From the NCBI RefSeq assembly GCF_016894245.1, contig NZ_CP069792.1:1922001-1986000 (forward strand): a stretch of DNA of 64,000 nt, read 5' to 3'. The first letter of the stretch is position 1, and each line of letters starts with the position of its first letter. The notes under the pieces were generated by a model, which saw only the letters and a list, made by a program, of their open reading frames with translations, was not told the origin of the DNA and did not search any database. Made by a program: the position numbers and the translations under genes. Origin of the DNA: Corynebacterium kroppenstedtii (GTDB lineage: Bacteria > Actinomycetota > Actinomycetes > Mycobacteriales > Mycobacteriaceae). Below are positions 1 through 64,000 of this stretch, in pieces.

Positions 1-15
1 AGATTCAGCCGCCAT
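1..15 (-). CDS. possible 5' end of a divergent gene cut by the window edge
   Basis: On the minus strand an ATG at 13-15 opens a frame reading M-A-A-E-S before the window ends. A TATAAA hexamer lies on the same strand (plus positions 26-31), about 11 bases before the ATG, which would fit a leaderless or very short-leader start. Only five codons are visible, so neither the product nor the reality of the gene can be judged. Confidence 0.22.
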
Positions 16-513
16 TATTGGGTGCTTTATAGTGCGAATCCTAAGTCTAGCGCGCGTATGAATGGCACATGCTTCCGACAAACTGAGAAGTCGCGGGTGA
101 TTTTCTCAACACTGTGAGGAAAACTCTTCGAATAATTACCCCCTAAAAAGGCTGCGAAAAGGGCGCGAAAACAGGTTTTTTACGCCACATTGTTAACAGG
201 TGCCACACTAATCGCACGGTTACGCGAGCGTTTTCTTTTCAGTTCGATCGAGTGCGAAGTGATGGGGAGGCACGGGGCAGAAAAATGTTGACTTAACACC
301 AAGTAAGCTTTACCTTCATATGAGGATAGATGCATAACCTTGGCTGTCGTTTGCATGACTATGCATGGGAAGTGATAGCCATGGAAAACTACCACCTGAT
401 GCACCAGCGTTCCCTAACGACGCCCTCCCTTACACCGGATCGGTTAACGGGACATCGTCGTGATCGCAGCGCCGGGCGAGTTCGAAATGCCCCCTCGATT
501 ACCTGGAGAGTTC
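16..513. other. non-coding region upstream of the surface-protein gene
   Basis: No convincing gene is seen here; the short open frames have no recognisable product. The region should carry the promoter of the surface-protein gene. A TTGACT hexamer at 288-293 could be a -35 element, but no good -10 hexamer follows at 16-18 bases (TACCTT at 311 is the best). A weakly symmetric, DtxR-like stretch overlaps it and is listed separately. Confidence 0.5.
299..328. promoter_or_regulatory. weak DtxR-like / imperfect palindrome operator candidate
   Basis: Positions 299-317 match the 19-base corynebacterial DtxR consensus at 10 positions, with the right half TTTACCTT the better part. Positions 311-328 form an imperfect palindrome centred on CATATG, with 7 of 9 arm positions paired. 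The location just downstream of a TTGACT hexamer suits a repressor site for the surface-protein gene. The match is too weak to stand alone. Confidence 0.25.
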
Positions 514-2958
514 ATGCTTCCCACCGGAGATCACTCCGAGACCCACGCACCCAGTGGCTCACGCAACACGAGTAAGAAAAAGCATGGTCGTACCGCGGCT
601 CGTGCCCTCGTTGCCTCCTTGTCAACGGTGTCTCTCATTGGGATGGGTTCAGCTGCTGCCCCTGCTGCGTCGGCAGTTGATTTGTCTTCGTTGAGCGACG
701 CGATCAATGACTTGGGATTCCCGGGATCGCCTGATCTTGGCCGATTCCTCAATAGTGGTGGGGGAGATGAACAATCCCAATCACCGACGCTGACTCTCGA
801 TAAAGATAAAGACATCAGTGGTGGCGATACTCTCAAAGCGACGGGTAAGGGTTACAAGCCTGGTGAATCTATTTACGTCACCCAGACAATCGAAAAGCCC
901 GCGTCCGGATATCCAAAGACTTACGGCAAAGCGGTCAAGGTAAAAGCCGATGACCAGGGTAATTTCACGACCGACTTGACCGTCGATACCAAGTTTAGGG
1001 ACGTCGACTGCACCACCACCCAGTGCTATGTCGCGTCATTCACCGCATTCCCGAAGCTCTTTGACCGCTCCCAGGACGCGTGGACACCCATTAGTTTCCG
1101 TAACGGAAGCCCGGTCACTGTTGACACCGAGGGCGGTCACTACGGAGATGGTGGCAGTGATAACAGCAATTCCGGCCAGGATAATGGCGGCAATTCCCAG
1201 CCGAATTCGGGATCCCTGGGCAGTACGTCAAGCAGTGGAGCGACTGTCTCAGTCAATAAAACCACTGATCTCAATCCGAGCGGAGATACTGTTCGAGTTG
1301 AAGGTAAAGGGTTTAAAACTGATGGGCCTGGCATTTATGTAGGTATCGCCCAGGACGACCAGTTCAGTACCACTAATCCCGACGCCTTTGGCCCCGATAC
1401 GAAGTGGGTCTCGAAGAGCAAGGGGAATCTGAACGACGATGGTTCCTTCTCCATCGATTTGCCCGTCAGCTCGACCTTCGGTAGTGCGAACTGTAAAGAC
1501 AACCACTGCTCAATCTATACGTTGGCTGCACACGGCTCTTCAGATAGAAGCCAGGACACAGCAACGCCGGTCTCCTTTAAAGGTGGGGTAGCTAAGAAGG
1601 AAGATGGAGCTGTGACGCCCCCCGCTACATCCGGTGACGGGGCAGCGACGGGTGGAAATAACAACAGCCAGGCTGCTCCCGTCGCGAACCCGGGCGGAAC
1701 CGCACAGTCTAATAACGGAAACTCAGGATCCGCTGCCCCGCAGGGAGGTGCACCTGCCCAACCGGCACCGGCGCCCACCGGGGCACATTCCTCGAGTGGC
1801 GCGGCAGTCACATTGTCAAAGACTCAAAATCTTAACCCGAGTGGAGACACGATCCGGGTTAGCGGCCAAGGGTTCAAGACCAGCGGGAATGGCGTTTACG
1901 TCGGGATTGCTCAGCAAGATCAATTCAGCACAACTAATGCTGATGTTTTCGGCCCCGGAACGGTATGGGTCTCTAATCAAAAGGGCAACCTCAATGCTGA
2001 CGGATCCTTTTCTGTTGATCTTCCCGTGTCAGCAACATTCGGAAGCGCGAATTGCTTGACGAACGCGTGCGCTGTATACACCTTCGCCGCTCATGGATCC
2101 AGCGACCGCAGCCAAGATACGGCGACACCGGTCAGCTTTGCGGGTGGAGTTGCTGCATCAAGTGCACAGCAAGCAGCGCAATCAGTTGCATCGGGTGTCA
2201 GCCGGAGTGGTGGCAGTTCGGGTTCGGGTAGCTCAGGCGGCGGATATGGCCTCAGCCAAGCCTCTGGTGCCAGTGGCACGTCCGGTCAGTCACGCAGCGG
2301 AGCGCGAGTTTCGGTATCACGAACAACTATTTCGCCGACTGGAAAGACTCCCATCACAGTGACCGGACAAGGCTTCAAGACTGGTGGCAACGGCGTTTAT
2401 GTCGGGGTAGCCGAAAAGTCGAAGTTCTCATTCACGGACGCTTCTGTCTTCGGAGCGACTAACTGGGTGCGGCCACAGCAGATTTCTTCAAACGGATCTT
2501 TCAGTACCACGCTGAACATCGAGCCGATTTTTGATGGTGGTAACTGCATTAAGAACCAGTGCGCTATCTTCACCTTTGCAGCACACGGTTCGACAGACCG
2601 GAGCCAAGACACGGTGACAGACATTACTGTTACCGGAACCCAGAAGGAAAAAGAGTCTGCGGTGAAAGCGGCCGAGAAGAAGGCCGAGGAAAAGAAGAAG
2701 GCACAAGAAGCGCGGAAGAAAGCGCGCGAAGCTAAGAAAAAGAACAAGAACTCTAAAGGTTCCAAAGACGCCGACGGTAACCAAGCCATCGAATCCGAAA
2801 ACACCAGTTCAGACCACGGATGGCTTTACGGAATTATCATAGGCATCCTTGGCACACTCGCCATAGTGTTTGCTGCGCTATTCGGCATCGAAAAGCGGAG
2901 GAATTCTGCCACCCATCAGCCGAATTCGTCGAATGATGACTCTGTAGACAATGAATAG
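514..2958 (+). CDS. secreted, membrane-anchored surface protein with four neocarzinostatin-like domains
   Basis: The ATG at 514 is chosen because GGAGAG lies at 505-510; in-frame GTG 460 and ATG 487 are alternatives. Residues 1-54 form a signal peptide with a KKK-containing n-region, a hydrophobic core and an A-x-A cleavage site. Four beta-rich domains follow (about 91-195, 243-355, 430-542 and 597-706), joined by Gly/Ser/Pro/Ala linkers. Each has a G-x-G-[FY] turn, a C-x4-C pair and a D-R-S-Q-D motif, as in the neocarzinostatin (Ig-like) fold. A Lys/Glu-rich segment (about 710-750) leads to a transmembrane helix (about 770-792) and a short charged tail, so the C-terminus anchors it in the membrane; there is no LPxTG. 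It converges on hmuTUV, where known corynebacteria have htaA, but no HtaA-type domain was recognised. Heme binding is inference only. Confidence 0.85.
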   Translation: MLPTGDHSETHAPSGSRNTSKKKHGRTAARALVASLSTVSLIGMGSAAAPAASAVDLSSLSDAINDLGFPGSPDLGRFLNSGGGDEQSQSPTLTLDKDKDISGGDTLKATGKGYKPGESIYVTQTIEKPASGYPKTYGKAVKVKADDQGNFTTDLTVDTKFRDVDCTTTQCYVASFTAFPKLFDRSQDAWTPISFRNGSPVTVDTEGGHYGDGGSDNSNSGQDNGGNSQPNSGSLGSTSSSGATVSVNKTTDLNPSGDTVRVEGKGFKTDGPGIYVGIAQDDQFSTTNPDAFGPDTKWVSKSKGNLNDDGSFSIDLPVSSTFGSANCKDNHCSIYTLAAHGSSDRSQDTATPVSFKGGVAKKEDGAVTPPATSGDGAATGGNNNSQAAPVANPGGTAQSNNGNSGSAAPQGGAPAQPAPAPTGAHSSSGAAVTLSKTQNLNPSGDTIRVSGQGFKTSGNGVYVGIAQQDQFSTTNADVFGPGTVWVSNQKGNLNADGSFSVDLPVSATFGSANCLTNACAVYTFAAHGSSDRSQDTATPVSFAGGVAASSAQQAAQSVASGVSRSGGSSGSGSSGGGYGLSQASGASGTSGQSRSGARVSVSRTTISPTGKTPITVTGQGFKTGGNGVYVGVAEKSKFSFTDASVFGATNWVRPQQISSNGSFSTTLNIEPIFDGGNCIKNQCAIFTFAAHGSTDRSQDTVTDITVTGTQKEKESAVKAAEKKAEEKKKAQEARKKAREAKKKNKNSKGSKDADGNQAIESENTSSDHGWLYGIIIGILGTLAIVFAALFGIEKRRNSATHQPNSSNDDSVDNE
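784..2631 (+). repeat. four in-gene copies of a ~110-residue domain (A-D)
   Basis: The copies lie at 784-1098 (A), 1240-1578 (B), 1801-2139 (C) and 2302-2631 (D). B and C are nearly the same over their whole length, including N-P-S-G-D-T and A-A-H-G-S-S-D-R-S-Q-D-T. D is more diverged and A most. The C-x4-C pair is present in all four. B, C and D share a Tyr (I/V-Y-V-G) and a His (A-A-H-G). A lacks the His, reading A-F-P-K-L-F-D-R-S-Q-D. The pattern suggests a recent B/C duplication. Confidence 0.9.
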
Positions 2959-2970
2959 CTAAGTCGCCCT

Positions 2971-3043
2971 CCATGGGATAGCCCCATGGATAGCAGTGGC
3001 TTATGATTTAGCCCCATCTCATGGTTTTGATCGTGAGGTGGGG
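2971..3043 (+). terminator. hairpins ending the surface-protein transcript
   Basis: A 7-bp hairpin (2971-2977 with 2983-2989) is followed by a stronger one in which CCCCATCTCA (3012-3021) pairs with TGAGGTGGGG (3034-3043), with one G-U pair, then TTCATTT. It lies between convergent genes, so it may serve both strands, although the T-run is on the plus side. Confidence 0.6.
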
Positions 3044-3145
3044 TTCATTTAAACCTCCCATCTCACGGCAATGACGCTCCCAGCAATCACGAACTGCGGA
3101 ATGGTTGCGGGAGGGATAGAAGCACTAGCCCGTGAAGCCGGGGGC

Positions 3146-3913
3146 TTAGTGTGTCTTTCTCAGCGGGACAACGATGGGGGAGTCATCGGGTCCGCGGAAA
3201 ACTTGCATCGGACAGCCGTAAATCTTGCTCAGCAACTTTGGTTGTAATACATCATCGGGATTCCCGGATATAGCAACTTGACCGTGCTCAAGCACTATGA
3301 TTCGGTCACTCCACGCTGCGGCGAGAGATAAATCATGGAGGACTATCCCCACTGCGGCACCGTTCTTAGCCCGGTGTCGGCAAATCTTCATGACATCTTC
3401 TTGATGACGAATATCGAGTGCGGCTGTTGGTTCATCAAGGAGAATCAACGGAGTATTTTGTGTGAGAACTCGAGCAAGAGATACTCGAGCTTTCTCACCG
3501 CCAGAGAGATGATGGAATTCGCGAGAAAGAAACCCGCGAACGCCAGTCTCATCGATCGCGGTATTCATCGCCTCAGCTGCTTCGGTGGCAGTTTCGGTTT
3601 TAGCCCAGGGCGCGCGCCCCATCGCAATGGTTTCGCCGGCAGTGAAGGAAAAACCGACGGTGTTGGATTGCGTCAATACTGATCGTAGTCGGGCTAAATC
3701 AGGCGCAGATGTCGTCGATACGTTGTGATCTTTTATCCGAACTGTTCCTGAATCAGGCGTGAGATCGCCTGCAGCTACGGCCAATAACGTTGATTTACCA
3801 GCACCATTAGGCCCGACGATAGCGACAACTTCTCCTTGGCCAATCGATACGTTAACTGCATCAAGAACGACGCGTGAACCTCGGCGCAAGGACACTGAGT
3901 CAAGAGATAGCAT
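3146..3913 (-). CDS. hmuV: hemin ABC transporter, ATP-binding protein HmuV
   Basis: ATPase subunit that powers hemin import with HmuU and HmuT at the cytoplasmic membrane. The 255-residue protein has Walker A G-P-N-G-A-G-K-S (34-41), signature L-S-G-G-E (136-140), Walker B L-I-L-L-D-E-P (156-162) and an H-loop V-L-H-D. Its length is usual for the FepC/HmuV family. The ATG at 3913 is chosen because AGGAAGG lies 6 bases upstream; an earlier start would extend into the hmuU stop region. It is the last gene of hmuT-hmuU-hmuV, 38 bases after hmuU. An imperfect hairpin (3123-3131 with 3142-3151) overlaps its stop codon. Heme rather than siderophore as substrate is inferred from the HmuT similarity. 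Confidence 0.9.
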   Translation of the reverse strand: MLSLDSVSLRRGSRVVLDAVNVSIGQGEVVAIVGPNGAGKSTLLAVAAGDLTPDSGTVRIKDHNVSTTSAPDLARLRSVLTQSNTVGFSFTAGETIAMGRAPWAKTETATEAAEAMNTAIDETGVRGFLSREFHHLSGGEKARVSLARVLTQNTPLILLDEPTAALDIRHQEDVMKICRHRAKNGAAVGIVLHDLSLAAAWSDRIIVLEHGQVAISGNPDDVLQPKLLSKIYGCPMQVFRGPDDSPIVVPLRKTH

Positions 3914-3951
3914 GCACAACCTTCCTAACAGATCATTCTTCGTCGCAGACG

Positions 3952-5043
3952 CTAGCGCCATGCACCAGAGTGACCTCGAGAACGTCGGAGTAGGTAGAAG
4001 AACACGGGGCCACCAATAAGTGCTGTCAGCATCCCTAGTGGTAGGTCAGCACCGCGAATAGCCGTTCGGGCGACAACGTCGGCAATGGTTAATGTCAATG
4101 CACCGCCCAATGCCGAGGCAGGTATAAGAACGCGGTGTCCTGGCCCAACTATGAGTCGGAGAGCGTGAGGGACAACAAGTCCAACAAATGAAATGATCCC
4201 CGTAAAGGCCACTCCTACCGCAACGAGCAGAGAAACAATAACGACGATCGACGCGCGAAGACGCTCAACGTTAACACCTAGGTGGTGTGCCTGACTTTCA
4301 CCCAAGGAAAGTAAATCGAGGGGTTTAGCCAGAGTCCAGGCCAGGAGGCTGACCGGAATAGTTACAACGCAAATAATTCCCGCTGCTGTCCACGACGAGC
4401 CGGCAATAGACCCCATTTGCCAAAACACGATCTGATCACGAGCCGCGTTATCCGCAATAAAGGTAAGGAAAGCAATAATACCGCCGGCCATGGCATTAGT
4501 TGCAACACCCGTCAGAATAAGAGTGACAACTTCGCTCCGGCCGTTCCGTCGAGACGCAAAATATATAAATGCGGTGGTACACAGACCTGCTATGAAAGCT
4601 GCGAGCGTGACCATCCATGGGCCGAGCCCTTGATGAGCTGCGGTTGTTGATGCGCCCAGCGCGATGGCTGCAGAAGCTCCGACGGCTGCTCCAGAGGAAA
4701 CACCGATGATGCCCGGCTCAGCCAGTGGATTAGAAAAAACGCCTTGCAGAAGGACACCTGATACGCCCAAACCTGCGCCAACAATGGCCCCTACGACGAT
4801 TCGCGGGAAGCGAACGTACCATAAGGCGGCTTCTGCATTAGCGTGATCGGGGCCGTCTAACCAGGATATTCTCATGGAATGGAGCAATGACCCCAGCACT
4901 TGGCTGGGAGTTGTATCCACTTGTCCGGCGGTGGCTGACCACACCAAGCTAATGGCGAGGAGTGCAATGATTGTTGGAAAGAAAATGATCGTCGCTACAA
5001 CTCGCTTTTGATGGAACGGCTGTGTGTGAGAGCGTTTCGTCAT
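3952..5043 (-). CDS. hmuU: hemin ABC transporter permease HmuU
   Basis: FecCD-family permease of 363 residues, the usual size, with about nine or ten hydrophobic helices. The family segments G-V-L-L-Q-G-V-F-S-N-P-L-A-E-P-G (about 95-111) and F-V-G-L-V-V-P-H (about 285-292, the coupling loop region) are intact. It forms the membrane channel for hemin passed on by HmuT and is driven by HmuV. The ATG at 5043 overlaps the hmuT stop (ATGA), so the two are translationally coupled. Family assignment is certain; substrate is inferred from the neighbours. Confidence 0.92.
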   Translation of the reverse strand: MTKRSHTQPFHQKRVVATIIFFPTIIALLAISLVWSATAGQVDTTPSQVLGSLLHSMRISWLDGPDHANAEAALWYVRFPRIVVGAIVGAGLGVSGVLLQGVFSNPLAEPGIIGVSSGAAVGASAAIALGASTTAAHQGLGPWMVTLAAFIAGLCTTAFIYFASRRNGRSEVVTLILTGVATNAMAGGIIAFLTFIADNAARDQIVFWQMGSIAGSSWTAAGIICVVTIPVSLLAWTLAKPLDLLSLGESQAHHLGVNVERLRASIVVIVSLLVAVGVAFTGIISFVGLVVPHALRLIVGPGHRVLIPASALGGALTLTIADVVARTAIRGADLPLGMLTALIGGPVFFYLLRRSRGHSGAWR

Positions 5044-6206
5044 GATCGACGCTCCAGAGCCTCAGGCGTAGCGCTTGAGGACGAGGAGGACTGATGCTCG
5101 CCATAAAGAGCCTGAGCCATTGCTGTGATCACATTGCCCGCGTCCGGACCGAACGATAACAGGTGTGAGTCGGGGACAGTCAGCACGCTGTCATGGGCCC
5201 CGGCTGGGGTTTGATCAAACCCGGGGAGCTTATGGAGGCCGTCCAAGCCGCCAATAGACTCGAGCCCCTCTTTCATCACGATGATCGTATCGGGAGCAGC
5301 CTTGACCAATGCTTCGGATGTCAGGTTAGTAAAGGCCTTGTCTAACCCAAGCCCCTCACCGGCGTCGACGCCACCTAGCGATGTAATGAGGTCAGGTGCC
5401 CCAGACTTCGGTCCGGCGATCATTGAAACATTTGTCCCACGCAAGTAGAGCATGATCATGCGACGATGATCAGACTTTGCTTGGGCAGCTTTACTCGCTG
5501 ACTTAATACCGTCTCGCACTTTGTGAGCTGCTTGATTACCCGCGTCCGGATCGCCTAAGGCACGTCCTATCTCCTTCATGAGGTTGTCCGCGTTGTCAAG
5601 ATTTCTGTCTCGATCAGTACGTATAACGGTGATGCCGGATTGTTCCAATTGGCGGAAAACGGATTGGGGCCCAATTGTGCCGTCGGTGAAAATGACGTCG
5701 GGGTTGAGGTCTAGAACTGCCTCCGCGTTAATAGAGTGACCACCCGGTGTTACTAATGGCAGCTTCTGAGCCGACGGAAAATCAGTGGAGATATCTCTCC
5801 CGACGATTTTATCGCCCATGCCCAAGGACCACAGAGAGGCGGCCATAGCCCCAGATCGGTCGAGGCCGAGAATGCGATCAGCCTTTTTAACCGTAACTTT
5901 CTTGCCCTGCGACGCCGTTTCTGCGGGGAGATTCGGTTTAATCTGCGCAAGGGTCTGGGGATCACCAGTGTTCAACGAGGCATTGACAAGTCCCTGCGCA
6001 TGGACAGGACGCGCTGAACTATCAGACTGATTAGACGATGATTCTCCGTCGCGTGACGGGACGTCACATGCGGTGGTGGTTAAACCAATGACGAGTATGA
6101 CGCCCATGAGCATGGTTAAGGATTTGAAGGGGCGATAGCGAGCCTGAAAAGGGCCAGCCGATAAGAAACCTGAGGGGTAATGCAAGGTCACAGCTTTCAC
6201 GGACAA
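5040..6206 (-). CDS. hmuT: hemin-binding lipoprotein HmuT (ABC transporter)
   Basis: Substrate-binding lipoprotein (periplasmic-binding family 2) that hands hemin to HmuUV. From the TTG at 6206 it has 388 residues. A hydrophobic helix (32-44) precedes the lipobox Cys47 (T-T-A-C), slightly atypical because -3 is Thr. The family segment G-G-H-S-I-N-A-E-A (155-163) contains His157, a good candidate for the axial heme ligand known in corynebacterial HmuT; the partner Tyr is not assigned with confidence. The start is uncertain: GTG at 6200 and 6191 or ATG at 6113 are alternatives, and none has a clear Shine-Dalgarno sequence. The last bases overlap hmuU. Upstream DtxR-like sites suggest iron repression. 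Confidence 0.9.
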   Translation of the reverse strand: MSVKAVTLHYPSGFLSAGPFQARYRPFKSLTMLMGVILVIGLTTTACDVPSRDGESSSNQSDSSARPVHAQGLVNASLNTGDPQTLAQIKPNLPAETASQGKKVTVKKADRILGLDRSGAMAASLWSLGMGDKIVGRDISTDFPSAQKLPLVTPGGHSINAEAVLDLNPDVIFTDGTIGPQSVFRQLEQSGITVIRTDRDRNLDNADNLMKEIGRALGDPDAGNQAAHKVRDGIKSASKAAQAKSDHRRMIMLYLRGTNVSMIAGPKSGAPDLITSLGGVDAGEGLGLDKAFTNLTSEALVKAAPDTIIVMKEGLESIGGLDGLHKLPGFDQTPAGAHDSVLTVPDSHLLSFGPDAGNVITAMAQALYGEHQSSSSSSATPEALERRS

Positions 6207-6272
6207 CGATCGGCACAGCGATCGTGGGAGAGTCGAACTTTAGACAAAACTGGAAGCCTAGGCCTCCACGTC

Positions 6273-6307
6273 GAGGTTTTAGCTTACCTATGGTTAGGGT
6301 AGAGGAA
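6273..6307. promoter_or_regulatory. two overlapping DtxR-box candidates before hmuT
   Basis: Positions 6273-6291 match the DtxR consensus at 11 of 19 positions, with an intact right half GCTTACCTA. Positions 6289-6307 match at 12 of 19, with the left core GGTTAGG. Both lie 67-101 bases upstream of the hmuT start and 158-192 bases before the divergent lipoprotein start. The matches were counted by eye, and DtxR control of hmuT is established in related species. Confidence 0.55.
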
Positions 6308-6411
6308 AAGGCCACATCACCCTTATGTAGCAAGGGGGTGTTGACGTGTGCGTTAAGATGCACAGAAGGTGGCCAAATTATTTGCCTTAGCCGACGGTTA
6401 GACTTTTCGTG

Positions 6412-6432
6412 TATAAGGTTAACCACGGTACA
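6412..6432 (+). promoter_or_regulatory. -10 box and DtxR-like half-site before the lipoprotein gene
   Basis: TATAAG at 6412-6417, with TG directly upstream, is a plausible -10 element 48 bases before the chosen ATG. It overlaps TAAGGTTA (6414-6421), an almost perfect left half of a DtxR box; the right half is poor (9 of 19 overall for 6414-6432). Confidence 0.35.
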
Positions 6433-6464
6433 CTTTTATGAACCCTACGAGGGAGCCCTCCGCG

Positions 6465-7091
6465 ATGAAACACAACACTCATTCCACTCGACCGGCACTA
6501 ACAATGGGTATGCGGGTTGGTGCACTTGTCGTTACTCTGGGGTGCACACTCGGAGTTGCCGCGTGTTCCAATGACAATGACTCGAATGATTCAGCATCCG
6601 GTACAGCTTCCGCCGCCAAGTCTAGTGGCCAGTCCACCAAATCAAGCGACACCGAGGATAAAGACTCGAACGGTAATTCCGATGACAATGCGAGCACGGA
6701 AGTCACCGGGACCGATGACATCGTTGTCATGAAAGTGTCGCAAGCAAAGGATTTGCGGGACGGGCAGCAAGTCACTGTAGATGTTAAGGACGCGGACCCT
6801 GACATGGGGTATTACCTTGCATTGTGTGCAAAAGAGCAAACCGGGGATGTTCCCGATTGCTTGGGGGCTCATGGTGATCCGAATGCACAGAAATGGATCT
6901 CAAATGAAAATGAGGACGGAGCCATTCCGGACGATGGCTCGTTCAGTGAAGAGATCACCGTCAACCAGAAGAATGTCAGTACTGGTGGAGATGAAATCGA
7001 CTGTAAAACCCAAGAATGTGTCATTAAGCTCTTTGGCGACCACAGCAATGGGTTCGTCGATGTTGCGGATATTCCGGTCACTTTTCAGTGA
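6465..7091 (+). CDS. small lipoprotein with one neocarzinostatin-like domain
   Basis: The ATG at 6465 is chosen over 6438 because GGAG lies 9 bases upstream. The 208-residue protein has a signal peptide and the lipobox V-A-A-C, then about 45 residues rich in Asp, Ser and Asn, then one domain. That domain has two Cys pairs, C-x10-C and C-x4-C, close to the disulfide spacing of neocarzinostatin. It also has a Tyr-Tyr pair before the first Cys and a G-D-H-S segment where repeats B-D of the 514-2958 protein have A-A-H-G. It is divergent from hmuT and shares its regulatory region. A role as a membrane-bound relay between the surface protein and HmuT is inference; a binding function is not proven. 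Confidence 0.8.
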   Translation: MKHNTHSTRPALTMGMRVGALVVTLGCTLGVAACSNDNDSNDSASGTASAAKSSGQSTKSSDTEDKDSNGNSDDNASTEVTGTDDIVVMKVSQAKDLRDGQQVTVDVKDADPDMGYYLALCAKEQTGDVPDCLGAHGDPNAQKWISNENEDGAIPDDGSFSEEITVNQKNVSTGGDEIDCKTQECVIKLFGDHSNGFVDVADIPVTFQ

Positions 7092-7121
7092 TGGATATGT
7101 GAACTTCCAGTAACAATAGGG

Positions 7122-7158
7122 CAGGAGGGTGGGGCGCCCGAGAGCACACACCATCCTG
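7122..7158. terminator. hairpin between lipoprotein gene and dtxR
   Basis: CAGGAGGGTG (7122-7131) pairs with CACCATCCTG (7149-7158), 9 of 10 positions. The genes on either side converge, so it may act in both directions. There is no strong T-run, so efficiency is doubtful. Confidence 0.45.
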
Positions 7159-7225
7159 TTAGGTCTCTACTTCTATTAGGCTTCCACTAACTTGAGCTAG
7201 ATTAGGCTCGGCCGAACTCAATTCC

Positions 7226-7900
7226 TTATTCAACGACGATAGCGTGGGCCAAGCTGACAGGGATAGCGACTGTCTCATCACCAACCGAGACCGTAGCATT
7301 ACGGTCGTTGACAACAGCGTGAATTTTCTTCCCCGGAACAATTCCGGCGTTTCTTAGGTTTGCCATCACAGCGGAATCAGACTGGAGTACTTCGTTAAAC
7401 ATGAGGATCTTCGCGGTGACGAGCTCATTGCGAGCAAGATCTGTAAGCCGCTTACCCTCCATTTGCGGTTCACTGCCATTGACTCCGAGCTGTGGAAGCC
7501 CCGGAATCGGCGTTCCGAAGGGGCTGTGAGTTGGCGCATCGAGAACATCGTAAAGACGACGCTCAACGTCGTCGCTCATCACGTGTTCCCAACGACAGGC
7601 TTCTTCATGCACTTTCTCTTTGGGAAGCTTGAGGGTAGTAGAAAGCAAACACTCTGCTAAACGGTGTTTACGCATAACCGCGATTGCAACCTGGCGGCCC
7701 GCGTCAGTAAGTTCAAGGTGACGGTCTTCCGCGACGCGGAGTAACCCGTCACGTTCCATGCGAGCTACCGTTTGGCTGACCGTGGGGCCTGATTGTTCCA
7801 AGCGCTCCGCGATGCGCGCGCGTAGGGGAGTGATACCTTCTTCATCCAACTCATAAATAGTCCGGAGATACATCTCGGTGGTATCGACGAGATCCTTCAT
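7226..7900 (-). CDS. dtxR: iron-dependent repressor DtxR
   Basis: Master iron-responsive repressor; with Fe(II) bound it represses iron and heme uptake genes. The start at 7900 (M-K-D-L-V-D) fits the family and has GAGAAAGG 8 bases upstream, giving 224 residues. The winged-helix DNA-binding part (residues 1-70) is almost the same as C. diphtheriae DtxR. Metal ligands of both sites are present: His79, Glu83 and His98 (ancillary site), and Met10, Cys102, Glu105 and His106 (primary site). A C-terminal SH3-like domain follows a Pro-rich linker. It lies downstream of sigB on the same strand, separated by a hairpin. Its proximity to the hmu genes matches their likely control. Confidence 0.97.
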   Translation of the reverse strand: MKDLVDTTEMYLRTIYELDEEGITPLRARIAERLEQSGPTVSQTVARMERDGLLRVAEDRHLELTDAGRQVAIAVMRKHRLAECLLSTTLKLPKEKVHEEACRWEHVMSDDVERRLYDVLDAPTHSPFGTPIPGLPQLGVNGSEPQMEGKRLTDLARNELVTAKILMFNEVLQSDSAVMANLRNAGIVPGKKIHAVVNDRNATVSVGDETVAIPVSLAHAIVVE

Positions 7901-7974
7901 GATGGACGCCTTTCTCAAGTAGTTCGATAAATAAGACGACGATACTGGTTTTTACTTTACCCTTAACATAAGAA

Positions 7975-7997
7975 CCCCGGGAAATATTTCCCCGGGG
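7975..7997 (-). terminator. strong palindrome between sigB and dtxR
   Basis: CCCCGGG (7975-7981) pairs with CCCGGGG (7991-7997), and the arms continue through AAATATTT. On the minus strand it follows sigB and is followed by TTCTTAT; on the plus strand it is followed by CGTTTTT. It probably ends the sigB transcript and isolates dtxR. Confidence 0.7.
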
Positions 7998-8070
7998 CGT
8001 TTTTATCCACTTTTACGGACAATAAATGTGGATGTGCTAAAGCCAAAATGCAAGGTTAGCATCCCTGCAC

Positions 8071-9051
8071 TTAAGCGTAAGACCGTAACTTATCCGCACG
8101 ATCGCCTTTTCGCAGCTTTGCCATGACCTCGCGTTCAATTTGGCGAACTCTCTCACGTGAGAGCCCAAATTCGCGTCCAATCTGGTCAAGAGTTCGTGGT
8201 ACACCATCGTCGAGACCAAAGCGGAGACGAATGACGTCTTGCTCTCTTTTCTCCAAGGTCGCCAAAACGGTCCGAATGTCCGAATGACGTAGAGACGCTA
8301 CGACGGCTTCTTCCGCGTCGGTTGCTTCGGAGTCCTCAATGAAATCTCCTAATGGTGCTTCTTCATCTGTTCCGACCGGCATATCCAAGCTGACCGGATC
8401 GCGGGACTGCTTCAGAAGGAGATCGATCTTTGATTCATCGATACCAGACTCGTCCGCGAGCTCTTCATTGGTAGCTTCCCTCCCCAAGTGCTGGTACATC
8501 TCGCGCTTAATGCGGGAGAGCTTGTTTACTTGCTCGACGAGGTGGACGGGAAGACGAATTGTTCGGGACTGGTCGGCCATCCCGCGTGTAATGGCTTGTC
8601 GAATCCACCATGTCGCATACGTCGAAAACTTAAAGCCCTTGGTGTAATCGAACTTTTCGACGGCGCGGATGAGGCCCAAGTTCCCCTCCTGAATGAGATC
8701 GAGAAGAGGCATGCCGCGCCCTGTGTAGCGCTTCGCTAAAGACACGACGAGTCGGAGGTTGGCCTCCAGAAGGTGAGCTCGCGCAGCACGTCCATCTTTA
8801 GCGATAGCCTTGAGATCCCGTTTTTTCGAAGGAGTGAACTGTTCGTCAGAATCAAGGAGATGTTGCGCGTAGAGGCCAGCTTCAATCCGTTGCGAAAGCT
8901 CAACTTCGTCTTCCGCGTTAAGAAGTGCGGTACGGCCAATTCCGTTGAGGTAAACCCGAACTAAATCAGCTGAAGGATTTTCATTATTGTTGGCCCGCCG
9001 GCCAGGATCACCATTAACTTCGGTTGTCGTACTGACGTGCGCTTCGTCCAT
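8071..9051 (-). CDS. sigB: RNA polymerase sigma factor SigB
   Basis: Group 2, primary-like sigma factor for stress and transition-phase promoters. The ATG at 9051 is chosen because AAGGAG lies 7 bases upstream, giving 326 residues, close to C. glutamicum SigB. Region 1.2 (about 28-60), region 2 with [10 protein letters not shown] and the -10-recognising segment [12 protein letters not shown], region 3, and the region 4 helix-turn-helix ending in R-E-R-V-R-Q-I-E are all intact. It lacks the long Lys/acidic extension of the nearby SigA. It is next to dtxR, as in other corynebacteria and mycobacteria. Confidence 0.95.
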
Positions 9052-9436
9052 GTGCTGGCTCCTTAACTGCGCTCGGTGTCGCGATAGCGGTGCAATGTGA
9101 CGGCCCGTTGGGACGGAGTGGCGAGGTGGACGTATACCACTGGTTGCCACCTAATTAACGTCCGCACGGAATGGCGGGCTGTCACGATCGCATTCAGTTA
9201 GTCCAACGCATGGGCCGGTAAAAAGGTTCCATAAGCACTTTTTCACGTGACCTTGGGCCAGCGTTGGAAGGGAATAGGTATTGTACGTGGCGGGGATTTA
9301 AGTCACATGAGTGTGATTTAATCCCGCAAAGGTGCTGGTAAGCGTACTGTGTGCCGAAATTAACTCCCACAAGGTTAGCTACCCCTATTTAGGGGCCATT
9401 GCCTATAAGGTCGTTCTTCCATGAAGGACTCGACGA
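9052..9436. other. sigB upstream region with two palindromes
   Basis: No gene is seen in these 385 bases. Positions 9293-9325 form an imperfect 33-base palindrome with arms GGGATT and AATCCC around TCACA-TGAG-TGTGA. Positions 9382-9395 (CCCCTATTTAGGGG) are a perfect palindrome that may end the dtd transcript. Positions 9370-9388 match the DtxR consensus at 11 of 19. The sigB promoter must lie here, but no hexamer pair stands out. Confidence 0.5.
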
Positions 9437-9913
9437 CTAGGAGCGAGCTCCACTCGGAATATCGACAAGAACGGTGAACGGACCATCGTTGACCGAGTCG
9501 ACGGCCATGTAGGCACCGAATACGCCCGTCTCGACGGTAAGGCCACGCTTGCGGAGTTCCTCGACGCATGTGTTAAAGGTGGGCTCAGCCTCGGTCGGTT
9601 TCGCCGCAGCAGACCAGGACGGGCGTCGGCCATGGGAGGTATCACCCATCAGTGTGAACTGTGACACAACAAGCAACGGCGCATCGACGTCAAGCGCAGA
9701 TACCTCAGTCGGGCGTCCCTCAGGCGTCGAACCCTCGAAGATCCGAAGACGAGCCAGTTTTTCTGCCATAGCCTGAGCGGTGGCTGAGGTATCTCCTGTG
9801 GCTACGCCGATGAGGACAAGAAGCCCTCCCACATCTGAGTCCGGGATTGATCCAACCACGGAATCTTGAACAACAACGGACGCGGAACGAACACGCGTGA
9901 CTACTGCTTTCAC
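9437..9913 (-). CDS. dtd: D-aminoacyl-tRNA deacylase
   Basis: Removes D-amino acids (and glycine mis-charged on tRNA-Ala) from tRNA; the enzyme is a cytosolic dimer. The GTG at 9913 is chosen: it has GGAG 7 bases upstream and gives the family N-terminus V-K-A-V-V-T-R-V, 158 residues. The active-site motif S-Q-F-T-L is present. The Gly-cisPro motif appears as N-D-G-P-F-T, with Phe where many bacteria have Val. Its GTG overlaps the stop of the upstream methyltransferase gene (GTGA), so translation is coupled. Confidence 0.93.
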   Translation of the reverse strand: MKAVVTRVRSASVVVQDSVVGSIPDSDVGGLLVLIGVATGDTSATAQAMAEKLARLRIFEGSTPEGRPTEVSALDVDAPLLVVSQFTLMGDTSHGRRPSWSAAAKPTEAEPTFNTCVEELRKRGLTVETGVFGAYMAVDSVNDGPFTVLVDIPSGARS

Positions 9914-11511
9914 TGAAGATCTCCAGGTATGACAAGCCCGTGGCGAATGGCGTCGACCAGTATGGGTAAAAACTCGTCGGCCAGGTTCTGGGCTGGTGTA
10001 GTTGGGGTAACGAGTTCGGCAATCTCGCACACATCGCGGGCTGACAGTCCATTCGGATCCAAACCTCGAAAGATACGTAAGACGTTCTCGTCGATTTCGT
10101 GGGAAAAGCGTGGTCCGTCGGTTCGGGTGATCCGCGTAACAACGTCGGTAAAGGTGGAGTCTGCCTCTGCCTCAGCGAGAGAAACCTTTTCAAGCGCTAA
10201 GCCTGGCCTGACACTAAATCTGCTGTCCAGGATTTCACCTGGAGTACGTGCATCAAGCCATGCGCAGCGTCGGAAGTACTCCTCAATTTCCGGGCCCAAA
10301 GGATCTGTGTACGGTTGAGTGAATTCCTCACACACAACTTCTGAGTTCTCCTCAGGATCAATCGGAGTCATCGCGATAAAACCAATACCGATTCCCGTCA
10401 CGCCGGCGTGATCCATATAGTCAATCCACACCTCTGATTGCGATCGACCGAGGTCACCGCGGGGATCAAGAGACTCATCCTTGATCCACGTGCCCACATA
10501 ATGCAGGGGGTCGACACAATCCCGCTCCAACACCCATGCACGATAACCGTGGTCCGGAATCCACGACGCGACCCGCGCTTGCCAGGCCTGCGCATCAGAA
10601 TGAATCCACGCCCCCAGCACGCATGCTTGGCCATGAACAGCCAGGTGCTCCGGAATGCCGCGAATGAGCTTAGCGGTAGCGCCATCGAGCTCCATTCCAG
10701 AATCCCGATAAACGTGGCGTAACGTCGGCGGCCCCACCACAAAAGGCGGATTCGCGATGATGCGATCAAATGTCTGATGACGGACGGGTTCGAACCATGA
10801 GCCCTGTTTGAAATCAATCTGTGTACGTGGCTCGGAAGTTAAAACAATCTCGGCCGCAGCGCACGTAGCTTCAGCGAAGAGGAGGGCACGCTGGCTCACG
10901 TCCGTCGCAGTGATCGAGTCCGACCGCCCCCATTGGCCCATAATTTGGACACCTGATCCGGTCCCTAAGTCCAAAACTGAGCCGACGTGTGATGTCCCCG
11001 TTGCTTGAAGGAGTGACCGCGATGCGGCACCCACGCCCACGACATGTTCGGGGTCTGCTGAATGATCAACCATCGAGGCATCGGCGTCGCTAAAAATGAG
11101 GTAGTCCGAGCGTTCCGACGGGCTGATGTGCAGTGGGCGGATATCGATTGCGGTGCGAAAGCGCTCTCGATCCGTATCGGGTTCGCGGACGATAACGCCT
11201 GCGGAGACAGCGTCGACGAAGAAATTGTCGCCGAAAGTGTCGACGAACACGTCGCGCGGCTGTGGTTCGCGAAGGATGAGTAACCGCACTGCCCGCGCAA
11301 GGCGTCGATCATCCTCATTCGAGGCTTGGCGCTCAAAGCGATGACAGGCAAAGGACACAGCGGCGGGTTCGTGCCGATCCAAGGCTGCTAGGCCATCATC
11401 GCCGAGGACACGGTGTAAGCCCGACGAAGAATAGCCGAGCTCAGTAAGCCGTTTCGCGAGCGATGCGGCGTAACGTGGCAGTTCGGAGATATCAGGTAGC
11501 GTGCTCACCAT
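9910..11511 (-). CDS. class I SAM-dependent methyltransferase, HemK/PrmC-like
   Basis: Cytosolic methyltransferase of 533 residues with a ~160-residue N-terminal region lacking a recognised motif. A Rossmann core follows with motif I D-L-G-T-G-S-G (181-187) and motif IV N-P-P-F (254-257). N-P-P-F is typical of enzymes that methylate a planar amide or amine nitrogen (glutamine in release factors, or adenine/guanine in nucleic acid). The C-terminal 150 residues are not recognised. The substrate is unknown; because its stop overlaps dtd, a translation-related substrate is reasonable but only inferred. The ATG at 11511 lacks a strong Shine-Dalgarno sequence. Confidence 0.8.
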   Translation of the reverse strand: MVSTLPDISELPRYAASLAKRLTELGYSSSGLHRVLGDDGLAALDRHEPAAVSFACHRFERQASNEDDRRLARAVRLLILREPQPRDVFVDTFGDNFFVDAVSAGVIVREPDTDRERFRTAIDIRPLHISPSERSDYLIFSDADASMVDHSADPEHVVGVGAASRSLLQATGTSHVGSVLDLGTGSGVQIMGQWGRSDSITATDVSQRALLFAEATCAAAEIVLTSEPRTQIDFKQGSWFEPVRHQTFDRIIANPPFVVGPPTLRHVYRDSGMELDGATAKLIRGIPEHLAVHGQACVLGAWIHSDAQAWQARVASWIPDHGYRAWVLERDCVDPLHYVGTWIKDESLDPRGDLGRSQSEVWIDYMDHAGVTGIGIGFIAMTPIDPEENSEVVCEEFTQPYTDPLGPEIEEYFRRCAWLDARTPGEILDSRFSVRPGLALEKVSLAEAEADSTFTDVVTRITRTDGPRFSHEIDENVLRIFRGLDPNGLSARDVCEIAELVTPTTPAQNLADEFLPILVDAIRHGLVIPGDLQ

Positions 11512-11541
11512 TGTGGCCTGTTCTCTAACCTTTCATCGGAA

Positions 11542-11598
11542 CGTGAAGTACCTCGTGAAGCGCGTGAAGTACTTAGAGTGCGTGAAGTACCTAGAGTG
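11542..11598. repeat. short tandem repeat, 18-base unit
   Basis: CGTGAAGTACYTAGAGTG occurs twice in tandem (11563-11580 and 11581-11598, one mismatch). Degraded copies lie just before it: CGTGAAGTACCT at 11542-11553 and CGTGAAG at 11554-11560. It lies in the 5' region of the methyltransferase gene, after the DUF3099 gene. Confidence 0.8.
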
Positions 11599-11672
11599 CG
11601 GGCAGATCGCTATAAATCTTAAGTGAGAATCCTAAGTGAAAAAATGTAAGCATCGCACCTGGCGCAAAACGT

Positions 11673-12248
11673 TTACGTGGTGGTGTCGTGATTATCTTCA
11701 TCAAGGACAGCACTGCCCGGATCAGTGGTGCCGGGACTAGCGGCATGAGCAGAGTCTGTACTATTTTCGCCCCTACTTACCCCGTTGTCATCCATCACAT
11801 TGCCACTGTGAGGATCAACATCCACCGTCGTTACCCGTGAATCAGCGGCTGCCTCTGACTCACTTGATTCATGTGATGCAGCCTGTTCACTTCCGGCAAC
11901 CAATTCGCGGGCGCGCTCTCCGTCGACAAGACCGTTGAACGCGTAATACGCGTCTCTATTCACGGCGGGCTTGTATACCTGCGGCTTTCGCGGGTCGTGT
12001 GTCTCACCCACGGCGTTAGCTATCACGACAGCTATCCATGGAAGGGGAACAGAGATGACAGTAAACACGGCTGCCAACACCAGGTTGTGCAATAGCATGT
12101 ATGCCAATGCGGCAAGCAATAAGAAGGGGATACGCGAACCCTGCAAGACGGCATACTCACGCCGTCTGCGGTGCCAATCCTCAACTGGCGACCTTTGGGC
12201 GTCGGTAATTAGTGCGACGTGCTTGCGTCGGTGAAACATACTCCCCAC
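11673..12248 (-). CDS. DUF3099 membrane protein
   Basis: 191 residues from the GTG at 12248, which has AAGGGG 5 bases upstream; ATG 12239 is an alternative. The N-terminal segment L-I-T-D-A-Q-R-S-P (13-21) and the Trp/Arg-rich stretch after it define DUF3099. Two membrane helices (about 39-58 and 60-80) follow. The C-terminal half is acidic, Ser/Asp-rich and probably disordered. The family is confined to actinobacteria and has no known function. It is divergent from the DUF3039 gene, as in mycobacteria (Rv2709/Rv2708c). Confidence 0.85.
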   Translation of the reverse strand: MGSMFHRRKHVALITDAQRSPVEDWHRRRREYAVLQGSRIPFLLLAALAYMLLHNLVLAAVFTVISVPLPWIAVVIANAVGETHDPRKPQVYKPAVNRDAYYAFNGLVDGERARELVAGSEQAASHESSESEAAADSRVTTVDVDPHSGNVMDDNGVSRGENSTDSAHAASPGTTDPGSAVLDEDNHDTTT

Positions 12249-12364
12249 CGTAGCCCCTTGACTGCGATCACGAAGCGTAAGCGGTAGGGTAGATAGCTCC
12301 TAACCGGCAATCTGGATTCTCGGACATCGTAGAGGTGGCTGGGGACCCTCCTCCTGACTTGACG

Positions 12365-12370
12365 TATAAG
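12365..12370 (+). promoter_or_regulatory. -10 box for the DUF3039-helicase operon
   Basis: TATAAG lies 13 bases before the GTG at 12384, with no Shine-Dalgarno sequence between, so the transcript is probably leaderless or nearly so. No clear -35 hexamer is visible. Confidence 0.5.
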
Positions 12371-12383
12371 GCATGATTGAACC

Positions 12384-12623
12384 GTGACAACACCTCAGAC
12401 GACCACGATTGAACGAACCAAAGCCGAAGAACAAACAACGGATTCGGACACACCGAAATATTTTCACTATGTGAAGAAAAATCAGATAGTGGAATCAGCT
12501 GTGAATGGTAATTACGTGGTGGCATTGTGTGGGGAAACCTTTCCCGTCACCAAACAAGCCAAGCCAGGCTCGCCTGTGTGCCCGGAATGTGAGCGCATTT
12601 ATCGGGGGCTGCGCCGACGGTGA
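12384..12623 (+). CDS. DUF3039 small zinc-binding-type protein
   Basis: 79 residues from a GTG. The first 22 residues are Thr/Glu-rich; the conserved part runs from Y-F-H-Y-V (26-30) to the end. Cys49 and the pair Cys66/Cys69 (C-P-E-C), with His28 nearby, look like a metal site. The basic C-terminus (R-G-L-R-R-R) suggests nucleic acid contact. Its stop overlaps the GTG of the helicase gene (GTGA), so the two proteins are made together; a joint role is inferred. The family has no established function. Confidence 0.85.
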   Translation: MTTPQTTTIERTKAEEQTTDSDTPKYFHYVKKNQIVESAVNGNYVVALCGETFPVTKQAKPGSPVCPECERIYRGLRRR

Positions 12624-14350
12624 AACTCCGCGAATGGCAGCAAGCTGCGCTCTCGCAGTACTTTGACACAAATCCAGACGATTTTTTAGCAGTAGCAACC
12701 CCGGGAGCAGGCAAAACAACCTTCGCACTGACACTCGCTCGGCGTCTTCTTGATAGGAGAGCTGTCAACCGCATCATCGTGGTTGTTCCTACGGAGCACC
12801 TGAAACACCAGTGGGCTGACGCTGCTTCGCGGATGGGGATCGCTCTGGATGCCAACTTCACGAACTCGGCGGGAACCCTCAACCCTGTTTTCGACGGGAT
12901 GGTCGTGACCTACGCTCAGGTCTCGATGCACCCGTTTAAACATAACTCCCTTGCAACGACGAAAAAGTCGCTGGTCATCATGGACGAAATCCATCATGGT
13001 GGAGATGCGAAGAGTTGGGGCGACGGAATTCGCTATGCCTACTCCGATTCCGCGAGGCGCCTTGAGTTGACGGGAACGCCATTTCGTTCTGATGATGCTC
13101 CGATCCCATTTGTGCGGTATATCGAAGACGGGGACGGTCATCAGGTCTCCCGCGCGGATTACACCTACGGGTATTCCCACGCATTGCGGGATGGTGTCGT
13201 TCGTCCTGTCGTGTTCATGGCGTATTCCGGAGAAGCGCGTTGGCGGGACAGTGCAGGGGAGGAGTTTGCAGCCAGGCTAGGCGAACCCCTCAGCGCTGAG
13301 CATACGGCCAAAGCGTGGAAAACTGCTCTTGATCCCAAAGGACAGTGGATCCCATCTGTTCTCCGTGCAGCCGATATCCGTCTTAAAGAGTATCGACGTG
13401 CCATCCCCGACGCTGGAGGGCTAGTCATTGCCACGGACACGAAGGCCGCGCGTGCCTACGCAAAAATTCTGGAGCGGTTGTCGGGCGAACCGGTTACTGT
13501 TGTTCTATCCGACGAACCCGGATCGTCTCGTAAAATCGAAGAGTTCTCTCAGTCCACTGAGCGGTGGCTTGTTGCTGTTCGCATGGTGTCAGAAGGCGTT
13601 GATGTGCCTCGGCTCGCTGTTGGAGTATACGCAACGTCGTCGTCGACGCCTCTGTTCTTTGCGCAGGCTGTTGGTAGATTCGTCCGAGCCCGGGTGCCCG
13701 GGGAAACAGCGTCCATTTTCCTGCCGTCAATTCCAGTGCTGTTGGACTTGGCATCCCAAATGGAGGCTGAACGCAACCATGTTCTGGGTAAACCGCATCG
13801 GCCCAATGAGGGCTGGGATGATGAGTTGGTGGCGCAAGCGAACCGAACTGAGTCCGAACCCGACGATCTAAAAAAGTATGAGTCGCTAGGCGCAGACGCG
13901 GAACTTGATCACCTCATTTATGACGGGTCATCCTATGGCACCGGAACATTATCAGGATCCGAGGAGGAAGCAGAGTACCTGGGACTCCCGGGGCTGCTTA
14001 ACGCGGATCAAATGAGGCAATTGCTGCAAAATCATCAGCAAGAGCAGTTGAAAGCTCGAGAGCGGGAAAAGAAAAAAGCCGACGAAGCACGGCGTCGGTT
14101 TCATGATCCGCGCGACAATGAGGTGGGCAGCGACAATCGTCACATGTCCGATGGCAGTCGCGGTGTGATTGACGATCTTCCTCGGTTACGGAAAGAGCTT
14201 AATGCGTTAGTGTCGATATCTGCCGCGCGAACCGGTCGTCCGCACGGGCAAGTACACAACGAAGTTCGGCAGGCATGTGGCGGTCCGCAAACAGCTTTAT
14301 GCACCGCTGACCAGCTGCGAAGCCGAATTAATTATCTGCGCAAGTGGTAA
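12620..14350 (+). CDS. superfamily II DEAD/DEAH-box helicase
   Basis: 576-residue ATP-dependent helicase or translocase. Seen motifs: Walker A A-T-P-G-A-G-K-T (26-33), DEIH box (122-125), motif III T-G-T-P-F-R (151-156), motif V R-M-V-S-E-G-V-D-V-P (321-330) and motif VI Q-A-V-G-R-F-V-R-A-R (349-358). Both RecA lobes are therefore complete. A Lys/Glu/Arg-rich coiled-coil-like stretch (about 480-510) and a C-terminal basic domain ending Y-L-R-K-W follow. It resembles the UvrB/RAD25-type branch rather than RNA DEAD-box enzymes. The GTG start at 12620 overlaps the DUF3039 stop. A role in DNA repair or nucleoid processing is inferred. Confidence 0.88.
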   Translation: MKLREWQQAALSQYFDTNPDDFLAVATPGAGKTTFALTLARRLLDRRAVNRIIVVVPTEHLKHQWADAASRMGIALDANFTNSAGTLNPVFDGMVVTYAQVSMHPFKHNSLATTKKSLVIMDEIHHGGDAKSWGDGIRYAYSDSARRLELTGTPFRSDDAPIPFVRYIEDGDGHQVSRADYTYGYSHALRDGVVRPVVFMAYSGEARWRDSAGEEFAARLGEPLSAEHTAKAWKTALDPKGQWIPSVLRAADIRLKEYRRAIPDAGGLVIATDTKAARAYAKILERLSGEPVTVVLSDEPGSSRKIEEFSQSTERWLVAVRMVSEGVDVPRLAVGVYATSSSTPLFFAQAVGRFVRARVPGETASIFLPSIPVLLDLASQMEAERNHVLGKPHRPNEGWDDELVAQANRTESEPDDLKKYESLGADAELDHLIYDGSSYGTGTLSGSEEEAEYLGLPGLLNADQMRQLLQNHQQEQLKAREREKKKADEARRRFHDPRDNEVGSDNRHMSDGSRGVIDDLPRLRKELNALVSISAARTGRPHGQVHNEVRQACGGPQTALCTADQLRSRINYLRKW

Positions 14351-14434
14351 TCTGCCTGGTGATAGGCCGTCCTATGTTCATTATGTGCGTCGGATTTTAT
14401 CCATGTAAATGGCACACTGACTCTCGGTACACAT

Positions 14435-14473
14435 TGTCGCCCGCATCATCCCAGGATGGGGATGCGGGCGACA
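14435..14473. terminator. bidirectional terminator between helicase gene and sigA
   Basis: TGTCGCCCGCATC (14435-14447) pairs perfectly with GATGCGGGCGACA (14461-14473), a 13-bp stem with a 13-base loop. The flanking genes converge. There is no long T-run, so it may work as a stable hairpin or need Rho. Confidence 0.75.
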
Positions 14474-14505
14474 CTAAGTAAACTGCGCAAACTAATCTTC
14501 GCAGA

Positions 14506-16275
14506 TTAGTCAAGGTAATCCCGGAGCACTTGTGACCGCGACGGGTGGCGCAGTTTCGACATTGTTTTCGATTCGATCTGGCGGATGCGCTCGCGGGTCA
14601 CGCCGTAAACTTGGCCGATCTCATCGAGTGTTCGTGGCATCCCATCCGTGAGGCCGAAGCGAAGCCGAACAACTCCTGCCTCACGCTCAGTGAGGGTCTT
14701 GAGAACATCCTGAAGCTGGTCTTGGAGGAGGGTAAAGGAGACCGCATCAACGGCCACGACTGCTTCGGAGTCTTCGATGAAGTCACCGAGCTGACTATCT
14801 CCTTCGTCGCCGATAGTTTGATCCAGAGAAATTGGCTCGCGAGCATACTGCTGGATTTCGAGGACTTTGTCCTCGGTAATGTCCATTTCGCGGGCCAATT
14901 CCTCGGGTGTTGGTTCCCGACCCAGGTCCTGTAGAAGCTCTCGTTGGATACGACCAAGCTTATTAATGACCTCCACCATGTGGACCGGAATGCGGATTGT
15001 ACGAGCCTGATCAGCCATCGCGCGGGTAATGGCCTGCCGAATCCACCACGTTGCGTACGTAGAGAACTTGTAACCCTTCGTGTAGTCGAATTTCTCGACT
15101 GCACGGATCAGGCCTAAGTTTCCTTCCTGAATCAGGTCGAGGAAAGCCATTCCTCGACCCGTGTAGCGCTTCGCTAAGGAGACGACGAGACGTAGGTTGG
15201 CTTCCAGCAAATGGTTTTTTGCTTTGCGGCCATCACGAGCGATAGATCGAAAGTCTCGCGATTGTGCAGGGCTGAGCTTGGTGTTGCTTGCTTTGAGCTC
15301 CTCGAGTTTGTGGTTCGCATACAAGCCAGCCTCGATACGCTGGGCGAGAGATACCTCTTGCTCTGCGTTAAGGAGCGCGACCTTACCTATTTGTTTCAGA
15401 TAAGCGCGGACTGAATCTGCAGACGCAGTAAGTTCAGCGTCTTTTCGGGCTTGGCGGAGTGCTGCTGACTCATCCTCGTCCCACACGAAGTTGCCACCGT
15501 CACTATCGTCATCATCGTCGTCAGTTGACGAATCGCTAGTGCGCTTAATAGGCGAGCTTGGGTGATCGTCCTCGATCTCGTCCTCGTCCAGTCCTGCTTC
15601 GTCGTCTAAGTCGTCACTGTCCAGGTCATCATCGTGATCGAGATCATCATCTAGATCCGAGTGCTCCATATCGATGTCATCGTCATCATCGATATCATGA
15701 AGTGCGAAATCTTCTCCATCGTGATGGAGATCGGTATCTGCACTCTTCGACGTATCATCGTCGGGATGTCCGTCGACAATCTGAGCATCCGACGTGATCA
15801 CGTCGGGATTGTTCTCGGCCGCCGTGTCCTTAGTCGACGTACGGCTTGTGGACGGTCGCTTATTGGCCGTCTTAGTAGTCTTTTTCGCCGCTGATTTCTT
15901 TGACGTTGTCTTTTTAGCTGTGGACTTCTTCGACGTTGTCTTTTTAGCAGCAGTCTTCTTGGCAGCAGTCTTCTTGGCCGAGGACTTTTTGGCTGTCCGC
16001 TTGGTTGGTTTTTTCGCCGCTGATTTCTTCGGAGCAGCCTTCTTTTGGGACGACGACGAAGACTCGTCCGCAGCTGCCGACGCATCTTCGTGGAGGGCGG
16101 ATGAGTCCGAGGCCTGCTTCTTGGCAACCTTATTCGCAGCAGTTTTCTTCACTGTGGCTTTCTTGGCTGCGGTCTTCTTTGCAGCAGTTTTCTTAGCCGC
16201 CGTCTTCTTCGTGGCCGCTTTTTTGGCTACAGCCTTTTTCGGTGTTTCAGTCATGCCTGTTTTCGCTGTCTCCAC
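14506..16275 (-). CDS. sigA: primary RNA polymerase sigma factor SigA
   Basis: Housekeeping sigma factor directing RNA polymerase to most promoters. The GTG at 16275 has AAGGGG about 10 bases upstream; ATG 16254 is the alternative. At 589 residues it is longer than most corynebacterial SigA (about 500). Residues 10-140 are Lys/Ala/Thr repeats of A-A-K-K-T type. Residues 160-260 are strongly acidic (runs of Asp and Glu). Region 1.2 starts near 285. Region 2 (D-L-I-Q-E-G-N and [10 protein letters not shown]), region 3 and the region 4 helix-turn-helix (R-E-R-I-R-Q-I-E) follow in order and are intact. The basic and acidic halves may interact with each other or with nucleic acid; that is inference. 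Confidence 0.96.
15856..16245 (-). repeat. in-gene Lys/Ala repeat tract of sigA
   Basis: The DNA encoding residues 11-140 of SigA is made of degenerate copies of a 15-base unit coding for A-A-K-K-T (also T-S-K-K-S variants), interrupted by a Ser/Glu-rich segment around residues 56-76. On the complementary strand the same bases give a long but meaningless hydrophobic open frame (15794-16303). Confidence 0.8.
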
Positions 16276-16728
16276 TATCGCTTTGCCCCTTCACCGTCAT
16301 TAAACCTCATGCGCGCCGTGGCTATGCTTAGTGTTCCATGAAGACTCGGTTCCGTGCCGAGAGAGGCGATCTCCCTATCTTGCGATCTCCCGATTGATGT
16401 CACTGCCACTACTCGGGGTTGCTCGATAATGTCCACATGGCCCTTCCTGATCGATGAAGATTTCGATTGGTGCTGCGCACAATTGACTGTTTCAGCATTT
16501 CAAGCGCCGGCACCTACCACAGATAGCGCGTCGTCTTCACGGGTTTATCACGCGAGATGGCGATTGACGATCGCGTCACACGCCCAGGATGTGGCCTGAG
16601 AGTAGTGGAGGTGTAGTGCAGCCAGAGTCACTGATGTGCGCAACGAGCTGGATCGACCGCCCAGTATAACCTACGTACGTCACTCCATGTCGAGCGGCTC
16701 CGGCTCAGTGTCTCTAGACGTATGTACT
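16276..16728. other. non-coding region between ppgK and sigA
   Basis: 453 bases without a supported gene. It must hold the sigA promoter (minus strand) and the end of the ppgK transcript. An 81-codon plus-strand frame (16354-16599) has no recognisable content and is not annotated. No clear hexamer pair, hairpin or known RNA motif was found. Confidence 0.5.
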
Positions 16729-17484
16729 TTATGGGCAAATATGGTCCCGCGCAGCCATCGCCGCGCCTACAATTCCAGCTCGGTTTAAAAGCTCAGCGGG
16801 CACGACTGTTGTTTCACATGTCAACCGTGGAATCCACTTTTCATGCTTGCGCGATATCCCACCCCCGGCAACGAATGTAGTGGGGGAAAACAGTTTTTCG
16901 TACTCTTTGAGAACTCGGTCCACGCGTTTTGCCCACTCTTTATATGACAAATCCTTGCGCTCTTTCACAGCAGAGGACGCGCGTCGTTCAGCTTCCTTAC
17001 CATCGATATTTAAATGACCTAACTCACTATTGGGATATAGTTGCCCGTTGATCAGCAAGGCAGAGCCGATTCCGGTACCAAAAGTTAGAAAAATGACCGA
17101 GCCTTTTCGTGCAATAGGGTTCCCGTAGGCCACCTCGGCTATTCCGGCAGCGTCCGCGTCATTGAGGACAGCGATGTCACGGGTTGACCCAATATGGCGA
17201 TGAAAGAGCTCCGATACGTCGGTATCAATCCACGATTTGTCGATATTAGCCGCGCTACGAGCTTGCTGCTGTTTCACAATTGCGGGAATGGTGATTCCAA
17301 CAGGCCCCGTCCACTGTGCCTGCTCGACGATCTGACGGCACGTGTCAGCGACAGCGTCGGGAGTTGAGGGCTTTGGTGTAAGAATCTTGATTCTCTCTCC
17401 GACGAAAGTTCCGTTATCGAGATCAACAATTGCGCCTTTTACTCCGCTTCCGCCGACGTCTATGCCAAAGCCGTAATTATTCAT
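16729..17484 (-). CDS. ppgK: polyphosphate glucokinase
   Basis: Cytosolic ROK-family kinase that phosphorylates glucose with polyphosphate or ATP to glucose 6-phosphate. The start at 17484 (M-N-N-Y-G-F-G-I-D) gives 251 residues, the usual length; a 103-residue N-terminal extension of the open frame is not used because it overlaps the divergent promoter. Phosphate motif 1 is D-V-G-G-S-G-V-K-G (9-17), the catalytic segment is L-N-D-A-D-A-A-G, phosphate motif 2 is T-F-G-T-G-I-G-S, and E-L-G-H-L follows. The ppgK-suhB-sigA grouping is conserved in actinobacteria. Confidence 0.94.
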   Translation of the reverse strand: MNNYGFGIDVGGSGVKGAIVDLDNGTFVGERIKILTPKPSTPDAVADTCRQIVEQAQWTGPVGITIPAIVKQQQARSAANIDKSWIDTDVSELFHRHIGSTRDIAVLNDADAAGIAEVAYGNPIARKGSVIFLTFGTGIGSALLINGQLYPNSELGHLNIDGKEAERRASSAVKERKDLSYKEWAKRVDRVLKEYEKLFSPTTFVAGGGISRKHEKWIPRLTCETTVVPAELLNRAGIVGAAMAARDHICP

Positions 17485-17632
17485 AACTCCGATAGTAGCG
17501 GATTTCATGACGGTAACTCTGAACGATTTCGACGATCGTGCCGTTGTCGTAGGAATTCGCCGGAAAAATGGTGAACTAGAACGTACTGTTATCAAGGAGC
17601 TCGGGGATGCGGGGCTGCAGCAAGGGGCGAAA
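17485..17632. promoter_or_regulatory. divergent promoter region ppgK / suhB
   Basis: With the starts chosen here, 148 bases separate the two divergent genes and should hold both promoters. If the longer suhB frame from 17507 were used, only 22 bases would remain, too few for two promoters. This supports the internal start at 17633. Confidence 0.5.
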
Positions 17633-18616
17633 ATGGTTACCGTGGTTCGTATGACTTCTTCAGAAACCTTCGCTGGAAGCGATAATGATCCTTCGGATGA
17701 CAACGCACAATTAGCAGATCCGAACTCGTCAAACCCATCAACGTTGACCGACGAAGCGAGTTCAGAGCTTAATGTAGCTCTGTCAGTAGCCATTGCTGCA
17801 GGACGACATGTCCGTGATCAGCGGGCGAAGATCGCTGATTTATCCGCTTCGGTAGTTACGAAGTCGTCCGATAATGATCCTGTGACCGAAGTTGACACAT
17901 CGACCGAACAATTAGTCCGGCGATTACTGTCTACGGTTCGACCTCACGATACCGTTTTTGGAGAGGAATCGGGCGGGGAACTGCCTGAGGAGGGAACCGT
18001 GTGGGTCGTCGACCCCATCGACGGCACAGTCAATTTCCTCTACGGGATACCTTTTTACGCAGTGAGCTTAGCTGCGCAAGTGCATGGCGAAACCGTGGCA
18101 GGAGTCGTTGTTGATATCGCCCACGATCTGACTTACTTCGCCTCTCGCGATGGTGGTGCATACCTGCGGAAGGGTGCCTTGGAGCACGAAACGACGGAGC
18201 CCCGCGTCGTCGCGTCTGATAAGCAGCTTTCAGTTTCGCGTAGACACGATTTGTCCCATGCTCTCGTTTCCACGGGGTTCGGCTATACAGCTTCTCGACG
18301 GCATGTGCAGGGGACTGTGGTGAGCGCGATGCTTGAGACCGTCCGTGATATCAGGCGTTTGGGCTCGGCAGCGCTGGATTTATGCCATGTTGCAGAGGGC
18401 AGCGTTGACGCGCACTACGAGCATGGGTTGAACTTGTGGGACTATGCGGCCGGCGCTCTCATTGCTCATGAAGCCGGCGCGTGCGTTTCTGTGCCGCAGC
18501 GGACGAGCCCTGGGAGTGACGGTGAGTTACTGATGGCGGCTCATTCTGAGCTTTTCGATGAGCTTAAAGAAGGGCTGGCCCGAGCCGGCGGACTCGATCC
18601 TATACCGTCCGATTAG
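17633..18616 (+). CDS. suhB: inositol-1-monophosphatase family protein SuhB
   Basis: Mg-dependent, Li-sensitive phosphatase; in this group it probably supplies myo-inositol for PI and mycothiol. The ATG at 17633 is chosen because AAGGGG lies 5 bases upstream. The 327-residue protein starts with about 40 polar residues, then the fold. Metal-binding motifs: G-E-E-S (110-113), D-P-I-D-G-T (127-132) and W-D-Y-A-A-G-A near the C-terminus. The need for inositol is matched by the PI pathway genes at 38.8-41.5 kb. Confidence 0.9.
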   Translation: MVTVVRMTSSETFAGSDNDPSDDNAQLADPNSSNPSTLTDEASSELNVALSVAIAAGRHVRDQRAKIADLSASVVTKSSDNDPVTEVDTSTEQLVRRLLSTVRPHDTVFGEESGGELPEEGTVWVVDPIDGTVNFLYGIPFYAVSLAAQVHGETVAGVVVDIAHDLTYFASRDGGAYLRKGALEHETTEPRVVASDKQLSVSRRHDLSHALVSTGFGYTASRRHVQGTVVSAMLETVRDIRRLGSAALDLCHVAEGSVDAHYEHGLNLWDYAAGALIAHEAGACVSVPQRTSPGSDGELLMAAHSELFDELKEGLARAGGLDPIPSD

Positions 18617-18728
18617 TACATGAGCTATTGAGATTTTCTCGTATAGGCCGGCTACGTATCGACGGTTTCAGCTCCTCGTGTGAGGTGGCCTGACGGCGTT
18701 GGGTTTACGTGGCCGAGTGCCGGGGTGT

Positions 18729-18757
18729 GGGGGAGTGAAAGGCGTCAAAGCTCCCCC
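18729..18757 (+). terminator. hairpin after suhB
   Basis: GGGGGAG (18729-18735) pairs with CTCCCCC (18751-18757), followed by CTCTCGCTTCTT. It lies about 110 bases after the suhB stop. In the rest of this gap (18617-18934) a TTGACA hexamer at 18780-18785 could be the -35 of the DUF4193 gene, but the -10 is unclear. Confidence 0.5.
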
Positions 18758-18934
18758 CTCTCGCTTCTTAAAATTTCAGTTGACATAGGGCGTCTGAACA
18801 GCTGTTTTGCGGGTACATTCTGATGTAACGAACCCGTGAAATAATGGGCGGATAAACAGGACGTGACAATGCTAAGAAATTGGTCTAAAGTGCGCGTCCG
18901 ACCGGCAGTTTCATCATTTCGGAGGTCGCTTGAC

Positions 18935-19231
18935 ATGCCCAAGGACTATGACGCCCCTCGTGGGGACAGGCAAGATTTCGACACGGACTCGCTTGAAGGA
19001 CTTCAGGCAGCAGAGAATAAAAAAGGACCAGTGGATGATACCGACGATGGCGACATCGTCGAACCTATCGATCTCCCTGATTTCGATTATTCCAATGAAG
19101 AGCTTTCGGTCGATGTCGTGCCGAAGAAATCAGACGAATTTACCTGCGGCGTGTGCTATTTAGTTCAACACAGGAACCGATTGGCATACACCGAAAATGA
19201 CGGCACAATGGTGTGCCGCGATTGCGCGTAG
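18935..19231 (+). CDS. DUF4193 small zinc-ribbon-like protein
   Basis: 98 residues from the ATG at 18935, which has GGAGG 9 bases upstream; an in-frame extension to 18863 lacks such a signal. The N-terminus M-P-K-D-Y-D-A-P-R and the acidic middle are typical of DUF4193. Two C-x2-C pairs near the C-terminus (C-G-V-C and C-R-D-C) form a probable zinc site. Conserved next to suhB and DUF3093 in actinobacteria (Rv2699c type). Function unknown. Confidence 0.88.
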   Translation: MPKDYDAPRGDRQDFDTDSLEGLQAAENKKGPVDDTDDGDIVEPIDLPDFDYSNEELSVDVVPKKSDEFTCGVCYLVQHRNRLAYTENDGTMVCRDCA

Positions 19232-19423
19232 CTCGCTGACTGTATACAGATCTGTAGGCGTTACCACGTTGTTGCCACGGCGTGCTGAGGTGTCTGTTTA
19301 GCGTGCTCACATACTGTTCTGGGTTACGGCCATCATTGAATGGATATTGAGGAGCTAAGTACCTGGACGGGCTTGTCGTTCTCGCCTCTGTTACGGGTGC
19401 TTCGCTTGCAGGCTTGTTACGGC

Positions 19424-19933
19424 TCAGTAAATGGGACGACCAAGTGCTTCGAGAAGCGCGTCAGGATCCTTAGTGCTGATGAGCCAGTACGGAGTTGGAT
19501 CGTGCGGATCGTTCAGCACCAACATCACCATCTCGGGCACCCAGGCATGGGAAACGACATAAGCCTCCGGGTCTAATTGCCTTCCCATAGCGGCACTTTT
19601 TGCTGTGGCAGGAACGGCAAGTGTTCGTTCGATTACCGACGCAGGAAGCTTCGCTGGCCCCACATAGAGCCAGCGCTCCCCATGAGGCGTTTTCTCAACC
19701 CGTATGACGTTTCCCGATAAGGAAATGAGGGACCATGACGCCGCTGCTCCGAAGACGATCGCCCCGATGAGTGTCCAATACCAGGGGCGATTGAGTCCTA
19801 ACTCGTAGGACAACAGCACAACAAGGCCTAGAACAGCGACCCACCAGTAAAACGGGATCCACTGGCGCTCTCGGTACAGAACGTCGCCACTGCGGGTTGA
19901 TTTCTGTGAGGGAGTATCACGCTGTTCATTCAC
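19424..19933 (-). CDS. DUF3093 membrane protein
   Basis: 169 residues from a GTG at 19933. A polar N-terminus of about 20 residues leads to two membrane helices (about 27-43 and 52-72). A soluble domain follows, with V-G-P-A-K-L-P and a C-terminal P-Y-W-L-I-S-T-K-D-P segment typical of DUF3093. It converges with the DUF4193 gene and is divergent from dut, the conserved actinobacterial arrangement. Function unknown. Confidence 0.87.
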   Translation of the reverse strand: MNEQRDTPSQKSTRSGDVLYRERQWIPFYWWVAVLGLVVLLSYELGLNRPWYWTLIGAIVFGAAASWSLISLSGNVIRVEKTPHGERWLYVGPAKLPASVIERTLAVPATAKSAAMGRQLDPEAYVVSHAWVPEMVMLVLNDPHDPTPYWLISTKDPDALLEALGRPIY

Positions 19934-20176
19934 AGCTCCCTAGTCTAGCGTGCTTGTATTTTCACCCGTGGTTTCGTCGTCCCTTGTGTTTCTGCCATGA
20001 GGTCTCGTTTGGATGAATGGCGGATGAACCAAGCGATGACCTGGAATTACGGGAGGCTGTCCTCTGGGATAGCTTCACCTATGCTCTTAAACTATGGCGA
20101 TGTGGTGAGTCAATGACATGAGTTAGCTCAAAACGCTAATGGCCGTGTTCGTCCGCCGCTCGGTTAGTCTAAAGAC

Positions 20177-20662
20177 GTGACTAAGACACCCAGTATTCGC
20201 GTACAACGTTTAGACACCGGCCTTGATCTTCCTCAACGCGCTCACCCCAGCGATGCGGGAATTGATTTGATGTCGACCGATAATGTCATACTTCGACCAG
20301 GCGAGCGGAAATTGGTCGGAACGGGCATAGCAATCGGTTTACCGGTGGGAATGGTGGGGCTGATTCATCCCCGGTCCGGGCTGGCGTTAAAAAGGGGGCT
20401 CTCTATCGTCAATACACCGGGTACGATCGATGCCGACTATCGTGGCGAGATCAAGGTGTGCCTGATTAACCTTGATCAGCATGAAGCGGTCACCATTTCA
20501 CGGGGGGACAGGATTGCTCAACTCGTCGTTCAGGAAGTTGTGCTGAGCGACGTTGTCGAGGTTGACCATCTCGATGAGACAGAACGAGGCCAGGGCGGAT
20601 ACGGATCTACGGGCGTTGGAGCTACAGATGGCGTAGATGATGTTCTACGATCGCAGCAGTAA
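20177..20662 (+). CDS. dut: dUTP diphosphatase
   Basis: Hydrolyses dUTP to dUMP, keeping uracil out of DNA and feeding dTMP synthesis; homotrimer. 161 residues from a GTG. All five motifs are seen: D-A-G-I-D-L (26-31), P-R-S-G-L-A (65-70), the uridine-binding [12 protein letters not shown] (79-90), R-G-D-R-I-A-Q-L (109-116), and [10 protein letters not shown] near the C-terminus. No clear Shine-Dalgarno sequence precedes the GTG. Next to DUF3093 and DUF3710, as in mycobacteria. Confidence 0.96.
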
Positions 20663-20839
20663 AGGCCTTAAGTTGAAAGCAATGGGTAATTAAAAATTCA
20701 TGGCAAGTGGCCTTTGTGTAAGTGGCCGATGTCAGTGCCAATTCGAGCAGTTCAGAGCGGTGGTCAGAGAATGAGGAGACCGTGCTCGTGGCTCGTGTCA
20801 ATGCAGTCATGACATGAATTCTTGGTAAGGAGTTTGCCT

Positions 20840-21817
20840 ATGTGGCCCTTTGGGAAGAAAAACAAGCAACCTGATGAAACTAATGAATCGGATTTTCGCA
20901 ATAATTCACGCGATGAGCGCAGTGAATTAAGCGATGAAGGAACTGATGCCACCAGCAACAAAGGCTTATCTGGGGAAGAACGCCCACATGCGACGTTCGA
21001 TGCAATGGAAGGCGACTCGGGCCCGTTCGATTCTCGGCGCGAAGATCTAGACCGTTTTGACTTCAGCGACTTCGCCAAAGGGGATATTGATTTGGGGTCA
21101 CTCCTTGTTCCGATTCCTCACGAGGCTGAGATTCAAGTGGAGGTTAGCCAGGAGGGTCCACGCGCTGTGCACGTTGCCAGCCCGTATGGCCGTGTGACAC
21201 CGGTTGCTTTCGCCGCTCCCCGCTCTGGCGGCCTGTGGGAAGAACAGTTGAACGAGGTTGAACAGCAGATCACCGCTGATGGTCTCAAATCTCATCGTGA
21301 GTCGGGCCCGTGGGGAATAGAGATTACCGGTATTGGGCCTCATGGCATGATGCACATGGTTGGTATCAACGGCCCGGGATGGATGCTACGACTAACAGCC
21401 GTGGGACCAGATGAGTCTCACGATCAGTTGGTCGCCCTGACGCGTGGTATTGCCTCTCGTACAATCGTGAAACGAGGCGACGGGCCCATGCCAGCTGGTG
21501 AAACTCTTCCTGTCGCATTGCCTCAAGACATGGTTCAGGAGCTTCAAAAAGCAATGGCTCAACGAGCCGCTGAAGCCCAACGTGCCGCTGGGGCTCAGCA
21601 AGCACAAGAGGGTCCGCAGAGTACAGCGTCGTCAGGGCACATTGCAGATGATTCCGCGGCCTTCCCTTCCGGGAATGAAGAATCATCCGACGCGGGACAT
21701 GGAAATGTTGATTCAGAAAGCACTGGCCGTTGTCGTTCAACTGGCGGTGAGGCCGCTGCGCGAATGGAATCCGCAATGGATGAACTAGACCGTGAAGAAG
21801 ATGATGACAAGCACTGA
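20840..21817 (+). CDS. DUF3710 protein
   Basis: 325 residues from the ATG at 20840, which has AAGGAG 7 bases upstream. The N-terminus M-W-P-F-G-K-K and the acidic, Ser-rich first 75 residues lead into the conserved domain (about 75-230) with G-S-L-L-V-P-I-P and W-M-L-R. The C-terminal 90 residues are Ala/Gln/Glu-rich, probably helical or disordered. There is no signal peptide. It overlaps the DUF3159 gene by 26 bases at most. Function unknown. Confidence 0.85.
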   Translation: MWPFGKKNKQPDETNESDFRNNSRDERSELSDEGTDATSNKGLSGEERPHATFDAMEGDSGPFDSRREDLDRFDFSDFAKGDIDLGSLLVPIPHEAEIQVEVSQEGPRAVHVASPYGRVTPVAFAAPRSGGLWEEQLNEVEQQITADGLKSHRESGPWGIEITGIGPHGMMHMVGINGPGWMLRLTAVGPDESHDQLVALTRGIASRTIVKRGDGPMPAGETLPVALPQDMVQELQKAMAQRAAEAQRAAGAQQAQEGPQSTASSGHIADDSAAFPSGNEESSDAGHGNVDSESTGRCRSTGGEAAARMESAMDELDREEDDDKH

Positions 21818-22487
21818 ACGACGCCGGATAAGACAACCAGGCCAGCCCACGTCGAGTGATGACCCGACTCTTCTTGAACAGGTGGGCGGAATTTCGGGTC
21901 TAGTTTCGTCGACTGTGCCGATTCTTGTCCTCGTCCCGGTGAATTCGTGGTGGGGGCTCACTCCGGCTTTAGTGTCCGCACTAGCGGTCTCACTTCTTAT
22001 TTTCCTCTGGCGCTTTGCTCGTCACGAAAACATGCAGCCCGCCATATCCGGTGTCATAGGTGTGCTTATCGCTGCGGCTATTGCGTGGTACGTCGGTTCC
22101 GCTAAAGGCTACTTCCTATATGGAATTTGGTACTCGGCTGTCGTGGGGTCGGTGTTTTTTATATCCTGCCTCGTGCGCTGGCCTGCTGTAGGAGTCATAT
22201 GGCGTGGGCTCAATGGTCGCGGCATGCGATGGCGTGAGAATACGTCGGAACGTCGTTATTTTGTTCTTGCGACCATTGCGTGGGCCTGTGTTTTCGCGGC
22301 GCGATTCTTTGTTCAGAATTATCTATACGGGTCGTCGACGACGAATATTCTGGCTGTCGCGAGGATTGCTATGGGGTGGCCTCTGACTATCCTGGTCATG
22401 GTTGTGACGGTCTGGGCGGTGCGCAGGGCAGATGCAGTCAAGGATGACGACCCGAGTAATAAAACTGCGTTCGACACAGACGAGTGA
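21792..22487 (+). CDS. DUF3159 integral membrane protein
   Basis: 231 residues from a GTG at 21792; ATG 21801 or 21804 may be the true start. The conserved start of the domain is L-L-E-Q-V-G-G (about 27-33). Five or six hydrophobic helices follow, with a soluble loop carrying W-R-G-L-N-G-R-G (about 136-143). It overlaps the end of the DUF3710 gene, and the RNA methyltransferase gene follows after 9 bases, so the three form one operon. No function is established for the family. Confidence 0.85.
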   Translation: MKKMMTSTERRRIRQPGQPTSSDDPTLLEQVGGISGLVSSTVPILVLVPVNSWWGLTPALVSALAVSLLIFLWRFARHENMQPAISGVIGVLIAAAIAWYVGSAKGYFLYGIWYSAVVGSVFFISCLVRWPAVGVIWRGLNGRGMRWRENTSERRYFVLATIAWACVFAARFFVQNYLYGSSTTNILAVARIAMGWPLTILVMVVTVWAVRRADAVKDDDPSNKTAFDTDE

Positions 22488-22496
22488 GGTAAGCGA

Positions 22497-23894
22497 GTGA
22501 CGCACACTGAGAATCACCCACGTAGTGGTGTTCCTTCCCATGTCACGGTGGATATCACCGATTTCGCTTACGGCGGGCAGGGGATTGGCCGGGTCGACAA
22601 TCACGTGGTTTTCGTCGACGGTGCTGTAGCTGGGGATCGTGATGTCACCGTCGATATTGATGCCGAGCGCAGTTCGGCATCCCTATGGAGGGGTGGAGCA
22701 CGAACAATTGGTCACCGCTCGTCTCTACGGAGAAATGCAACTATATCCTGCCCGGCAGCAGAAAACGGGGCAGGCTGCTGTGACTTTTTAGAAATCGCGC
22801 CAGATAAGTCCGCTGAGGTGAAAGCCAGCATTACTGCAGATCAAATGCGCCGGATCGGGCATTTTGACGTTGAACCGACGTGTGAGACGTTGCCTCCATA
22901 TCGCGGGTGGCGTACGAGGATGCGGCTGGCCGTCGACCACGAAGGACGTGCTGGTCTCCGTGTCAAGTCCGGTCATCGTATTGTGACGAATGCGGTGTGT
23001 TCCCAAGCTGCGCCTGGTTTGATGGATGGCCTTGATACCCTGCGTTTTACTCCAGGAGCGGAAGTAATACTCGCCCTCGATTCCAATGATATTCGCCACA
23101 TTGTGGAAGTAGATGCTGGTGCGCCGTCAAAACAACGCTCCGGCACGAGTACGACACGCTCACGTACATCTCGTCGTGGACGACGGGGACGCAGCACGAT
23201 ACTGGAAGGCGGAAATTACTGCGTCGAACGGATATCCGATAACGCTGCTTTAACTCCGTCGGAACTAAGCAATAACCTTGTCGAGAACAGTGGCGGTGCT
23301 CAGGGCTCTGCGCAGTCCACGGAGGGCCGAACCTTCATCCTTCCACCGACCGCATTTTGGCAAGCGCATAGGGGTGCTCCGACACGATATTGCGAGCTTG
23401 TGCGGGAGCTTCTTCCCGAGGTTCATGGTGGGGTTGCATGGGATCTATATGGTGGGATCGGGCTTTTCGCCGATATTTTGGCCGAAAAAACACGTGGTCC
23501 TGTTGATTCCGTGGAGATTGATAAAAATGCTTGCACGTGGGGCCGACGTAGCTTGAATACCCTGGCTGATCCCTCATTTAGTCCGTCGTCGATCCGTTTC
23601 CTTACGTCCAGGGTTGATCGCGCATGGTCGTCGCTCCGACGAAATAACAAAGGGGGCGTGGACCTTGTTGTTCTTGATCCTCCTCGAAAAGGTGCAGGCA
23701 CTAAGGTGATTGGTCAAATAGCCGCGGCGCACCCCCAAGTTGTGGTTCACATCGCCTGCGATCCGGCGACAGGTGCTCGTGACTACGCGGCTTGGTTAGA
23801 CCACGGCTATGAGATGTCCTCCATGAGGGTCATTGATGCGTTCCCCGGTACTCATCACATGGAGATCATCACCGTTTTCACTGAGAGGTCGTAG
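22497..23894 (+). CDS. TRAM-domain class I RNA (uracil-5-)methyltransferase
   Basis: 465-residue RNA m5U methyltransferase of the TrmA/RlmCD family, acting on rRNA or tRNA. The GTG start has AGGT nearby. An N-terminal TRAM domain (about 14-70) contains D-F-A-Y-G-G-Q-G-I-G-R. Cys85, Cys94, Cys95 and Cys168 sit where RlmD-type enzymes hold a 4Fe-4S cluster, though the spacing is unusual. Residues 211-233 are an Arg/Ser-rich insertion. The catalytic domain has the SAM motif D-L-Y-G-G-I-G-L-F, D-P-P-R-K-G and A-C-D-P-A-T, whose Cys is the nucleophile. Target base is not predictable. Confidence 0.9.
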   Translation: MTHTENHPRSGVPSHVTVDITDFAYGGQGIGRVDNHVVFVDGAVAGDRDVTVDIDAERSSASLWRGGARTIGHRSSLRRNATISCPAAENGAGCCDFLEIAPDKSAEVKASITADQMRRIGHFDVEPTCETLPPYRGWRTRMRLAVDHEGRAGLRVKSGHRIVTNAVCSQAAPGLMDGLDTLRFTPGAEVILALDSNDIRHIVEVDAGAPSKQRSGTSTTRSRTSRRGRRGRSTILEGGNYCVERISDNAALTPSELSNNLVENSGGAQGSAQSTEGRTFILPPTAFWQAHRGAPTRYCELVRELLPEVHGGVAWDLYGGIGLFADILAEKTRGPVDSVEIDKNACTWGRRSLNTLADPSFSPSSIRFLTSRVDRAWSSLRRNNKGGVDLVVLDPPRKGAGTKVIGQIAAAHPQVVVHIACDPATGARDYAAWLDHGYEMSSMRVIDAFPGTHHMEIITVFTERS

Positions 23895-23992
23895 CTCCGT
23901 GGTAGCCACGCACCTGGCACTGGCGGAAGCGGAAAAATGAGGGCGGTAAGTGGGGGAATTAAAGAATTGTGCGGTGGCCAGACATACCGTGC

Positions 23993-25384
23993 CTAATCGT
24001 TACGGTCGCCAAGAGCATGAGCACACACGGAAGACACAATCCGACGTTGCCACCGGCGGACGCCATGGCGAGCGAAAAACATGTCGATATCAGCAGCATG
24101 GGCCTTTGGTTTCGACGAAAAATGCCACGCCATGAGCCTCACTATCTGTGGGGCGATAATCACTTCGTGGGCGATACCTGTTTCATCAGAAACTGTATTG
24201 ATGGCTTCGGAACACAGTGAATACAGTTGTTCAGCTTTGTGTCCTCGCTCAGAATTGGGAAATCGCCGTCCTCCCGCATAGCGGGCATCTGACTTGTGTA
24301 CCTGCTGCCGCGACGCCGTCACCCTGTTGTCATGCGTCAAAAACCGAGAGGGCGTCTTTTCTGAAGGGGATGTTGAGGTCTTGTCGTGATCCTCGTGAAT
24401 GACGCTCCACCACGATCGCGCATTCCGCGCGGATCGGAAGTGCGCTATGTCCATCATTTCTTGAATCGTCCGAGGATTCTTCCGAGCAATCGTTATGAGG
24501 TCAGAATTCGATAACACTCGGTGAGGAGAGCGATCCACCAATCGCGCCCGCCGGTCTCGTTCGCGTGCCAAGGTAAAAGCAAGCGCCCTCTGAGCAGGGG
24601 TAGATAAATTATTGATTCCTTTAACCCTCAGTGAAGGCTTCACCGAGGGAGCATCAGCAAAGGTGGATGCGCGAATAAAATCACACTCTTCGGCCCACCA
24701 CGTGAACCGATCTAATTCCGAAAGCAAACCTGCCACAGCGGTGCAAAGCTCAAGGAGGCATTCGACGTCCAAGGCTGCGTAATCAAGCCATTCTTCGGGA
24801 AGGGGTCGTTGCGACCAATTTTCATGCCCATGCTCTTTAGCCAAGCGGTAGCCGACTAAACCATCCACCATGTCGCCTAAGTTAACTTTCTTCAGCCCGG
24901 CAATGCGGCCGCCGAGCTCGGTATCCAGAAGACGACGAGGAATAAGCCCCATGTCAAGAAGGGCAGGCAAGTCGGTCCGTGAAGAATGGATGATCCAGGT
25001 TAGCCGGTTGATGGCGGGGGCTAGGAGCCCCATATCGGATCGGCAAACTTCAGTGTCAATAAGGAATAACCCGCTACCAGCGCGTTTTACTTGGAGGAGA
25101 AAGGCGCGATCGCCATAGCGGTAAGCCGAAGCTCTTTCAGTATCGACGGCGATTGGGCCGTGGCCATTCGCCAACATGTGTGCGGCTTTCTCTAGCTCGT
25201 CCGCGGTAGAGATTAACGACGGGGTTCCGCCCGATGGCGTCGATATCGGCACAGAAGCAGATTGTGGTGATAAAGGGAAAACAGGAGAAGGCCTGGGAGC
25301 TGGTGAGATGTACCAGTCGCTTAGTAATGCCTCGTCACTATCGTCTTGGAGATCATTGTCTTCAAAGAAGCCACGCGTACTCAT
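23993..25384 (-). CDS. rnd: ribonuclease D-type 3'-5' exonuclease with HRDC domain
   Basis: DEDDy 3'-5' exonuclease that trims RNA 3' ends (tRNA maturation). The ATG at 25384 gives 463 residues; a 26-codon upstream extension is not used. Exo I is A-V-D-T-E-R (DxE), Exo II contains S-S-R-T-D, and Exo III is Y-A-A-L-D (YxxxD). An HRDC nucleic-acid-binding domain follows, with R-D-R-R-A-R-L-V-D-R-S-P at its start. The basic C-terminal 100 residues are poorly conserved. The DUF3000 gene is 96 bases upstream on the same strand (Rv2681/Rv2680 arrangement). Confidence 0.9.
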   Translation of the reverse strand: MSTRGFFEDNDLQDDSDEALLSDWYISPAPRPSPVFPLSPQSASVPISTPSGGTPSLISTADELEKAAHMLANGHGPIAVDTERASAYRYGDRAFLLQVKRAGSGLFLIDTEVCRSDMGLLAPAINRLTWIIHSSRTDLPALLDMGLIPRRLLDTELGGRIAGLKKVNLGDMVDGLVGYRLAKEHGHENWSQRPLPEEWLDYAALDVECLLELCTAVAGLLSELDRFTWWAEECDFIRASTFADAPSVKPSLRVKGINNLSTPAQRALAFTLARERDRRARLVDRSPHRVLSNSDLITIARKNPRTIQEMMDIAHFRSARNARSWWSVIHEDHDKTSTSPSEKTPSRFLTHDNRVTASRQQVHKSDARYAGGRRFPNSERGHKAEQLYSLCSEAINTVSDETGIAHEVIIAPQIVRLMAWHFSSKPKAHAADIDMFFARHGVRRWQRRIVSSVCAHALGDRND

Positions 25385-25480
25385 CGATTCACCGCCCTCG
25401 CTATCGCGTCGTATTGAGACTGAGCCGATTATCCAGGCAGTACCAGGTTGACAGATTGCCACGTTTGGCCACGCAGCGTC

Positions 25481-26149
25481 CTACTGTCCAAGCTGAGCAA
25501 CTCCTTCAGGAGGAAGCCCCGCCACCGACGCGAGAACGTGAGCGAACGCCTCGACGTGGGAAGCGAGGTCAGTGTCATTCGCTGTCCACGATGCGCGCAA
25601 TTCAATCTGATACGCCTTGCCTGGCCCCCCAATGTTGCCATACCGAGCCGATGACGTGGAGGTTACAGTGCCCCCGAGCTGCGAATAATCCGCCCCCTCA
25701 CTTGTTAGACCTTCGGAAAGCCATTGCCACGCGACATCAGGCAACAGTGGATCCGACGCGACCTCTGGATCCATGTCTGCTTGGATATACGCGACAAGCC
25801 GAAGGGCTTGGGACCAAGCCCCATCGCTTCGGGGATCGTGAAGGAGTATCAGCCGTCCAAAAGCATCACCGTCCGTATCCCGCGGGATAGTACGAGACTG
25901 CTCGTGATCCACTTCTAATCCGACCGCGTAGCTATATGGGGCTAAACGCTGGGGTGGGCGAATTGAACCCATGGATATTTCCTTGCGCAATGAGGCCGCA
26001 TGCATGGAAGCCACCGCGTCATGGAAAACCTGGGGTTCGTCGGCGGATCCATCATGATCCATGGATGCTGATGTCCCCTTATGAGGAGTAGCAGCGTTTA
26101 ACCGGTGGGAAGCAAAATTATCGTCGTGCGATGGCTGATCAATGCTCAC
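25481..26149 (-). CDS. DUF3000 protein
   Basis: 222 residues from a GTG at 26149 without a good Shine-Dalgarno sequence; an internal ATG (M30) is possible. The first 40 residues are polar and non-conserved. The DUF3000 domain follows, with R-P-P-Q-R-L-A-P-Y (about 64-72) and G-R-L-I-L-L-H-D-P-R (about 98-107). A soluble cytosolic protein of unknown function, upstream of the RNase D gene and divergent from hemE. Confidence 0.84.
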   Translation of the reverse strand: MSIDQPSHDDNFASHRLNAATPHKGTSASMDHDGSADEPQVFHDAVASMHAASLRKEISMGSIRPPQRLAPYSYAVGLEVDHEQSRTIPRDTDGDAFGRLILLHDPRSDGAWSQALRLVAYIQADMDPEVASDPLLPDVAWQWLSEGLTSEGADYSQLGGTVTSTSSARYGNIGGPGKAYQIELRASWTANDTDLASHVEAFAHVLASVAGLPPEGVAQLGQ

Positions 26150-26494
26150 ACTTGGGCACGGTACAGTTTTCTGTCATGATTACTCAGGAGGCGCGCCGGA
26201 AGTTCTGTGTCAAAGTCCCAGCTAGCGATGAGTCCTGATGGCCCTTTGACGTCGGACACCAGCTCGGTCGCACTTGGTGAAAAGCCTTTGCAGACTGACA
26301 TGCACGGGATGTTCATGTGCGACCGGTTTACATTGTGTGATGTGGTGAGCTCACCGCGTCGCTAAAAATACTTAACGACGGGGGGACTAAGAAATCGCCT
26401 GTGCCAGTGGAATCTTAGCGACGGTGGGGTACACCCGGTAGGGGCGATTGTTGCGAGTGTTCGATTCAGATCGAGACCTGGCACTATAAACCAT
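26150..26494. promoter_or_regulatory. divergent regulatory region DUF3000 / hemE
   Basis: 345 bases without a gene. TATAAA at 26485-26490 is a good -10 element 4 bases before the first hemE ATG, implying a leaderless or nearly leaderless hemE mRNA. CTTAACGACGG (26371-26381) and CTTAGCGACGG (26414-26424) form a direct repeat 43 bases apart, about four helical turns. GGTGAGCTCACC (26344-26355) is a perfect 12-base palindrome. These could be operators; no known regulator consensus fits. Confidence 0.5.
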
Positions 26495-27649
26495 ATGCAT
26501 GGAATGAGTACGAATTCCGGCGATTCTCCAGGTATAGCCTCGTCGCGCCGCACATTGTCGCAGTCATCGCTACTCGACGCAGCGTTTGGAGACACTCCGT
26601 GTCATCGCCCCGTCTGGTTTATGCGTCAGGCTGGGCGCTCACTTCCGGAATACCGGAAGCTCAGGGAAAGTATCGGGATGCTGGAGGCATGCTTTACCCC
26701 TGATGTCGCGGCTGAGATCACTCTGCAACCTGTGCGTCGACATAATGTCGATGCTGCAATCTTTTTCTCAGATATCGTTGTGCCCCTTAAGGCTGCGGGA
26801 ATCGGGGTAGATATCGTTGCCGGCCGTGGACCCGTCGTCAATCATCCCATTCGTTCGCGGTCTGATATTGACTCGCTCCCTGAGCTGGATCCGGATTCCA
26901 TTTCGTCCATTGGTGAGGCGGTCCGGGAAATCATCCGAGAACTGCGGGATGATCAGGCTTTGATCGGATTTGCTGGTGCGCCTTTTACCATTGCGTCCTA
27001 TTTGATTGAGGGGGGACCGTCGAAAACTCACCAGCACACGAAAGCCATGATGCATGCTGATCCAGGCTCATGGCACGCTCTTATGCGTGTGTTGACGGAG
27101 TACATCAAGGTTTTCCTCGGGGTGCAGATCGACGCGGGAATTGATGCTATGCAGCTATTCGATTCCTGGGCGGGGTACCTGCATGCACGGGACTATAACG
27201 ATCTCGTTGCCCCATATTCGGCTGATATCTTTAGGTTTGTTTCTGAGAAGTCCTCACGGGGTGGGCGCCGTCCTATCCCGCGGATTCATTTCGGTGTCAC
27301 GACGGGTGAGCTTCTTGGTTCTATGGCGCAAACGGGCCCCGATGTCATGGGGGTTGACTGGCGGGTTGATATGGCTACTGCGGCACAGCGCATTAACGTA
27401 GCTTTAGCGGACAAGACAGGGGAAGCGAAATCTGGTGCGATGGCGCTTCAAGGAAATATTGACCCAGCCTTACTTTTTGCAGGTAAAGAAGCGGTTGATA
27501 AGGAAATCAATCAGCTTTTGACCACCACGGATCAGCTTATCTCCGAAGGAAAAATTTCAGGTCATATCGTGAACTTGGGACATGGTGTTCTCGCAGACAC
27601 CGACCCGGACGTTATTTCTCACATCGTAGAAAAGGTGCATTCGTGGTAA
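26495..27649 (+). CDS. hemE: uroporphyrinogen decarboxylase
   Basis: Converts uroporphyrinogen III to coproporphyrinogen III in heme synthesis; cytosolic dimer. 384 residues from ATG 26495; ATG 26504 is a close alternative given the -10 box at 26485-26490. Family motifs: P-V-W-F-M-R-Q-A-G-R (39-48), F-D-S-W-A-G (substrate pocket), H-F-G-V-T-T-G-E-L-L and the C-terminal N-L-G-H-G-V-L. Followed directly by hemY, whose start overlaps its stop by 7 bases. Confidence 0.96.
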   Translation: MHGMSTNSGDSPGIASSRRTLSQSSLLDAAFGDTPCHRPVWFMRQAGRSLPEYRKLRESIGMLEACFTPDVAAEITLQPVRRHNVDAAIFFSDIVVPLKAAGIGVDIVAGRGPVVNHPIRSRSDIDSLPELDPDSISSIGEAVREIIRELRDDQALIGFAGAPFTIASYLIEGGPSKTHQHTKAMMHADPGSWHALMRVLTEYIKVFLGVQIDAGIDAMQLFDSWAGYLHARDYNDLVAPYSADIFRFVSEKSSRGGRRPIPRIHFGVTTGELLGSMAQTGPDVMGVDWRVDMATAAQRINVALADKTGEAKSGAMALQGNIDPALLFAGKEAVDKEINQLLTTTDQLISEGKISGHIVNLGHGVLADTDPDVISHIVEKVHSW

Positions 27650-29112
27650 ATACGCGTGTTGCGGTTATTGGTGGAGGACTGTCGGGGCTTGTCGCGGCTT
27701 ATGAAATCAGTCGTCGCGACCCTGATAGCGACGTCGTTGTTTTTGAAGCATCCGACGCGGTAGGTGGGAAACTTAAGACCGTTGATCTAGCTACCGGCAG
27801 TGTTGATGCGGGGGCAGAGGCTTACCTCGCCTTCCGTGCTGATGCCACTCGGTTTTTTACTTCCTTGGGGCTGAAAGATCGGCTCCGCTATCCGTCCGAC
27901 CTCAAATCCGGGTTGTGGATTGGCGACGGTGTCTTGCACTCGGTTCCGTCGCGAACTGTGATGGGAATTCCCGCCGATAGTTCCTCAGTGAAAGACCTTG
28001 TTGATTCCGAGACCTGCGCACGGATTGATGCTGAGGGGGAGGCATATCCCATACCGTGGATGGAGGGTGAAGATGCCTTACTCGGCGCGTTGGTTGCCGA
28101 GCGGATGGGACAACAGGTCGTGGATCACGTGGTTTCTCCCTTGCTGGGTGGAGTCTATTCGTCTCGAGCTGAGGATCTTGGCCTGCGAGCGACGATTCCG
28201 GAATTAGCCGCTGCGATGGATGACCTCGCCAATCACGGCGAGCCTGTGACATTGACGCAGGCGGCTGCTGCTGTATTACAGCAACGAGATGAAGCGCGTG
28301 AGGCACGAGTAGCCGGTGGCGCGGCAGATGAAGATTCTCCGAGTGCGTCGGCGAAAAAGCCTCCGGTGTTCGCCTCTTTCGTCGGCGGCTATCGTGATCT
28401 GATCGATGCGCTAATTGAGCAGTCATCGGCGACCATCCGTGTGAATACTCCTGTTAGCGCGGTAGTGCCCACGAAGGCAGCAAGTTCCCATCGTTTCCAC
28501 GTGGTGACTGGCTCTTCGTCGGCAGAATCTGAAAACTTTGACGGTGTTATTGTCGCCACCCCAGCGGATGTCGCGGCGCAGCAGCTCGCTGAGGTTGCCC
28601 CCGTAACAGCCGACATCCTTGGGTCGATGGATCTAGCGTCGAGCGTTGTGCTTGGTTTACGTCTGCCGAGTGACGAGGGTATTCCGGAAAAAACGGGTAT
28701 TCTCGTGTCGCCTGATGCAGGGCTACACGCTAAAGCCTTTACTTTCTCATCTCGTAAGTGGCCTCACGTCAACGATCAGGTTGGTGCTTTCATTAGAGCG
28801 TCGTTCGGCCACTGGGGCGACGATTCACTCGTCAGGGAAGATGAAGACACGCTGGTGAAATACGCTATCGACGATTTTGAAAAGATAACCGGTCAACGTT
28901 TGCACCCCGAAGAGACTGTGCTTCAAAAGTGGTGGGGTGGTTTACCTCGATACGGGATGGGCCACGATGAACTCGTTAACGTGGCACTTCAGGACATTAG
29001 TCAAGTCGATGGACTAGAAGTTGCAGGTTCCATTTGGCACGGCGTAGGCGTTCCAGCGTGTATAGCACAAGCGCGTGAGGCAGCGAAGAAGGTGATGGAT
29101 ACGATTATGTGA
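27643..29112 (+). CDS. hemY: coproporphyrinogen III oxidase, HemY/CgoX type
   Basis: FAD enzyme; in actinobacteria with HemQ it oxidises coproporphyrinogen III to coproporphyrin III (older name: protoporphyrinogen oxidase). 489 residues from a GTG overlapping the hemE stop. The dinucleotide-binding motif V-I-G-G-G-L-S-G-L (8-16) and the following E-A-S-D-A-V-G-G-K (FAD ribose and fingerprint) are intact. The C-terminal motif G-V-G-V-P-A-C-I-A-Q-A is the usual family ending. Middle residues about 205-245 contain a polar, Ala/Arg/Glu-rich loop. Confidence 0.93.
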   Translation: MVNTRVAVIGGGLSGLVAAYEISRRDPDSDVVVFEASDAVGGKLKTVDLATGSVDAGAEAYLAFRADATRFFTSLGLKDRLRYPSDLKSGLWIGDGVLHSVPSRTVMGIPADSSSVKDLVDSETCARIDAEGEAYPIPWMEGEDALLGALVAERMGQQVVDHVVSPLLGGVYSSRAEDLGLRATIPELAAAMDDLANHGEPVTLTQAAAAVLQQRDEAREARVAGGAADEDSPSASAKKPPVFASFVGGYRDLIDALIEQSSATIRVNTPVSAVVPTKAASSHRFHVVTGSSSAESENFDGVIVATPADVAAQQLAEVAPVTADILGSMDLASSVVLGLRLPSDEGIPEKTGILVSPDAGLHAKAFTFSSRKWPHVNDQVGAFIRASFGHWGDDSLVREDEDTLVKYAIDDFEKITGQRLHPEETVLQKWWGGLPRYGMGHDELVNVALQDISQVDGLEVAGSIWHGVGVPACIAQAREAAKKVMDTIM

Positions 29113-29238
29113 CAGCGATTGGAAGGCTCCTCCGTCTACGTGGAGCCAACAACAAAGTTCCATTGATGTCGTGTGCGTCGAGCTCCGTCGTCACACCACG
29201 ACGCTGCAGTAGTGTACGAAGAAAGGAAGAGGTTGACC

Positions 29239-30030
29239 ATGACTGATAACCAAGACGACGTTCGTCAAGAAACTAGTGAGAGCTCTGCTAAAGCTTCGAC
29301 GGAACCTGCACAATCTGCTGGCCCCGAGCACAAGCATCGCTTGGATTATAAGAAGCTGAATGCGACTGTTCGGTACGCGATGTGGTCGGTATTTAAGGTT
29401 GCTCCCGGTAAACTGGGTGAGGACCGGGGTAAAGTGGCCCAGGAAATGCGTGATTTCATTGCTTCATATGAGCACGAAGACCTCACTATACGAGGAATCT
29501 ACAACGTTTCCGGTATTCGTGCGGAAGCTGACATCATGATTTGGTGGCACGCTGAAAAGATGGAAGATCTGCAGGAAGCTTACAACCGTTTCCTACGTAC
29601 GACGACATTGGGGCGTGCATGTACAGGAGTGTGGTCACAGGCAGCGCTTCACCGGCCATCTGAATTCAATAAGTCCCATGTGCCGTCATTCATTGCAGAA
29701 GAAGAACCGAAGCGTTGGATTGCTGTTTATCCCTTCGTTCGCTCGTATGACTGGTACGTGATGGATCCTGCAGATCGCCGTCGCATCCTAGCTGACCACG
29801 GAAAAATGGGCCGCGATTATCCTGACGTCCGCGCAAACACCGTTCCGGCTTTCGCTTTGGGCGACTATGAATGGATTCTTGCCTTTGAGGGGCCACAACT
29901 GGATCGCATCGTCGATCTGATGCATCACATGCGCTATACAGAGGCGCGGCTCCACGTCCGTGAGGAAATTCCGTTCTTTACCGGACGACGAGTTGACGAT
30001 ATCGCTGAGATCACCGATCTCTTGCCATAA
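29239..30030 (+). CDS. hemQ: coproheme decarboxylase HemQ/ChdC
   Basis: Last step of the coproporphyrin pathway: peroxide-driven oxidative decarboxylation of coproheme to heme b. The ATG at 29239 has AGGAAGAGG upstream; 263 residues. The first 33 are polar. Tyr164 (in Y-P-F-V-R-S) corresponds to the catalytic tyrosine of actinobacterial ChdC. His187 (in D-H-G-K-M-G-R-D-Y) is the proximal heme ligand; the 23-residue spacing equals that of C. diphtheriae ChdC. 126 bases after hemY on the same strand. No ferrochelatase (cpfC) gene is in the window. Confidence 0.95.
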   Translation: MTDNQDDVRQETSESSAKASTEPAQSAGPEHKHRLDYKKLNATVRYAMWSVFKVAPGKLGEDRGKVAQEMRDFIASYEHEDLTIRGIYNVSGIRAEADIMIWWHAEKMEDLQEAYNRFLRTTTLGRACTGVWSQAALHRPSEFNKSHVPSFIAEEEPKRWIAVYPFVRSYDWYVMDPADRRRILADHGKMGRDYPDVRANTVPAFALGDYEWILAFEGPQLDRIVDLMHHMRYTEARLHVREEIPFFTGRRVDDIAEITDLLP

Positions 30031-30070
30031 TCGTCTCATCAAGAAGATCTTGTCACTACGGCGTAGGGCA

Positions 30071-30092
30071 GACCGCTAGAAAGGTAGCGGTC
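30071..30092. terminator. hairpin between hemQ and msrB
   Basis: GACCGCTA (30071-30078) pairs perfectly with TAGCGGTC (30085-30092) around a GAAAGG loop. The genes converge on it. No T-run follows on either strand. Confidence 0.5.
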
Positions 30093-30117
30093 CATTCCCT
30101 CGCTTACTTCTTGGCCA

Positions 30118-30573
30118 CTAATCCTTGGCTGCGGGTTCTAGTGTGAGGCTGATGCTGTTAATGCAATAGCGTAAATCTGTAGGGGTGTCGTATCCTTCGC
30201 CTTCGAAGACGTGACCTAAGTGGCTATGGCACTGCGCGCATTTCACCTCAACTCTGTGCATCCCGTGACTATTATCGGCAACTTCAATGATTCGATCTCC
30301 GGCGAGCGGGGAGAAGAACGATGGCCATCCGCAGTGACTGTGGAACTTCTCGCGGGATCGGAATAGCTCAGAACCGCAGGCCCGGCATCGGTAGACTCCT
30401 TCAGTTTCGGTATCGGTATATTCACCCGTGAAAGGAGCTTCGGTTCCCGCTTCTCTAAGGACACGGTATTCGGCGTTGGTAAGCCGGGCCCGCCATTCAT
30501 CATCGGTAAGGCGACGAAAATCCTCGTGTTGGTCATCGTTGTTGTCGTTACCTAAGTGATTATGTGTAGTCAT
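30118..30573 (-). CDS. msrB: peptide methionine-R-sulfoxide reductase
   Basis: Reduces methionine-R-sulfoxide in oxidised proteins. 151 residues; the ATG at 30573 has AGAGG 6 bases upstream. Two zinc C-x2-C pairs are present (C-R-A-C and C-A-Q-C). The active-site segments H-C-G-W-P-S-F, H-L-G-H-V-F and R-Y-C-I-N-S, with the catalytic Cys, are intact. No signal peptide, so it is cytosolic. Converges with hemQ, the same neighbourhood as in mycobacteria (Rv2674). Confidence 0.95.
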
Positions 30574-30677
30574 TTTTTCCTCTCGGCATCGTGCGAGATT
30601 GTCATCAGAGGTTCCGGTGTTAACTCAGTTCAACACTGCGCTAAGGTTCGTTATTTCATGAGTGGCCGTACTGTTAA

Positions 30678-30706
30678 TAGGTCTTGGTTCTTTTAGGTCT
30701 TGGTTC
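30678..30706. repeat. 13-base direct repeat before msrB
   Basis: TAGGTCTTGGTTC occurs at 30678-30690 and again at 30694-30706, a 16-base period. It lies about 105-133 bases upstream of the msrB start, between msrB and the RibD-like gene (both minus strand). It could be a regulator site for msrB or a simple slippage repeat. Confidence 0.75.
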
Positions 30707-30748
30707 GCCATGTCTAGTAGGGGCTGGTTACACCACCATCAGTGCGGC

Positions 30749-31651
30749 TTAGGTGTCGTGGTCGCATAGACCGTACCTAAGGAACACAGCTCCGTTCTGG
30801 TCATATCCTATTGCGAGGAGTTTACCGTCTGTGGGCGTGCCGGTGACCTCATTATCCTCTTCGCCCGTTCCGTCGGAGACCCCGTAGGCAATTCGCGGGG
30901 CGTTGCCGGCTTGTACACCGGGATGAATCGTCAAGATCACTTCGTCGATAACACGTGACGTCAGGAGCGATCCTAGAAAGCGAGGCCCGCCTTCACAATC
31001 GACGAGTTTGTAGCGGTCATTTAACCATTGACGGACATGAGTGCCGTCGAGCTTGTCGAGGACGTCGACGTCAATACCGTGGTTTCGCAAAATTGCCCGG
31101 TTTTCGCTCCACGTTGGCGCTTTTGACGCGGCTCGATCTGTGAGGATGATAACTGAGCCCTGCGGTGAGGTTTCTTCGGGCGCATCGTTGCCAGAATCTC
31201 TGCCGTTGTGAACCGATTCCGACTTATCGTCATTGATGTCATGAGTGGCGGTTAGGGGAGAAGACAAAAGGTCCGAGAGCCGTTCTCCATCCAACTGGTG
31301 GGTAGTGAGGACCAAGTCTGCGGTAGGTGGTAATCCATGGCGCGATCGAATCTGAATTTCCTGCGCGCTGAATTCTATGGGTCCATACCCTTCGGCGAGG
31401 GCCGTGGACAGGCCTGCTACGACGGCTTCGGTTTGCCGTCGATGTAGGGCGAAAATGCTGGAATCGATCGGGCCGCCGAGCTCTCCTGATGTACCACTTG
31501 GTGCTATGGAGGCACCATCGATAGTGGATACCATGATTGCTCGAATGCTCAGTGACTGTGGCGCTGGGTAGGGGAGAAAGCGCTGCACTGCGATGTCGAT
31601 ATCGGGATCTTTATCTGGCGGGAAAACCGTGACTGTGGGTGATGGGGTCAT
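30749..31651 (-). CDS. stand-alone RibD C-terminal-type (DHFR-like) reductase
   Basis: NAD(P)H-dependent reductase fold as in the C-terminal half of RibD and in dihydrofolate reductase. 300 residues from the ATG at 31651; earlier in-frame codons run through the tRNA-Cys gene and are excluded. Seen: the substrate-side segment M-V-S-T-I-D-G-A (about 39-46), G-G-P-I-D in the same lobe, and the late motif V-D-C-E-G-G-P-R-F-L-G. Polar residues about 160-180 look like a loop insertion. The deaminase half of RibD is absent. The mycobacterial homologue (Rv2671) has been linked to an alternative dihydrofolate reductase role; riboflavin reductase or DHFR-like activity here is undecided. Confidence 0.8.
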   Translation of the reverse strand: MTPSPTVTVFPPDKDPDIDIAVQRFLPYPAPQSLSIRAIMVSTIDGASIAPSGTSGELGGPIDSSIFALHRRQTEAVVAGLSTALAEGYGPIEFSAQEIQIRSRHGLPPTADLVLTTHQLDGERLSDLLSSPLTATHDINDDKSESVHNGRDSGNDAPEETSPQGSVIILTDRAASKAPTWSENRAILRNHGIDVDVLDKLDGTHVRQWLNDRYKLVDCEGGPRFLGSLLTSRVIDEVILTIHPGVQAGNAPRIAYGVSDGTGEEDNEVTGTPTDGKLLAIGYDQNGAVFLRYGLCDHDT

Positions 31652-31722
31652 AACTCCACAGTAGGCGGGAGTGCGCCGTGAATTCTGTACAAGGTCCCCT
31701 TGAGAAGAATATGTTGGGCTTG

Positions 31723-31793
31723 AGGTGGAAACGGGAATCGAACCCGTGTACACGGTTTTGCAGACCGTTGCCTCACCACTCGGCCATTCCACC
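31723..31793 (-). tRNA. tRNA-Cys (GCA)
   Basis: 71-base tRNA. The 7-bp acceptor stem G-G-T-G-G-A-A pairs fully; the T-arm G-G-G-T-T-C-G-A-T-T-C-C-C is present. The anticodon loop reads C-T-G-C-A-A-A, giving anticodon GCA. CCA is not encoded. Confidence 0.96.
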
Positions 31794-31848
31794 ATACGAC
31801 GATGATGAGGAAAGGCTTTCACTCATACATCACGTTGCACGATAGCAC

Positions 31849-31872
31849 AAAAGGGCAGTTATCTGCCCTTTT
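31849..31872 (-). terminator. intrinsic terminator inside the tRNA cluster
   Basis: AAAAGGGCAG (31849-31858) pairs perfectly with CTGCCCTTTT (31863-31872) around a 4-base loop. On the minus strand the stem ends in TTTT. It lies after tRNA-Gly and before tRNA-Cys, so Gly-Val-Gly should end here and tRNA-Cys needs its own promoter or readthrough. Confidence 0.8.
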
Positions 31873-31888
31873 ACACCTTAGTGCATGG

Positions 31889-31961
31889 AGCGGATGACGG
31901 GACTCGAACCCGCGACCCTAACCTTGGCAAGGTTATGCGCTACCAACTGCGCTACATCCGC
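31889..31961 (-). tRNA. tRNA-Gly (GCC), copy 1
   Basis: 73-base tRNA with acceptor stem G-C-G-G-A-T-G, a normal T-arm, and anticodon loop T-T-G-C-C-A-A (anticodon GCC). Identical over its whole length to the copy at 32169-32241. CCA not encoded. Confidence 0.97.
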
Positions 31962-32015
31962 AAGACTCATCGCGCAACAGAAATATAAATATTTTTAATC
32001 TGCTGCGATAAGCTG

Positions 32016-32087
32016 TGCGCGATACTGGGATCGAACCAGTGACCTCTTCCGTGTCAGGGAAGCGCTCTCCCGCTGAGCTAATCGCGC
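32016..32087 (-). tRNA. tRNA-Val (GAC)
   Basis: 72-base tRNA with acceptor stem G-C-G-C-G-A-T fully paired and anticodon loop C-T-G-A-C-A-C (anticodon GAC). It lies between the two tRNA-Gly copies. CCA not encoded. Confidence 0.96.
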
Positions 32088-32168
32088 ATGTAGGTGATCC
32101 GACTATAAACCTATGAGAGATCCATCGTCGAAAGTCAACCTCGATGACTGAAATATCTATTTCAGTTG

Positions 32169-32241
32169 AGCGGATGACGGGACTCGAACCCGCGACCCTA
32201 ACCTTGGCAAGGTTATGCGCTACCAACTGCGCTACATCCGC
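32169..32241 (-). tRNA. tRNA-Gly (GCC), copy 2
   Basis: Identical to the tRNA-Gly gene at 31889-31961; the identity extends a few bases past the 3' end but not past the 5' end. It is the first gene of the minus-strand cluster. Confidence 0.97.
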
Positions 32242-32533
32242 GTGTCGTGTTGTGGTGGGGCTAGGAAGCCCGTAACACGCGAAAGAAAGACTAGCCGTAG
32301 CGATAGCTAATGCACAAATCCCCAGGAAAACGGGCTCGAGCATGATCGTTGCGGGGGTCGTTTATGGAAAACTACGCGAACCGTCCGTAGCGAGTCCATG
32401 ACTCTCCTTAGCCCTACCGCGGTGCCCTACCGCGTTTTGGCCCACATCACTGTAGGAGCGCGGCATCATTGTGGGAGCGCTACGATATCATTTTTGTTCG
32501 AGGCTTCTTATCGTGCTAAGTTTTCTGCTTGTC
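32242..32533. other. divergent spacer between tRNA-Gly and tRNA-Val genes
   Basis: 292 bases with no gene; it should hold the promoters of the Gly-Val-Gly cluster (minus) and of tRNA-Val(CAC) (plus). A near repeat of TAGGAGCG / TGGGAGCG around 32453-32480 is visible. No att-like direct repeat or integrase remnant was seen. Confidence 0.45.
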
Positions 32534-32605
32534 GGTCTCATGGCTCAGTGGAAGAGCGTTCCGTTCACACCGGAAAGGTCGCTGGTTCGATCCCAGCTGA
32601 GACCA
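32534..32605 (+). tRNA. tRNA-Val (CAC)
   Basis: 72-base tRNA. Acceptor stem G-G-T-C-T-C-A pairs with T-G-A-G-A-C-C, anticodon stem T-T-C-C-G with C-G-G-A-A, and the loop T-T-C-A-C-A-C gives anticodon CAC. The T-arm is standard. CCA not encoded. Confidence 0.96.
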
Positions 32606-32612
32606 CAGAAGG

Positions 32613-32636
32613 CCCGGTCACCACGTGGTGTCCGGG
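32613..32636 (+). terminator. intrinsic terminator of tRNA-Val(CAC)
   Basis: CCCGG and CACCACGTGGTG with CCGGG form a long, almost perfect hairpin (32613-32636), followed at once by TTTTCTC. It starts 8 bases after the tRNA. Confidence 0.85.
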
Positions 32637-32911
32637 TTTTCTCATATCCGGGTGTTATCGTTGACGTCGATTGATCGCTGGGTGGGGTAAGGAATTCCGG
32701 AGAGTGGGGAACTTCATGACCCGTTTCGACGACTAGTGTCTACGCGGTTCGCGAGTGGGCACCGGACAGCTTGGAGTCGTTACGTATCGCCTTATTCACG
32801 GCGGTTTCGTACCTGAGTATCAGGTGGCAGCGTGGCGTGTAGAGGTTAAGAGATTTTGTGTGCCACGATGGAGACAAGTAGTTGGTTTTACACAGCTCTG
32901 GGAGGGCTGAG

Positions 32912-33586
32912 ATGAGCGACAGTCGAACTGTGCCGTTCCGAAGTACGGGTGGCCTTATCGTATCTCTCATCCTTATCGTGGTGGGAGCGGTTGCCTTTTC
33001 CCCGCAGGCCTGGGCTCATGACAGCGTCGTGTCGTCGTCGCCCGAGGATGGGTCGACAGTATCAGAGTTTCCTCACGACATTCAGCTGACGATGTCAGGC
33101 AACCCGAGAGATAATTTCAACACCGTAGCGGTGTCGAACAAATCGTCGGGAAAGGTCATTGCTAAAGGCACACCCACTATTTCGGGCAATGTTATTTCAT
33201 TCACCGTGCCTGAGGATGCCGATACCTCGCCAGGTACGTACACCGTGGGGTTCCAGATCACCAGTTCTGATGGGCATTCGACGCGCGGTTCAATTTCCTT
33301 CACATATTCTGGTGATTCTCACAAAGAAGAATCGGCAGGGCAGCCTGCGTCGGAAGGAAATTCGGAGGACAATACGGGTGAGTCCGCTGGTTCTTCTGTC
33401 TCCTCCGAGAATTCTAATGACGGATCCTCTCAAGACACAGATTCATCATCCTCGACGTCTGCGTCGTCATTTGGCTCGAAGACCCTATGGCTATCTATCG
33501 CCGTTATCATCGTCATTATCGGTGCTCTCGTGGTTGCGTTACGACGTCTTCGTGACTCAAGCTCTGATGATCGAGACTCACGATAA
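32912..33586 (+). CDS. CopC-domain copper-binding membrane-anchored protein
   Basis: Exported copper-binding protein. The ATG at 32912 has GGGAGG 6 bases upstream; 224 residues. The signal peptide ends A-W-A before H-D-S, so the mature protein would start with His, the Cu(II)-binding N-terminal residue of CopC proteins. The CopC beta-barrel (about 37-135) has S-S-P-E-D-G-S and D-G-H-S-T-R-G. A Ser/Asp/Glu-rich linker (about 140-190) and one C-terminal helix (about 191-211) anchor it. The PCuAC-like and DyP genes follow on the same strand. Full-length YcnJ or CopD is not fused to it. Confidence 0.88.
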   Translation: MSDSRTVPFRSTGGLIVSLILIVVGAVAFSPQAWAHDSVVSSSPEDGSTVSEFPHDIQLTMSGNPRDNFNTVAVSNKSSGKVIAKGTPTISGNVISFTVPEDADTSPGTYTVGFQITSSDGHSTRGSISFTYSGDSHKEESAGQPASEGNSEDNTGESAGSSVSSENSNDGSSQDTDSSSSTSASSFGSKTLWLSIAVIIVIIGALVVALRRLRDSSSDDRDSR

Positions 33587-33686
33587 AACACCAAGCAATA
33601 GATCCTCGGAAGGCGACTGTGAGGATCTGAACATCACATCGTGGGGCCGTTAGTGTTCCACAGGAGCAAATGAGGAGTTATAGAAA

Positions 33687-34364
33687 ATGAGTACATCACG
33701 GACAACATCGCGGTTGGCTGTTCGGGTCATCGGCGCTTCGGTTCTGTCCTTATCATTGGGTCTCGCTGCTTGTTCTGTCGACGAAGATTCGGATAAAGAC
33801 GGTTCACAATCGGCCACAACTACGACGACGTCGTCGCCCGAGAGTAGTACAGATAAAGCTTCCGGCGATATTTCCCTAGATCAAGGCTATGTAAAGTCAA
33901 AGACCTCGGATAAAGCGATGACCGCAATTTTCGGGACTCTGAAGAATAATACTGATAAAGAGAAAGTCCTCGAGTCGGTGTCGTCGTCCGATGTCAAAGG
34001 TAATTTCGAACTGCATACCGTTGTCGACGGAAAAATGGTCGAACAAAAAGAAGGGTTTAAGCTCCCTGCAAATGGAACTCTGGAGATGAAACCAGGGGGA
34101 GAACACATCATGATTATGGACAATCATGATGAATTAGCTGCCGGGGATAAGGTTACTGTGCAGTTGAAGTTCAAAGACGGTTCCACGGAGAAAGTCGTTA
34201 TTCCGGTCCGTGAACAGCCCTCTGGTGAAGAGAACTATGGCGGAGATGACAGCTCTGACATGTCGGGTATGCCAAATATGCCGGGGATGAGTGAGTCGGC
34301 TCAGCCGGGTGGTCAAGAGATGGGCGGTCAAGCAGACCACTCCATGCCCGGGCACTCTCATTAG
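33687..34364 (+). CDS. PCuAC-type copper chaperone lipoprotein
   Basis: Extracytoplasmic Cu(I) carrier of the PCuAC/DUF461 family, 225 residues. Signal peptide with lipobox L-A-A-C (Cys29), then a Thr/Ser-rich linker. In the domain (about 60-178) the Cu ligand set is visible as His110 with Met117 and the pair His140-x-Met142. The C-terminal tail (about 187-225) is rich in Met, His, Gly and Pro, ending G-H-S-H, a second probable copper site. Such proteins load copper into oxidases in other bacteria; here the nearest enzyme is the DyP peroxidase. 100 bases after the CopC gene. Confidence 0.87.
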   Translation: MSTSRTTSRLAVRVIGASVLSLSLGLAACSVDEDSDKDGSQSATTTTTSSPESSTDKASGDISLDQGYVKSKTSDKAMTAIFGTLKNNTDKEKVLESVSSSDVKGNFELHTVVDGKMVEQKEGFKLPANGTLEMKPGGEHIMIMDNHDELAAGDKVTVQLKFKDGSTEKVVIPVREQPSGEENYGGDDSSDMSGMPNMPGMSESAQPGGQEMGGQADHSMPGHSH

Positions 34365-34572
34365 ATCAGCTAGATCAGTCAGTTGATGTCGTGATAGTGG
34401 AAGCATCATCTGGTTATTGATATTTGCTGATGTTGACGTCTGAGCGCCAGCCATATCCGCTTCGTTGGTTACGGTTGGCGTCCCAAGCTGTGTGGTGCCG
34501 TCAAGCTTTTAGGGAAAACTCTACGTCAGCACACATTTCCTCTCCCCAGACAACATCATTTCGACGAAGAAG

Positions 34573-35997
34573 ATGAACTCTTTGCCTCATAATTCTGCGG
34601 ATGACCCTAACGCTCGTGTGCAACGCTCTCACGACGATGAGAACTCGAGCGATGCTGAACGAAGCAATGCACCGAATGAACGAAACAACCGGGGTGCGGA
34701 GAGCACCCGACGTAATGTGTTTCGCCACGTATTACGACGCCGTTCTTTTCTCACCGGTGGCCTAGGAGCCGGAGTTGCGCTGGGGACATCAGGATTGGTG
34801 GCCTGTGGCCACGATGACCATAACCCCACGGCATCAACGTCGGAAGCTCTAGATCAGCGTGAGAAAACTGCTGCGGAGGCGGTCAGCAACGCAGCTGGTC
34901 TCACAGGAATTGCTGATCAGACCGTCCCATTTGATGGATCACATCAGGCGGGTGTCGATACACCTTCGCAAGCTTATATCAATGTCATTGGAATTAATTG
35001 TATCGAGGGTATCGATAAGAAGGCCTTGCAGCGCCTCATGGAGGTATGGACGTCTACGTCCCGAAAGCTGACTCAAGGACAACCCCCGCTGGCCGAACTT
35101 GAACCGGAAATGGTCTCCCGGCCCGCTAACCTCACCGTCACTATGGGGTTCGGCCGTCCTCTACTCGAAAAACTACAGATGCATGACCAGATCCCGTCAT
35201 GGCTTCACGACATCCCTGCTTTTGATCGGGATCGCCTTGACGACGCGTGGGGACAAACGGATTTAGCACTACAGATCTGTTCAGATGATCCCACCACATT
35301 GGCTCACGCACGACGGTTTATTCTCCGGGCGGGGCAACGGTACACGGAGTTAGTGTGGGAACAACAGGGTTTTCTTTATGCGGCTGGTTCCCAAGCGAAA
35401 GGATCCACTCCGCGTAACTTGTTCGGCGTTCTCGACGGTACGGTTAACCCGCGTTCGGACGAAGAACTCTCCGATATCGTGTGGATTAATGACGGGCCTG
35501 CTTGGTTACAAGGGGGAACGGCTATGGTCATTCGGCGTATTTCCCTCAATCTCGATAGCTGGGATATTTTGGACCGCTCATCACGAGAAGTAGTTTTCGG
35601 TCGAAAGCTTAAATCGGGTGCTCCTCTTACGGGGGAGAAAGAGTTCGACGACCCAGACTTCGACAAAGTTGATAGCACGGGTCTGCCCATCATTGATCCA
35701 GAATCTCATATGGCTCGAGCCCACTATGAGGGGAACAATACTCATGAGCAGATTTTGCGTCGTGCCTTTAACTACAGCCTTCCGGTGTCTGGACCGCACT
35801 CGCCGATTTCTGATGCTGGTTTGATTTTTACTTGCTTCCAGCAGAACCCGGACACCCAATTCACACCGATTCAAAAACGTTTAGATCAGTCAGATCGTCT
35901 TAATGAGTGGATAACTCACATCGGTTCCGCCGTCTACGCAATTCCCCACGGCACCGCAGGTGAAGACAATTATTGGGCGGATGACCTCTTGGCGTGA
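34573..35997 (+). CDS. Tat-exported Dyp-type heme peroxidase lipoprotein
   Basis: Heme peroxidase of the DyP family (EfeB/DtpA-like), 474 residues. A twin-arginine motif R-R-R-S-F-L (55-60) precedes a hydrophobic core and a lipobox-like L-V-A-C (Cys78), so it is folded with heme in the cytoplasm, exported by Tat and lipid-anchored. The DyP signature G-V-L-D-G (285-289) carries the distal Asp. The proximal heme His is probably His379 in S-H-M-A-R-A. The ATG at 34573 follows GAAGAAG. It is the third gene of the copper cassette, 208 bases after the PCuAC gene. In Streptomyces a DyP peroxidase (DtpA) is encoded with a PCuAC-type protein and Sco; no Sco gene is seen here. Confidence 0.9.
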   Translation: MNSLPHNSADDPNARVQRSHDDENSSDAERSNAPNERNNRGAESTRRNVFRHVLRRRSFLTGGLGAGVALGTSGLVACGHDDHNPTASTSEALDQREKTAAEAVSNAAGLTGIADQTVPFDGSHQAGVDTPSQAYINVIGINCIEGIDKKALQRLMEVWTSTSRKLTQGQPPLAELEPEMVSRPANLTVTMGFGRPLLEKLQMHDQIPSWLHDIPAFDRDRLDDAWGQTDLALQICSDDPTTLAHARRFILRAGQRYTELVWEQQGFLYAAGSQAKGSTPRNLFGVLDGTVNPRSDEELSDIVWINDGPAWLQGGTAMVIRRISLNLDSWDILDRSSREVVFGRKLKSGAPLTGEKEFDDPDFDKVDSTGLPIIDPESHMARAHYEGNNTHEQILRRAFNYSLPVSGPHSPISDAGLIFTCFQQNPDTQFTPIQKRLDQSDRLNEWITHIGSAVYAIPHGTAGEDNYWADDLLA

Positions 35998-36157
35998 CTC
36001 CTTCCCCGCGCGACAACGAATGGCCGCCACGAGGGCTGTGTTCGCCGAGTTCCCCGACGGTGCTACGCGTGCTGTTTGGTCATGCGGTAGAGTTTTGATC
36101 CGTCCCCGGCTGTTACCAGGTATGTAATAGCCATGTCATTACTAAGGAGTGCAATCA

Positions 36158-38230
36158 GTGTCTGCACTGTCGTCATCGGAAAAAAGCGCCTCATCAGTAT
36201 CGTTTCAGGTCCCCGCTGGTACACCAGCCGGGGCCGCGATGAAGCCACTGGGCCTTCCCACCAAGGGGCCAGAAGCAGTGGTCTGCGTGAAGACTAAGGA
36301 TGGAATCATCCACGATCTATCATTTGCTCCTACTGAGGACACTGAGGTCACCACGGTCATCGCAGCGAGCGATGATGGACGCTCTGTCATTCGGCACAGT
36401 TGTACCCATGTGATGGCACAGGCAGTTCAGGCGGAATTCCCAGGTACCAAACTCGGAATCGGCCCCGCGATAGCGGACGGTTTCTATTACGACTTTGGTA
36501 CCGACCATGCGTTTACTCCCGAAGATCTCAAACGTATCGAAAAACGGATGAAGAAGATCGTTAAATCGGGACAGCGGTTCGAGCGCGTTGTGTGGAAGTC
36601 TCTTGATGACGCCCGTGAAGCCTTAAAAGATGAACCATACAAGTTGGAGCTCATCGACGATAAGTCGAAAGGCACTGTTCTTGATGAGGACGCCGATCTT
36701 GATACCGCTGGCGAGTTAACTGCGTATAACAACGTCAACCCCCGTACCGGAGAGGTCGAATGGTTCGACCTGTGTCGCGGCCCCCACGTTCCCACGACGA
36801 AATACATCGCTGCCTTCGCTCTTCAGCGGAGTTCTGCTGCCTACTGGCGTGGTGACCAAAACAACGACGGTATGCAAAGAATCTACGGGACAGCTTTCGA
36901 GTCGAAAGAAGCGTTGCAAGAGTATCAGCAGCGGATGGAAGAAGCAGAACGCCGCGATCACCGTCGCCTTGGCACCGAACTGAATCTTTTCAGCTTCCCA
37001 GACGAAATTGGATCAGGCTTTCCTGTTTTCCACCCTGATGGCGGTATCGTCCGTAATGAAATGGAGCAGCACTCGCGGCGCCGTCATATCGAAGCCGGAT
37101 ACTCCTTTGTCTACACGCCGCATCTGACAAAAGGGGATTTGTTCCAAAAATCCGGCCACCTTGATTTCTACAAGGACGGCATGTTCCCTCCCATGAAGTT
37201 GGATGAGGAACGGGATGCCGAGGGAAACGTCACGAAACCGGCCCAGGACTATTATGCCAAGCCTATGAACTGCCCGATGCACAATTTGATTTTTGCATCC
37301 AAAGGGCGGTCCTACCGCGAATTACCTCTGCGCTTATTCGAATTCGGCACAGTCTATCGCTATGAAAAATCAGGCGTCATTCACGGTCTCACCCGTGCCC
37401 GTGGATTCACTCAGGACGATGCCCACATCTACTGCACCGCAGACCAGCTCGAAAATGAATTAAGCACGGTTCTTGATTTCATTATATCGCTGCTGAAGGA
37501 TTATGGCCTTGATGATTTCTACCTTGAGCTGTCGACGAAAGACCCAAACAAGTTCGTCGGCTCTGATGAAATCTGGGAGCGATCAACCGAGATACTCCAA
37601 CGCGTAGCAGATAAATCCGGCCTCGACCTTGTTCCGGATCCAGGCGGAGCTGCTTTCTATGGTCCGAAGATTTCTGTCCAAGCCCGCGATGCAATCGGTC
37701 GGACGTGGCAGATGTCGACCGTTCAGTTGGACTTTAATCTTCCTGAGCGTTTCGAATTGGAGTACACGGCTCCCGACGGCTCTAAGCAGCGCCCCATTAT
37801 GATCCACCGCGCGCTTTTTGGTTCGATCGAGCGTTTCTTTGGGGTTCTCCTGGAACACTATGCGGGAGCATTCCCAGCATGGCTGGCTCCACATCAGGTC
37901 GTCGGGATTCCCGTTGCTGATGAGTTTTCGCCGTACTTGGGCGAGGTCGTGGATAAACTGAGTGCTCGGGGTGTCCGCGCTGAGGTCGATACCTCAGATG
38001 ATCGAATGCAGAAGAAGATTCGCAACCATACCACTCATAAAGCTCCATTTATGCTTCTTGCTGGCGGCCGCGACGCGGAAGCAGGTGCGGTGAGTTTCCG
38101 ATTCCTCGATGGTTCGCAGGTGAATGGTGTTCCCGTTGAGAAAGCTGTTGATGTGATCTCAACGTGGATTCAAGAGCATAACAACGAGCAGCCGACGAAG
38201 GAGTTGATTGAGGCTCGTGTCCGCGGATAA
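36158..38230 (+). CDS. thrS: threonyl-tRNA synthetase
   Basis: Charges tRNA-Thr. The GTG at 36158 is chosen because AAGGAG lies 8 bases upstream; 690 residues. Order: TGS domain (about 20-85), tRNA-SAD editing domain with H-S-C-T-H-V-M, the class II catalytic core with zinc-site C-P-M-H and motif 2 R-A-R-G-F-T-Q-D-D, motif 3 near L-F-G-S-I-E-R, and the anticodon-binding domain (about 590-685). No T-box leader or attenuator is visible in the 160 bases upstream. Its end overlaps the HIT gene. Confidence 0.97.
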
Positions 38231-38804
38231 CGATACTTTTGTTGACTCAGGAGCTGGTGACGCTGACCGATTGACCCGGCTGTGGGCACCCTACCGGATG
38301 TCCTATATTGCCGACGACAATCGGAATAGCAGTGACCCGTTCGAAGACATTCCGCATGGCTCGGACGAAGAAGGGCTGATCATCGCGCGCGGTGACACAG
38401 TGTATTGTTTGCTCAACCTGTTCCCTTATAACTCCGGGCACATGATGGTTGTTCCTTATCGTCGCGTAAAGAATCTTGAGGACTTGACCCCTGAAGAGAC
38501 AGCCGAACTAATGGCTTTTACGAAAAAAGCTATCCGCTCGTTAAAAGCTGTGTCGCATCCCCATGCGATTAACGTGGGAATGAACCTGGGCAAGGCATCC
38601 GGCGGCTCTATCGCAGAGCATCTTCACGTCCACATCGTTCCCCGATGGGCTGGCGATGCTAATTTCATGACCGTCATCGGTGGCGTAAAAGTCCTGCCAC
38701 AGCTTCTCCGTGAGACACGGTCGTTGCTTGCGGAAGCCTGGGCATCATTGGACACTTTCGATGATCGACCGTCTGCTGAGCAGTCGGCTTCCGAGTCGGA
38801 ATAA
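38217..38804 (+). CDS. HIT-family nucleotide phosphorylase/hydrolase
   Basis: Cytosolic HIT protein of 195 residues; the mycobacterial homologue in this position (Rv2613c) is an AP4A phosphorylase, so the same activity is likely. The HIT motif [10 protein letters not shown] is intact. Start: GTG 38217 overlaps thrS by 14 bases; TTG 38208, closer to the AAGGAG at 38198-38203, is an alternative. It leads the thrS-HIT-PIP synthase-patA-pimA run, all closely spaced. Confidence 0.9.
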
Positions 38805-38813
38805 GGGAGAATA

Positions 38814-39467
38814 ATGCTTGGCGTTCATGGCCGAAAACCAGCTGCAGTTGTCATCGAACCGATTGCCCGATCACTGGTTAAGGCGGGGATTTCCCCCAAC
38901 ACAGTGACCGTGGCCGGCACCTTCGGTGCATGTGTAGCAGCGGTAACCCTCATCCCTACTGGCCATCTCTTTGCCGCCGCAATAATTATCGGGCTTTTAA
39001 CAGCTGTAGATATGGTCGACGGCACCATGGCTCGCTTACGTGGCGGGGGAACCACCTTTGGAGCGACGCTAGATGCCAGTTGCGATCGGATCACTGACGG
39101 TGCTGTCTTTGCTTCTATCGTCTGGTGGATCGTCTCCGCTCAGCAGGGAGAACGTCACCAACTGATCGCGGCATTAATCGTGTTGGTCACCAGCCAGGTC
39201 ATCTCTTATGTCAAAGCTCGAGCAGAGGCGGGTGGCCTCGACATCGTTGGGGGATTGGTGGAACGCCCTGAACGGCTGATCATCGGTTTGGTCGGCTTAG
39301 GTCTTGAAGGCTTAGGGGTTCCGCATGTGTTAAGTATTGCCCTCTGGGTTCTTGCGATAGGCTCGATTTTCACAGTGATCCAACGCATGGTCATGGCTAG
39401 TAAGTCTCCGCACGCGAATGACAGAATCGCCGCACCCCATGGGGCGAAAGAGTTTCCCACTAAATAA
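38814..39467 (+). CDS. pgsA: phosphatidylinositol phosphate synthase
   Basis: CDP-alcohol phosphatidyltransferase that joins CDP-diacylglycerol and inositol 1-phosphate to form PI-phosphate, the PIM precursor. 217 residues with six membrane helices. The full D-x2-D-G-x2-A-R-x8-G-x3-D-x3-D motif is present with Asp66, Asp69, Asp87 and Asp91. GGGAG lies 4 bases before the ATG. Identity as PI-phosphate rather than PG-phosphate synthase rests on the position next to patA and pimA (Rv2612c type). Confidence 0.9.
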   Translation: MLGVHGRKPAAVVIEPIARSLVKAGISPNTVTVAGTFGACVAAVTLIPTGHLFAAAIIIGLLTAVDMVDGTMARLRGGGTTFGATLDASCDRITDGAVFASIVWWIVSAQQGERHQLIAALIVLVTSQVISYVKARAEAGGLDIVGGLVERPERLIIGLVGLGLEGLGVPHVLSIALWVLAIGSIFTVIQRMVMASKSPHANDRIAAPHGAKEFPTK

Positions 39468-39476
39468 GGACGACAC

Positions 39477-40373
39477 GTGACACGACCCTTCGGCTTATCC
39501 AAAGAGGACCTTATCGCGGAGTCGTACGTGTGGGCATGGAAAGGAATCACTCGAATTCCAGCCCCCGTAGCGCGGAGATTATTCATGGTTGGTGCCGATA
39601 TTGCTTCCCGCAGGGGAAAACAACCGGCGAGGTTACGGTCGAACCTTGCCAAGGTGACTGGGTGCACGGATGACCGAGAGCTTGATGTCATTGTGCGGAA
39701 AGCGATGAGATCATATGCACGATACTGGATGGAAGCATTTCGCCTGCCATCCATCATTCACTCATCATCTCTGGACTCACTAGTGAACACAATTGAGTCA
39801 GGTATCCAGGGCGTTGACTTGTTTGATAAGTCATATCGACAGGGACGGGGAGTCATTCTTGCTCTGCCGCACAGTGGAAACTGGGATATGGCGGGGCTGT
39901 GGCTTGCCCAGCGTTACGGTACATTTTCTACGGTTGCAGAACGGCTTAAGCCGGAGAAACTGTTCGATGCATTTGTGGAATACCGCGAAGGCCTCGGTTT
40001 TACCGTTTTCCCACTCACAGGTGGTTCACAAAAACCTATGGACGGTCTCCGCGCAACCTTAGAGTCAGGTGGAGTTGTGGCCTTGCTGGGCGAACGTGAT
40101 CTTTCGCACCACGGTGTCAGCGTTGATTTTTTTGGTTCCAGGACAACTATGCCGGTAGGAGCGGTACGGCTTGCTCAACAAACCGGAGCAGCCTTACACG
40201 GCGTTCACTGCTGGTTTACTCCGGATGGCTGGGGCCACAGTGTCGGTGAGCCACTGGATACTGATAAGCCAATACCCGAGGTAGTTCAAGACCTCGCGAG
40301 GGTTTTCGAGAAAAATATTTCGGAGCATCCTGAGGATTGGCATATGCTCCAACGCATCTGGAATGAAGACTGA
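39477..40373 (+). CDS. patA: phosphatidylinositol mannoside acyltransferase PatA
   Basis: Membrane-associated acyltransferase that acylates the mannose of PIM1/PIM2. 298 residues from a GTG with AAGGACG upstream. The LPLAT catalytic motif is H-S-G-N-W-D, with His132 and Asp137; Glu206 (G-E-R-D) matches the third residue of M. smegmatis PatA with the same 74-residue spacing. Nine bases after the PIP synthase gene and 15 before pimA, so one operon. Confidence 0.92.
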   Translation: MTRPFGLSKEDLIAESYVWAWKGITRIPAPVARRLFMVGADIASRRGKQPARLRSNLAKVTGCTDDRELDVIVRKAMRSYARYWMEAFRLPSIIHSSSLDSLVNTIESGIQGVDLFDKSYRQGRGVILALPHSGNWDMAGLWLAQRYGTFSTVAERLKPEKLFDAFVEYREGLGFTVFPLTGGSQKPMDGLRATLESGGVVALLGERDLSHHGVSVDFFGSRTTMPVGAVRLAQQTGAALHGVHCWFTPDGWGHSVGEPLDTDKPIPEVVQDLARVFEKNISEHPEDWHMLQRIWNED

Positions 40374-40388
40374 GAGTATGGAGGTCGA

Positions 40389-41534
40389 GTGCGAATCGGG
40401 ATGGTGTGTCCATATTCCATGGACGACCCTGGTGGTGTTCAAGCTCACGCAATTGAACTATCAGAACAGTTAATCCGGCGCGGTCACACCGTAAGCCTAC
40501 TTGCCCCAGCGTCGCTGAAAACTCGTGTTCCAGACTTCGTCGTTCGGGCCGGACGATCAATTCCCATCCCATACAACGGATCGGTTGCCCGCCTTAGTTT
40601 TACCGCTTCGGCGTTTCATGCTGTTCGTCGGTGGTTGAATAATCACGAATTCGACCTTGTCCATATACATGAACCTAACGCCCCTAGCGTGTCTATGATC
40701 GCGCTGAAAATGGCGAAGATTCCCGTCGTGGCTACGTATCATGCATCGGCTGATCGATCTCGTGTTTTGGAGACGTTTATCCCGGTTCTCACGCCCATGC
40801 TTGAGCGGGTTCGTGCAGGGATCGCTGTCTCGGAGATGGCCCGTCGGTGGCAAGTGGAACAGCTGGGGGGAGATCCCATTCTCATCCCCAACGGCGTCGA
40901 TACGAAGTTTTTCTCATCGGCGGACCCATGGTCAGGAGCCGATGATGCGATCTCTCGCCTCGATCCAGACCGCCCGCGAATTATCTTTTTGGGTCGCTTT
41001 GATGAACCGCGTAAAGGGCTCGATGTGCTTATCGAAGCGATGCCACGGATTTCACGAGCAATTCCAGGTATCGAAGTTGTTGTCGTGGGGACTGGTGATG
41101 CCAAAGCTTTGTCGCGCCGCGTAGCTCATGTTCGAGACTCGATTACCATTCTTGGCCGATTATCTAATAGCGACAAGGCTCGAGCGTTTAAAGCATCGGA
41201 TGTCTATGTGGCACCTCATCTCGGTGGGGAGAGCTTCGGTATCGTCCTCGTCGAAGCTATGGCTGCTGGTGCTGCTGTCGTCGCTAGTGATATTCCGGCA
41301 TTTCGTGCCGTATGTGATGACGGTGATGCTGGTTGGCTATTTCCCCCGGGAGATACGGATGCCTTGGTGGCAGCTATCACCGAGCTATTTTCGGATAAGG
41401 ATAAGCGACAAGAACTCGCGCGTAAGGGGTTCGAGCGATCCCAACGGTTTGATTGGAGCCACGTTACGACAGAAGTCGAGAGGGTATATGAAACCGTATT
41501 GGGGCCTCAGGGGGAAAGGAGCCTTTCGTCGTGA
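40389..41534 (+). CDS. pimA: phosphatidylinositol mannosyltransferase PimA
   Basis: GT4 (GT-B) enzyme on the inner face of the membrane; transfers the first mannose from GDP-mannose to PI. 381 residues from a GTG with GGAGG upstream. Visible: the acceptor-site loop P-G-G-V-Q-A-H (14-20), H-E-P-N-A-P-S (95-101), I-P-N-G-V-D, and the E-x7-E motif in E-S-F-G-I-V-L-V-E. Its stop overlaps the next start (GTGA). Confidence 0.94.
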   Translation: MRIGMVCPYSMDDPGGVQAHAIELSEQLIRRGHTVSLLAPASLKTRVPDFVVRAGRSIPIPYNGSVARLSFTASAFHAVRRWLNNHEFDLVHIHEPNAPSVSMIALKMAKIPVVATYHASADRSRVLETFIPVLTPMLERVRAGIAVSEMARRWQVEQLGGDPILIPNGVDTKFFSSADPWSGADDAISRLDPDRPRIIFLGRFDEPRKGLDVLIEAMPRISRAIPGIEVVVVGTGDAKALSRRVAHVRDSITILGRLSNSDKARAFKASDVYVAPHLGGESFGIVLVEAMAAGAAVVASDIPAFRAVCDDGDAGWLFPPGDTDALVAAITELFSDKDKRQELARKGFERSQRFDWSHVTTEVERVYETVLGPQGERSLSS

Positions 41535-42031
41535 TACCGGTGTGGGTTGCCATCGTTGTCGTTGGTCTGATGGCCGTTCTCTTAGCGGGGATGTGGGCTT
41601 CTTTCATAGCCACCCGCTTGCATCGATTGAATATCCGGACGGATGAAGCAGCGTTAAGCCTGGATGCTGCCTTGGGTCGTCGGGCTGCGGTGGTGTCAGC
41701 ATTGTGGCCAGAACTTGCGGATGAGGCCGAAGCAACGGAACGTATCGCTTTCGACACTTCGTGCACGACGGATCGAGCACTCGCTGAGAACCGGTTTGCC
41801 ATGCGCATTCACGATCTCGATGACGAATCGGTGACGGTTAATGGTGCGAGAACACTAGCCGACGCCCACACACGAGTAGAACTCGCAATGCGCTTTTATA
41901 ATGATGCCGTCTCGGACACCCGGACATTGCGGCTACGCCCGCTCGTGAGGTTTTTCCATCTCGGCGGTCATGCGTCGCCACCGGAGTATTTTGAGGTGGC
42001 TGGAATTGAATCCGACATTCCGGCGTCGTAA
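41531..42031 (+). CDS. LemA-like membrane protein
   Basis: 166 residues from a GTG that overlaps the pimA stop and has AAAGGAG about 8 bases upstream. One N-terminal helix (4-26), then a helical domain with the LemA pattern: R-T-D-E-A-A-L-S-L-D near the start, E-N-R at about 93-95, R-F-Y-N-D-A-V (about 129-135) and a C-terminal P-P-E-Y-F-E. Orientation is probably N-in with the domain outside. Role unknown; coupling to pimA suggests a cell-envelope link. Confidence 0.82.
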   Translation: MIPVWVAIVVVGLMAVLLAGMWASFIATRLHRLNIRTDEAALSLDAALGRRAAVVSALWPELADEAEATERIAFDTSCTTDRALAENRFAMRIHDLDDESVTVNGARTLADAHTRVELAMRFYNDAVSDTRTLRLRPLVRFFHLGGHASPPEYFEVAGIESDIPAS

Positions 42032-42152
42032 ATCACTATGTGGCCTCAAGAATTGGTTGGGGAGTTTTCCGGCTCCAGAGGCGAGTAAGTACACTGTAGG
42101 CTTCAGCGTATTCTAGACAGGCCAGTCCAGTTTTAAGGAGAAGAACGACAAT

Positions 42153-43112
42153 ATGAGCAATAATGCAAATCAAAACGGACGGCATGCTACGGACAATCCA
42201 CGCGGGGCTGCCCATTCCTCCTCGAATGAGACAACCCACGGGACTGCACGAGTAAAGCGCGGCCTGGCGGAGATGTTAAAAGGTGGCGTCATTATGGACG
42301 TCGTCACCCCTGAGCAGGCCAAGATCGCTGAGGATGCCGGCGCAACAGCAGTGATGGCTTTGGAGCGTGTCCCAGCTGATATTCGTGCTGAGGGTGGAGT
42401 GTCTCGCATGTCGGACCCCGACATGATCGAAGGCATTATTAACGCTGTGTCCATCCCGGTGATGGCGAAAGCCCGCATCGGTCATTTCGTCGAGGCACAG
42501 GTTTTGCAGTCGCTGGGCGTCGATTTTATCGACGAATCTGAGGTGCTGACGCCAGCCGATTATTCCAACCACATTGATAAATTCGACTTCACGGTGCCAT
42601 TCGTCTGCGGAGCAACGAACCTTGGCGAAGCACTGCGACGGATCAACGAGGGTGCTGCCATGATCCGTTCGAAGGGCGAAGCAGGTACTGGGGATGTGTC
42701 CAACGCCGTGACCCACATGCGGACTATCCGGGCTTCTATTAATAAATTGAAATCGATGGCACCTGATGAGCTGTATGTCGCTGCTAAAGAACTCCAAGCT
42801 CCGTACGAGTTGGTGCGTGAGGTAGCTGAGCGTGGATCTCTCCCGGTTGTGCTGTTCACGGCCGGTGGTATTGCCACTCCAGCCGACGCAGCGATGATGA
42901 TGCAGTTAGGCGCTGAGGGTGTTTTCGTCGGTTCGGGCATCTTTAAGTCTGGTGACCCGGAGCATCGTGCGCGCGCCATTGTCCAGGCAACGCAGAATTA
43001 CGATGATCCCGAGACGATCGCCAATGTTTCTCGTGGCTTGGGTGAAGCGATGGTGGGCATCAATGTTGACGAGATCCCGAAGCCGCACCGTTTAGCAGAG
43101 CGTGGTTGGTAA
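42153..43112 (+). CDS. pdxS: pyridoxal 5'-phosphate synthase subunit PdxS
   Basis: Synthase subunit that makes PLP from ribose 5-phosphate, glyceraldehyde 3-phosphate and ammonia supplied by PdxT. 319 residues; AAGGAG lies 10 bases before the ATG. After a 33-residue polar tail unusual in its length, the (beta/alpha)8 barrel is complete, with Asp49 (I-M-D-V), Lys106 in M-A-K-A-R-I-G-H-F as the Schiff-base lysine, and the phosphate loops F-T-A-G-G-I-A and F-V-G-S-G-I-F. pdxT follows after 5 bases. Confidence 0.97.
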
Positions 43113-43117
43113 AACGA

Positions 43118-43753
43118 GTGGACAGTAGCAACGAAAAGAGAACCCCACTTATCGGAATTCTTGCTGTACAGGGTGGCGTTATCGAGCACCAGCGCACTTT
43201 AGAGCGACTCGGAGTTCGGTCGCGTCTTGTACGCCGTCCTGCTCACCTCGACGGAGTTGATGGGTTAATTCTTCCTGGGGGAGAATCGACGACCATGTCG
43301 AAGCTTCTCGAGCTGGGCGGGTTATTGGAACCTTTGACGACAAAGATTCACGACGGGACGCCGACGTTCGGTACGTGTGCCGGTATGATCTTGTTGGCCA
43401 GTGAAGTTAAGGGGACACGGCCCGATGCTCACTGCCTCTCCGCGCTAGACATCACGGTCCGAAGAAACGCGTTTGGTCGTCAGGTCGACTCCTTCGAAAC
43501 GGATCTCAGTTTTAAAGGAATTAGTCAACCTGTTCACGCGGTTTTTATTCGTGCACCGTGGGTCGAATCAGTCGGCGACGACACCGACGTTCTTGCTCGT
43601 GTACCTGAAGGTGAAGACAAGGGCGCTATCGTTGCAGTACGTTCTGGTCACGGTAGGGGAAACGTACTTGCTACGTCGTTCCATCCTGAAGTGACCGACG
43701 ACGACCGTGTCCATGACTATTTTGTGTCGATGGTCCAGGAATCGATGGCGTAA
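43118..43753 (+). CDS. pdxT: pyridoxal 5'-phosphate synthase glutaminase PdxT
   Basis: Class I glutaminase giving ammonia to PdxS. From the GTG at 43118 it has 211 residues; TTG 43106, overlapping pdxS, is an alternative. The oxyanion loop P-G-G-E-S-T-T (53-59), nucleophile Cys87 in F-G-T-C-A-G-M and the His-Glu pair in F-H-P-E-V are all present. Confidence 0.96.
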   Translation: MDSSNEKRTPLIGILAVQGGVIEHQRTLERLGVRSRLVRRPAHLDGVDGLILPGGESTTMSKLLELGGLLEPLTTKIHDGTPTFGTCAGMILLASEVKGTRPDAHCLSALDITVRRNAFGRQVDSFETDLSFKGISQPVHAVFIRAPWVESVGDDTDVLARVPEGEDKGAIVAVRSGHGRGNVLATSFHPEVTDDDRVHDYFVSMVQESMA

Positions 43754-43878
43754 CCCAACCGAAGACTTGATGGTCGCGGTGCCATGCCAGGAGATGTCGG
43801 GACCAGGTATTAGACTGGTTGCGATTATCCCCTTTGTGGGGCTTACACGTGTGTTAACAATTGAGGGAGTACAGAAGT

Positions 43879-44631
43879 ATGAGTGGGCACTCTAAATGGG
43901 CAACGACGAAGCATAAGAAAGCTGCGAACGATGCCAAGCGTGGTAAAGAATTTGCCAAGCTGATTAAAAACATTGAGGTAGCTGCTCGCACCGGCGGCGG
44001 TGATCCCTCAGCGAATCCGACGCTCGATGACATGATCAAAAAGGCCAAAAAGGCGTCGGTACCTAATGACAACATCGAGCGAGCCCGCAAGCGTGGTTCT
44101 GGTGAGGAAGCCGGTGGCGCGGACTGGGAGACCGTCACGTATGAAGGCTATGGCAATGGCGGGGTAGCGATCCTTATTGAGTGCTTGACCGACAACCGTA
44201 ACCGTGCTGCGACGGATGTGCGTACCGCTATGAACAAGAACGGCGGAAACATGGCGGATGCGGGTTCCGTCGCCTATATGTTCAACCGTAAAGGCGTCGT
44301 TCAGTTGCCTAAGGAAGGCAATACTGAAGACGACATCTTGATGGCGGTCCTGGATGCTGGCGCTGAAGAAGTTAATGACCTAGGCCAAAACTTCGAGGTC
44401 GTATGTGCAGCTGGAGATCTCTCTGCGGTTCGTGACGCATTAAAGGAAGCCGGGTTGGAGTACGATTCTGCAGAACCGGACTATCGAGCAGATGTCAAGG
44501 TTCAACTCGATGCAGCTGGAGCTCGAAAGATTTTCCACCTGATCGATGCACTGGAAGAGTCGGACGACGTTCAGAACATATACACCAATATGGATCTTGC
44601 CGACGACGTCCTAGCTGAACTTGATAACTAG
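43879..44631 (+). CDS. YebC/PmpR-family protein
   Basis: 250 residues from the ATG at 43879 (M-S-G-H-S-K-W, the family start). Three-domain YebC fold: [20 protein letters not shown] and Y-E-G-Y-G-N-G-G are intact. Family members act as transcription regulators or as translation factors at proline runs; the sequence does not decide between them. Conserved directly upstream of ruvCAB. Confidence 0.95.
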
Positions 44632-44694
44632 CTAAGGCCCTTATCGTGTGCCGAATAGGCTGTTGATGATTGTGCAGATAGGAGTAGCGATCCA

Positions 44695-45270
44695 GTGCCC
44701 GTGAATACCATGCCAAAGGGTGGATCGCGATCCTTAGAAGGAACCCGCGTCATGGGGGTTGACCCCGGGTTAACCCGCTGCGGAATATCCACAGTTCAAG
44801 CTGGGCGAGGACGGTCCGTCCTACCTGTCGCGGTGGGAGTTATCCGAACAGACGCATCCGATGATCTGTCTACCCGTCTTCTCGATATTTCCGAGAAGAT
44901 CGATGAGTGGATGGATGAGTATCATCCAGATATGCTGGCAATCGAACGTGTATTTGAACGTGGCGTAGTCTCTACTGTCATGCATACTGCCCATGCAGTG
45001 GGCGTGATTATCGTTTGTGCAGCGAGAAGAGATATTCCGGTTTACATGTACACGCCCAGTGAAGTGAAAAAAGCTGTGTCGGGGAACGGACGTGCAGATA
45101 AAAAGCAAGTCACCGCGATGGTTACACGAGTCTTGGGCTTAGCTGAACCACCGCGTCCCGCCGATGCGGCCGATGCTCTGGCGCTTGCTATTTGCCATTG
45201 CTGGCGTGCTCCCATGTTGGGGCTGTCTGGTGGGCAGAATCCGGGTTGGAGTGCTTCACGACATAAGTGA
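44695..45270 (+). CDS. ruvC: Holliday junction resolvase RuvC
   Basis: Endonuclease that resolves Holliday junctions with RuvAB. 191 residues from a GTG with AGGAG 10 bases upstream. The four acidic catalytic residues are visible: Asp23 (G-V-D-P-G), Glu84 (A-I-E-R-V-F), Asp157 and Asp160 (P-A-D-A-A-D-A-L). The ~14-residue N-terminal extension before the first strand is not conserved. Leads the ruvC-ruvA-ruvB operon. Confidence 0.96.
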
Positions 45271-45329
45271 CGTCATGGTTGCGGCCGATGTTGTGGTGTG
45301 GCGATCGTGAGTAGAGAAAAGGGGTCCCT

Positions 45330-45953
45330 GTGATTGATTCATTGCATGGCGAGGTTCTTCATGTCGGTCTTAATCATGTCGTCATCGAATGTGCAGGTGT
45401 CGGCTACCGAGCGACTGCTGCCCCCTCATTGCTGGGGACGCTGCGAAAAGGGGAGGACGCTCGAATCCTGGTCACGATGAACGTTCGCGACGATGGAATT
45501 GAGCTTTATGCTTTTGATTCCGACGAGGCTCGACAGATGTTTGCGATGCTTCGTAAGGTGTCGGGAGTTGGGCCCACATCCGCAATGGCAATCTGCTCCG
45601 TTCACAACCCCGCAGATTTTGCCCGAATAATTACCAATGAGGATGACGATGCACTCAAAGCTGTCAAGGGCATAGGTAAAAGAACAGCGGAGAGGATTAT
45701 CGTCGATTTAAAGTCGAAAGTGGCTGTATTCGATTCTGGAGATTCGGCTAGCGCGCCGTTACCGGGAGTGGATGGGCAGTCAGAAGCCGACACGCAGGAC
45801 GATGTGGTGGGCACGGTTACTCAAGCTCTTGTCGAACTAGGTTTTCCGGAAAAACAGGCCGAAAGGACTGCTCAGTCCGCTGCTACTGATGGGGGATCTG
45901 TGTCAGAAATTCTGAAGCGCGCCTTGCGATCCATGTCATCCGAGAGGAACTAG
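45330..45953 (+). CDS. ruvA: Holliday junction DNA helicase subunit RuvA
   Basis: Binds four-way junctions as a tetramer and loads RuvB. 207 residues from a GTG with AAAAGGGG 5 bases upstream. The OB-fold N-terminus, two helix-hairpin-helix motifs (V-S-G-V-G-P-T and V-K-G-I-G-K-R-T) and, after an acidic linker (about 135-155), the C-terminal RuvB-binding three-helix domain are seen. Confidence 0.96.
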   Translation: MIDSLHGEVLHVGLNHVVIECAGVGYRATAAPSLLGTLRKGEDARILVTMNVRDDGIELYAFDSDEARQMFAMLRKVSGVGPTSAMAICSVHNPADFARIITNEDDDALKAVKGIGKRTAERIIVDLKSKVAVFDSGDSASAPLPGVDGQSEADTQDDVVGTVTQALVELGFPEKQAERTAQSAATDGGSVSEILKRALRSMSSERN

Positions 45954-45956
45954 AGG

Positions 45957-47081
45957 ATGGGAAACATCGAGAAGACTGAGTTCCACATCCCCGATGACAA
46001 AAGTGGCTCCCCGGAGCGGAGCGGGCCGGCACCCACGATGGGGAAAGATGAGGAATTTGCTTCTGGGATTCGTCCTGTCGATCCAACCGAGCAGAGTGAT
46101 GATGCGGATGCCGAATTGTCACTACGTCCGCGTAGCTTGGATGAATTCATTGGGCAGTCCAAGGTTCGTGAACAATTAGCATTGGTTCTATCGGGAGCTA
46201 AAGCACGTCGAGTTGTCCCTGATCACATCCTTTTAGCCGGGCCACCGGGATTGGGTAAGACAACCATGGCAATGATTATTGCCCAAGAAATGGGGACGTC
46301 ATTACGGATGACGTCGGGTCCTGCGCTGGAAAAAACCGGTGATCTCGCTGCCATGCTGTCGAATTTGATGGAGGGGGATGTCCTCTTTATCGACGAAATT
46401 CACCGCATGGCGCGTCCTGCGGAAGAAATGCTGTACATGGCGATGGAAGATTTCCGCATCGACGTCATCGTCGGAAAAGGTCCAGGTGCCACGAGCATAC
46501 CCTTAGATCTACCCCCCTTTACTTTGGTGGGCGCAACCACCCGAGCAGGAATGTTGACGGGGCCACTGCGTGATCGTTTTGGATTCACTGCGCAGATGGA
46601 GTTTTACTCGGCATCGGATCTAACAAAAGTTGTCACGCGTGCAGCACGTCTACTCAATATTGATATTAAGGCCGATGCTGCGAAGGAGATTGCATCGCGG
46701 AGCCGAGGTACACCCCGTATCGCTAACCGCCTGTTGCGACGGGTAAGAGACTATGCGGACGTCCACTCCGGAGGAGTGATCACAGTAGAAGCAGCCAAGG
46801 CTGCGCTTTTAGTTTTCGATGTCGACGAGAGAGGTCTGGATCGACTCGATCGTGCTGTTCTCGATGCGCTCGTCCGGGGCCATGGGGGTGGACCCGTTGG
46901 CGTGTCGACTTTAGCGCTCGCCGTAGGTGAAGAACCCACCACTGTCGAGGAGGTTTGTGAACCATACCTGATTAGGGCTGGGATGATTGCTCGCACACCG
47001 CGCGGTCGTGTTGCCACAGCGGAAGCGTGGAGGCATCAGGGGCTGGAACCACCGGAGGGGACAATCGGTGCCTTTCTCTAA
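45957..47081 (+). CDS. ruvB: Holliday junction branch migration ATPase RuvB
   Basis: AAA+ motor for branch migration. 374 residues, 3 bases after ruvA. The first 55 residues are a polar extension. Walker A G-P-P-G-L-G-K-T (95-102), Walker B F-I-D-E-I-H-R, sensor 1 G-A-T-T-R-A-G, arginine finger in P-L-R-D-R-F-G, and the winged-helix C-terminal domain are intact. Confidence 0.97.
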
Positions 47082-47199
47082 GCGACACCTGGATCATTAG
47101 CGCGTTGTCCAGGAGTAAAACCTCTCGAAAAACTCGCCAGATCGTCCGCCAAGTTAAAAGAATTGACTCAATGTCCCTGCTCTATGCCAAGATGGTGCC

Positions 47200-47658
47200 A
47201 TGAACGGTCTATGGATACTTATCCTCATCCTTTTCTTGGCATTGCCCATCATGCAAATTGTGAGGCAGAACAAGAGCATGAAGCGCATCCAGGAGTTTCG
47301 CTCTCAACTACAGCCTGGGATGGCTGTTGAGACGGCCGGAGGCTTGCATGGGCGAGTCGTTGCGGTGAAAGGTGACGTCCTCGACTTGCAAATTGCGCCT
47401 GGGGTTGTCGTTGAGTGGGCTGTGAAAGGCATTTTGGGACCAGTTGCACGACAAGAGTCGTCAACCGCTACTGAGCCAACGACGAGTGGGACGCAGGGAC
47501 AGACGACTGTCTTAAATGAGGAGGCGACGCCGGATCACGATTCAACTGTGGAGCCGAATGCTAGCGAGGACGCCGTTGCCGACTCCCATCGGCACTCGTC
47601 GGTTCAAAGCAACGGAACTACAGATGTTTCCTCGGATTCGTCGACGACAGATAAGTAA
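47200..47658 (+). CDS. yajC: preprotein translocase accessory subunit YajC
   Basis: Single-span protein of the SecDF-YajC complex. 152 residues: one membrane helix (3-22), then the conserved R-Q-N-K-S-M-K-R and the L-Q-P-G-M-A-V-E-T-A-G-G turn. The last 70 residues are Thr/Ser/Asp/Glu-rich and disordered. No Shine-Dalgarno sequence is obvious; TTGACT at 47163-47168 may be the -35 element. 233 bases before secD. Confidence 0.92.
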   Translation: MNGLWILILILFLALPIMQIVRQNKSMKRIQEFRSQLQPGMAVETAGGLHGRVVAVKGDVLDLQIAPGVVVEWAVKGILGPVARQESSTATEPTTSGTQGQTTVLNEEATPDHDSTVEPNASEDAVADSHRHSSVQSNGTTDVSSDSSTTDK

Positions 47659-47891
47659 AATCACAATCAAAAGTCCCGGCGGTGACTGACCATCGCGCAT
47701 CATAGATACGCAAGCACAGCGCCCCGGCAGCAGACATGACATAACCTTTGGCTCCATGCTGGCTCGAACGCTATACGAGAAACGCCGACCCCAGGGTAAG
47801 ACGATGCAGTGTGAAGTCAAGGGGTAGACTTTCTGAAGTTTGAATAGGCCGACCTGAGCCTAATGTGACCTTCATACGACGGGAGACTCTT

Positions 47892-49838
47892 TTGGCAGCC
47901 CGGAAGAACAGAGCTCGCTCCACAAAATCCCGATGGCCGTATCGTGCCATCGGTATCTTCGTCATTTTCCTCGTAGCGGTGTACCTTCTGGTGTTCCTCA
48001 CGGGGAATAAGAAGCCTGAACCTAAGTTAGGTATTGATCTTCAGGGCGGAACCCGAGTTACTTTGGTGCCCCAAGGTTCCCAACCGTCCAATGATCAGCT
48101 TGAGCAGGCCCGGAAAATTCTAGAGAACCGCGTCAATGGCATGGGCGTGTCTGGTGCAACAGTGCAAACTGACGGGAACACACTCGTCATCACTGTGCCA
48201 GGAGATGATTCCGCTCAAGCTCGGAACCTGGGACAAACATCCCAATTGTTGTTCCGTCCGGTACTTAACCAACAAGCTGCTGCACAAGAAGTTGATCGGG
48301 GCAAGCTAGCAGACACTGTTGTCGATATGGCTAATCGATGGGTAAAAGCAGGCGTGATTTCGCCGGATAATGCCCAGAAGACCCTCGATGAACTGAAGAA
48401 GCAGTTGGAACAACTCAATAACAGCGGTCAAGCCCAGGGGCAGCAGGCATTCGCAATTCCCAGCTCGATGAAGATTACGGCGAAGCCAGAGGCTAAGCCA
48501 GCCAACTCCATCGAAGAAAACAAGCTTCGTGAACAAACATCTGCCATGCTTCTCAAGGATCGGCAATCAGAAGATCCAACCACTTTGCAAGCAGCTGGGT
48601 CCTTGCTGGAGTGTAAGGGATCGGATCCTTTGGCAGGGCAAGATGATCCGTCTAAACCCCTCGTAACCTGTGATGAAGATAAGAACGTTCACCTACTAGA
48701 TGCGGCGCCGGTATTAGTGGGGCAGGAGGATAAGAAAGATCCTCAGCGTCTCACTGGCGAGGAGATCGATACCAATTCTCCGATTAATGGCGGGTATGAT
48801 TCCAACAGCGGGCAGATGGCCATTACGTTCAAGTTCAAGACATCCAATAAAGATAAGGGTGGCGATACGTGGGCCGAAGTAACACAGAAGTATCAGGGCC
48901 AGCAGGTAGCTATCACCCTCGACTCCGAAGTAATTTCTGCTCCGACGATTCAGTCACCGACCCCTGCAGGCTCGACGACCCAGATTACTGGTAAGTTCTC
49001 CGAGGCCGAGGCAAAAGACTTAGCGAATAACCTTAAGTATGGTGCGCTGCCCATCAGCTTTGCTGGTGAGAACGGTGAGAAGGGTGGTACCGCTACGACC
49101 ATTCCCGCCACACTTGGTTTTGCTTCGTTGAAAGCAGGGCTTATCGCAGGAGGTATTGGCTTAATCTTGGTCGCTCTCTATGCGTTGGCGTACTACCGAG
49201 GGCTCGGCATCATCACGATTTTCTCCCTCTTGCTCTCGGCGTTACTCATCTACGGAAGCCTCGTCTTACTCGGACGGTGGGTCGGTTACAGCCTTGACCT
49301 TGCGGGCATCGCCGGCTTGATCATCGGCATTGGTACTACTGCAGACTCCTTCGTGGTCTATTTCGAACGTATTAAAGATGAGATACGCGATGGCCGAACA
49401 TTCAGGTCTGCTGTACCAAAGGCCTGGGAGCGTGCTCGCCGCACTATCCTGTCCGGTAACTTGGTTTCCCTCATCGCAGCTGTCGTGCTGTACATTCTGG
49501 CTGTTGGTGACGTTAAAGGCTTTGCCTTCACACTTGGTTTAACGACGATCTTCGACCTGTTTGTTGTGTTCCTGGTCTCTGCACCGCTGATTATTCTGGC
49601 CTCGCGCAAGCCATTCTTCTCTAAGCCATCTGTGGACGGACTCGGAGCCGTCATGCGCGTTGCGCAGCGCCGTCGCGCTGCTGGCATCAAGCTTCCTTAT
49701 GACGTTGAGCGCGCTGATAACGTCAAAGATGATCAACCTACACGGCGGCACATCAAGCTCGCGGATAGTCTCTCAGAAACAGATGGGTCATCGTGGGGCG
49801 GCTCATCACGCGTCGATACCTCGAAGGAGGAGAAGTAA
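47892..49838 (+). CDS. secD: protein translocase subunit SecD
   Basis: Proton-driven partner of SecYEG that completes protein export. 648 residues from the TTG at 47892, chosen because GGGAG lies 6 bases upstream; an in-frame GTG at 47865 has no such signal. Helix 1 (about 18-37), the L-G-I-D-L-Q-G-G-T-R motif, a long extracytoplasmic P1 region with a ~150-residue insert rich in Gln, Asp and Lys, then five helices from about 430 (with D-S-F-V-V-Y-F-E-R-I-K-D-E) complete the fold. The stop overlaps secF (TAATG). Confidence 0.95.
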   Translation: MAARKNRARSTKSRWPYRAIGIFVIFLVAVYLLVFLTGNKKPEPKLGIDLQGGTRVTLVPQGSQPSNDQLEQARKILENRVNGMGVSGATVQTDGNTLVITVPGDDSAQARNLGQTSQLLFRPVLNQQAAAQEVDRGKLADTVVDMANRWVKAGVISPDNAQKTLDELKKQLEQLNNSGQAQGQQAFAIPSSMKITAKPEAKPANSIEENKLREQTSAMLLKDRQSEDPTTLQAAGSLLECKGSDPLAGQDDPSKPLVTCDEDKNVHLLDAAPVLVGQEDKKDPQRLTGEEIDTNSPINGGYDSNSGQMAITFKFKTSNKDKGGDTWAEVTQKYQGQQVAITLDSEVISAPTIQSPTPAGSTTQITGKFSEAEAKDLANNLKYGALPISFAGENGEKGGTATTIPATLGFASLKAGLIAGGIGLILVALYALAYYRGLGIITIFSLLLSALLIYGSLVLLGRWVGYSLDLAGIAGLIIGIGTTADSFVVYFERIKDEIRDGRTFRSAVPKAWERARRTILSGNLVSLIAAVVLYILAVGDVKGFAFTLGLTTIFDLFVVFLVSAPLIILASRKPFFSKPSVDGLGAVMRVAQRRRAAGIKLPYDVERADNVKDDQPTRRHIKLADSLSETDGSSWGGSSRVDTSKEEK

Positions 49839-51079
49839 TGAGTAAGAGGCCCTTCTTCGAACGTATCTACACCGGTGAAGGCGGAATTGAGTTCGTATCT
49901 CAGCGCCGTCGCTGGTACGGCATTTACGCCATAATTTTGGCGATTTGCCTTGTATCCATTATCTTCCGTGGCTTTACACTGGGCATCGACTTTGAGGGCG
50001 GTACCAAGATAACGATGCCTGCCGGTGACGTGTCTAAGACCGAAGTCGCCGACACCTTCCACGAGGCCACCGGGGTTGAAGCCCAGCAGGTCCAAATTAT
50101 TGGCTCTGGTGATGCTCGTAATGTGGAAATCGAGTCAAAGCATCTGAATGATGACGAGATTTCCGAAGCGCGGGAAGCCTTATTCTCGAAATACCACCCG
50201 AAAGACGCCTCGGGTAAAGAAACTCCAGACTCTATTGGTGATTCGACCGTGAGTAACTCGTGGGGATCGACGATTACCCACCGTATGGTCCTAGCGCTGG
50301 TCGTCTTCCTTGCGCTAATTTTCCTTTACATCACGGTTCGTTTTGAACGCGATATGGCTATTGCAGCTATATCAGCACTTGCTGTGGACGCAATTGTGGT
50401 CTCTGGGCTGTATTCAATCATTGGCTTCGAGGTATCACCAGCGTCGATCATCGGTTTGCTGACAGTCCTGTCCTACTCGCTTTATGACACCGTGGTCGTG
50501 TTCGACAAAGTCCACGAGAACACCGCGGGTTTGACGAAAACGACCACGTCGACCTATGCCGAGCAAGCTAACCTCGCCGTGAATCAGACAATGATGCGTT
50601 CCATTTCGACGTCATTATTCTCGATCCTGCCGATTGGCGCATTGATGGTGGTCGCGGTCTGGTTGCTCGGCGTGGGTACGCTAAAAGACCTCTCACTCGT
50701 ACAGCTCCTTGGTGTCATCGAAGGAACGTTCTCCTCAATCTTCTTAGCGACACCAATTTTGGTTTCGCTCAAGTCGCGCCAAAAGAAGTATTCCGAGCAC
50801 ACTAAACGTGTCGAAGAATCTCGTAGAGCTGAGCCATCGAACCAACAGGTTGAACGGGTTGCCGTAGCTAGTGGTGGATCAGAGTTGGGTACTAGCCAAG
50901 GTGCTGATTCTGAGCCATCGGCACGCTCCTCGTCACGTAGGGGGGGATCATCACGTATCTCTCACCACTCTGATCGAGAGTCCGAAACGGGCAGATTCCG
51001 CAGCCGTGAAGGCGGCGGTGCGTCGTGGCGTCCCGACGAGAGCCGACGCCGTACCAATCCACCTCTTAATGAGAGCTAA
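49838..51079 (+). CDS. secF: protein translocase subunit SecF
   Basis: 413 residues from the ATG at 49838, sharing bases with the secD stop and with GGAGG 7 bases upstream. Six membrane helices; G-I-D-F-E-G-G-T-K-I after helix 1 and Y-S-L-Y-D-T-V-V-V-F-D-K-V-H-E-N in the core are typical. The last ~110 residues form an Arg/Ser/Glu-rich cytoplasmic tail absent from short SecF proteins; similar tails occur in actinobacteria. Confidence 0.95.
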   Translation: MSKRPFFERIYTGEGGIEFVSQRRRWYGIYAIILAICLVSIIFRGFTLGIDFEGGTKITMPAGDVSKTEVADTFHEATGVEAQQVQIIGSGDARNVEIESKHLNDDEISEAREALFSKYHPKDASGKETPDSIGDSTVSNSWGSTITHRMVLALVVFLALIFLYITVRFERDMAIAAISALAVDAIVVSGLYSIIGFEVSPASIIGLLTVLSYSLYDTVVVFDKVHENTAGLTKTTTSTYAEQANLAVNQTMMRSISTSLFSILPIGALMVVAVWLLGVGTLKDLSLVQLLGVIEGTFSSIFLATPILVSLKSRQKKYSEHTKRVEESRRAEPSNQQVERVAVASGGSELGTSQGADSEPSARSSSRRGGSSRISHHSDRESETGRFRSREGGGASWRPDESRRRTNPPLNES

Positions 51080-51199
51080 AAGCTAAGTCGACAACCCATG
51101 CGTGTCCTCTCGAATAAAAGGTTACGTATCGTGTTGCCTGACGCAGCGTTCCGCATGGCGCGTTCTTAGCCGATCGGGTAGTTAGATTTCTCGCCGTAC

Positions 51200-51234
51200 A
51201 GTGCCCTTGCTCATTACTCCGATGCAAGGGCGCT
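51200..51234 (+). terminator. terminator after secF
   Basis: AGTGCCCTTGC (51200-51210) pairs with GCAAGGGCGCT (51224-51234), leaving one mismatch, followed by AAACTTTTCTT. It separates secDF from the binding-lipoprotein gene. Confidence 0.8.
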
Positions 51235-51288
51235 AAACTTTTCTTAACAGCACATCCTGTGTTCTTATGAATACAGCGTTAGTGTGCT

Positions 51289-53223
51289 TTGTACGTCCAT
51301 TTTCTGACACGATCGGCTCCACCCGTGTTACAGCGATTTAAGAAGTCACGTCCCCAGTTCCCGTCAGCAACGTCCTCATTACCACGTTCCCGACGTGCTA
51401 GTCTCCGCGAGATTGTGACGGCAATTTCGGCAGCTTTATTAGTCACAGGTTTAGCCGCTTGCGATACGAATGAACATGCAGGCGATGACGACGCACACAC
51501 AGGGTTTGCCTACGTAAGTGGTAGCACCCTCACCACTGTTAACGGTGCTAGTGCCCAAGGACAGGCATCCGATGCAGCGCGATTATCAGTTCGTTTATAT
51601 CCTGGCGCTTTCATTGATGGGCCCAACGGTCAGGCGTTCGTCAATAATGATCTTTTTACGTCAGTCCAGGCCCCCGATGAGAACCGAAGTGTTGAGTACG
51701 TCATTAACCCCCGGGCCCAGTATTCGGATGGCAAACCGGTTACGTGTGATGACTTTTACTTGGCATGGTTTGCTCAACATAAGAAAGAATATTTTGATTC
51801 TGATAATCCTCTTCTGGAACAGGTTGAATCAGTCACATGCAGGCATAATGAGAAAAAATTTCGCATAGAGTTTGCCCGCGGGTACGGGTCCCGATACCAG
51901 AATCTTTTCCCGGCCGGGTCAGTGATGCCCTCTCACATTATTGCGTCTCACGCTGGAGTTGAAGATTTAACTGATGCGCTGGGATCTGCGGACTACCAAA
52001 TGGTAAAAAAATTGGGCGATTTGTGGAGAAAGAACTTTCTCCTGAAGGAAGAGAATCTTAAGAATATTGTGTCCACCGGGCCATACTCGGTTAAGTCGGT
52101 TACCGATAACGATCCGATTACCCATACGCGGTCAGTGACACTCCACAAGAATCCCCACTGGTGGGGAGACCCGGCAAAAATCGATGATATCGTGGTCTAT
52201 CCTCGCTCAGCGTCTCTGAGCGACCTTGCGCACCACAAATCACTCAAGGTTGTCGATAGTGATCGAGCTCTTCCTTCCGAGTTCCGTTTATCGCAGGGCG
52301 AAGGGTCCTCAGAATCATCTGAGCCACTACCATCCAAACCTGAATCGTCTGAGGCAGGGTTCTCGCAGACATCGTCATCGTCTGAGACGTCCTCGTCAGC
52401 GACGCCAACCTCACCCACCTCAAACGCCCCGAGCGAATCGCAGTCTTCGTCGGAAGCAGGAAAACCAGCCACGAACGATAATGAGGGATTTCCCGCATTC
52501 TCAGTTCCGCATGGTGGTGGTTCCTCGGCCTCCGCATCACGCTTGACAGTGGAATCAGAGAAATACGGTGTAATGACAATGCTCTCACGCCGGATTGACT
52601 CGCTCATTCCTGCTGACCACGGGGTCATGGCAAGTAAACGTATACGCCGAGCGCTATCGCAGTGTGTTGACCGGGTAGCTGTGGCCGAAGCATCGTCAGC
52701 CCATTCATCAATGAAGGCTCCAGCCTACGGGCTTCGTTTGACGCCGCCGACGAGTTCGTCCTTCGATGCAGTCAGTGATATCGCATTACAGCATGGAAAT
52801 CACGACACTGCTGCTGCCCGCAAAGCAGCGAAGGGATCCACAGTCCGTTTATCGTACGACCGTACGAATGATCGGTATGTCGCCATGGCAGATGCCATCC
52901 GTGAGTCCTGTCACGATAGCGGAATTACCGTCGATGATGTGTCCACAGACCATGCTGATAGCACTGCTCTGACGGACAGGGCTGACGTTGTTCTTCAAGC
53001 GGTTGACCCCACAACGTACTTTTCAACCTCGACGTTCGTCGGTGGAACCATCGATGAACGTCGGCAAGCGGAAGAGGAATTATGGGATAGCATGTCGACG
53101 ATCCCATTGTCTGCTGAACCCCGCGCCGTGGTTGTGCATAACGCAGTGAGTAATCTAGTGCCTAGCACCTCGAATGTTGGGGTCGGCTGGAACATGGATC
53201 GATGGAAGAAAGATCAGAATTAG
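51289..53223 (+). CDS. peptide-type ABC transporter substrate-binding lipoprotein
   Basis: Family 5 solute-binding lipoprotein (DppA/OppA type), 644 residues from TTG 51289; GTG 51325 is a plausible later start. Signal peptide with R-S-R-R and lipobox L-A-A-C (Cys58). The early S-D-G-K-P-V-T-C-D-D-F and S-T-G-P-Y segments are typical of the family. A Ser/Pro/Glu/Thr-rich insertion (about 335-415) splits the two lobes. No permease or ATPase gene is nearby, so it is an orphan. The position between secF and apt is conserved (Rv2585c, a lipoprotein of this type). Ligand unknown. Confidence 0.83.
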   Translation: MYVHFLTRSAPPVLQRFKKSRPQFPSATSSLPRSRRASLREIVTAISAALLVTGLAACDTNEHAGDDDAHTGFAYVSGSTLTTVNGASAQGQASDAARLSVRLYPGAFIDGPNGQAFVNNDLFTSVQAPDENRSVEYVINPRAQYSDGKPVTCDDFYLAWFAQHKKEYFDSDNPLLEQVESVTCRHNEKKFRIEFARGYGSRYQNLFPAGSVMPSHIIASHAGVEDLTDALGSADYQMVKKLGDLWRKNFLLKEENLKNIVSTGPYSVKSVTDNDPITHTRSVTLHKNPHWWGDPAKIDDIVVYPRSASLSDLAHHKSLKVVDSDRALPSEFRLSQGEGSSESSEPLPSKPESSEAGFSQTSSSSETSSSATPTSPTSNAPSESQSSSEAGKPATNDNEGFPAFSVPHGGGSSASASRLTVESEKYGVMTMLSRRIDSLIPADHGVMASKRIRRALSQCVDRVAVAEASSAHSSMKAPAYGLRLTPPTSSSFDAVSDIALQHGNHDTAAARKAAKGSTVRLSYDRTNDRYVAMADAIRESCHDSGITVDDVSTDHADSTALTDRADVVLQAVDPTTYFSTSTFVGGTIDERRQAEEELWDSMSTIPLSAEPRAVVVHNAVSNLVPSTSNVGVGWNMDRWKKDQN

Positions 53224-53775
53224 ATGACCGACAGTGAGTATTCATCCGCAGCCGATGCAGTGGCAACCTTAGTTCGCCGCGTGCCCGGTTTTCCGTCTGA
53301 AGGTGTGGTTTTTGAAGACCTCACTCCGGTGTTGGCAGATGCGGGCGCGTTTCGTTTAATCGTTGACGAATTAGCCGAGGCTGCTCGGAGCTATAACGCA
53401 GACATCATCGGCGGGCTGGACGCTCGTGGATTCCTTTTGGGTTCTGCTGTGGCCTATCAACTGGGGCTGGGAATCTTAGCAGTGCGCAAGGAAGGTAAGC
53501 TTCCGCCACCGGTTTTTCATCGAGGCTATGACTTGGAATATGGTCATGCGGCCCTGGAAATTCCTCGAGAAGGCCTGAATATTCAGGGAAAGAACATTGT
53601 TCTTATCGACGACGTTCTTGCCACAGGCGGTACACTGTGCGCTTCCCGGGCCCTTCTGGAGGAAGCGGGGGCGAATGTCGCTGGATTGGCCGTCATTCTC
53701 GAAGTTGAAGCGTTGGAAGGCCGGAAGCGTCTAGCTGACCTTCCTCTGACGGTGGTGGGGGAGCGTAGTGAGTGA
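53224..53775 (+). CDS. apt: adenine phosphoribosyltransferase
   Basis: Salvages adenine to AMP with PRPP. 183 residues; the ATG follows the previous stop without a gap. The PRPP-binding motif [12 protein letters not shown] (about 121-132) and the hood segment R-K-E-G-K-L-P (about 88-94) are intact. The rel start overlaps its end by 8 bases. Confidence 0.96.
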
Positions 53776-56038
53776 TCGGTCGCCCTCTCGGGTTGGTTCG
53801 GTGAGTGCACGTCTGGCTCGAAGTCTGACGGGTCAGAATCGTGCAAAATATAATCCGGTTTTGGAACCGATGCTGACGATTCATCGCAAGGTTCACCCGA
53901 AAGCGGATGTTGTTCTCATCAACCGTGCCTATGAGACTGCCGCGCAATTACATGACGGTGTATTTCGTAAGTCTGGCGAACCGTACATCACTCACCCTCT
54001 TGCCGTAGCGACGATTTGTGCTGAGATCGGCATGGATACCACCACGATTGTTGCAGCCCTGCTGCACGACACGGTGGAAGACACTGATTACACACTTGAA
54101 GAACTCGAGCACGACTTCGGTCCTGAAGTGGCTCACCTGGTGGATGGAGTCACCAAGCTGGACAAGGTGGCCTTGGGTTCAGCAGCTGAAGCCGAGACCA
54201 TCAGGAAAATGATTGTCGCAATGGCTGACGATCCTGGCGTGCTGGTCATTAAAGTTGCTGATCGCCTGCATAATATGCGGACGATGCGTTTCCTCCCGCC
54301 GGAAAAGCAGGCAAGGAAAGCTCGGCAGACCTTGGAGGTCATTGCTCCGCTGGCTCATCGGTTGGGAATGGCGACGGTGAAGTGGGAGTTAGAAGACCTC
54401 TCCTTCGCTATTTTGTACCCCAAGAAGTACCAAGAAATCGTCCGATTGGTGGCCGATCGGGCACCGAAGCGTGACGAATATATCGCCCGAGTATCTAAAG
54501 AGCTACAAGCACGGCTCAAGGACTACCACATCAGTACAGAGGTAGTGGGGCGACCAAAACACTACTGGTCGATCTACCAAAAGATGATCGTTCGTGGCCG
54601 AGACTTTGACGAAATTTTCGACCTCGTCGGACTCCGTGTTCTCGTCGATTCCGTGCAGGAATGCTACGCCGCCCTGGGTGCTGTACATACGCTGTACCAG
54701 CCGATGCCCGGAAGGTTCAAAGATTATATTTCTACGCCACGCTATGGAGTTTATGAATCGCTCCACACGACGGTGATCGGGCCGGATAATAAACCTCTCG
54801 AGATCCAAATCCGGACTCATGAAATGCACTACAACGCTGAGTTCGGCATTGCGGCGCATTGGCGATACAAGGAGACCAAGGGGCACAACAAAGGTTCCGC
54901 AAAAGAACTGGACCAGATGGCATGGATGCGTCAGCTTCTCGACTGGCAACGGGAGTCTGCTGACCCCAACGAATTCATGGAGAATCTGCGGTTTGATCTT
55001 TCCTCAAACCAGATCTTCGTGTTTACCCCGAAAGGGGACGCGATCACTCTGCCATCGGGATCAACACCCATCGACTTCGCCTACGCAGTCCATACTGAGG
55101 TGGGGCACCGGTGTATCGGCGCGAAGGTGAACGGCAAGCTTCTTGCTCTCGAGTCGGAACTCCACACGGGAGACCGGGTCGAAGTTTTCACGTCGAAAGA
55201 TCCGGACGCCGGCCCTTCGAAGGACTGGGAATCATTCGTTGTGTCGCCGCGTGCGAAGTCGAAGATTCGTCAGTGGTTCGCGAAGGAACGTCGAGAAGTT
55301 GCTTTGGAGGCGGGCCGGGATGCCCTCGCCGCCGAAATCCAGCGGGGCGGGCTGCCTATGCATCGGCTCTTTACTCCCGAATCCATGCAAACTATTGCTG
55401 GCCAACTAAGGTTTAACTCCGTCGACCAGTTGTACACCGCTATTGGTAATAACAACATCACGGCTGGTCGCGTCGTCAACCTGCTGATGGAGCAGTTTGG
55501 GGGACAAGAGGAGGCGGAAGATGCACTTGCAGCTCGCACTCCTTTGTCTCAGCTCAGGTCCAAGAAGAATTCTCGTGCCGATTCGGCGGGGGTTCTTGTT
55601 GAAGGTGACGCTGATTACATGGCGAAGCTGGCCAAGTGCTGTACCCCCGTCCCCGGCGACGACATTTTCGGATTCGTGACCCGAGGTGGTGGAGTGAGTG
55701 TCCACCGCACGGACTGCACTAATGCCCCGAAGCTGAAAGAAGAGCCTGAACGCCTGATTGCCGTGTCGTGGGCAGCAGAACGCAGTGGAGCTGTCTTTAC
55801 AGTGACATTGCAAATCGAAGGACTTGACCGTCAGGGGTTGTTATCTGACGTCACTCGGGCCGTATCAGAACAGAAAGTCGCTATCTTAGCGACGAATTCT
55901 CATACGGCTGAAGATCGTGTCGCGGTTGTTCGTTTCACCTTCGAGGTTTCCGACGTCAAACAGCTTGGCTACTTGATGACCCAGCTGAGAAATATTGAAG
56001 GCGTCTTCGACGTCTTCCGGGTCACGTCGGGCGGTTAG
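53768..56038 (+). CDS. rel: bifunctional (p)ppGpp synthetase/hydrolase Rel
   Basis: Makes and degrades (p)ppGpp in the stringent response. 756 residues from a GTG. HD hydrolase domain with His100-Asp101 (H-D-T-V-E-D); synthetase domain with G-R-F-K-D (RFKD, 316-319, the RxKD form of bifunctional enzymes) and [12 protein letters not shown] domain (about 415-475); a C-C-containing zinc-type region (K-C-C-T-P-V-P-G-D); C-terminal ACT domain (about 680-756). Both activities should be functional. It ends 5 bases from the convergent glycosylase gene. Confidence 0.97.
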
Positions 56039-56043
56039 TGGCG

Positions 56044-56853
56044 TTATGACTGACACGTGGGGCACCAAAAGAGGTTTCTCCCGTCAACCTTTCGCTCGAC
56101 AATAGTGGTTCCGCAGACATAACACGGGAGTCCGGCACGTCGGTAAACGTAAACCTCGCCCCCATGGGCATCGACTCGTGGTTCCCGCCCCATGGCCTCA
56201 GGCATGTGCTCTGGCCGAACGGTGTCGATTTTCCCTACGCGAAATCCCCTCGTCATCGTCTCGACGAGGTCATTCCATATCGCATAAAGTTGGCCGTCGG
56301 TAAGATCTTTACCGCGTAGCTGAGGGTTAAGCCCTAACCTGAATAGAGTTTCGGCGCGGTAAATATTTCCGACACCCGCGAAGATACGTTGATCCATCAC
56401 CAAGGTACTAATCGGCTTCGACGAACGCTTGATTCGTTGAAAGCTACGGCTGGGATCGGCGTACGGGGAGAGTGGATCGGCCCCAAGTTTCCCAATAGCG
56501 GTGTCTTTTTCTTCATCAGTGATGAGCCTGCACCATTGTGGACCGCGTAAATCAGCTGCTCGCGTGGCAGAGGCTATTCGCAAACGAACCTGACCTCGTG
56601 GATCTGCGAGGTCCGAGATACGAAAGCTTCCAATGAGACCTAAGTGAATATAGACGATATGTGCTGCTTGGTTGGCCGCGAAGTCAATGAACAAGTGTTT
56701 TCCGTGCGCTTCGGCGTGCGCGAGCACGGTGTGGTTGAGCTGATCAGCCTCTGTCGCAAATCGCCCTTGTGGCGAGCTAACAACAGTTTCATGTCCGGCA
56801 AATTCGCGATTTAGGGATGAAGCGAGCCGATGAATGACGTGGCCTTCTGGCAT
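56044..56853 (-). CDS. nei: Nei-type (endonuclease VIII-like) DNA glycosylase
   Basis: Excises oxidised bases and nicks the abasic site. 269 residues. The N-terminus M-P-E-G-H-V-I-H-R gives the catalytic Pro1 and Glu2 after Met removal and the His typical of mycobacterial Nei rather than Fpg. The helix-2-turn-helix segment A-G-V-G-N-I-Y-R-A-E (about 162-171) and a C-terminal zinc finger with four Cys (C-Y-V-C and C-P-T-C) are complete. Lies between rel and the mycothiol dehydrogenase gene, a place where mycobacteria do not have it. Confidence 0.92.
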   Translation of the reverse strand: MPEGHVIHRLASSLNREFAGHETVVSSPQGRFATEADQLNHTVLAHAEAHGKHLFIDFAANQAAHIVYIHLGLIGSFRISDLADPRGQVRLRIASATRAADLRGPQWCRLITDEEKDTAIGKLGADPLSPYADPSRSFQRIKRSSKPISTLVMDQRIFAGVGNIYRAETLFRLGLNPQLRGKDLTDGQLYAIWNDLVETMTRGFRVGKIDTVRPEHMPEAMGREPRVDAHGGEVYVYRRAGLPCYVCGTTIVERKVDGRNLFWCPTCQS

Positions 56854-57074
56854 TCTTGAACTTCTTTCAGATGGGGTAATTGCATAGGGTGTAACGGAAC
56901 ACCACAGTGTTTTATTGAAAATAATTTATATTTAGCAATGTGTATTTGCTGGTAAAAGCAATCTCAACGTCAATCGCATAAGCCCTGATCGATCTCCTTT
57001 TTCTATGACACAGCGGAGTGCACAAGACTTCATTACACTCGATGACGGTCCATTAATGAGAAAGGACGATATTC

Positions 57075-58211
57075 ATGACTGCAGCATCTCAAACAGTGAA
57101 GGGCGTTATCTCCCGGGAAAAAAAGGAGCCTGTTGAGCTAACAGACATCGTTATTCCAGAACCAGGCGATAACGACGTTATTGTATCGGTTAAAACATGC
57201 GGGGTCTGTCACACAGACTTGGCGTACCGCGATGGCGGGATCAACGACGACTATCCATTTTTACTCGGGCATGAGGCAACTGCCATCGTCGAACAGATCG
57301 GCTCACGAGTCACTCATGTTGCCGAAGGGGATACAGTCGTTTTGAACTGGCGCGCAGTGTGTGGCGAGTGTCGCGCGTGTAAACGGGGCGAACCGCACTT
57401 GTGTTTCAACACGTTCAATGCCTCGAAGTCCATGACGCTCACTGACGGAACTGAACTGACACCAGCGTTGGGAATCGGTGCTTTTGCCGAAAAGACCCTG
57501 GTCCATGAAAAGCAGTGTACGAAGGTCGATCCCGACGTTGATCCTGCTGCAGCAGGCCTGTTGGGGTGCGGCGTCATGGCAGGACTCGGCGCAGCCGTTA
57601 ATACCGGGCAGGTCAAACGTGGCGAATCCGTCGCTGTGATTGGGGCTGGCGGTGTTGGCATGGCCGCTGTCGCGGGTGCAGCCTTAGCGGGTGCGACAAA
57701 GGTAATCGTTATCGACGTCTCCGATGACAAATTAGAAAAAGCCAAGGAGTTCGGAGCAACGCACACGATCAACCCGAAGTCGTTGACCTCCGACGATGAT
57801 GACGAGGATGCCTCTCCCGAAGAGCAACCAGTTATTAAGGCGGTTAAGGACCTCACGGGTGGTTTCGGCGTCGATGTGGCTATCGATGCTGTGGGTGTCC
57901 CAGAGACATTTACTCAGGCGTTCTACATGCGTGATCTCGCCGGACGCGTTGTTCTTGTTGGTGTTCCAACACCGACTATGACGCTAGAACTACCTTTCTT
58001 GGACGTTTTCTCGCACGGAGGTACCATCAAGCCATCCTGGTATGGAGATTGCCTACCAGAACGCGATTTCCCGATGTATGTGTCCCTCTTCCAGCAGGGT
58101 AAATTCCCCTTGGACAAGTTCATTAGTGAGCGCATCGGCATAGATGAGGTCGAGGACGCTTTCGAGACCATGAAGAAGGGCAATGTTCTGCGCTCTGTGG
58201 TGGTGGTATAA
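57075..58211 (+). CDS. S-(hydroxymethyl)mycothiol dehydrogenase (formaldehyde dehydrogenase)
   Basis: Zinc, NAD-dependent medium-chain dehydrogenase, 378 residues. It oxidises the formaldehyde-mycothiol adduct to S-formylmycothiol in the cytosol. Catalytic zinc ligands: Cys45 (C-G-V-C-H-T-D) and His66 (G-H-E-A). Structural zinc: Cys96, Cys99, Cys102 and Cys110. The Rossmann motif G-A-G-G-V-G (about 196-201) follows. A Asp/Glu-rich loop (about 238-248) is an insertion. AAAGGACG precedes the ATG. The paired downstream hydrolase supports the mycothiol assignment (MscR/FadH type). Confidence 0.9.
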
Positions 58212-58213
58212 CG

Positions 58214-58879
58214 ATGGATTCGTGGAAATTGACAACCGAAGGCCAGAGCGAATCGGGCCTAAAAATTAGCCGTGTCGTTACGCACGGTGTGTTCGCACTC
58301 GACGGTGGAGAGTGGGAAGTCGATAACAACATTTGGGTCATAGGCGACGATTCCGAATGCATTATTATCGACGCCGCGCACACTGCCGATCCGATCGTCG
58401 ACGCTGTCGCCGGGCGCACAGTGAAAGGCATAGTGTGTACTCACGCGCACAACGATCACATCACCGTCGCGCCAGAGTTGGCGGAAAAACTGGACACACG
58501 GATTTTCGTCCATCCAGGTGATCAAATGCTATGGGAGCAAACCCACCCCGGAATTGCTCATGAGGATCTTGACGATGGGCAACGGTTTAGCATTGCGGAC
58601 ACAACAATGTCGGTCATTAACACTCCGGGCCATTCACCGGGATCGTGCTGCCTTTATCTTCCCGAGGCACATGTCCTTCTTTCCGGTGACACATTATTTG
58701 CCGGTGGGCCCGGCGCGACTGGACGATCGTTTTCATCGTTCCCGACGATTATCGAGTCGTTGAAGACGCGTGTCTTGACTTTGCCCGAGCGGACGGAAGT
58801 GTACACGGGGCACGGTGATGCCACGTCGATCGGTGAGGAAGCTCCTCATCTCGAGGAGTGGATCGAACGAGGGTACTAG
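58214..58879 (+). CDS. metallo-beta-lactamase-fold hydrolase paired with mycothiol dehydrogenase
   Basis: 221-residue metallo-hydrolase 2 bases after the dehydrogenase gene. The zinc motif H-A-H-N-D-H (about 76-81), the later G-H-S-P-G-S and S-G-D-T, and the final G-H-G-D are the glyoxalase II-like set for two metals. The same gene pair occurs in other actinobacteria (Rv2259/Rv2260 arrangement). Hydrolysis of S-formylmycothiol or another mycothiol thioester is a reasonable inference, not shown by sequence. Confidence 0.85.
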   Translation: MDSWKLTTEGQSESGLKISRVVTHGVFALDGGEWEVDNNIWVIGDDSECIIIDAAHTADPIVDAVAGRTVKGIVCTHAHNDHITVAPELAEKLDTRIFVHPGDQMLWEQTHPGIAHEDLDDGQRFSIADTTMSVINTPGHSPGSCCLYLPEAHVLLSGDTLFAGGPGATGRSFSSFPTIIESLKTRVLTLPERTEVYTGHGDATSIGEEAPHLEEWIERGY

Positions 58880-58892
58880 CAGCGGCTCTACT

Positions 58893-58928
58893 GCCGCGTG
58901 ACGCATTGATCAGATGCTGTCACGCGGC
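58893..58928 (+). terminator. terminator of the mycothiol dehydrogenase-hydrolase operon
   Basis: GCCGCGTGAC (58893-58902) pairs with GTCACGCGGC (58919-58928), with an inner GCAT/ATGC extension, followed by ATTTTTG. A clear Rho-independent terminator 14 bases after the stop. Confidence 0.9.
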
Positions 58929-58974
58929 ATTTTTGTATCGGGGGGCATTTTTATCGCAGCGCTTTTAAATGGAA

Positions 58975-59004
58975 AATGTCGGCATCGGGGGTGATGCCGA
59001 CATT
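58975..59004 (-). terminator. terminator of the cyclophilin gene
   Basis: AATGTCGGCATC (58975-58986) pairs perfectly with GATGCCGACATT (58993-59004). On the minus strand it follows the cyclophilin stop and is followed by TTCC and an A/T-rich stretch. Confidence 0.85.
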
Positions 59005-59035
59005 CTGAAGCCCGATCGCGATGGAGCTCTAAGCG

Positions 59036-59848
59036 CTAGCTCACTGCAGCACTAGTGATCTTGACTTCTTCATTGGGGGCAGTATTTCCGCTTTCATCCT
59101 GAGGCTTCGCGCCCTTGGTGGCAATACCATCGATGGTTTTCAGACCGTCGTCGGAAATCGAACCGAAAATGTTGTACTTGGGGGGAAGCTGCGAATCCTT
59201 GTACACAAGGAAGAACTGAGATCCGTTGGTGTCCTCTCCTGAGTTCGCCATTGCTAGAGTCCCGCGCTTGTAGTCAAATGTCCCCTCCTTGTCGCTGTCG
59301 GACACAGAGTTTGAAGGGTATTCATCCTTGAACGTGAAACCTGGGCCACCTTTGCCCGTGCCTGAGGGGTCACCGCACTGAAGGACGAAAATGCCCTCTG
59401 TCGTGAGCCGATGGCACACTGTGTCGTTGTAGAACCCCTGTTTAGCAAGAGACTCAATCGCATTGACCGTGCAAGGGGACTTGGAACGATCCATGGTGAT
59501 AGGGATATCACCCTGGTTCGTATGCAAGGTGACGTTCACTGTTCCCTTTTTCGACACATTATCGCTCTTGGGGAGATCAGCTTGTTTCGAATCAGGCTGG
59601 TCCGCCTTGGTGTAGTCACACGTGACCGAATCGCCGTTGGTAGTTGTTTCAGCAGATGCCGCTGTATCATCATGGTCGTCACCGCCAGACGTTGCTGCCC
59701 AATAAATCCCGCCAGCTACTGCAACGAGAATGACAACAGTAGCGACGACGACTCCGAGGGGCCGTGCCTTCTCCACACGGTTACGCTTTTTCAGCTCTTT
59801 TTCTAGCGCTGAGAAGGCTTCCTCGCGCCTTTCTTTGTTGGTGCTCAC
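59036..59848 (-). CDS. membrane-anchored cyclophilin-type peptidyl-prolyl isomerase
   Basis: 270 residues from a GTG at 59848; a TTG two codons earlier is less likely. A charged Lys/Arg/Glu N-terminus (1-30), one helix (about 31-53), an Asp/Thr-rich linker, then the cyclophilin domain on the outer face. Domain motifs: F-Y-N-D-T-V-C-H-R (catalytic Arg follows His), G-D-P-S-G-T-G-K-G-G-P-G, and N-S-G-E-D-T-N-G-S-Q-F-F. Two Cys in the domain may form a disulfide. Probably folds exported proteins. In mycobacteria (Rv2582) it lies next to relA. Confidence 0.92.
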   Translation of the reverse strand: MSTNKERREEAFSALEKELKKRNRVEKARPLGVVVATVVILVAVAGGIYWAATSGGDDHDDTAASAETTTNGDSVTCDYTKADQPDSKQADLPKSDNVSKKGTVNVTLHTNQGDIPITMDRSKSPCTVNAIESLAKQGFYNDTVCHRLTTEGIFVLQCGDPSGTGKGGPGFTFKDEYPSNSVSDSDKEGTFDYKRGTLAMANSGEDTNGSQFFLVYKDSQLPPKYNIFGSISDDGLKTIDGIATKGAKPQDESGNTAPNEEVKITSAAVS

Positions 59849-59914
59849 AAACAATCACTTTCTATCAGTCTTGTGAATGACGGTCGGGGCTGCAGAACCA
59901 TAGTTGCACGTGAT

Positions 59915-59931
59915 AATTATTGATAATAATT
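59915..59931. promoter_or_regulatory. A/T-rich perfect palindrome in divergent promoter
   Basis: AATTATT-GAT-AATAATT is a 17-base palindrome with a 3-base centre, between the divergent cyclophilin and metallo-hydrolase genes. It overlaps TTGCAC (59904-59909) spacing for a promoter. The GATAAT-type wording recalls Fur/Zur-family sites, but the arms do not match a known corynebacterial box. Confidence 0.4.
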
Positions 59932-59992
59932 GCACTTTATCGGCGGCGACTGGTTTCCCGCCCCGACATCCTACTATGCCTACCATGGTCTT

Positions 59993-60706
59993 ATGACCAA
60001 CGACGTGACTATCACCATGACCACCGTGGGAGCCTTAAGCACTAATTGCTACATCTGTACACGTGGCAACGAGGCCATCGTGATTGATCCAGGCCACGGT
60101 GCCCATGTACCTGTTTTATCGTATATGGAGGATCATGACCTCACCGTGGCTGGAGTGTATTTAACGCACGGGCATCTGGATCACAGTCGCGATGCGGGAA
60201 TCATCGCCAACCGTTTTTCAGTTCCGGTTTGGCTCCACGTGGCCGATGTCTTCATGCTCGAAGACGGTGATGGCGCCTTCCGGGACATTGATCGCATTCT
60301 TGACCATGACCACATGGAACAGCCCAAACGAGTAGAGCATTACGACATTTCGTGGATGGATGGCTCCGCCACCGACCCTCACAGCGGCACCTATCCCGAA
60401 GTCGCTATTGGCGGTCAGACCACTCTCGAGACAGCCGTCGGCACGCTCACGGTCGTTGGAGCACCCGGACATTCCCCTGGGTCGACCATGCTTTTCCTGG
60501 GAGAGACGTGTTTTGGAGGCGACGTTCTCTTCCGCGGTGGCATTGGCCGGACGGACTTGCCCGGCTCCAACCCGCACTCCATGAAATCGACGCTGGCCGA
60601 CGTCGTTAAGAAACTTCCGCAAAAGACCATGATTCTTCCAGGACATGGACCAAGCACCACCATCGAAGAGGAGCTTCAGCAGAACCCATTTCTCCGCGGC
60701 CTATAA
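59993..60706 (+). CDS. metallo-beta-lactamase-fold (glyoxalase II-like) hydrolase
   Basis: 237 residues from the ATG at 59993 (M-T-N-D-V-T-I-T), the family-like start; the longer frame from 59930 runs through the promoter. The metal motif H-G-H-L-D-H (about 59-64), later G-H-S-P-G-S and the final G-H-G-P are complete. No Shine-Dalgarno sequence, so possibly leaderless (TACTAT at 59972). Conserved upstream of hisS in actinobacteria (Rv2581c). Substrate, a thioester, is unknown. Confidence 0.87.
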   Translation: MTNDVTITMTTVGALSTNCYICTRGNEAIVIDPGHGAHVPVLSYMEDHDLTVAGVYLTHGHLDHSRDAGIIANRFSVPVWLHVADVFMLEDGDGAFRDIDRILDHDHMEQPKRVEHYDISWMDGSATDPHSGTYPEVAIGGQTTLETAVGTLTVVGAPGHSPGSTMLFLGETCFGGDVLFRGGIGRTDLPGSNPHSMKSTLADVVKKLPQKTMILPGHGPSTTIEEELQQNPFLRGL

Positions 60707-60782
60707 AAAGCGTCACCTCGTTGAGGGGCCGTTGCACCATGCGGTGTCGCCGTCGGTCGGCCAGCCGATTGCCCCTATTCGC

Positions 60783-60788
60783 TATAGT
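60783..60788 (+). promoter_or_regulatory. -10 box of hisS
   Basis: TATAGT lies 8 bases before the GTG start of hisS. Initiation 6-8 bases downstream would put the transcript start at or next to the GTG, a leaderless mRNA. No Shine-Dalgarno sequence is present and no clear -35. Confidence 0.55.
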
Positions 60789-60796
60789 GTGAATCC

Positions 60797-62080
60797 GTGA
60801 GTACATCCTCGAAGCCACGTAAATTCACTGCTCCTAAAGGCGTTCCTGATTATGTTCCGCCGAATTCTCACGAGTTCAACGCTGTTCGCTCGACTTTTCA
60901 TCATTGCGCGACGGTAGCTGGGTACGAGCCAGTTGAGCTTCCGATCTTCGAGGACACTTCACTCTTTGCTCGGGGAGTTGGGGAGTCTAGCGACGTCGTC
61001 ACAAAAGAGATGTACACCTTCGAAGACAGAGGCGGACGTTCGATGACGCTCCGTCCCGAAGGCACAGCTGGAGTGATGCGGGCAGTCATTGAGCACGGAC
61101 TTGATCGTGGTCAACTCCCCGCAAAGCTGGTCTATGCAGGACCGTGCTTCCGCTATGAGCGGCCACAAGCCGGCCGGTATCGTCAGTTCCAGCAAGTCGG
61201 TGTTGAGGCGATTGGTGTTGATGATCCCGCTCTCGATGCTGAAGTCATTGCGCTTGCGTATCGGTGTTTTACATCTTTAGGTCTCACGGGGTTCCGGCTG
61301 GAACTAACGTCGTTGGGGGATTCCACTTGTCGGCCTGCATACCGAGAGAAACTCCAGGACTTCCTAACGTCGCTACCGCTGGATGAAGAAACACAGCACC
61401 GTGCACAGATTAATCCGCTCCGGGTTTTGGACGACAAGCGTCCAGAGGTCAAGGAAATGACGGCCGACGCCCCGCTCATGCTTGATTATCTTTCCGACGA
61501 GGCTCGCGCACATTTCGAGACGGTCACCGGAATTTTGGATGATCTGGCGGTTCCTTACACGATCAATCCGCGCATGGTGCGTGGCCTGGACTATTACACG
61601 AAGACGTGTTTCGAGTTTGTCCACGATGACCTCGGGGCCCAATCTGGTATTGGCGGGGGAGGCCGGTACGACGGTCTGATGGCTGAACTAGGTGGCCGCG
61701 ACCTCTCTGGGGTGGGCTTTGGGCTCGGCGTGGAACGAGCACTCCTTGCGTTGGAAACTGAAAAGAAGACGGTGACGGACGGGAGCCGAGTAGACGTGTA
61801 CGGGGTGGCCATGGGGGAGGAGGCGCATCGCCGAATGCCCATCATCATTAATGAACTCCGTCAATCCGGAGTGCGTGCGGATATGTCGTATGGACACCGC
61901 GGGCTCAAAGGTTCGATGAAAGCCGCCGACCGCGCAGGTGCGCGTTTTGCCCTGGTTATTGGGGAAGACGAGCTGGCCCAATCCGTCGTGCAGGTCAAGG
62001 ACCTACATGAAGGCGAACAAACTGCCGTCCCCTTTGATCAGGTCGTCCAGGAAGTTCATGGTCGATTAGAGGCTATGTAG
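60797..62080 (+). CDS. hisS: histidyl-tRNA synthetase
   Basis: Charges tRNA-His. 427 residues from a GTG. Class II motifs: K-G-V-P-D-Y near the start, motif 1 region with P-I-F-E-D-T, motif 2 [14 protein letters not shown], the His-specific R-G-L-D-Y-Y, and motif 3 G-F-G-L-G-V-E-R. The anticodon-binding domain covers about 325-420. Its last 25 bases overlap the convergent FAD oxidase gene. Confidence 0.97.
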
Positions 62081-63525
62081 TGGTACATACCCCCGGGGTT
62101 CATGATCGAATCCGGGTCAATCGCCTGTTTGATAGCGAGGTGTAGGTTTTGCGCTCCCTCGTCCAATTCATGGGGTAGCCACTTGCTTTTGAGATCTCCG
62201 ACGCCATGCTCGCCCGTAATCGTGCCTCCGAGGGATAAACCAAGGTGGACGATCTGCTCAAACGCACTCTGAGCACGGTCGCAGGATGCTTGGTCATCAG
62301 CGTCGAAGAACAAGGCCGGGTGCGTATTTCCGTCACCAGCATGTGCAATGGTCGCTATGACGACCCCGGTGTTCTTCCGAATTGCGGTCAAGCCATCGAA
62401 GAAATCTGCCATGGCGGAGCGAGGAATGCATATATCCTCAATCAGTTGTCCGCCACCGTGATTGCGCTGGTATAATTCATTGGCCGGGTGAACCATCCGT
62501 CGAGCGGCAACAAGAGCATCGTTGTCTGCGGGGTTATCGGAAAACGCGATGTCGATTGCATTGTGTTTGTCAGCAATCGTTGTGAATTCTTCAGTGTCCT
62601 TCTTCGCCGTCGTCGAATCAGATTGCATGATCAGCATGGCACCGACATTTTCGTCGAGGCCGAAATCACCGAGCTCATTGAGCATAGAAATCGTGAGACC
62701 ATCCAGCATCTCCAACATGGATGGTCGGTACCCGGATCCCATGTAAGCGGCAACCGTTTCTGCTGCGTCGCGTTCTGAGGTGAATGTAGCGACCGCGGTT
62801 AGGGGAGTAGGCGGCAGGGGAATTAGTCGAAGGGTGGCCTCGACAATGACGCCAAGGGTTCCTTCTGAACCGACGAAAAGCTGAGCGAGCTCGAGCCCCG
62901 CAACGCCTTTCGCAGTTTTGTGGCCTACGCGAGTTAAAGTTCCATCTGGAAGAACGACCTTGAGCTCACGCACGAAGTCGCGTGTTACGCCATATTTCAC
63001 GCAACACATTCCACCGGCATTGGTCGCAATGTTTCCCCCGATGGTGGACATTCCCACCGATCCCGGATCAGGTGGATACAGTAGCCCGTGCGGCCGGAGC
63101 GCATCTTTAAGGTCCTGGTTGATAATGCCGGGCTCTACCGTGACCGTCTGGTTGAGTTCACTAATTTCGAGGATACGATCCATCGACTTCACCGAGAGCA
63201 GAATGCAGTTTTCTTTAGCGTTAGCTCCGCCGGTTAAGCCTGTTCGGGCTCCTTGAGGCACGACGGGAATGCCATGTTCATATGCGAATCGAACGACAGA
63301 TTGAACGTCGGCGACGCTCCTGGCTCTCACGAGGGCCAAGGCGCGACCACTCGTTGGTTGGGGAGCCTCGTCATGGGAATGCGCAGCGATAACATCGTCG
63401 TCAAAGGTAATCGTGCCGTCAAAATCGTCGACGAGGATGGCGAGCTCGCGAGCTAACCTATCGCGATCTGATTCTGGTGAATCTGAGTCAGCCGACGAGT
63501 GCGGGGTCGGGATACGGACGGGCAT
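62056..63525 (-). CDS. GlcD-type FAD-linked oxidase
   Basis: VAO-family flavoprotein (glycolate or D-lactate dehydrogenase type), 489 residues; AGGAG precedes the ATG. The FAD-binding domain has [13 protein letters not shown] (about 89-101) and [10 protein letters not shown]. The C-terminal domain has H-A-G-D-G-N-T-H-P and G-E-H-G-V-G, the catalytic and metal His segments. No signal peptide. No partner Fe-S subunit is adjacent, so electrons go to quinone or an unknown acceptor. Exact 2-hydroxyacid is not predictable. A TATAAA-type -10 lies near 63566 on the minus strand. Confidence 0.87.
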
Positions 63526-63776
63526 AGTGAACTCCTAAGGATTAATAAATCAGTATTCGCGAATATTTATAGGACATTATTCAGTGAAAGAAACACATAC
63601 GTTGCTTCTTTATTGTTCGTTCAGTCAACCGCGATAATTTCCGGGGAAGGACTATTCGCACGTCAGTCACGTGTGGAGCCAGGCGCGTCGTCGTTGGAAC
63701 CGCGGGAAGCGACAAACACGGCGGTGAGGTCATCGACTGAACGTGGCGAGCGTGTTCGTGGTGAGAAGCCAGAGGT
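63526..63776. other. intergenic region, no gene seen
   Basis: 251 bases between the stop of the metallopeptidase gene and the FAD oxidase start, both on the minus strand. The part near 63540-63590 is A/T-rich and probably contains the oxidase promoter. A plus-strand frame across it (63499-63954) is judged a shadow. Confidence 0.5.
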
Positions 63777-64000
63777 CTATTCGTTAAACGATTGTTTACA
63801 CGCGCTCATTGTGCCGTTCTTATATCCCTTGAGAAAAGAACTCTTACGCTCTTCTGATGATCCGTGTGTCCATTGGTCCGGGTTGACGGACTGGCCCGAT
63901 TGCTTTTGGATGGCGTCGTCGCCGATAGCTTGGGCAGTAGTCACTGCTTGCTGAACTTGGTCATCACTCAGTGGTTCAAGAATTGCGTCATCGCCTTGAG
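63777..64000 (-). CDS. 3' end of a YpfJ-type neutral zinc metallopeptidase
   Basis: Partial gene entering from the right edge; 73 codons and the stop (63777-63779) are visible. The reading frame gives A-I-G-D-D-A-I-Q-K-Q-S-G, V-N-P-D-Q-W-T-H-G-S-S and F-L-K-G-Y-K-N-G, then A-C-K-Q-S-F. This matches the C-terminus of the YpfJ/KPN_02809 metallopeptidase family (A-I-G-D-D-x-L-Q, T-H-G-[TS]-S, F-x-x-G). The HExxH zinc motif lies beyond the window. Function in vivo is not known for the family. Confidence 0.75.
   Translation of the reverse strand, partial: QGDDAILEPLSDDQVQQAVTTAQAIGDDAIQKQSGQSVNPDQWTHGSSEERKSSFLKGYKNGTMSACKQSFNE

Follow-up and report, generated by a model that had tools for sequence, protein, structure and literature searches.

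The window, a 64,000-nt stretch of the Corynebacterium kroppenstedtii genome, carries three minus-strand genes of a predicted heme ABC importer, hmuV, hmuU and hmuT, between two plus-strand genes whose products are predicted to be exported and match the neocarzinostatin (NCS) family profile PF00960 (Table 1). A whole-genome profile search returned only these two PF00960 matches in 2.48 Mb, and since both flank the same transporter, their pairing is more than chance. Both proteins lie where the first-pass annotation had placed them around hmuTUV (514–2958 and 6465–7091), as judged by open reading frames and profiles.

Table 1 Coordinates of the genes, domains and candidate regulatory sites at the hmuTUV locus
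Feature	Position in window	Strand	Evidence or remark
DtxR-like site upstream of surface protein gene	299..317	.	14/19 consensus positions; 6.3 bits, equalled in 21/300 random stretches
Surface protein	514..2958	+	ORF; PF00960 45.3 bits; four folded blocks
NCS repeat 1	784..1116	+	nearest to true NCS; without His
NCS repeat 2	1237..1596	+	75% identity to repeat 3
NCS repeat 3	1798..2160	+	
NCS repeat 4	2299..2649	+	
C-terminal transmembrane helix of surface protein	2818..2889	+	by eye from translation
hmuV, heme ABC transporter ATPase	3146..3961	-	NF010068 288.5 bits, cut-off 261
hmuU, permease	3952..5043	-	PF01032 302 bits
hmuT, predicted heme-binding lipoprotein	5040..6206	-	best solved match 5az3
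Weak DtxR-like site between hmuT and lipoprotein gene	6273..6291	.	8.4 bits; equalled in 5/300 random stretches
NCS/ThiX-family lipoprotein	6465..7091	+	PF00960 29.2 bits; 7qhm_M (ThiX), E 3.7e-24
NCS domain of lipoprotein	6732..7088	+	Tyr116, Tyr117, Cys121-Cys132, Trp144, Cys180-Cys185, Asp192, His193
dtxR, iron-dependent repressor, next gene	7226..7918	-	NF053665 293.4 bits, cut-off 290

Both flanking proteins exceed the PF00960 gathering score of 25 bits. That they share one domain type, as proposed from the sequence at first, was upheld by aligning the profile of the four surface repeats with the lipoprotein domain (hhalign probability 96.6%, E = 4.8e-10, 110 columns), and their predicted structures match neocarzinostatin and adopt the NCS beta-sandwich. 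The surface protein model also matched arrestin and complement chains, mostly at rmsd near 20, and we read these matches as reflecting strings of sandwich domains. A feature of the neocarzinostatin family is its two conserved disulfide-forming Cys pairs. The lipoprotein (208 aa, lipobox Cys34) has both, Cys121/Cys132 (C-x10-C) besides Cys180/Cys185, as first described; the four surface repeats each have the C-x4-C pair, the second of the two, and are without the first. The remaining signature features recorded by the first-pass annotation stood only in part: all four surface repeats show the G-x-G turn and the lipoprotein lacks it, and the conserved His occurs in repeats 2–4 but not in repeat 1. 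Unlike the apoproteins of neocarzinostatin, macromomycin and C-1027, which also belong to PF00960, the window proteins are predicted to be membrane-anchored, are linked to heme genes and score below the equivalog cut-off for enediyne antibiotic chromoproteins (NF040680; 49.8 and 34.5 versus 86 bits). PF00960 gave no match in the C. glutamicum control genome and thus missed the ThiX protein encoded there, so PF00960 counts are lower bounds for the family.

The surface protein, of 814 aa (an alternative GTG start at 460 is possible), begins, as read by eye, with a Sec-type signal peptide and continues with four NCS-family repeats linked by low-complexity segments, a charged stalk, the C-terminal transmembrane helix and a basic tail; no LPxTG motif was seen in it. 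In its predicted model the linkers between the folded blocks have pLDDT < 50.

The importer itself is predicted to be of the heme type. HmuV passes the heme ABC ATPase equivalog model, the closest solved chains to HmuU are the hemin permeases 5b57 and 4g1u, and the top solved match of HmuT is C. glutamicum HmuT (E = 1.2e-47). His157, Tyr254 and Arg256 of the window HmuT correspond to His141, Tyr240 and Arg242 of 5az3, and HmuT heme-site residues are named in PMC4926363. The listed TTG start of hmuT is probably upstream of the true one. Across 36 HmuT rows (one genome, G149, counted twice as L051 and L111) the Tyr and Arg are present in 36 and the His in 35, the remaining row having a gap at a split frame. 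Cobalamin was rejected as the transported substrate although HmuU scores well against BtuC models, because all three heme residues are present in HmuT and its highest-ranking solved relatives bind heme. Phylogenetically, a 100/100 branch separates HmuT and HmuU of the NCS-linked lineage from the remaining rows (HmuT trees without L040, the tree with this branch also without L187; split frames), and the NCS gene is co-inherited with a distinct importer lineage; HtaA-linked importers are represented by the 18 loci retrieved rather than by every such genome.

The expectation that the NCS domain co-occurs with hmuTUV in other genomes was borne out in many of them. Within Corynebacterium, the NCS lipoprotein adjoins HmuU in 18 of 102 HmuU genomes (from gene-by-gene maps for the window and 15 others, from coordinates for G077 and G123). 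HtaA is present in one of these 18 versus 79 of the 84 other HmuU genomes, and the two systems nearly exclude one another; the single exception, G017, carries an NCS gene at one of its two hmu loci and HtaA at the other. Five HmuU genomes have neither an NCS neighbour nor HtaA (G039, G081, G110, G113 and G133), and in G113 an NCS gene lies at a contig end, beside leuB. The absence of HtaA-type domains first remarked around hmuTUV extends to the whole window genome, with 0 PF04213 matches where the C. glutamicum control does match. The NCS–hmuTUV pair occurs in three settings, beside leuB (10 loci), rlmB (3) or dtxR (the window and L042), with none of these at L037. Of the 15 linked Corynebacterium loci mapped, 13 contain the heme oxygenase gene hmuO; the four genomes belonging to the window's own complex gave no heme oxygenase match.

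Beyond Corynebacterium, 29 of 33 genomes with PF00960 matches were mapped (G188, G235, G251 and G361 left out). Among 12 of the mapped genomes, the NCS gene is divergent to hmuTUV in nine (seven of them with hmuO) and to hmuO alone in two more, so that 11/12 are heme-linked and 9/12 have hmuO within the locus; the 8.4 kb contig carrying the NCS gene of G376 has no heme gene. The linkage therefore recurs in seven genera, Corynebacterium and six others, and we rejected the idea that the window lipoprotein is merely a local oddity. In 9/12 mapped genomes the other-genus relatives are not lipoproteins but carry, as judged by eye, a C-terminal transmembrane helix. In NCBIfam at E ≤ 1e-5, the other-genus HmuT, its heme oxygenase and the G110 binding protein had no heme-specific name over cut-off. 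The longer or tandem NCS proteins of other genera showed no HmuT or HmuU match in 17 of 17 mapped stretches.

In 29 lipoprotein-type rows (28 heme-linked proteins and C. sphenisci L045, without L177, L187 and L191), both Cys pairs and Tyr116 are present in all 29, and Tyr117 and His193 in 28 each; the linked-protein exceptions are L178, with Asn replacing Tyr117, and L185, with Tyr replacing His193. In unlinked rows, His193 is found in 28 of 34.

DtxR-type sites accompany most linked relatives. Of 15 intergenic regions at linked Corynebacterium loci, 11 held a matrix site of ≥11 bits, as did 9 of 13 genes in other genera; the corresponding counts were 4 of 34 for unlinked ThiX genes and 30 of 1500 for random stretches of 270 nt. 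The stretches searched were of unequal length (155–478 nt in the search of linked Corynebacterium loci, 270 and 410 nt in the other). At 13 of the 15 linked Corynebacterium loci (the upstream region of L041 being set by a doubtful HmuT start), the site was equalled by ≤4 of 100 same-length random stretches from the same locus. In the window itself both DtxR-like sites are weak, and by matrix score the one preceding the surface protein gene is not above chance.

Because relatives in seven genera keep the NCS gene beside heme genes, it is likely that the window proteins deliver heme to HmuTUV. On these sequence-based grounds, we consider it fairly probable that the flanking NCS-family proteins act as the heme-capturing front end of HmuTUV, replacing HtaA/HtaB. 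On the proposed route, heme would first be captured on the outer side of the membrane by the four-repeat, wall-spanning protein, then pass via the lipid-anchored one-domain protein to HmuT and finally be pumped into the cell by HmuUV. The cleft equivalent to the NCS chromophore site may hold the heme, and the candidate iron ligands are the nearly invariant Tyr of GYY and His of DH.

The HtaA/HtaB–HmuTUV systems of C. diphtheriae and C. glutamicum likewise place exported, anchored repeat-domain proteins beside hmuTUV, with the same HmuT heme residues and likely DtxR control in common. They differ from the window in having CR domains (PF04213), and the window HmuT and HmuU are a separate lineage. 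That NCS domains are diverged CR domains was rejected, given hhalign probabilities of 0.2% and 0.4% between the two profiles; the structure matches listed include no CR-domain chain, which by itself is no evidence. In the Isd/NEAT heme relay of Bacillota, a wall protein passes heme to a lipoprotein and on to an ABC importer. The window system would work alike but with a different family, and neither flanking protein gave a NEAT row at E ≤ 1 in the Pfam scan (NEAT domains are mentioned in PMC12494546).

Heme might instead be picked up by HmuT only, with the NCS proteins binding another iron-supply ligand such as a siderophore, or docking a hemoprotein. Family members do lie beside non-hmu FecCD importers in G110 (whose neighbour, a PF01497 binding protein, has no NCBIfam name), in G031 and, as a second gene, in G039, and the NCS cleft tolerates varied ligands, engineered forms with bound testosterone hemisuccinate being in the PDB. 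We hold this to be unlikely, as these are only three genes, against heme linkage in 18 genomes of Corynebacterium and in 11 of the 12 mapped from other genera, with hmuO included in nine of the latter.

The lipoprotein is also homologous to ThiX, which had escaped the first-pass annotation. It matches C. glutamicum ThiX (7qhm chain M) over its full length (E = 5.1e-61 by family profile, profile 23–189 to chain 1–166, lipidated Cys included) and shares with it both Cys pairs, GYY, W and GDH-x2-GF. ThiX was identified in the bcc-aa3 supercomplex, for C. glutamicum only, with its soluble domain unresolved, and PMC8795186 describes it as an accessory subunit of unknown activity. This homology makes a serious rival of the reading that the window lipoprotein is a ThiX-type subunit of the cytochrome supercomplex, its heme-gene link reflecting the supply of heme to cytochromes, or their assembly, and not external heme uptake. 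We judge this rather unlikely, because the window protein falls outside the ThiX group, with G039/C. sphenisci and proteins of other genera (98/88), because the relatives in six other genera adjoin hmuO and/or hmuTUV and mostly end in the transmembrane helix, and because DtxR-type sites are mostly missing at unlinked ThiX genes. Unlike the window gene, none of the 34 mapped unlinked ThiX-type genes is beside hmuTUV; 10 are beside cysS. The gene tree was built from 125 columns for 70 rows; its deep branches are short, its root serves for drawing only, and the nesting of ThiX within it presupposes a root on the other-genus side. That the domains are passive spacers, adhesion modules or protection against enediyne-like antibiotics in an incidental neighbourhood is very improbable: the NCS family does comprise chromophore carriers, the NCBIfam enediyne chromoprotein model matches sub-threshold and the longer proteins of other genera lie away from hmu at all 17 mapped loci, but the scores are far from the 86-bit cut-off and heme linkage is seen repeatedly, across seven genera and in several gene settings.

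Returning to the NCS proteins as a heme-capturing front end, we tentatively extend it to a possible wider history, in which the NCS fold would be an ancestral heme-carrier domain in the bacterial family of Corynebacterium, serving DtxR-controlled NCS–HmuTUV–HmuO uptake in seven genera, and ThiX a descendant off the heme locus that may still carry heme beside cytochromes. Judged by titles and abstract openings, we found no report of an NCS protein in heme uptake in the open-licence literature searched. If true, the front-end role would add a further Gram-positive heme-pickup fold besides NEAT and CR domains, give a family noted for enediyne antibiotic carriage a widespread nutritional role, explain how HmuTUV is fed in corynebacteria without HtaA and provide a testable function for ThiX, heme handling.

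While the proposed fold, the co-occurrence with hmuTUV and the absence of HtaA held up, the narrow linkage of the surface protein had also gone unnoticed at first: it adjoins hmuTUV in 4 of 14 carrier genomes, all four from the window's own species complex. One of the carriers, G082, has an HtaA-type locus.

The window (G000:C1:1922001-1986000) belongs to a single-contig Corynebacterium genome of 2.48 Mb. The lipoprotein, a one-domain member of the neocarzinostatin family (NCS, PF00960), has its closest named relatives in C. pseudokroppenstedtii (92% identity) and C. parakroppenstedtii (90%), which probably places the genome in the C. kroppenstedtii complex. By homology, hmuTUV is predicted to encode a heme importer. 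The window HmuV passed the NF010068 model, and the top solved match of HmuT was C. glutamicum HmuT (5az3, E 1.2e-47). The heme-site residues that an excerpt of PMC4926363 gives for HmuT (His, Tyr and Arg) are all present in the window protein. Of 36 HmuT rows from the fetched loci, 35 keep the His and the other has a gap there; all 36 keep both the Tyr and the Arg.

Genes of the window locus in order, and loci elsewhere that code for longer or tandem NCS proteins
Feature	Position or locus	Strand	Remark
Surface protein gene	514-2958	+	First in gene order
hmuV, hmuU, hmuT	Between surface protein and lipoprotein genes	-	In that order
Lipoprotein gene	6465-7091	+	After hmuT
dtxR	7226-7918	-	After lipoprotein gene
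Longer/tandem NCS loci, other genera	L162-L168, L173-L176, L179, L180, L188-L190, L192		No HmuT/HmuU matches nearby

The evidence best supports a variant of heme uptake that uses NCS-family proteins instead of HtaA-type receptors. The first-pass annotation had recognised no HtaA-type domain, and a PF04213 (HtaA) search bore this out, with no match in the window genome and a positive C. glutamicum control. The co-occurrence of the NCS domain with hmuTUV, on which that annotation's heme proposal depended, also held beyond the window. Among 181 Corynebacterium genomes, HmuU (E <= 1e-70) was found in 102, HtaA in 84, the lipoprotein in 57 and PF00960 in 46. The NCS lipoprotein adjoined HmuU in 18 of the 102 HmuU genomes, and HtaA was present in 1 of these 18, whereas it was present in 79 of the remaining 84. 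The sole genome with both (G017) has two hmu loci (the L034/L092 pair), one with an NCS lipoprotein and the other with HtaA, a natural comparison of NCS-type and HtaA-type heme loci. Gene-by-gene mapping of 15 linked Corynebacterium loci other than the window's put the divergent NCS-hmuTUV pair next to leuB (10), rlmB (3), dtxR (1) or none of these (1); 13 of the 15 carried hmuO. The pairing is conserved in the genus, and matches to named records point to C. amycolatum, C. lactis, C. sputi and C. xerosis as examples. Tandem NCS gene duplications beside hmuTUV were seen in two different genera (L036 of G056, 3816-5067; L178 of G183, 6594-7706).

The co-occurrence extended outside Corynebacterium. 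In a family-level survey of 251 genomes, PF00960 was detected in 42, 33 of them from other genera, and 29 of these 33 were mapped. A one-domain, lipoprotein-type NCS protein was encoded by 12 of the 29; in 9 of the 12 it has, as judged by eye, a C-terminal transmembrane helix instead of an N-terminal lipobox. The NCS gene was divergent to hmuTUV in nine of the 12 (seven with hmuO) and to hmuO alone in two, and the last had no hmuTUV or hmuO neighbor on its 8.4 kb contig. The 11 genomes with heme-gene linkage, including one with split frames (G256), span six genera besides Corynebacterium; the NCS-hmuTUV pairing predates the genus. The 17 remaining mapped loci code for NCS proteins that are longer or in tandem, and their 14-15 kb stretches held no HmuT or HmuU match; this speaks against these forms having a heme role in general.

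The importer genes showed a corresponding history. A single branch of the HmuT tree (100/100) set the NCS lineage, made up of 16 rows from Corynebacterium and 8 from other genera, apart from 18 HtaA-linked rows. The HmuU tree showed a matching split (26 versus 21 rows, 100/100), and 3 of the 21 rows come from loci with a third layout. C. sphenisci (G039) groups with the NCS lineage, and its lipoprotein gene lies directly downstream of the surface protein gene, away from the hmu locus (L045, L046). The third layout, hmuU-hmuV-hmuO (L101, L104 and L107 of G040, G116 and G161), had neither hmuT nor HtaA recognised within the 10 kb fetched, and its HmuU rows formed a separate group (100/100).

Iron control was profiled using a DtxR matrix built from eight known sites in an excerpt of PMC524172, with a threshold of 11 bits or more. 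Such sites were present in 11 of 15 linked Corynebacterium intergenic regions, at 9 of 13 other-genus NCS genes and at 7 of the 10 genes for the surface protein from beyond the window's complex (G000, G013, G077 and G123; one of the seven at 11.0 as printed, several near-identical). Unlinked ThiX genes had them in 4 of 34 cases, and random stretches in 30 of 1500. The window itself has weak DtxR-like sites in the hmuT-lipoprotein gap (8.4 bits, equalled by 5 of 300 random stretches) and before the surface gene (6.3 bits, 21 of 300). None of the four genomes in this complex had a match to heme oxygenase (PF01126), which was present in 6/6 other NCS-type genomes tested. Ferrochelatase is present in G000, and imported heme may be used whole in the complex, or degraded by another enzyme.

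The link of the lipoprotein to heme use is strongly supported, and the NCS proteins would bind heme directly and relay it. In a set of 29 rows, made up of 28 heme-linked proteins and C. sphenisci L045, no substitution was seen at Tyr116, Trp144, Asp192 or either Cys pair (window lipoprotein numbering), and Tyr117 and His193 were each kept in 28. The 34 unlinked rows retained Tyr116 in 34, Tyr117 in 33, His193 and Trp144 in 28 each, and Gln142 in 20. According to an excerpt of PMC12494546, CR domains form a beta-sandwich that carries an axial Tyr, and in HtaA there is also a helper His. The resemblance to the Tyr/His pair of the NCS proteins is no more than suggestive, and a profile comparison detected no similarity between NCS and CR-domain profiles.

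The surface protein probably takes part in heme capture, judging from its shared domain, shared lineage and the DtxR-type sites of its relatives. Tyr and His occur in the last two repeats of all 30 aligned rows of its family. It was found in 14 of 181 genus genomes, of which 13 belong to the NCS-type lineage, and adjoins hmuTUV only in the four genomes of the window's complex. In G082, the one carrier outside that lineage, the contig with the surface protein gene also bears an HtaA-type hmu locus, at a distance of about 12 kb. Among its carriers are species of the C. amycolatum and C. kroppenstedtii types (L044, L090, L091, L181), which are not known to make mycolic acids, and its presence could track a missing outer membrane.

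The lipoprotein gave a full-length match to ThiX (7qhm_M), at E 3.7e-24 by itself and at 5.1e-61 when a family profile was used. An excerpt of PMC8795186 reports that the C. glutamicum supercomplex has ThiX as an accessory subunit bearing a lipid, its soluble domain unresolved and its enzymatic activity unknown. In the NCS gene tree, the window protein grouped with C. sphenisci and other-genus proteins (98/88). If a root on the other-genus side is assumed for this 125-column tree, the unlinked ThiX proteins, that of C. glutamicum among them, nest within the heme-linked ones; given so few columns, this nesting is a lead rather than a result. ThiX-family lipoproteins also lie beside other FecCD importers (L082 and L083 of G110 and G031, about 5650-10450; L047 of G039, 4660-6420), which suggests a second ligand or a siderophore role at these non-hmu loci.
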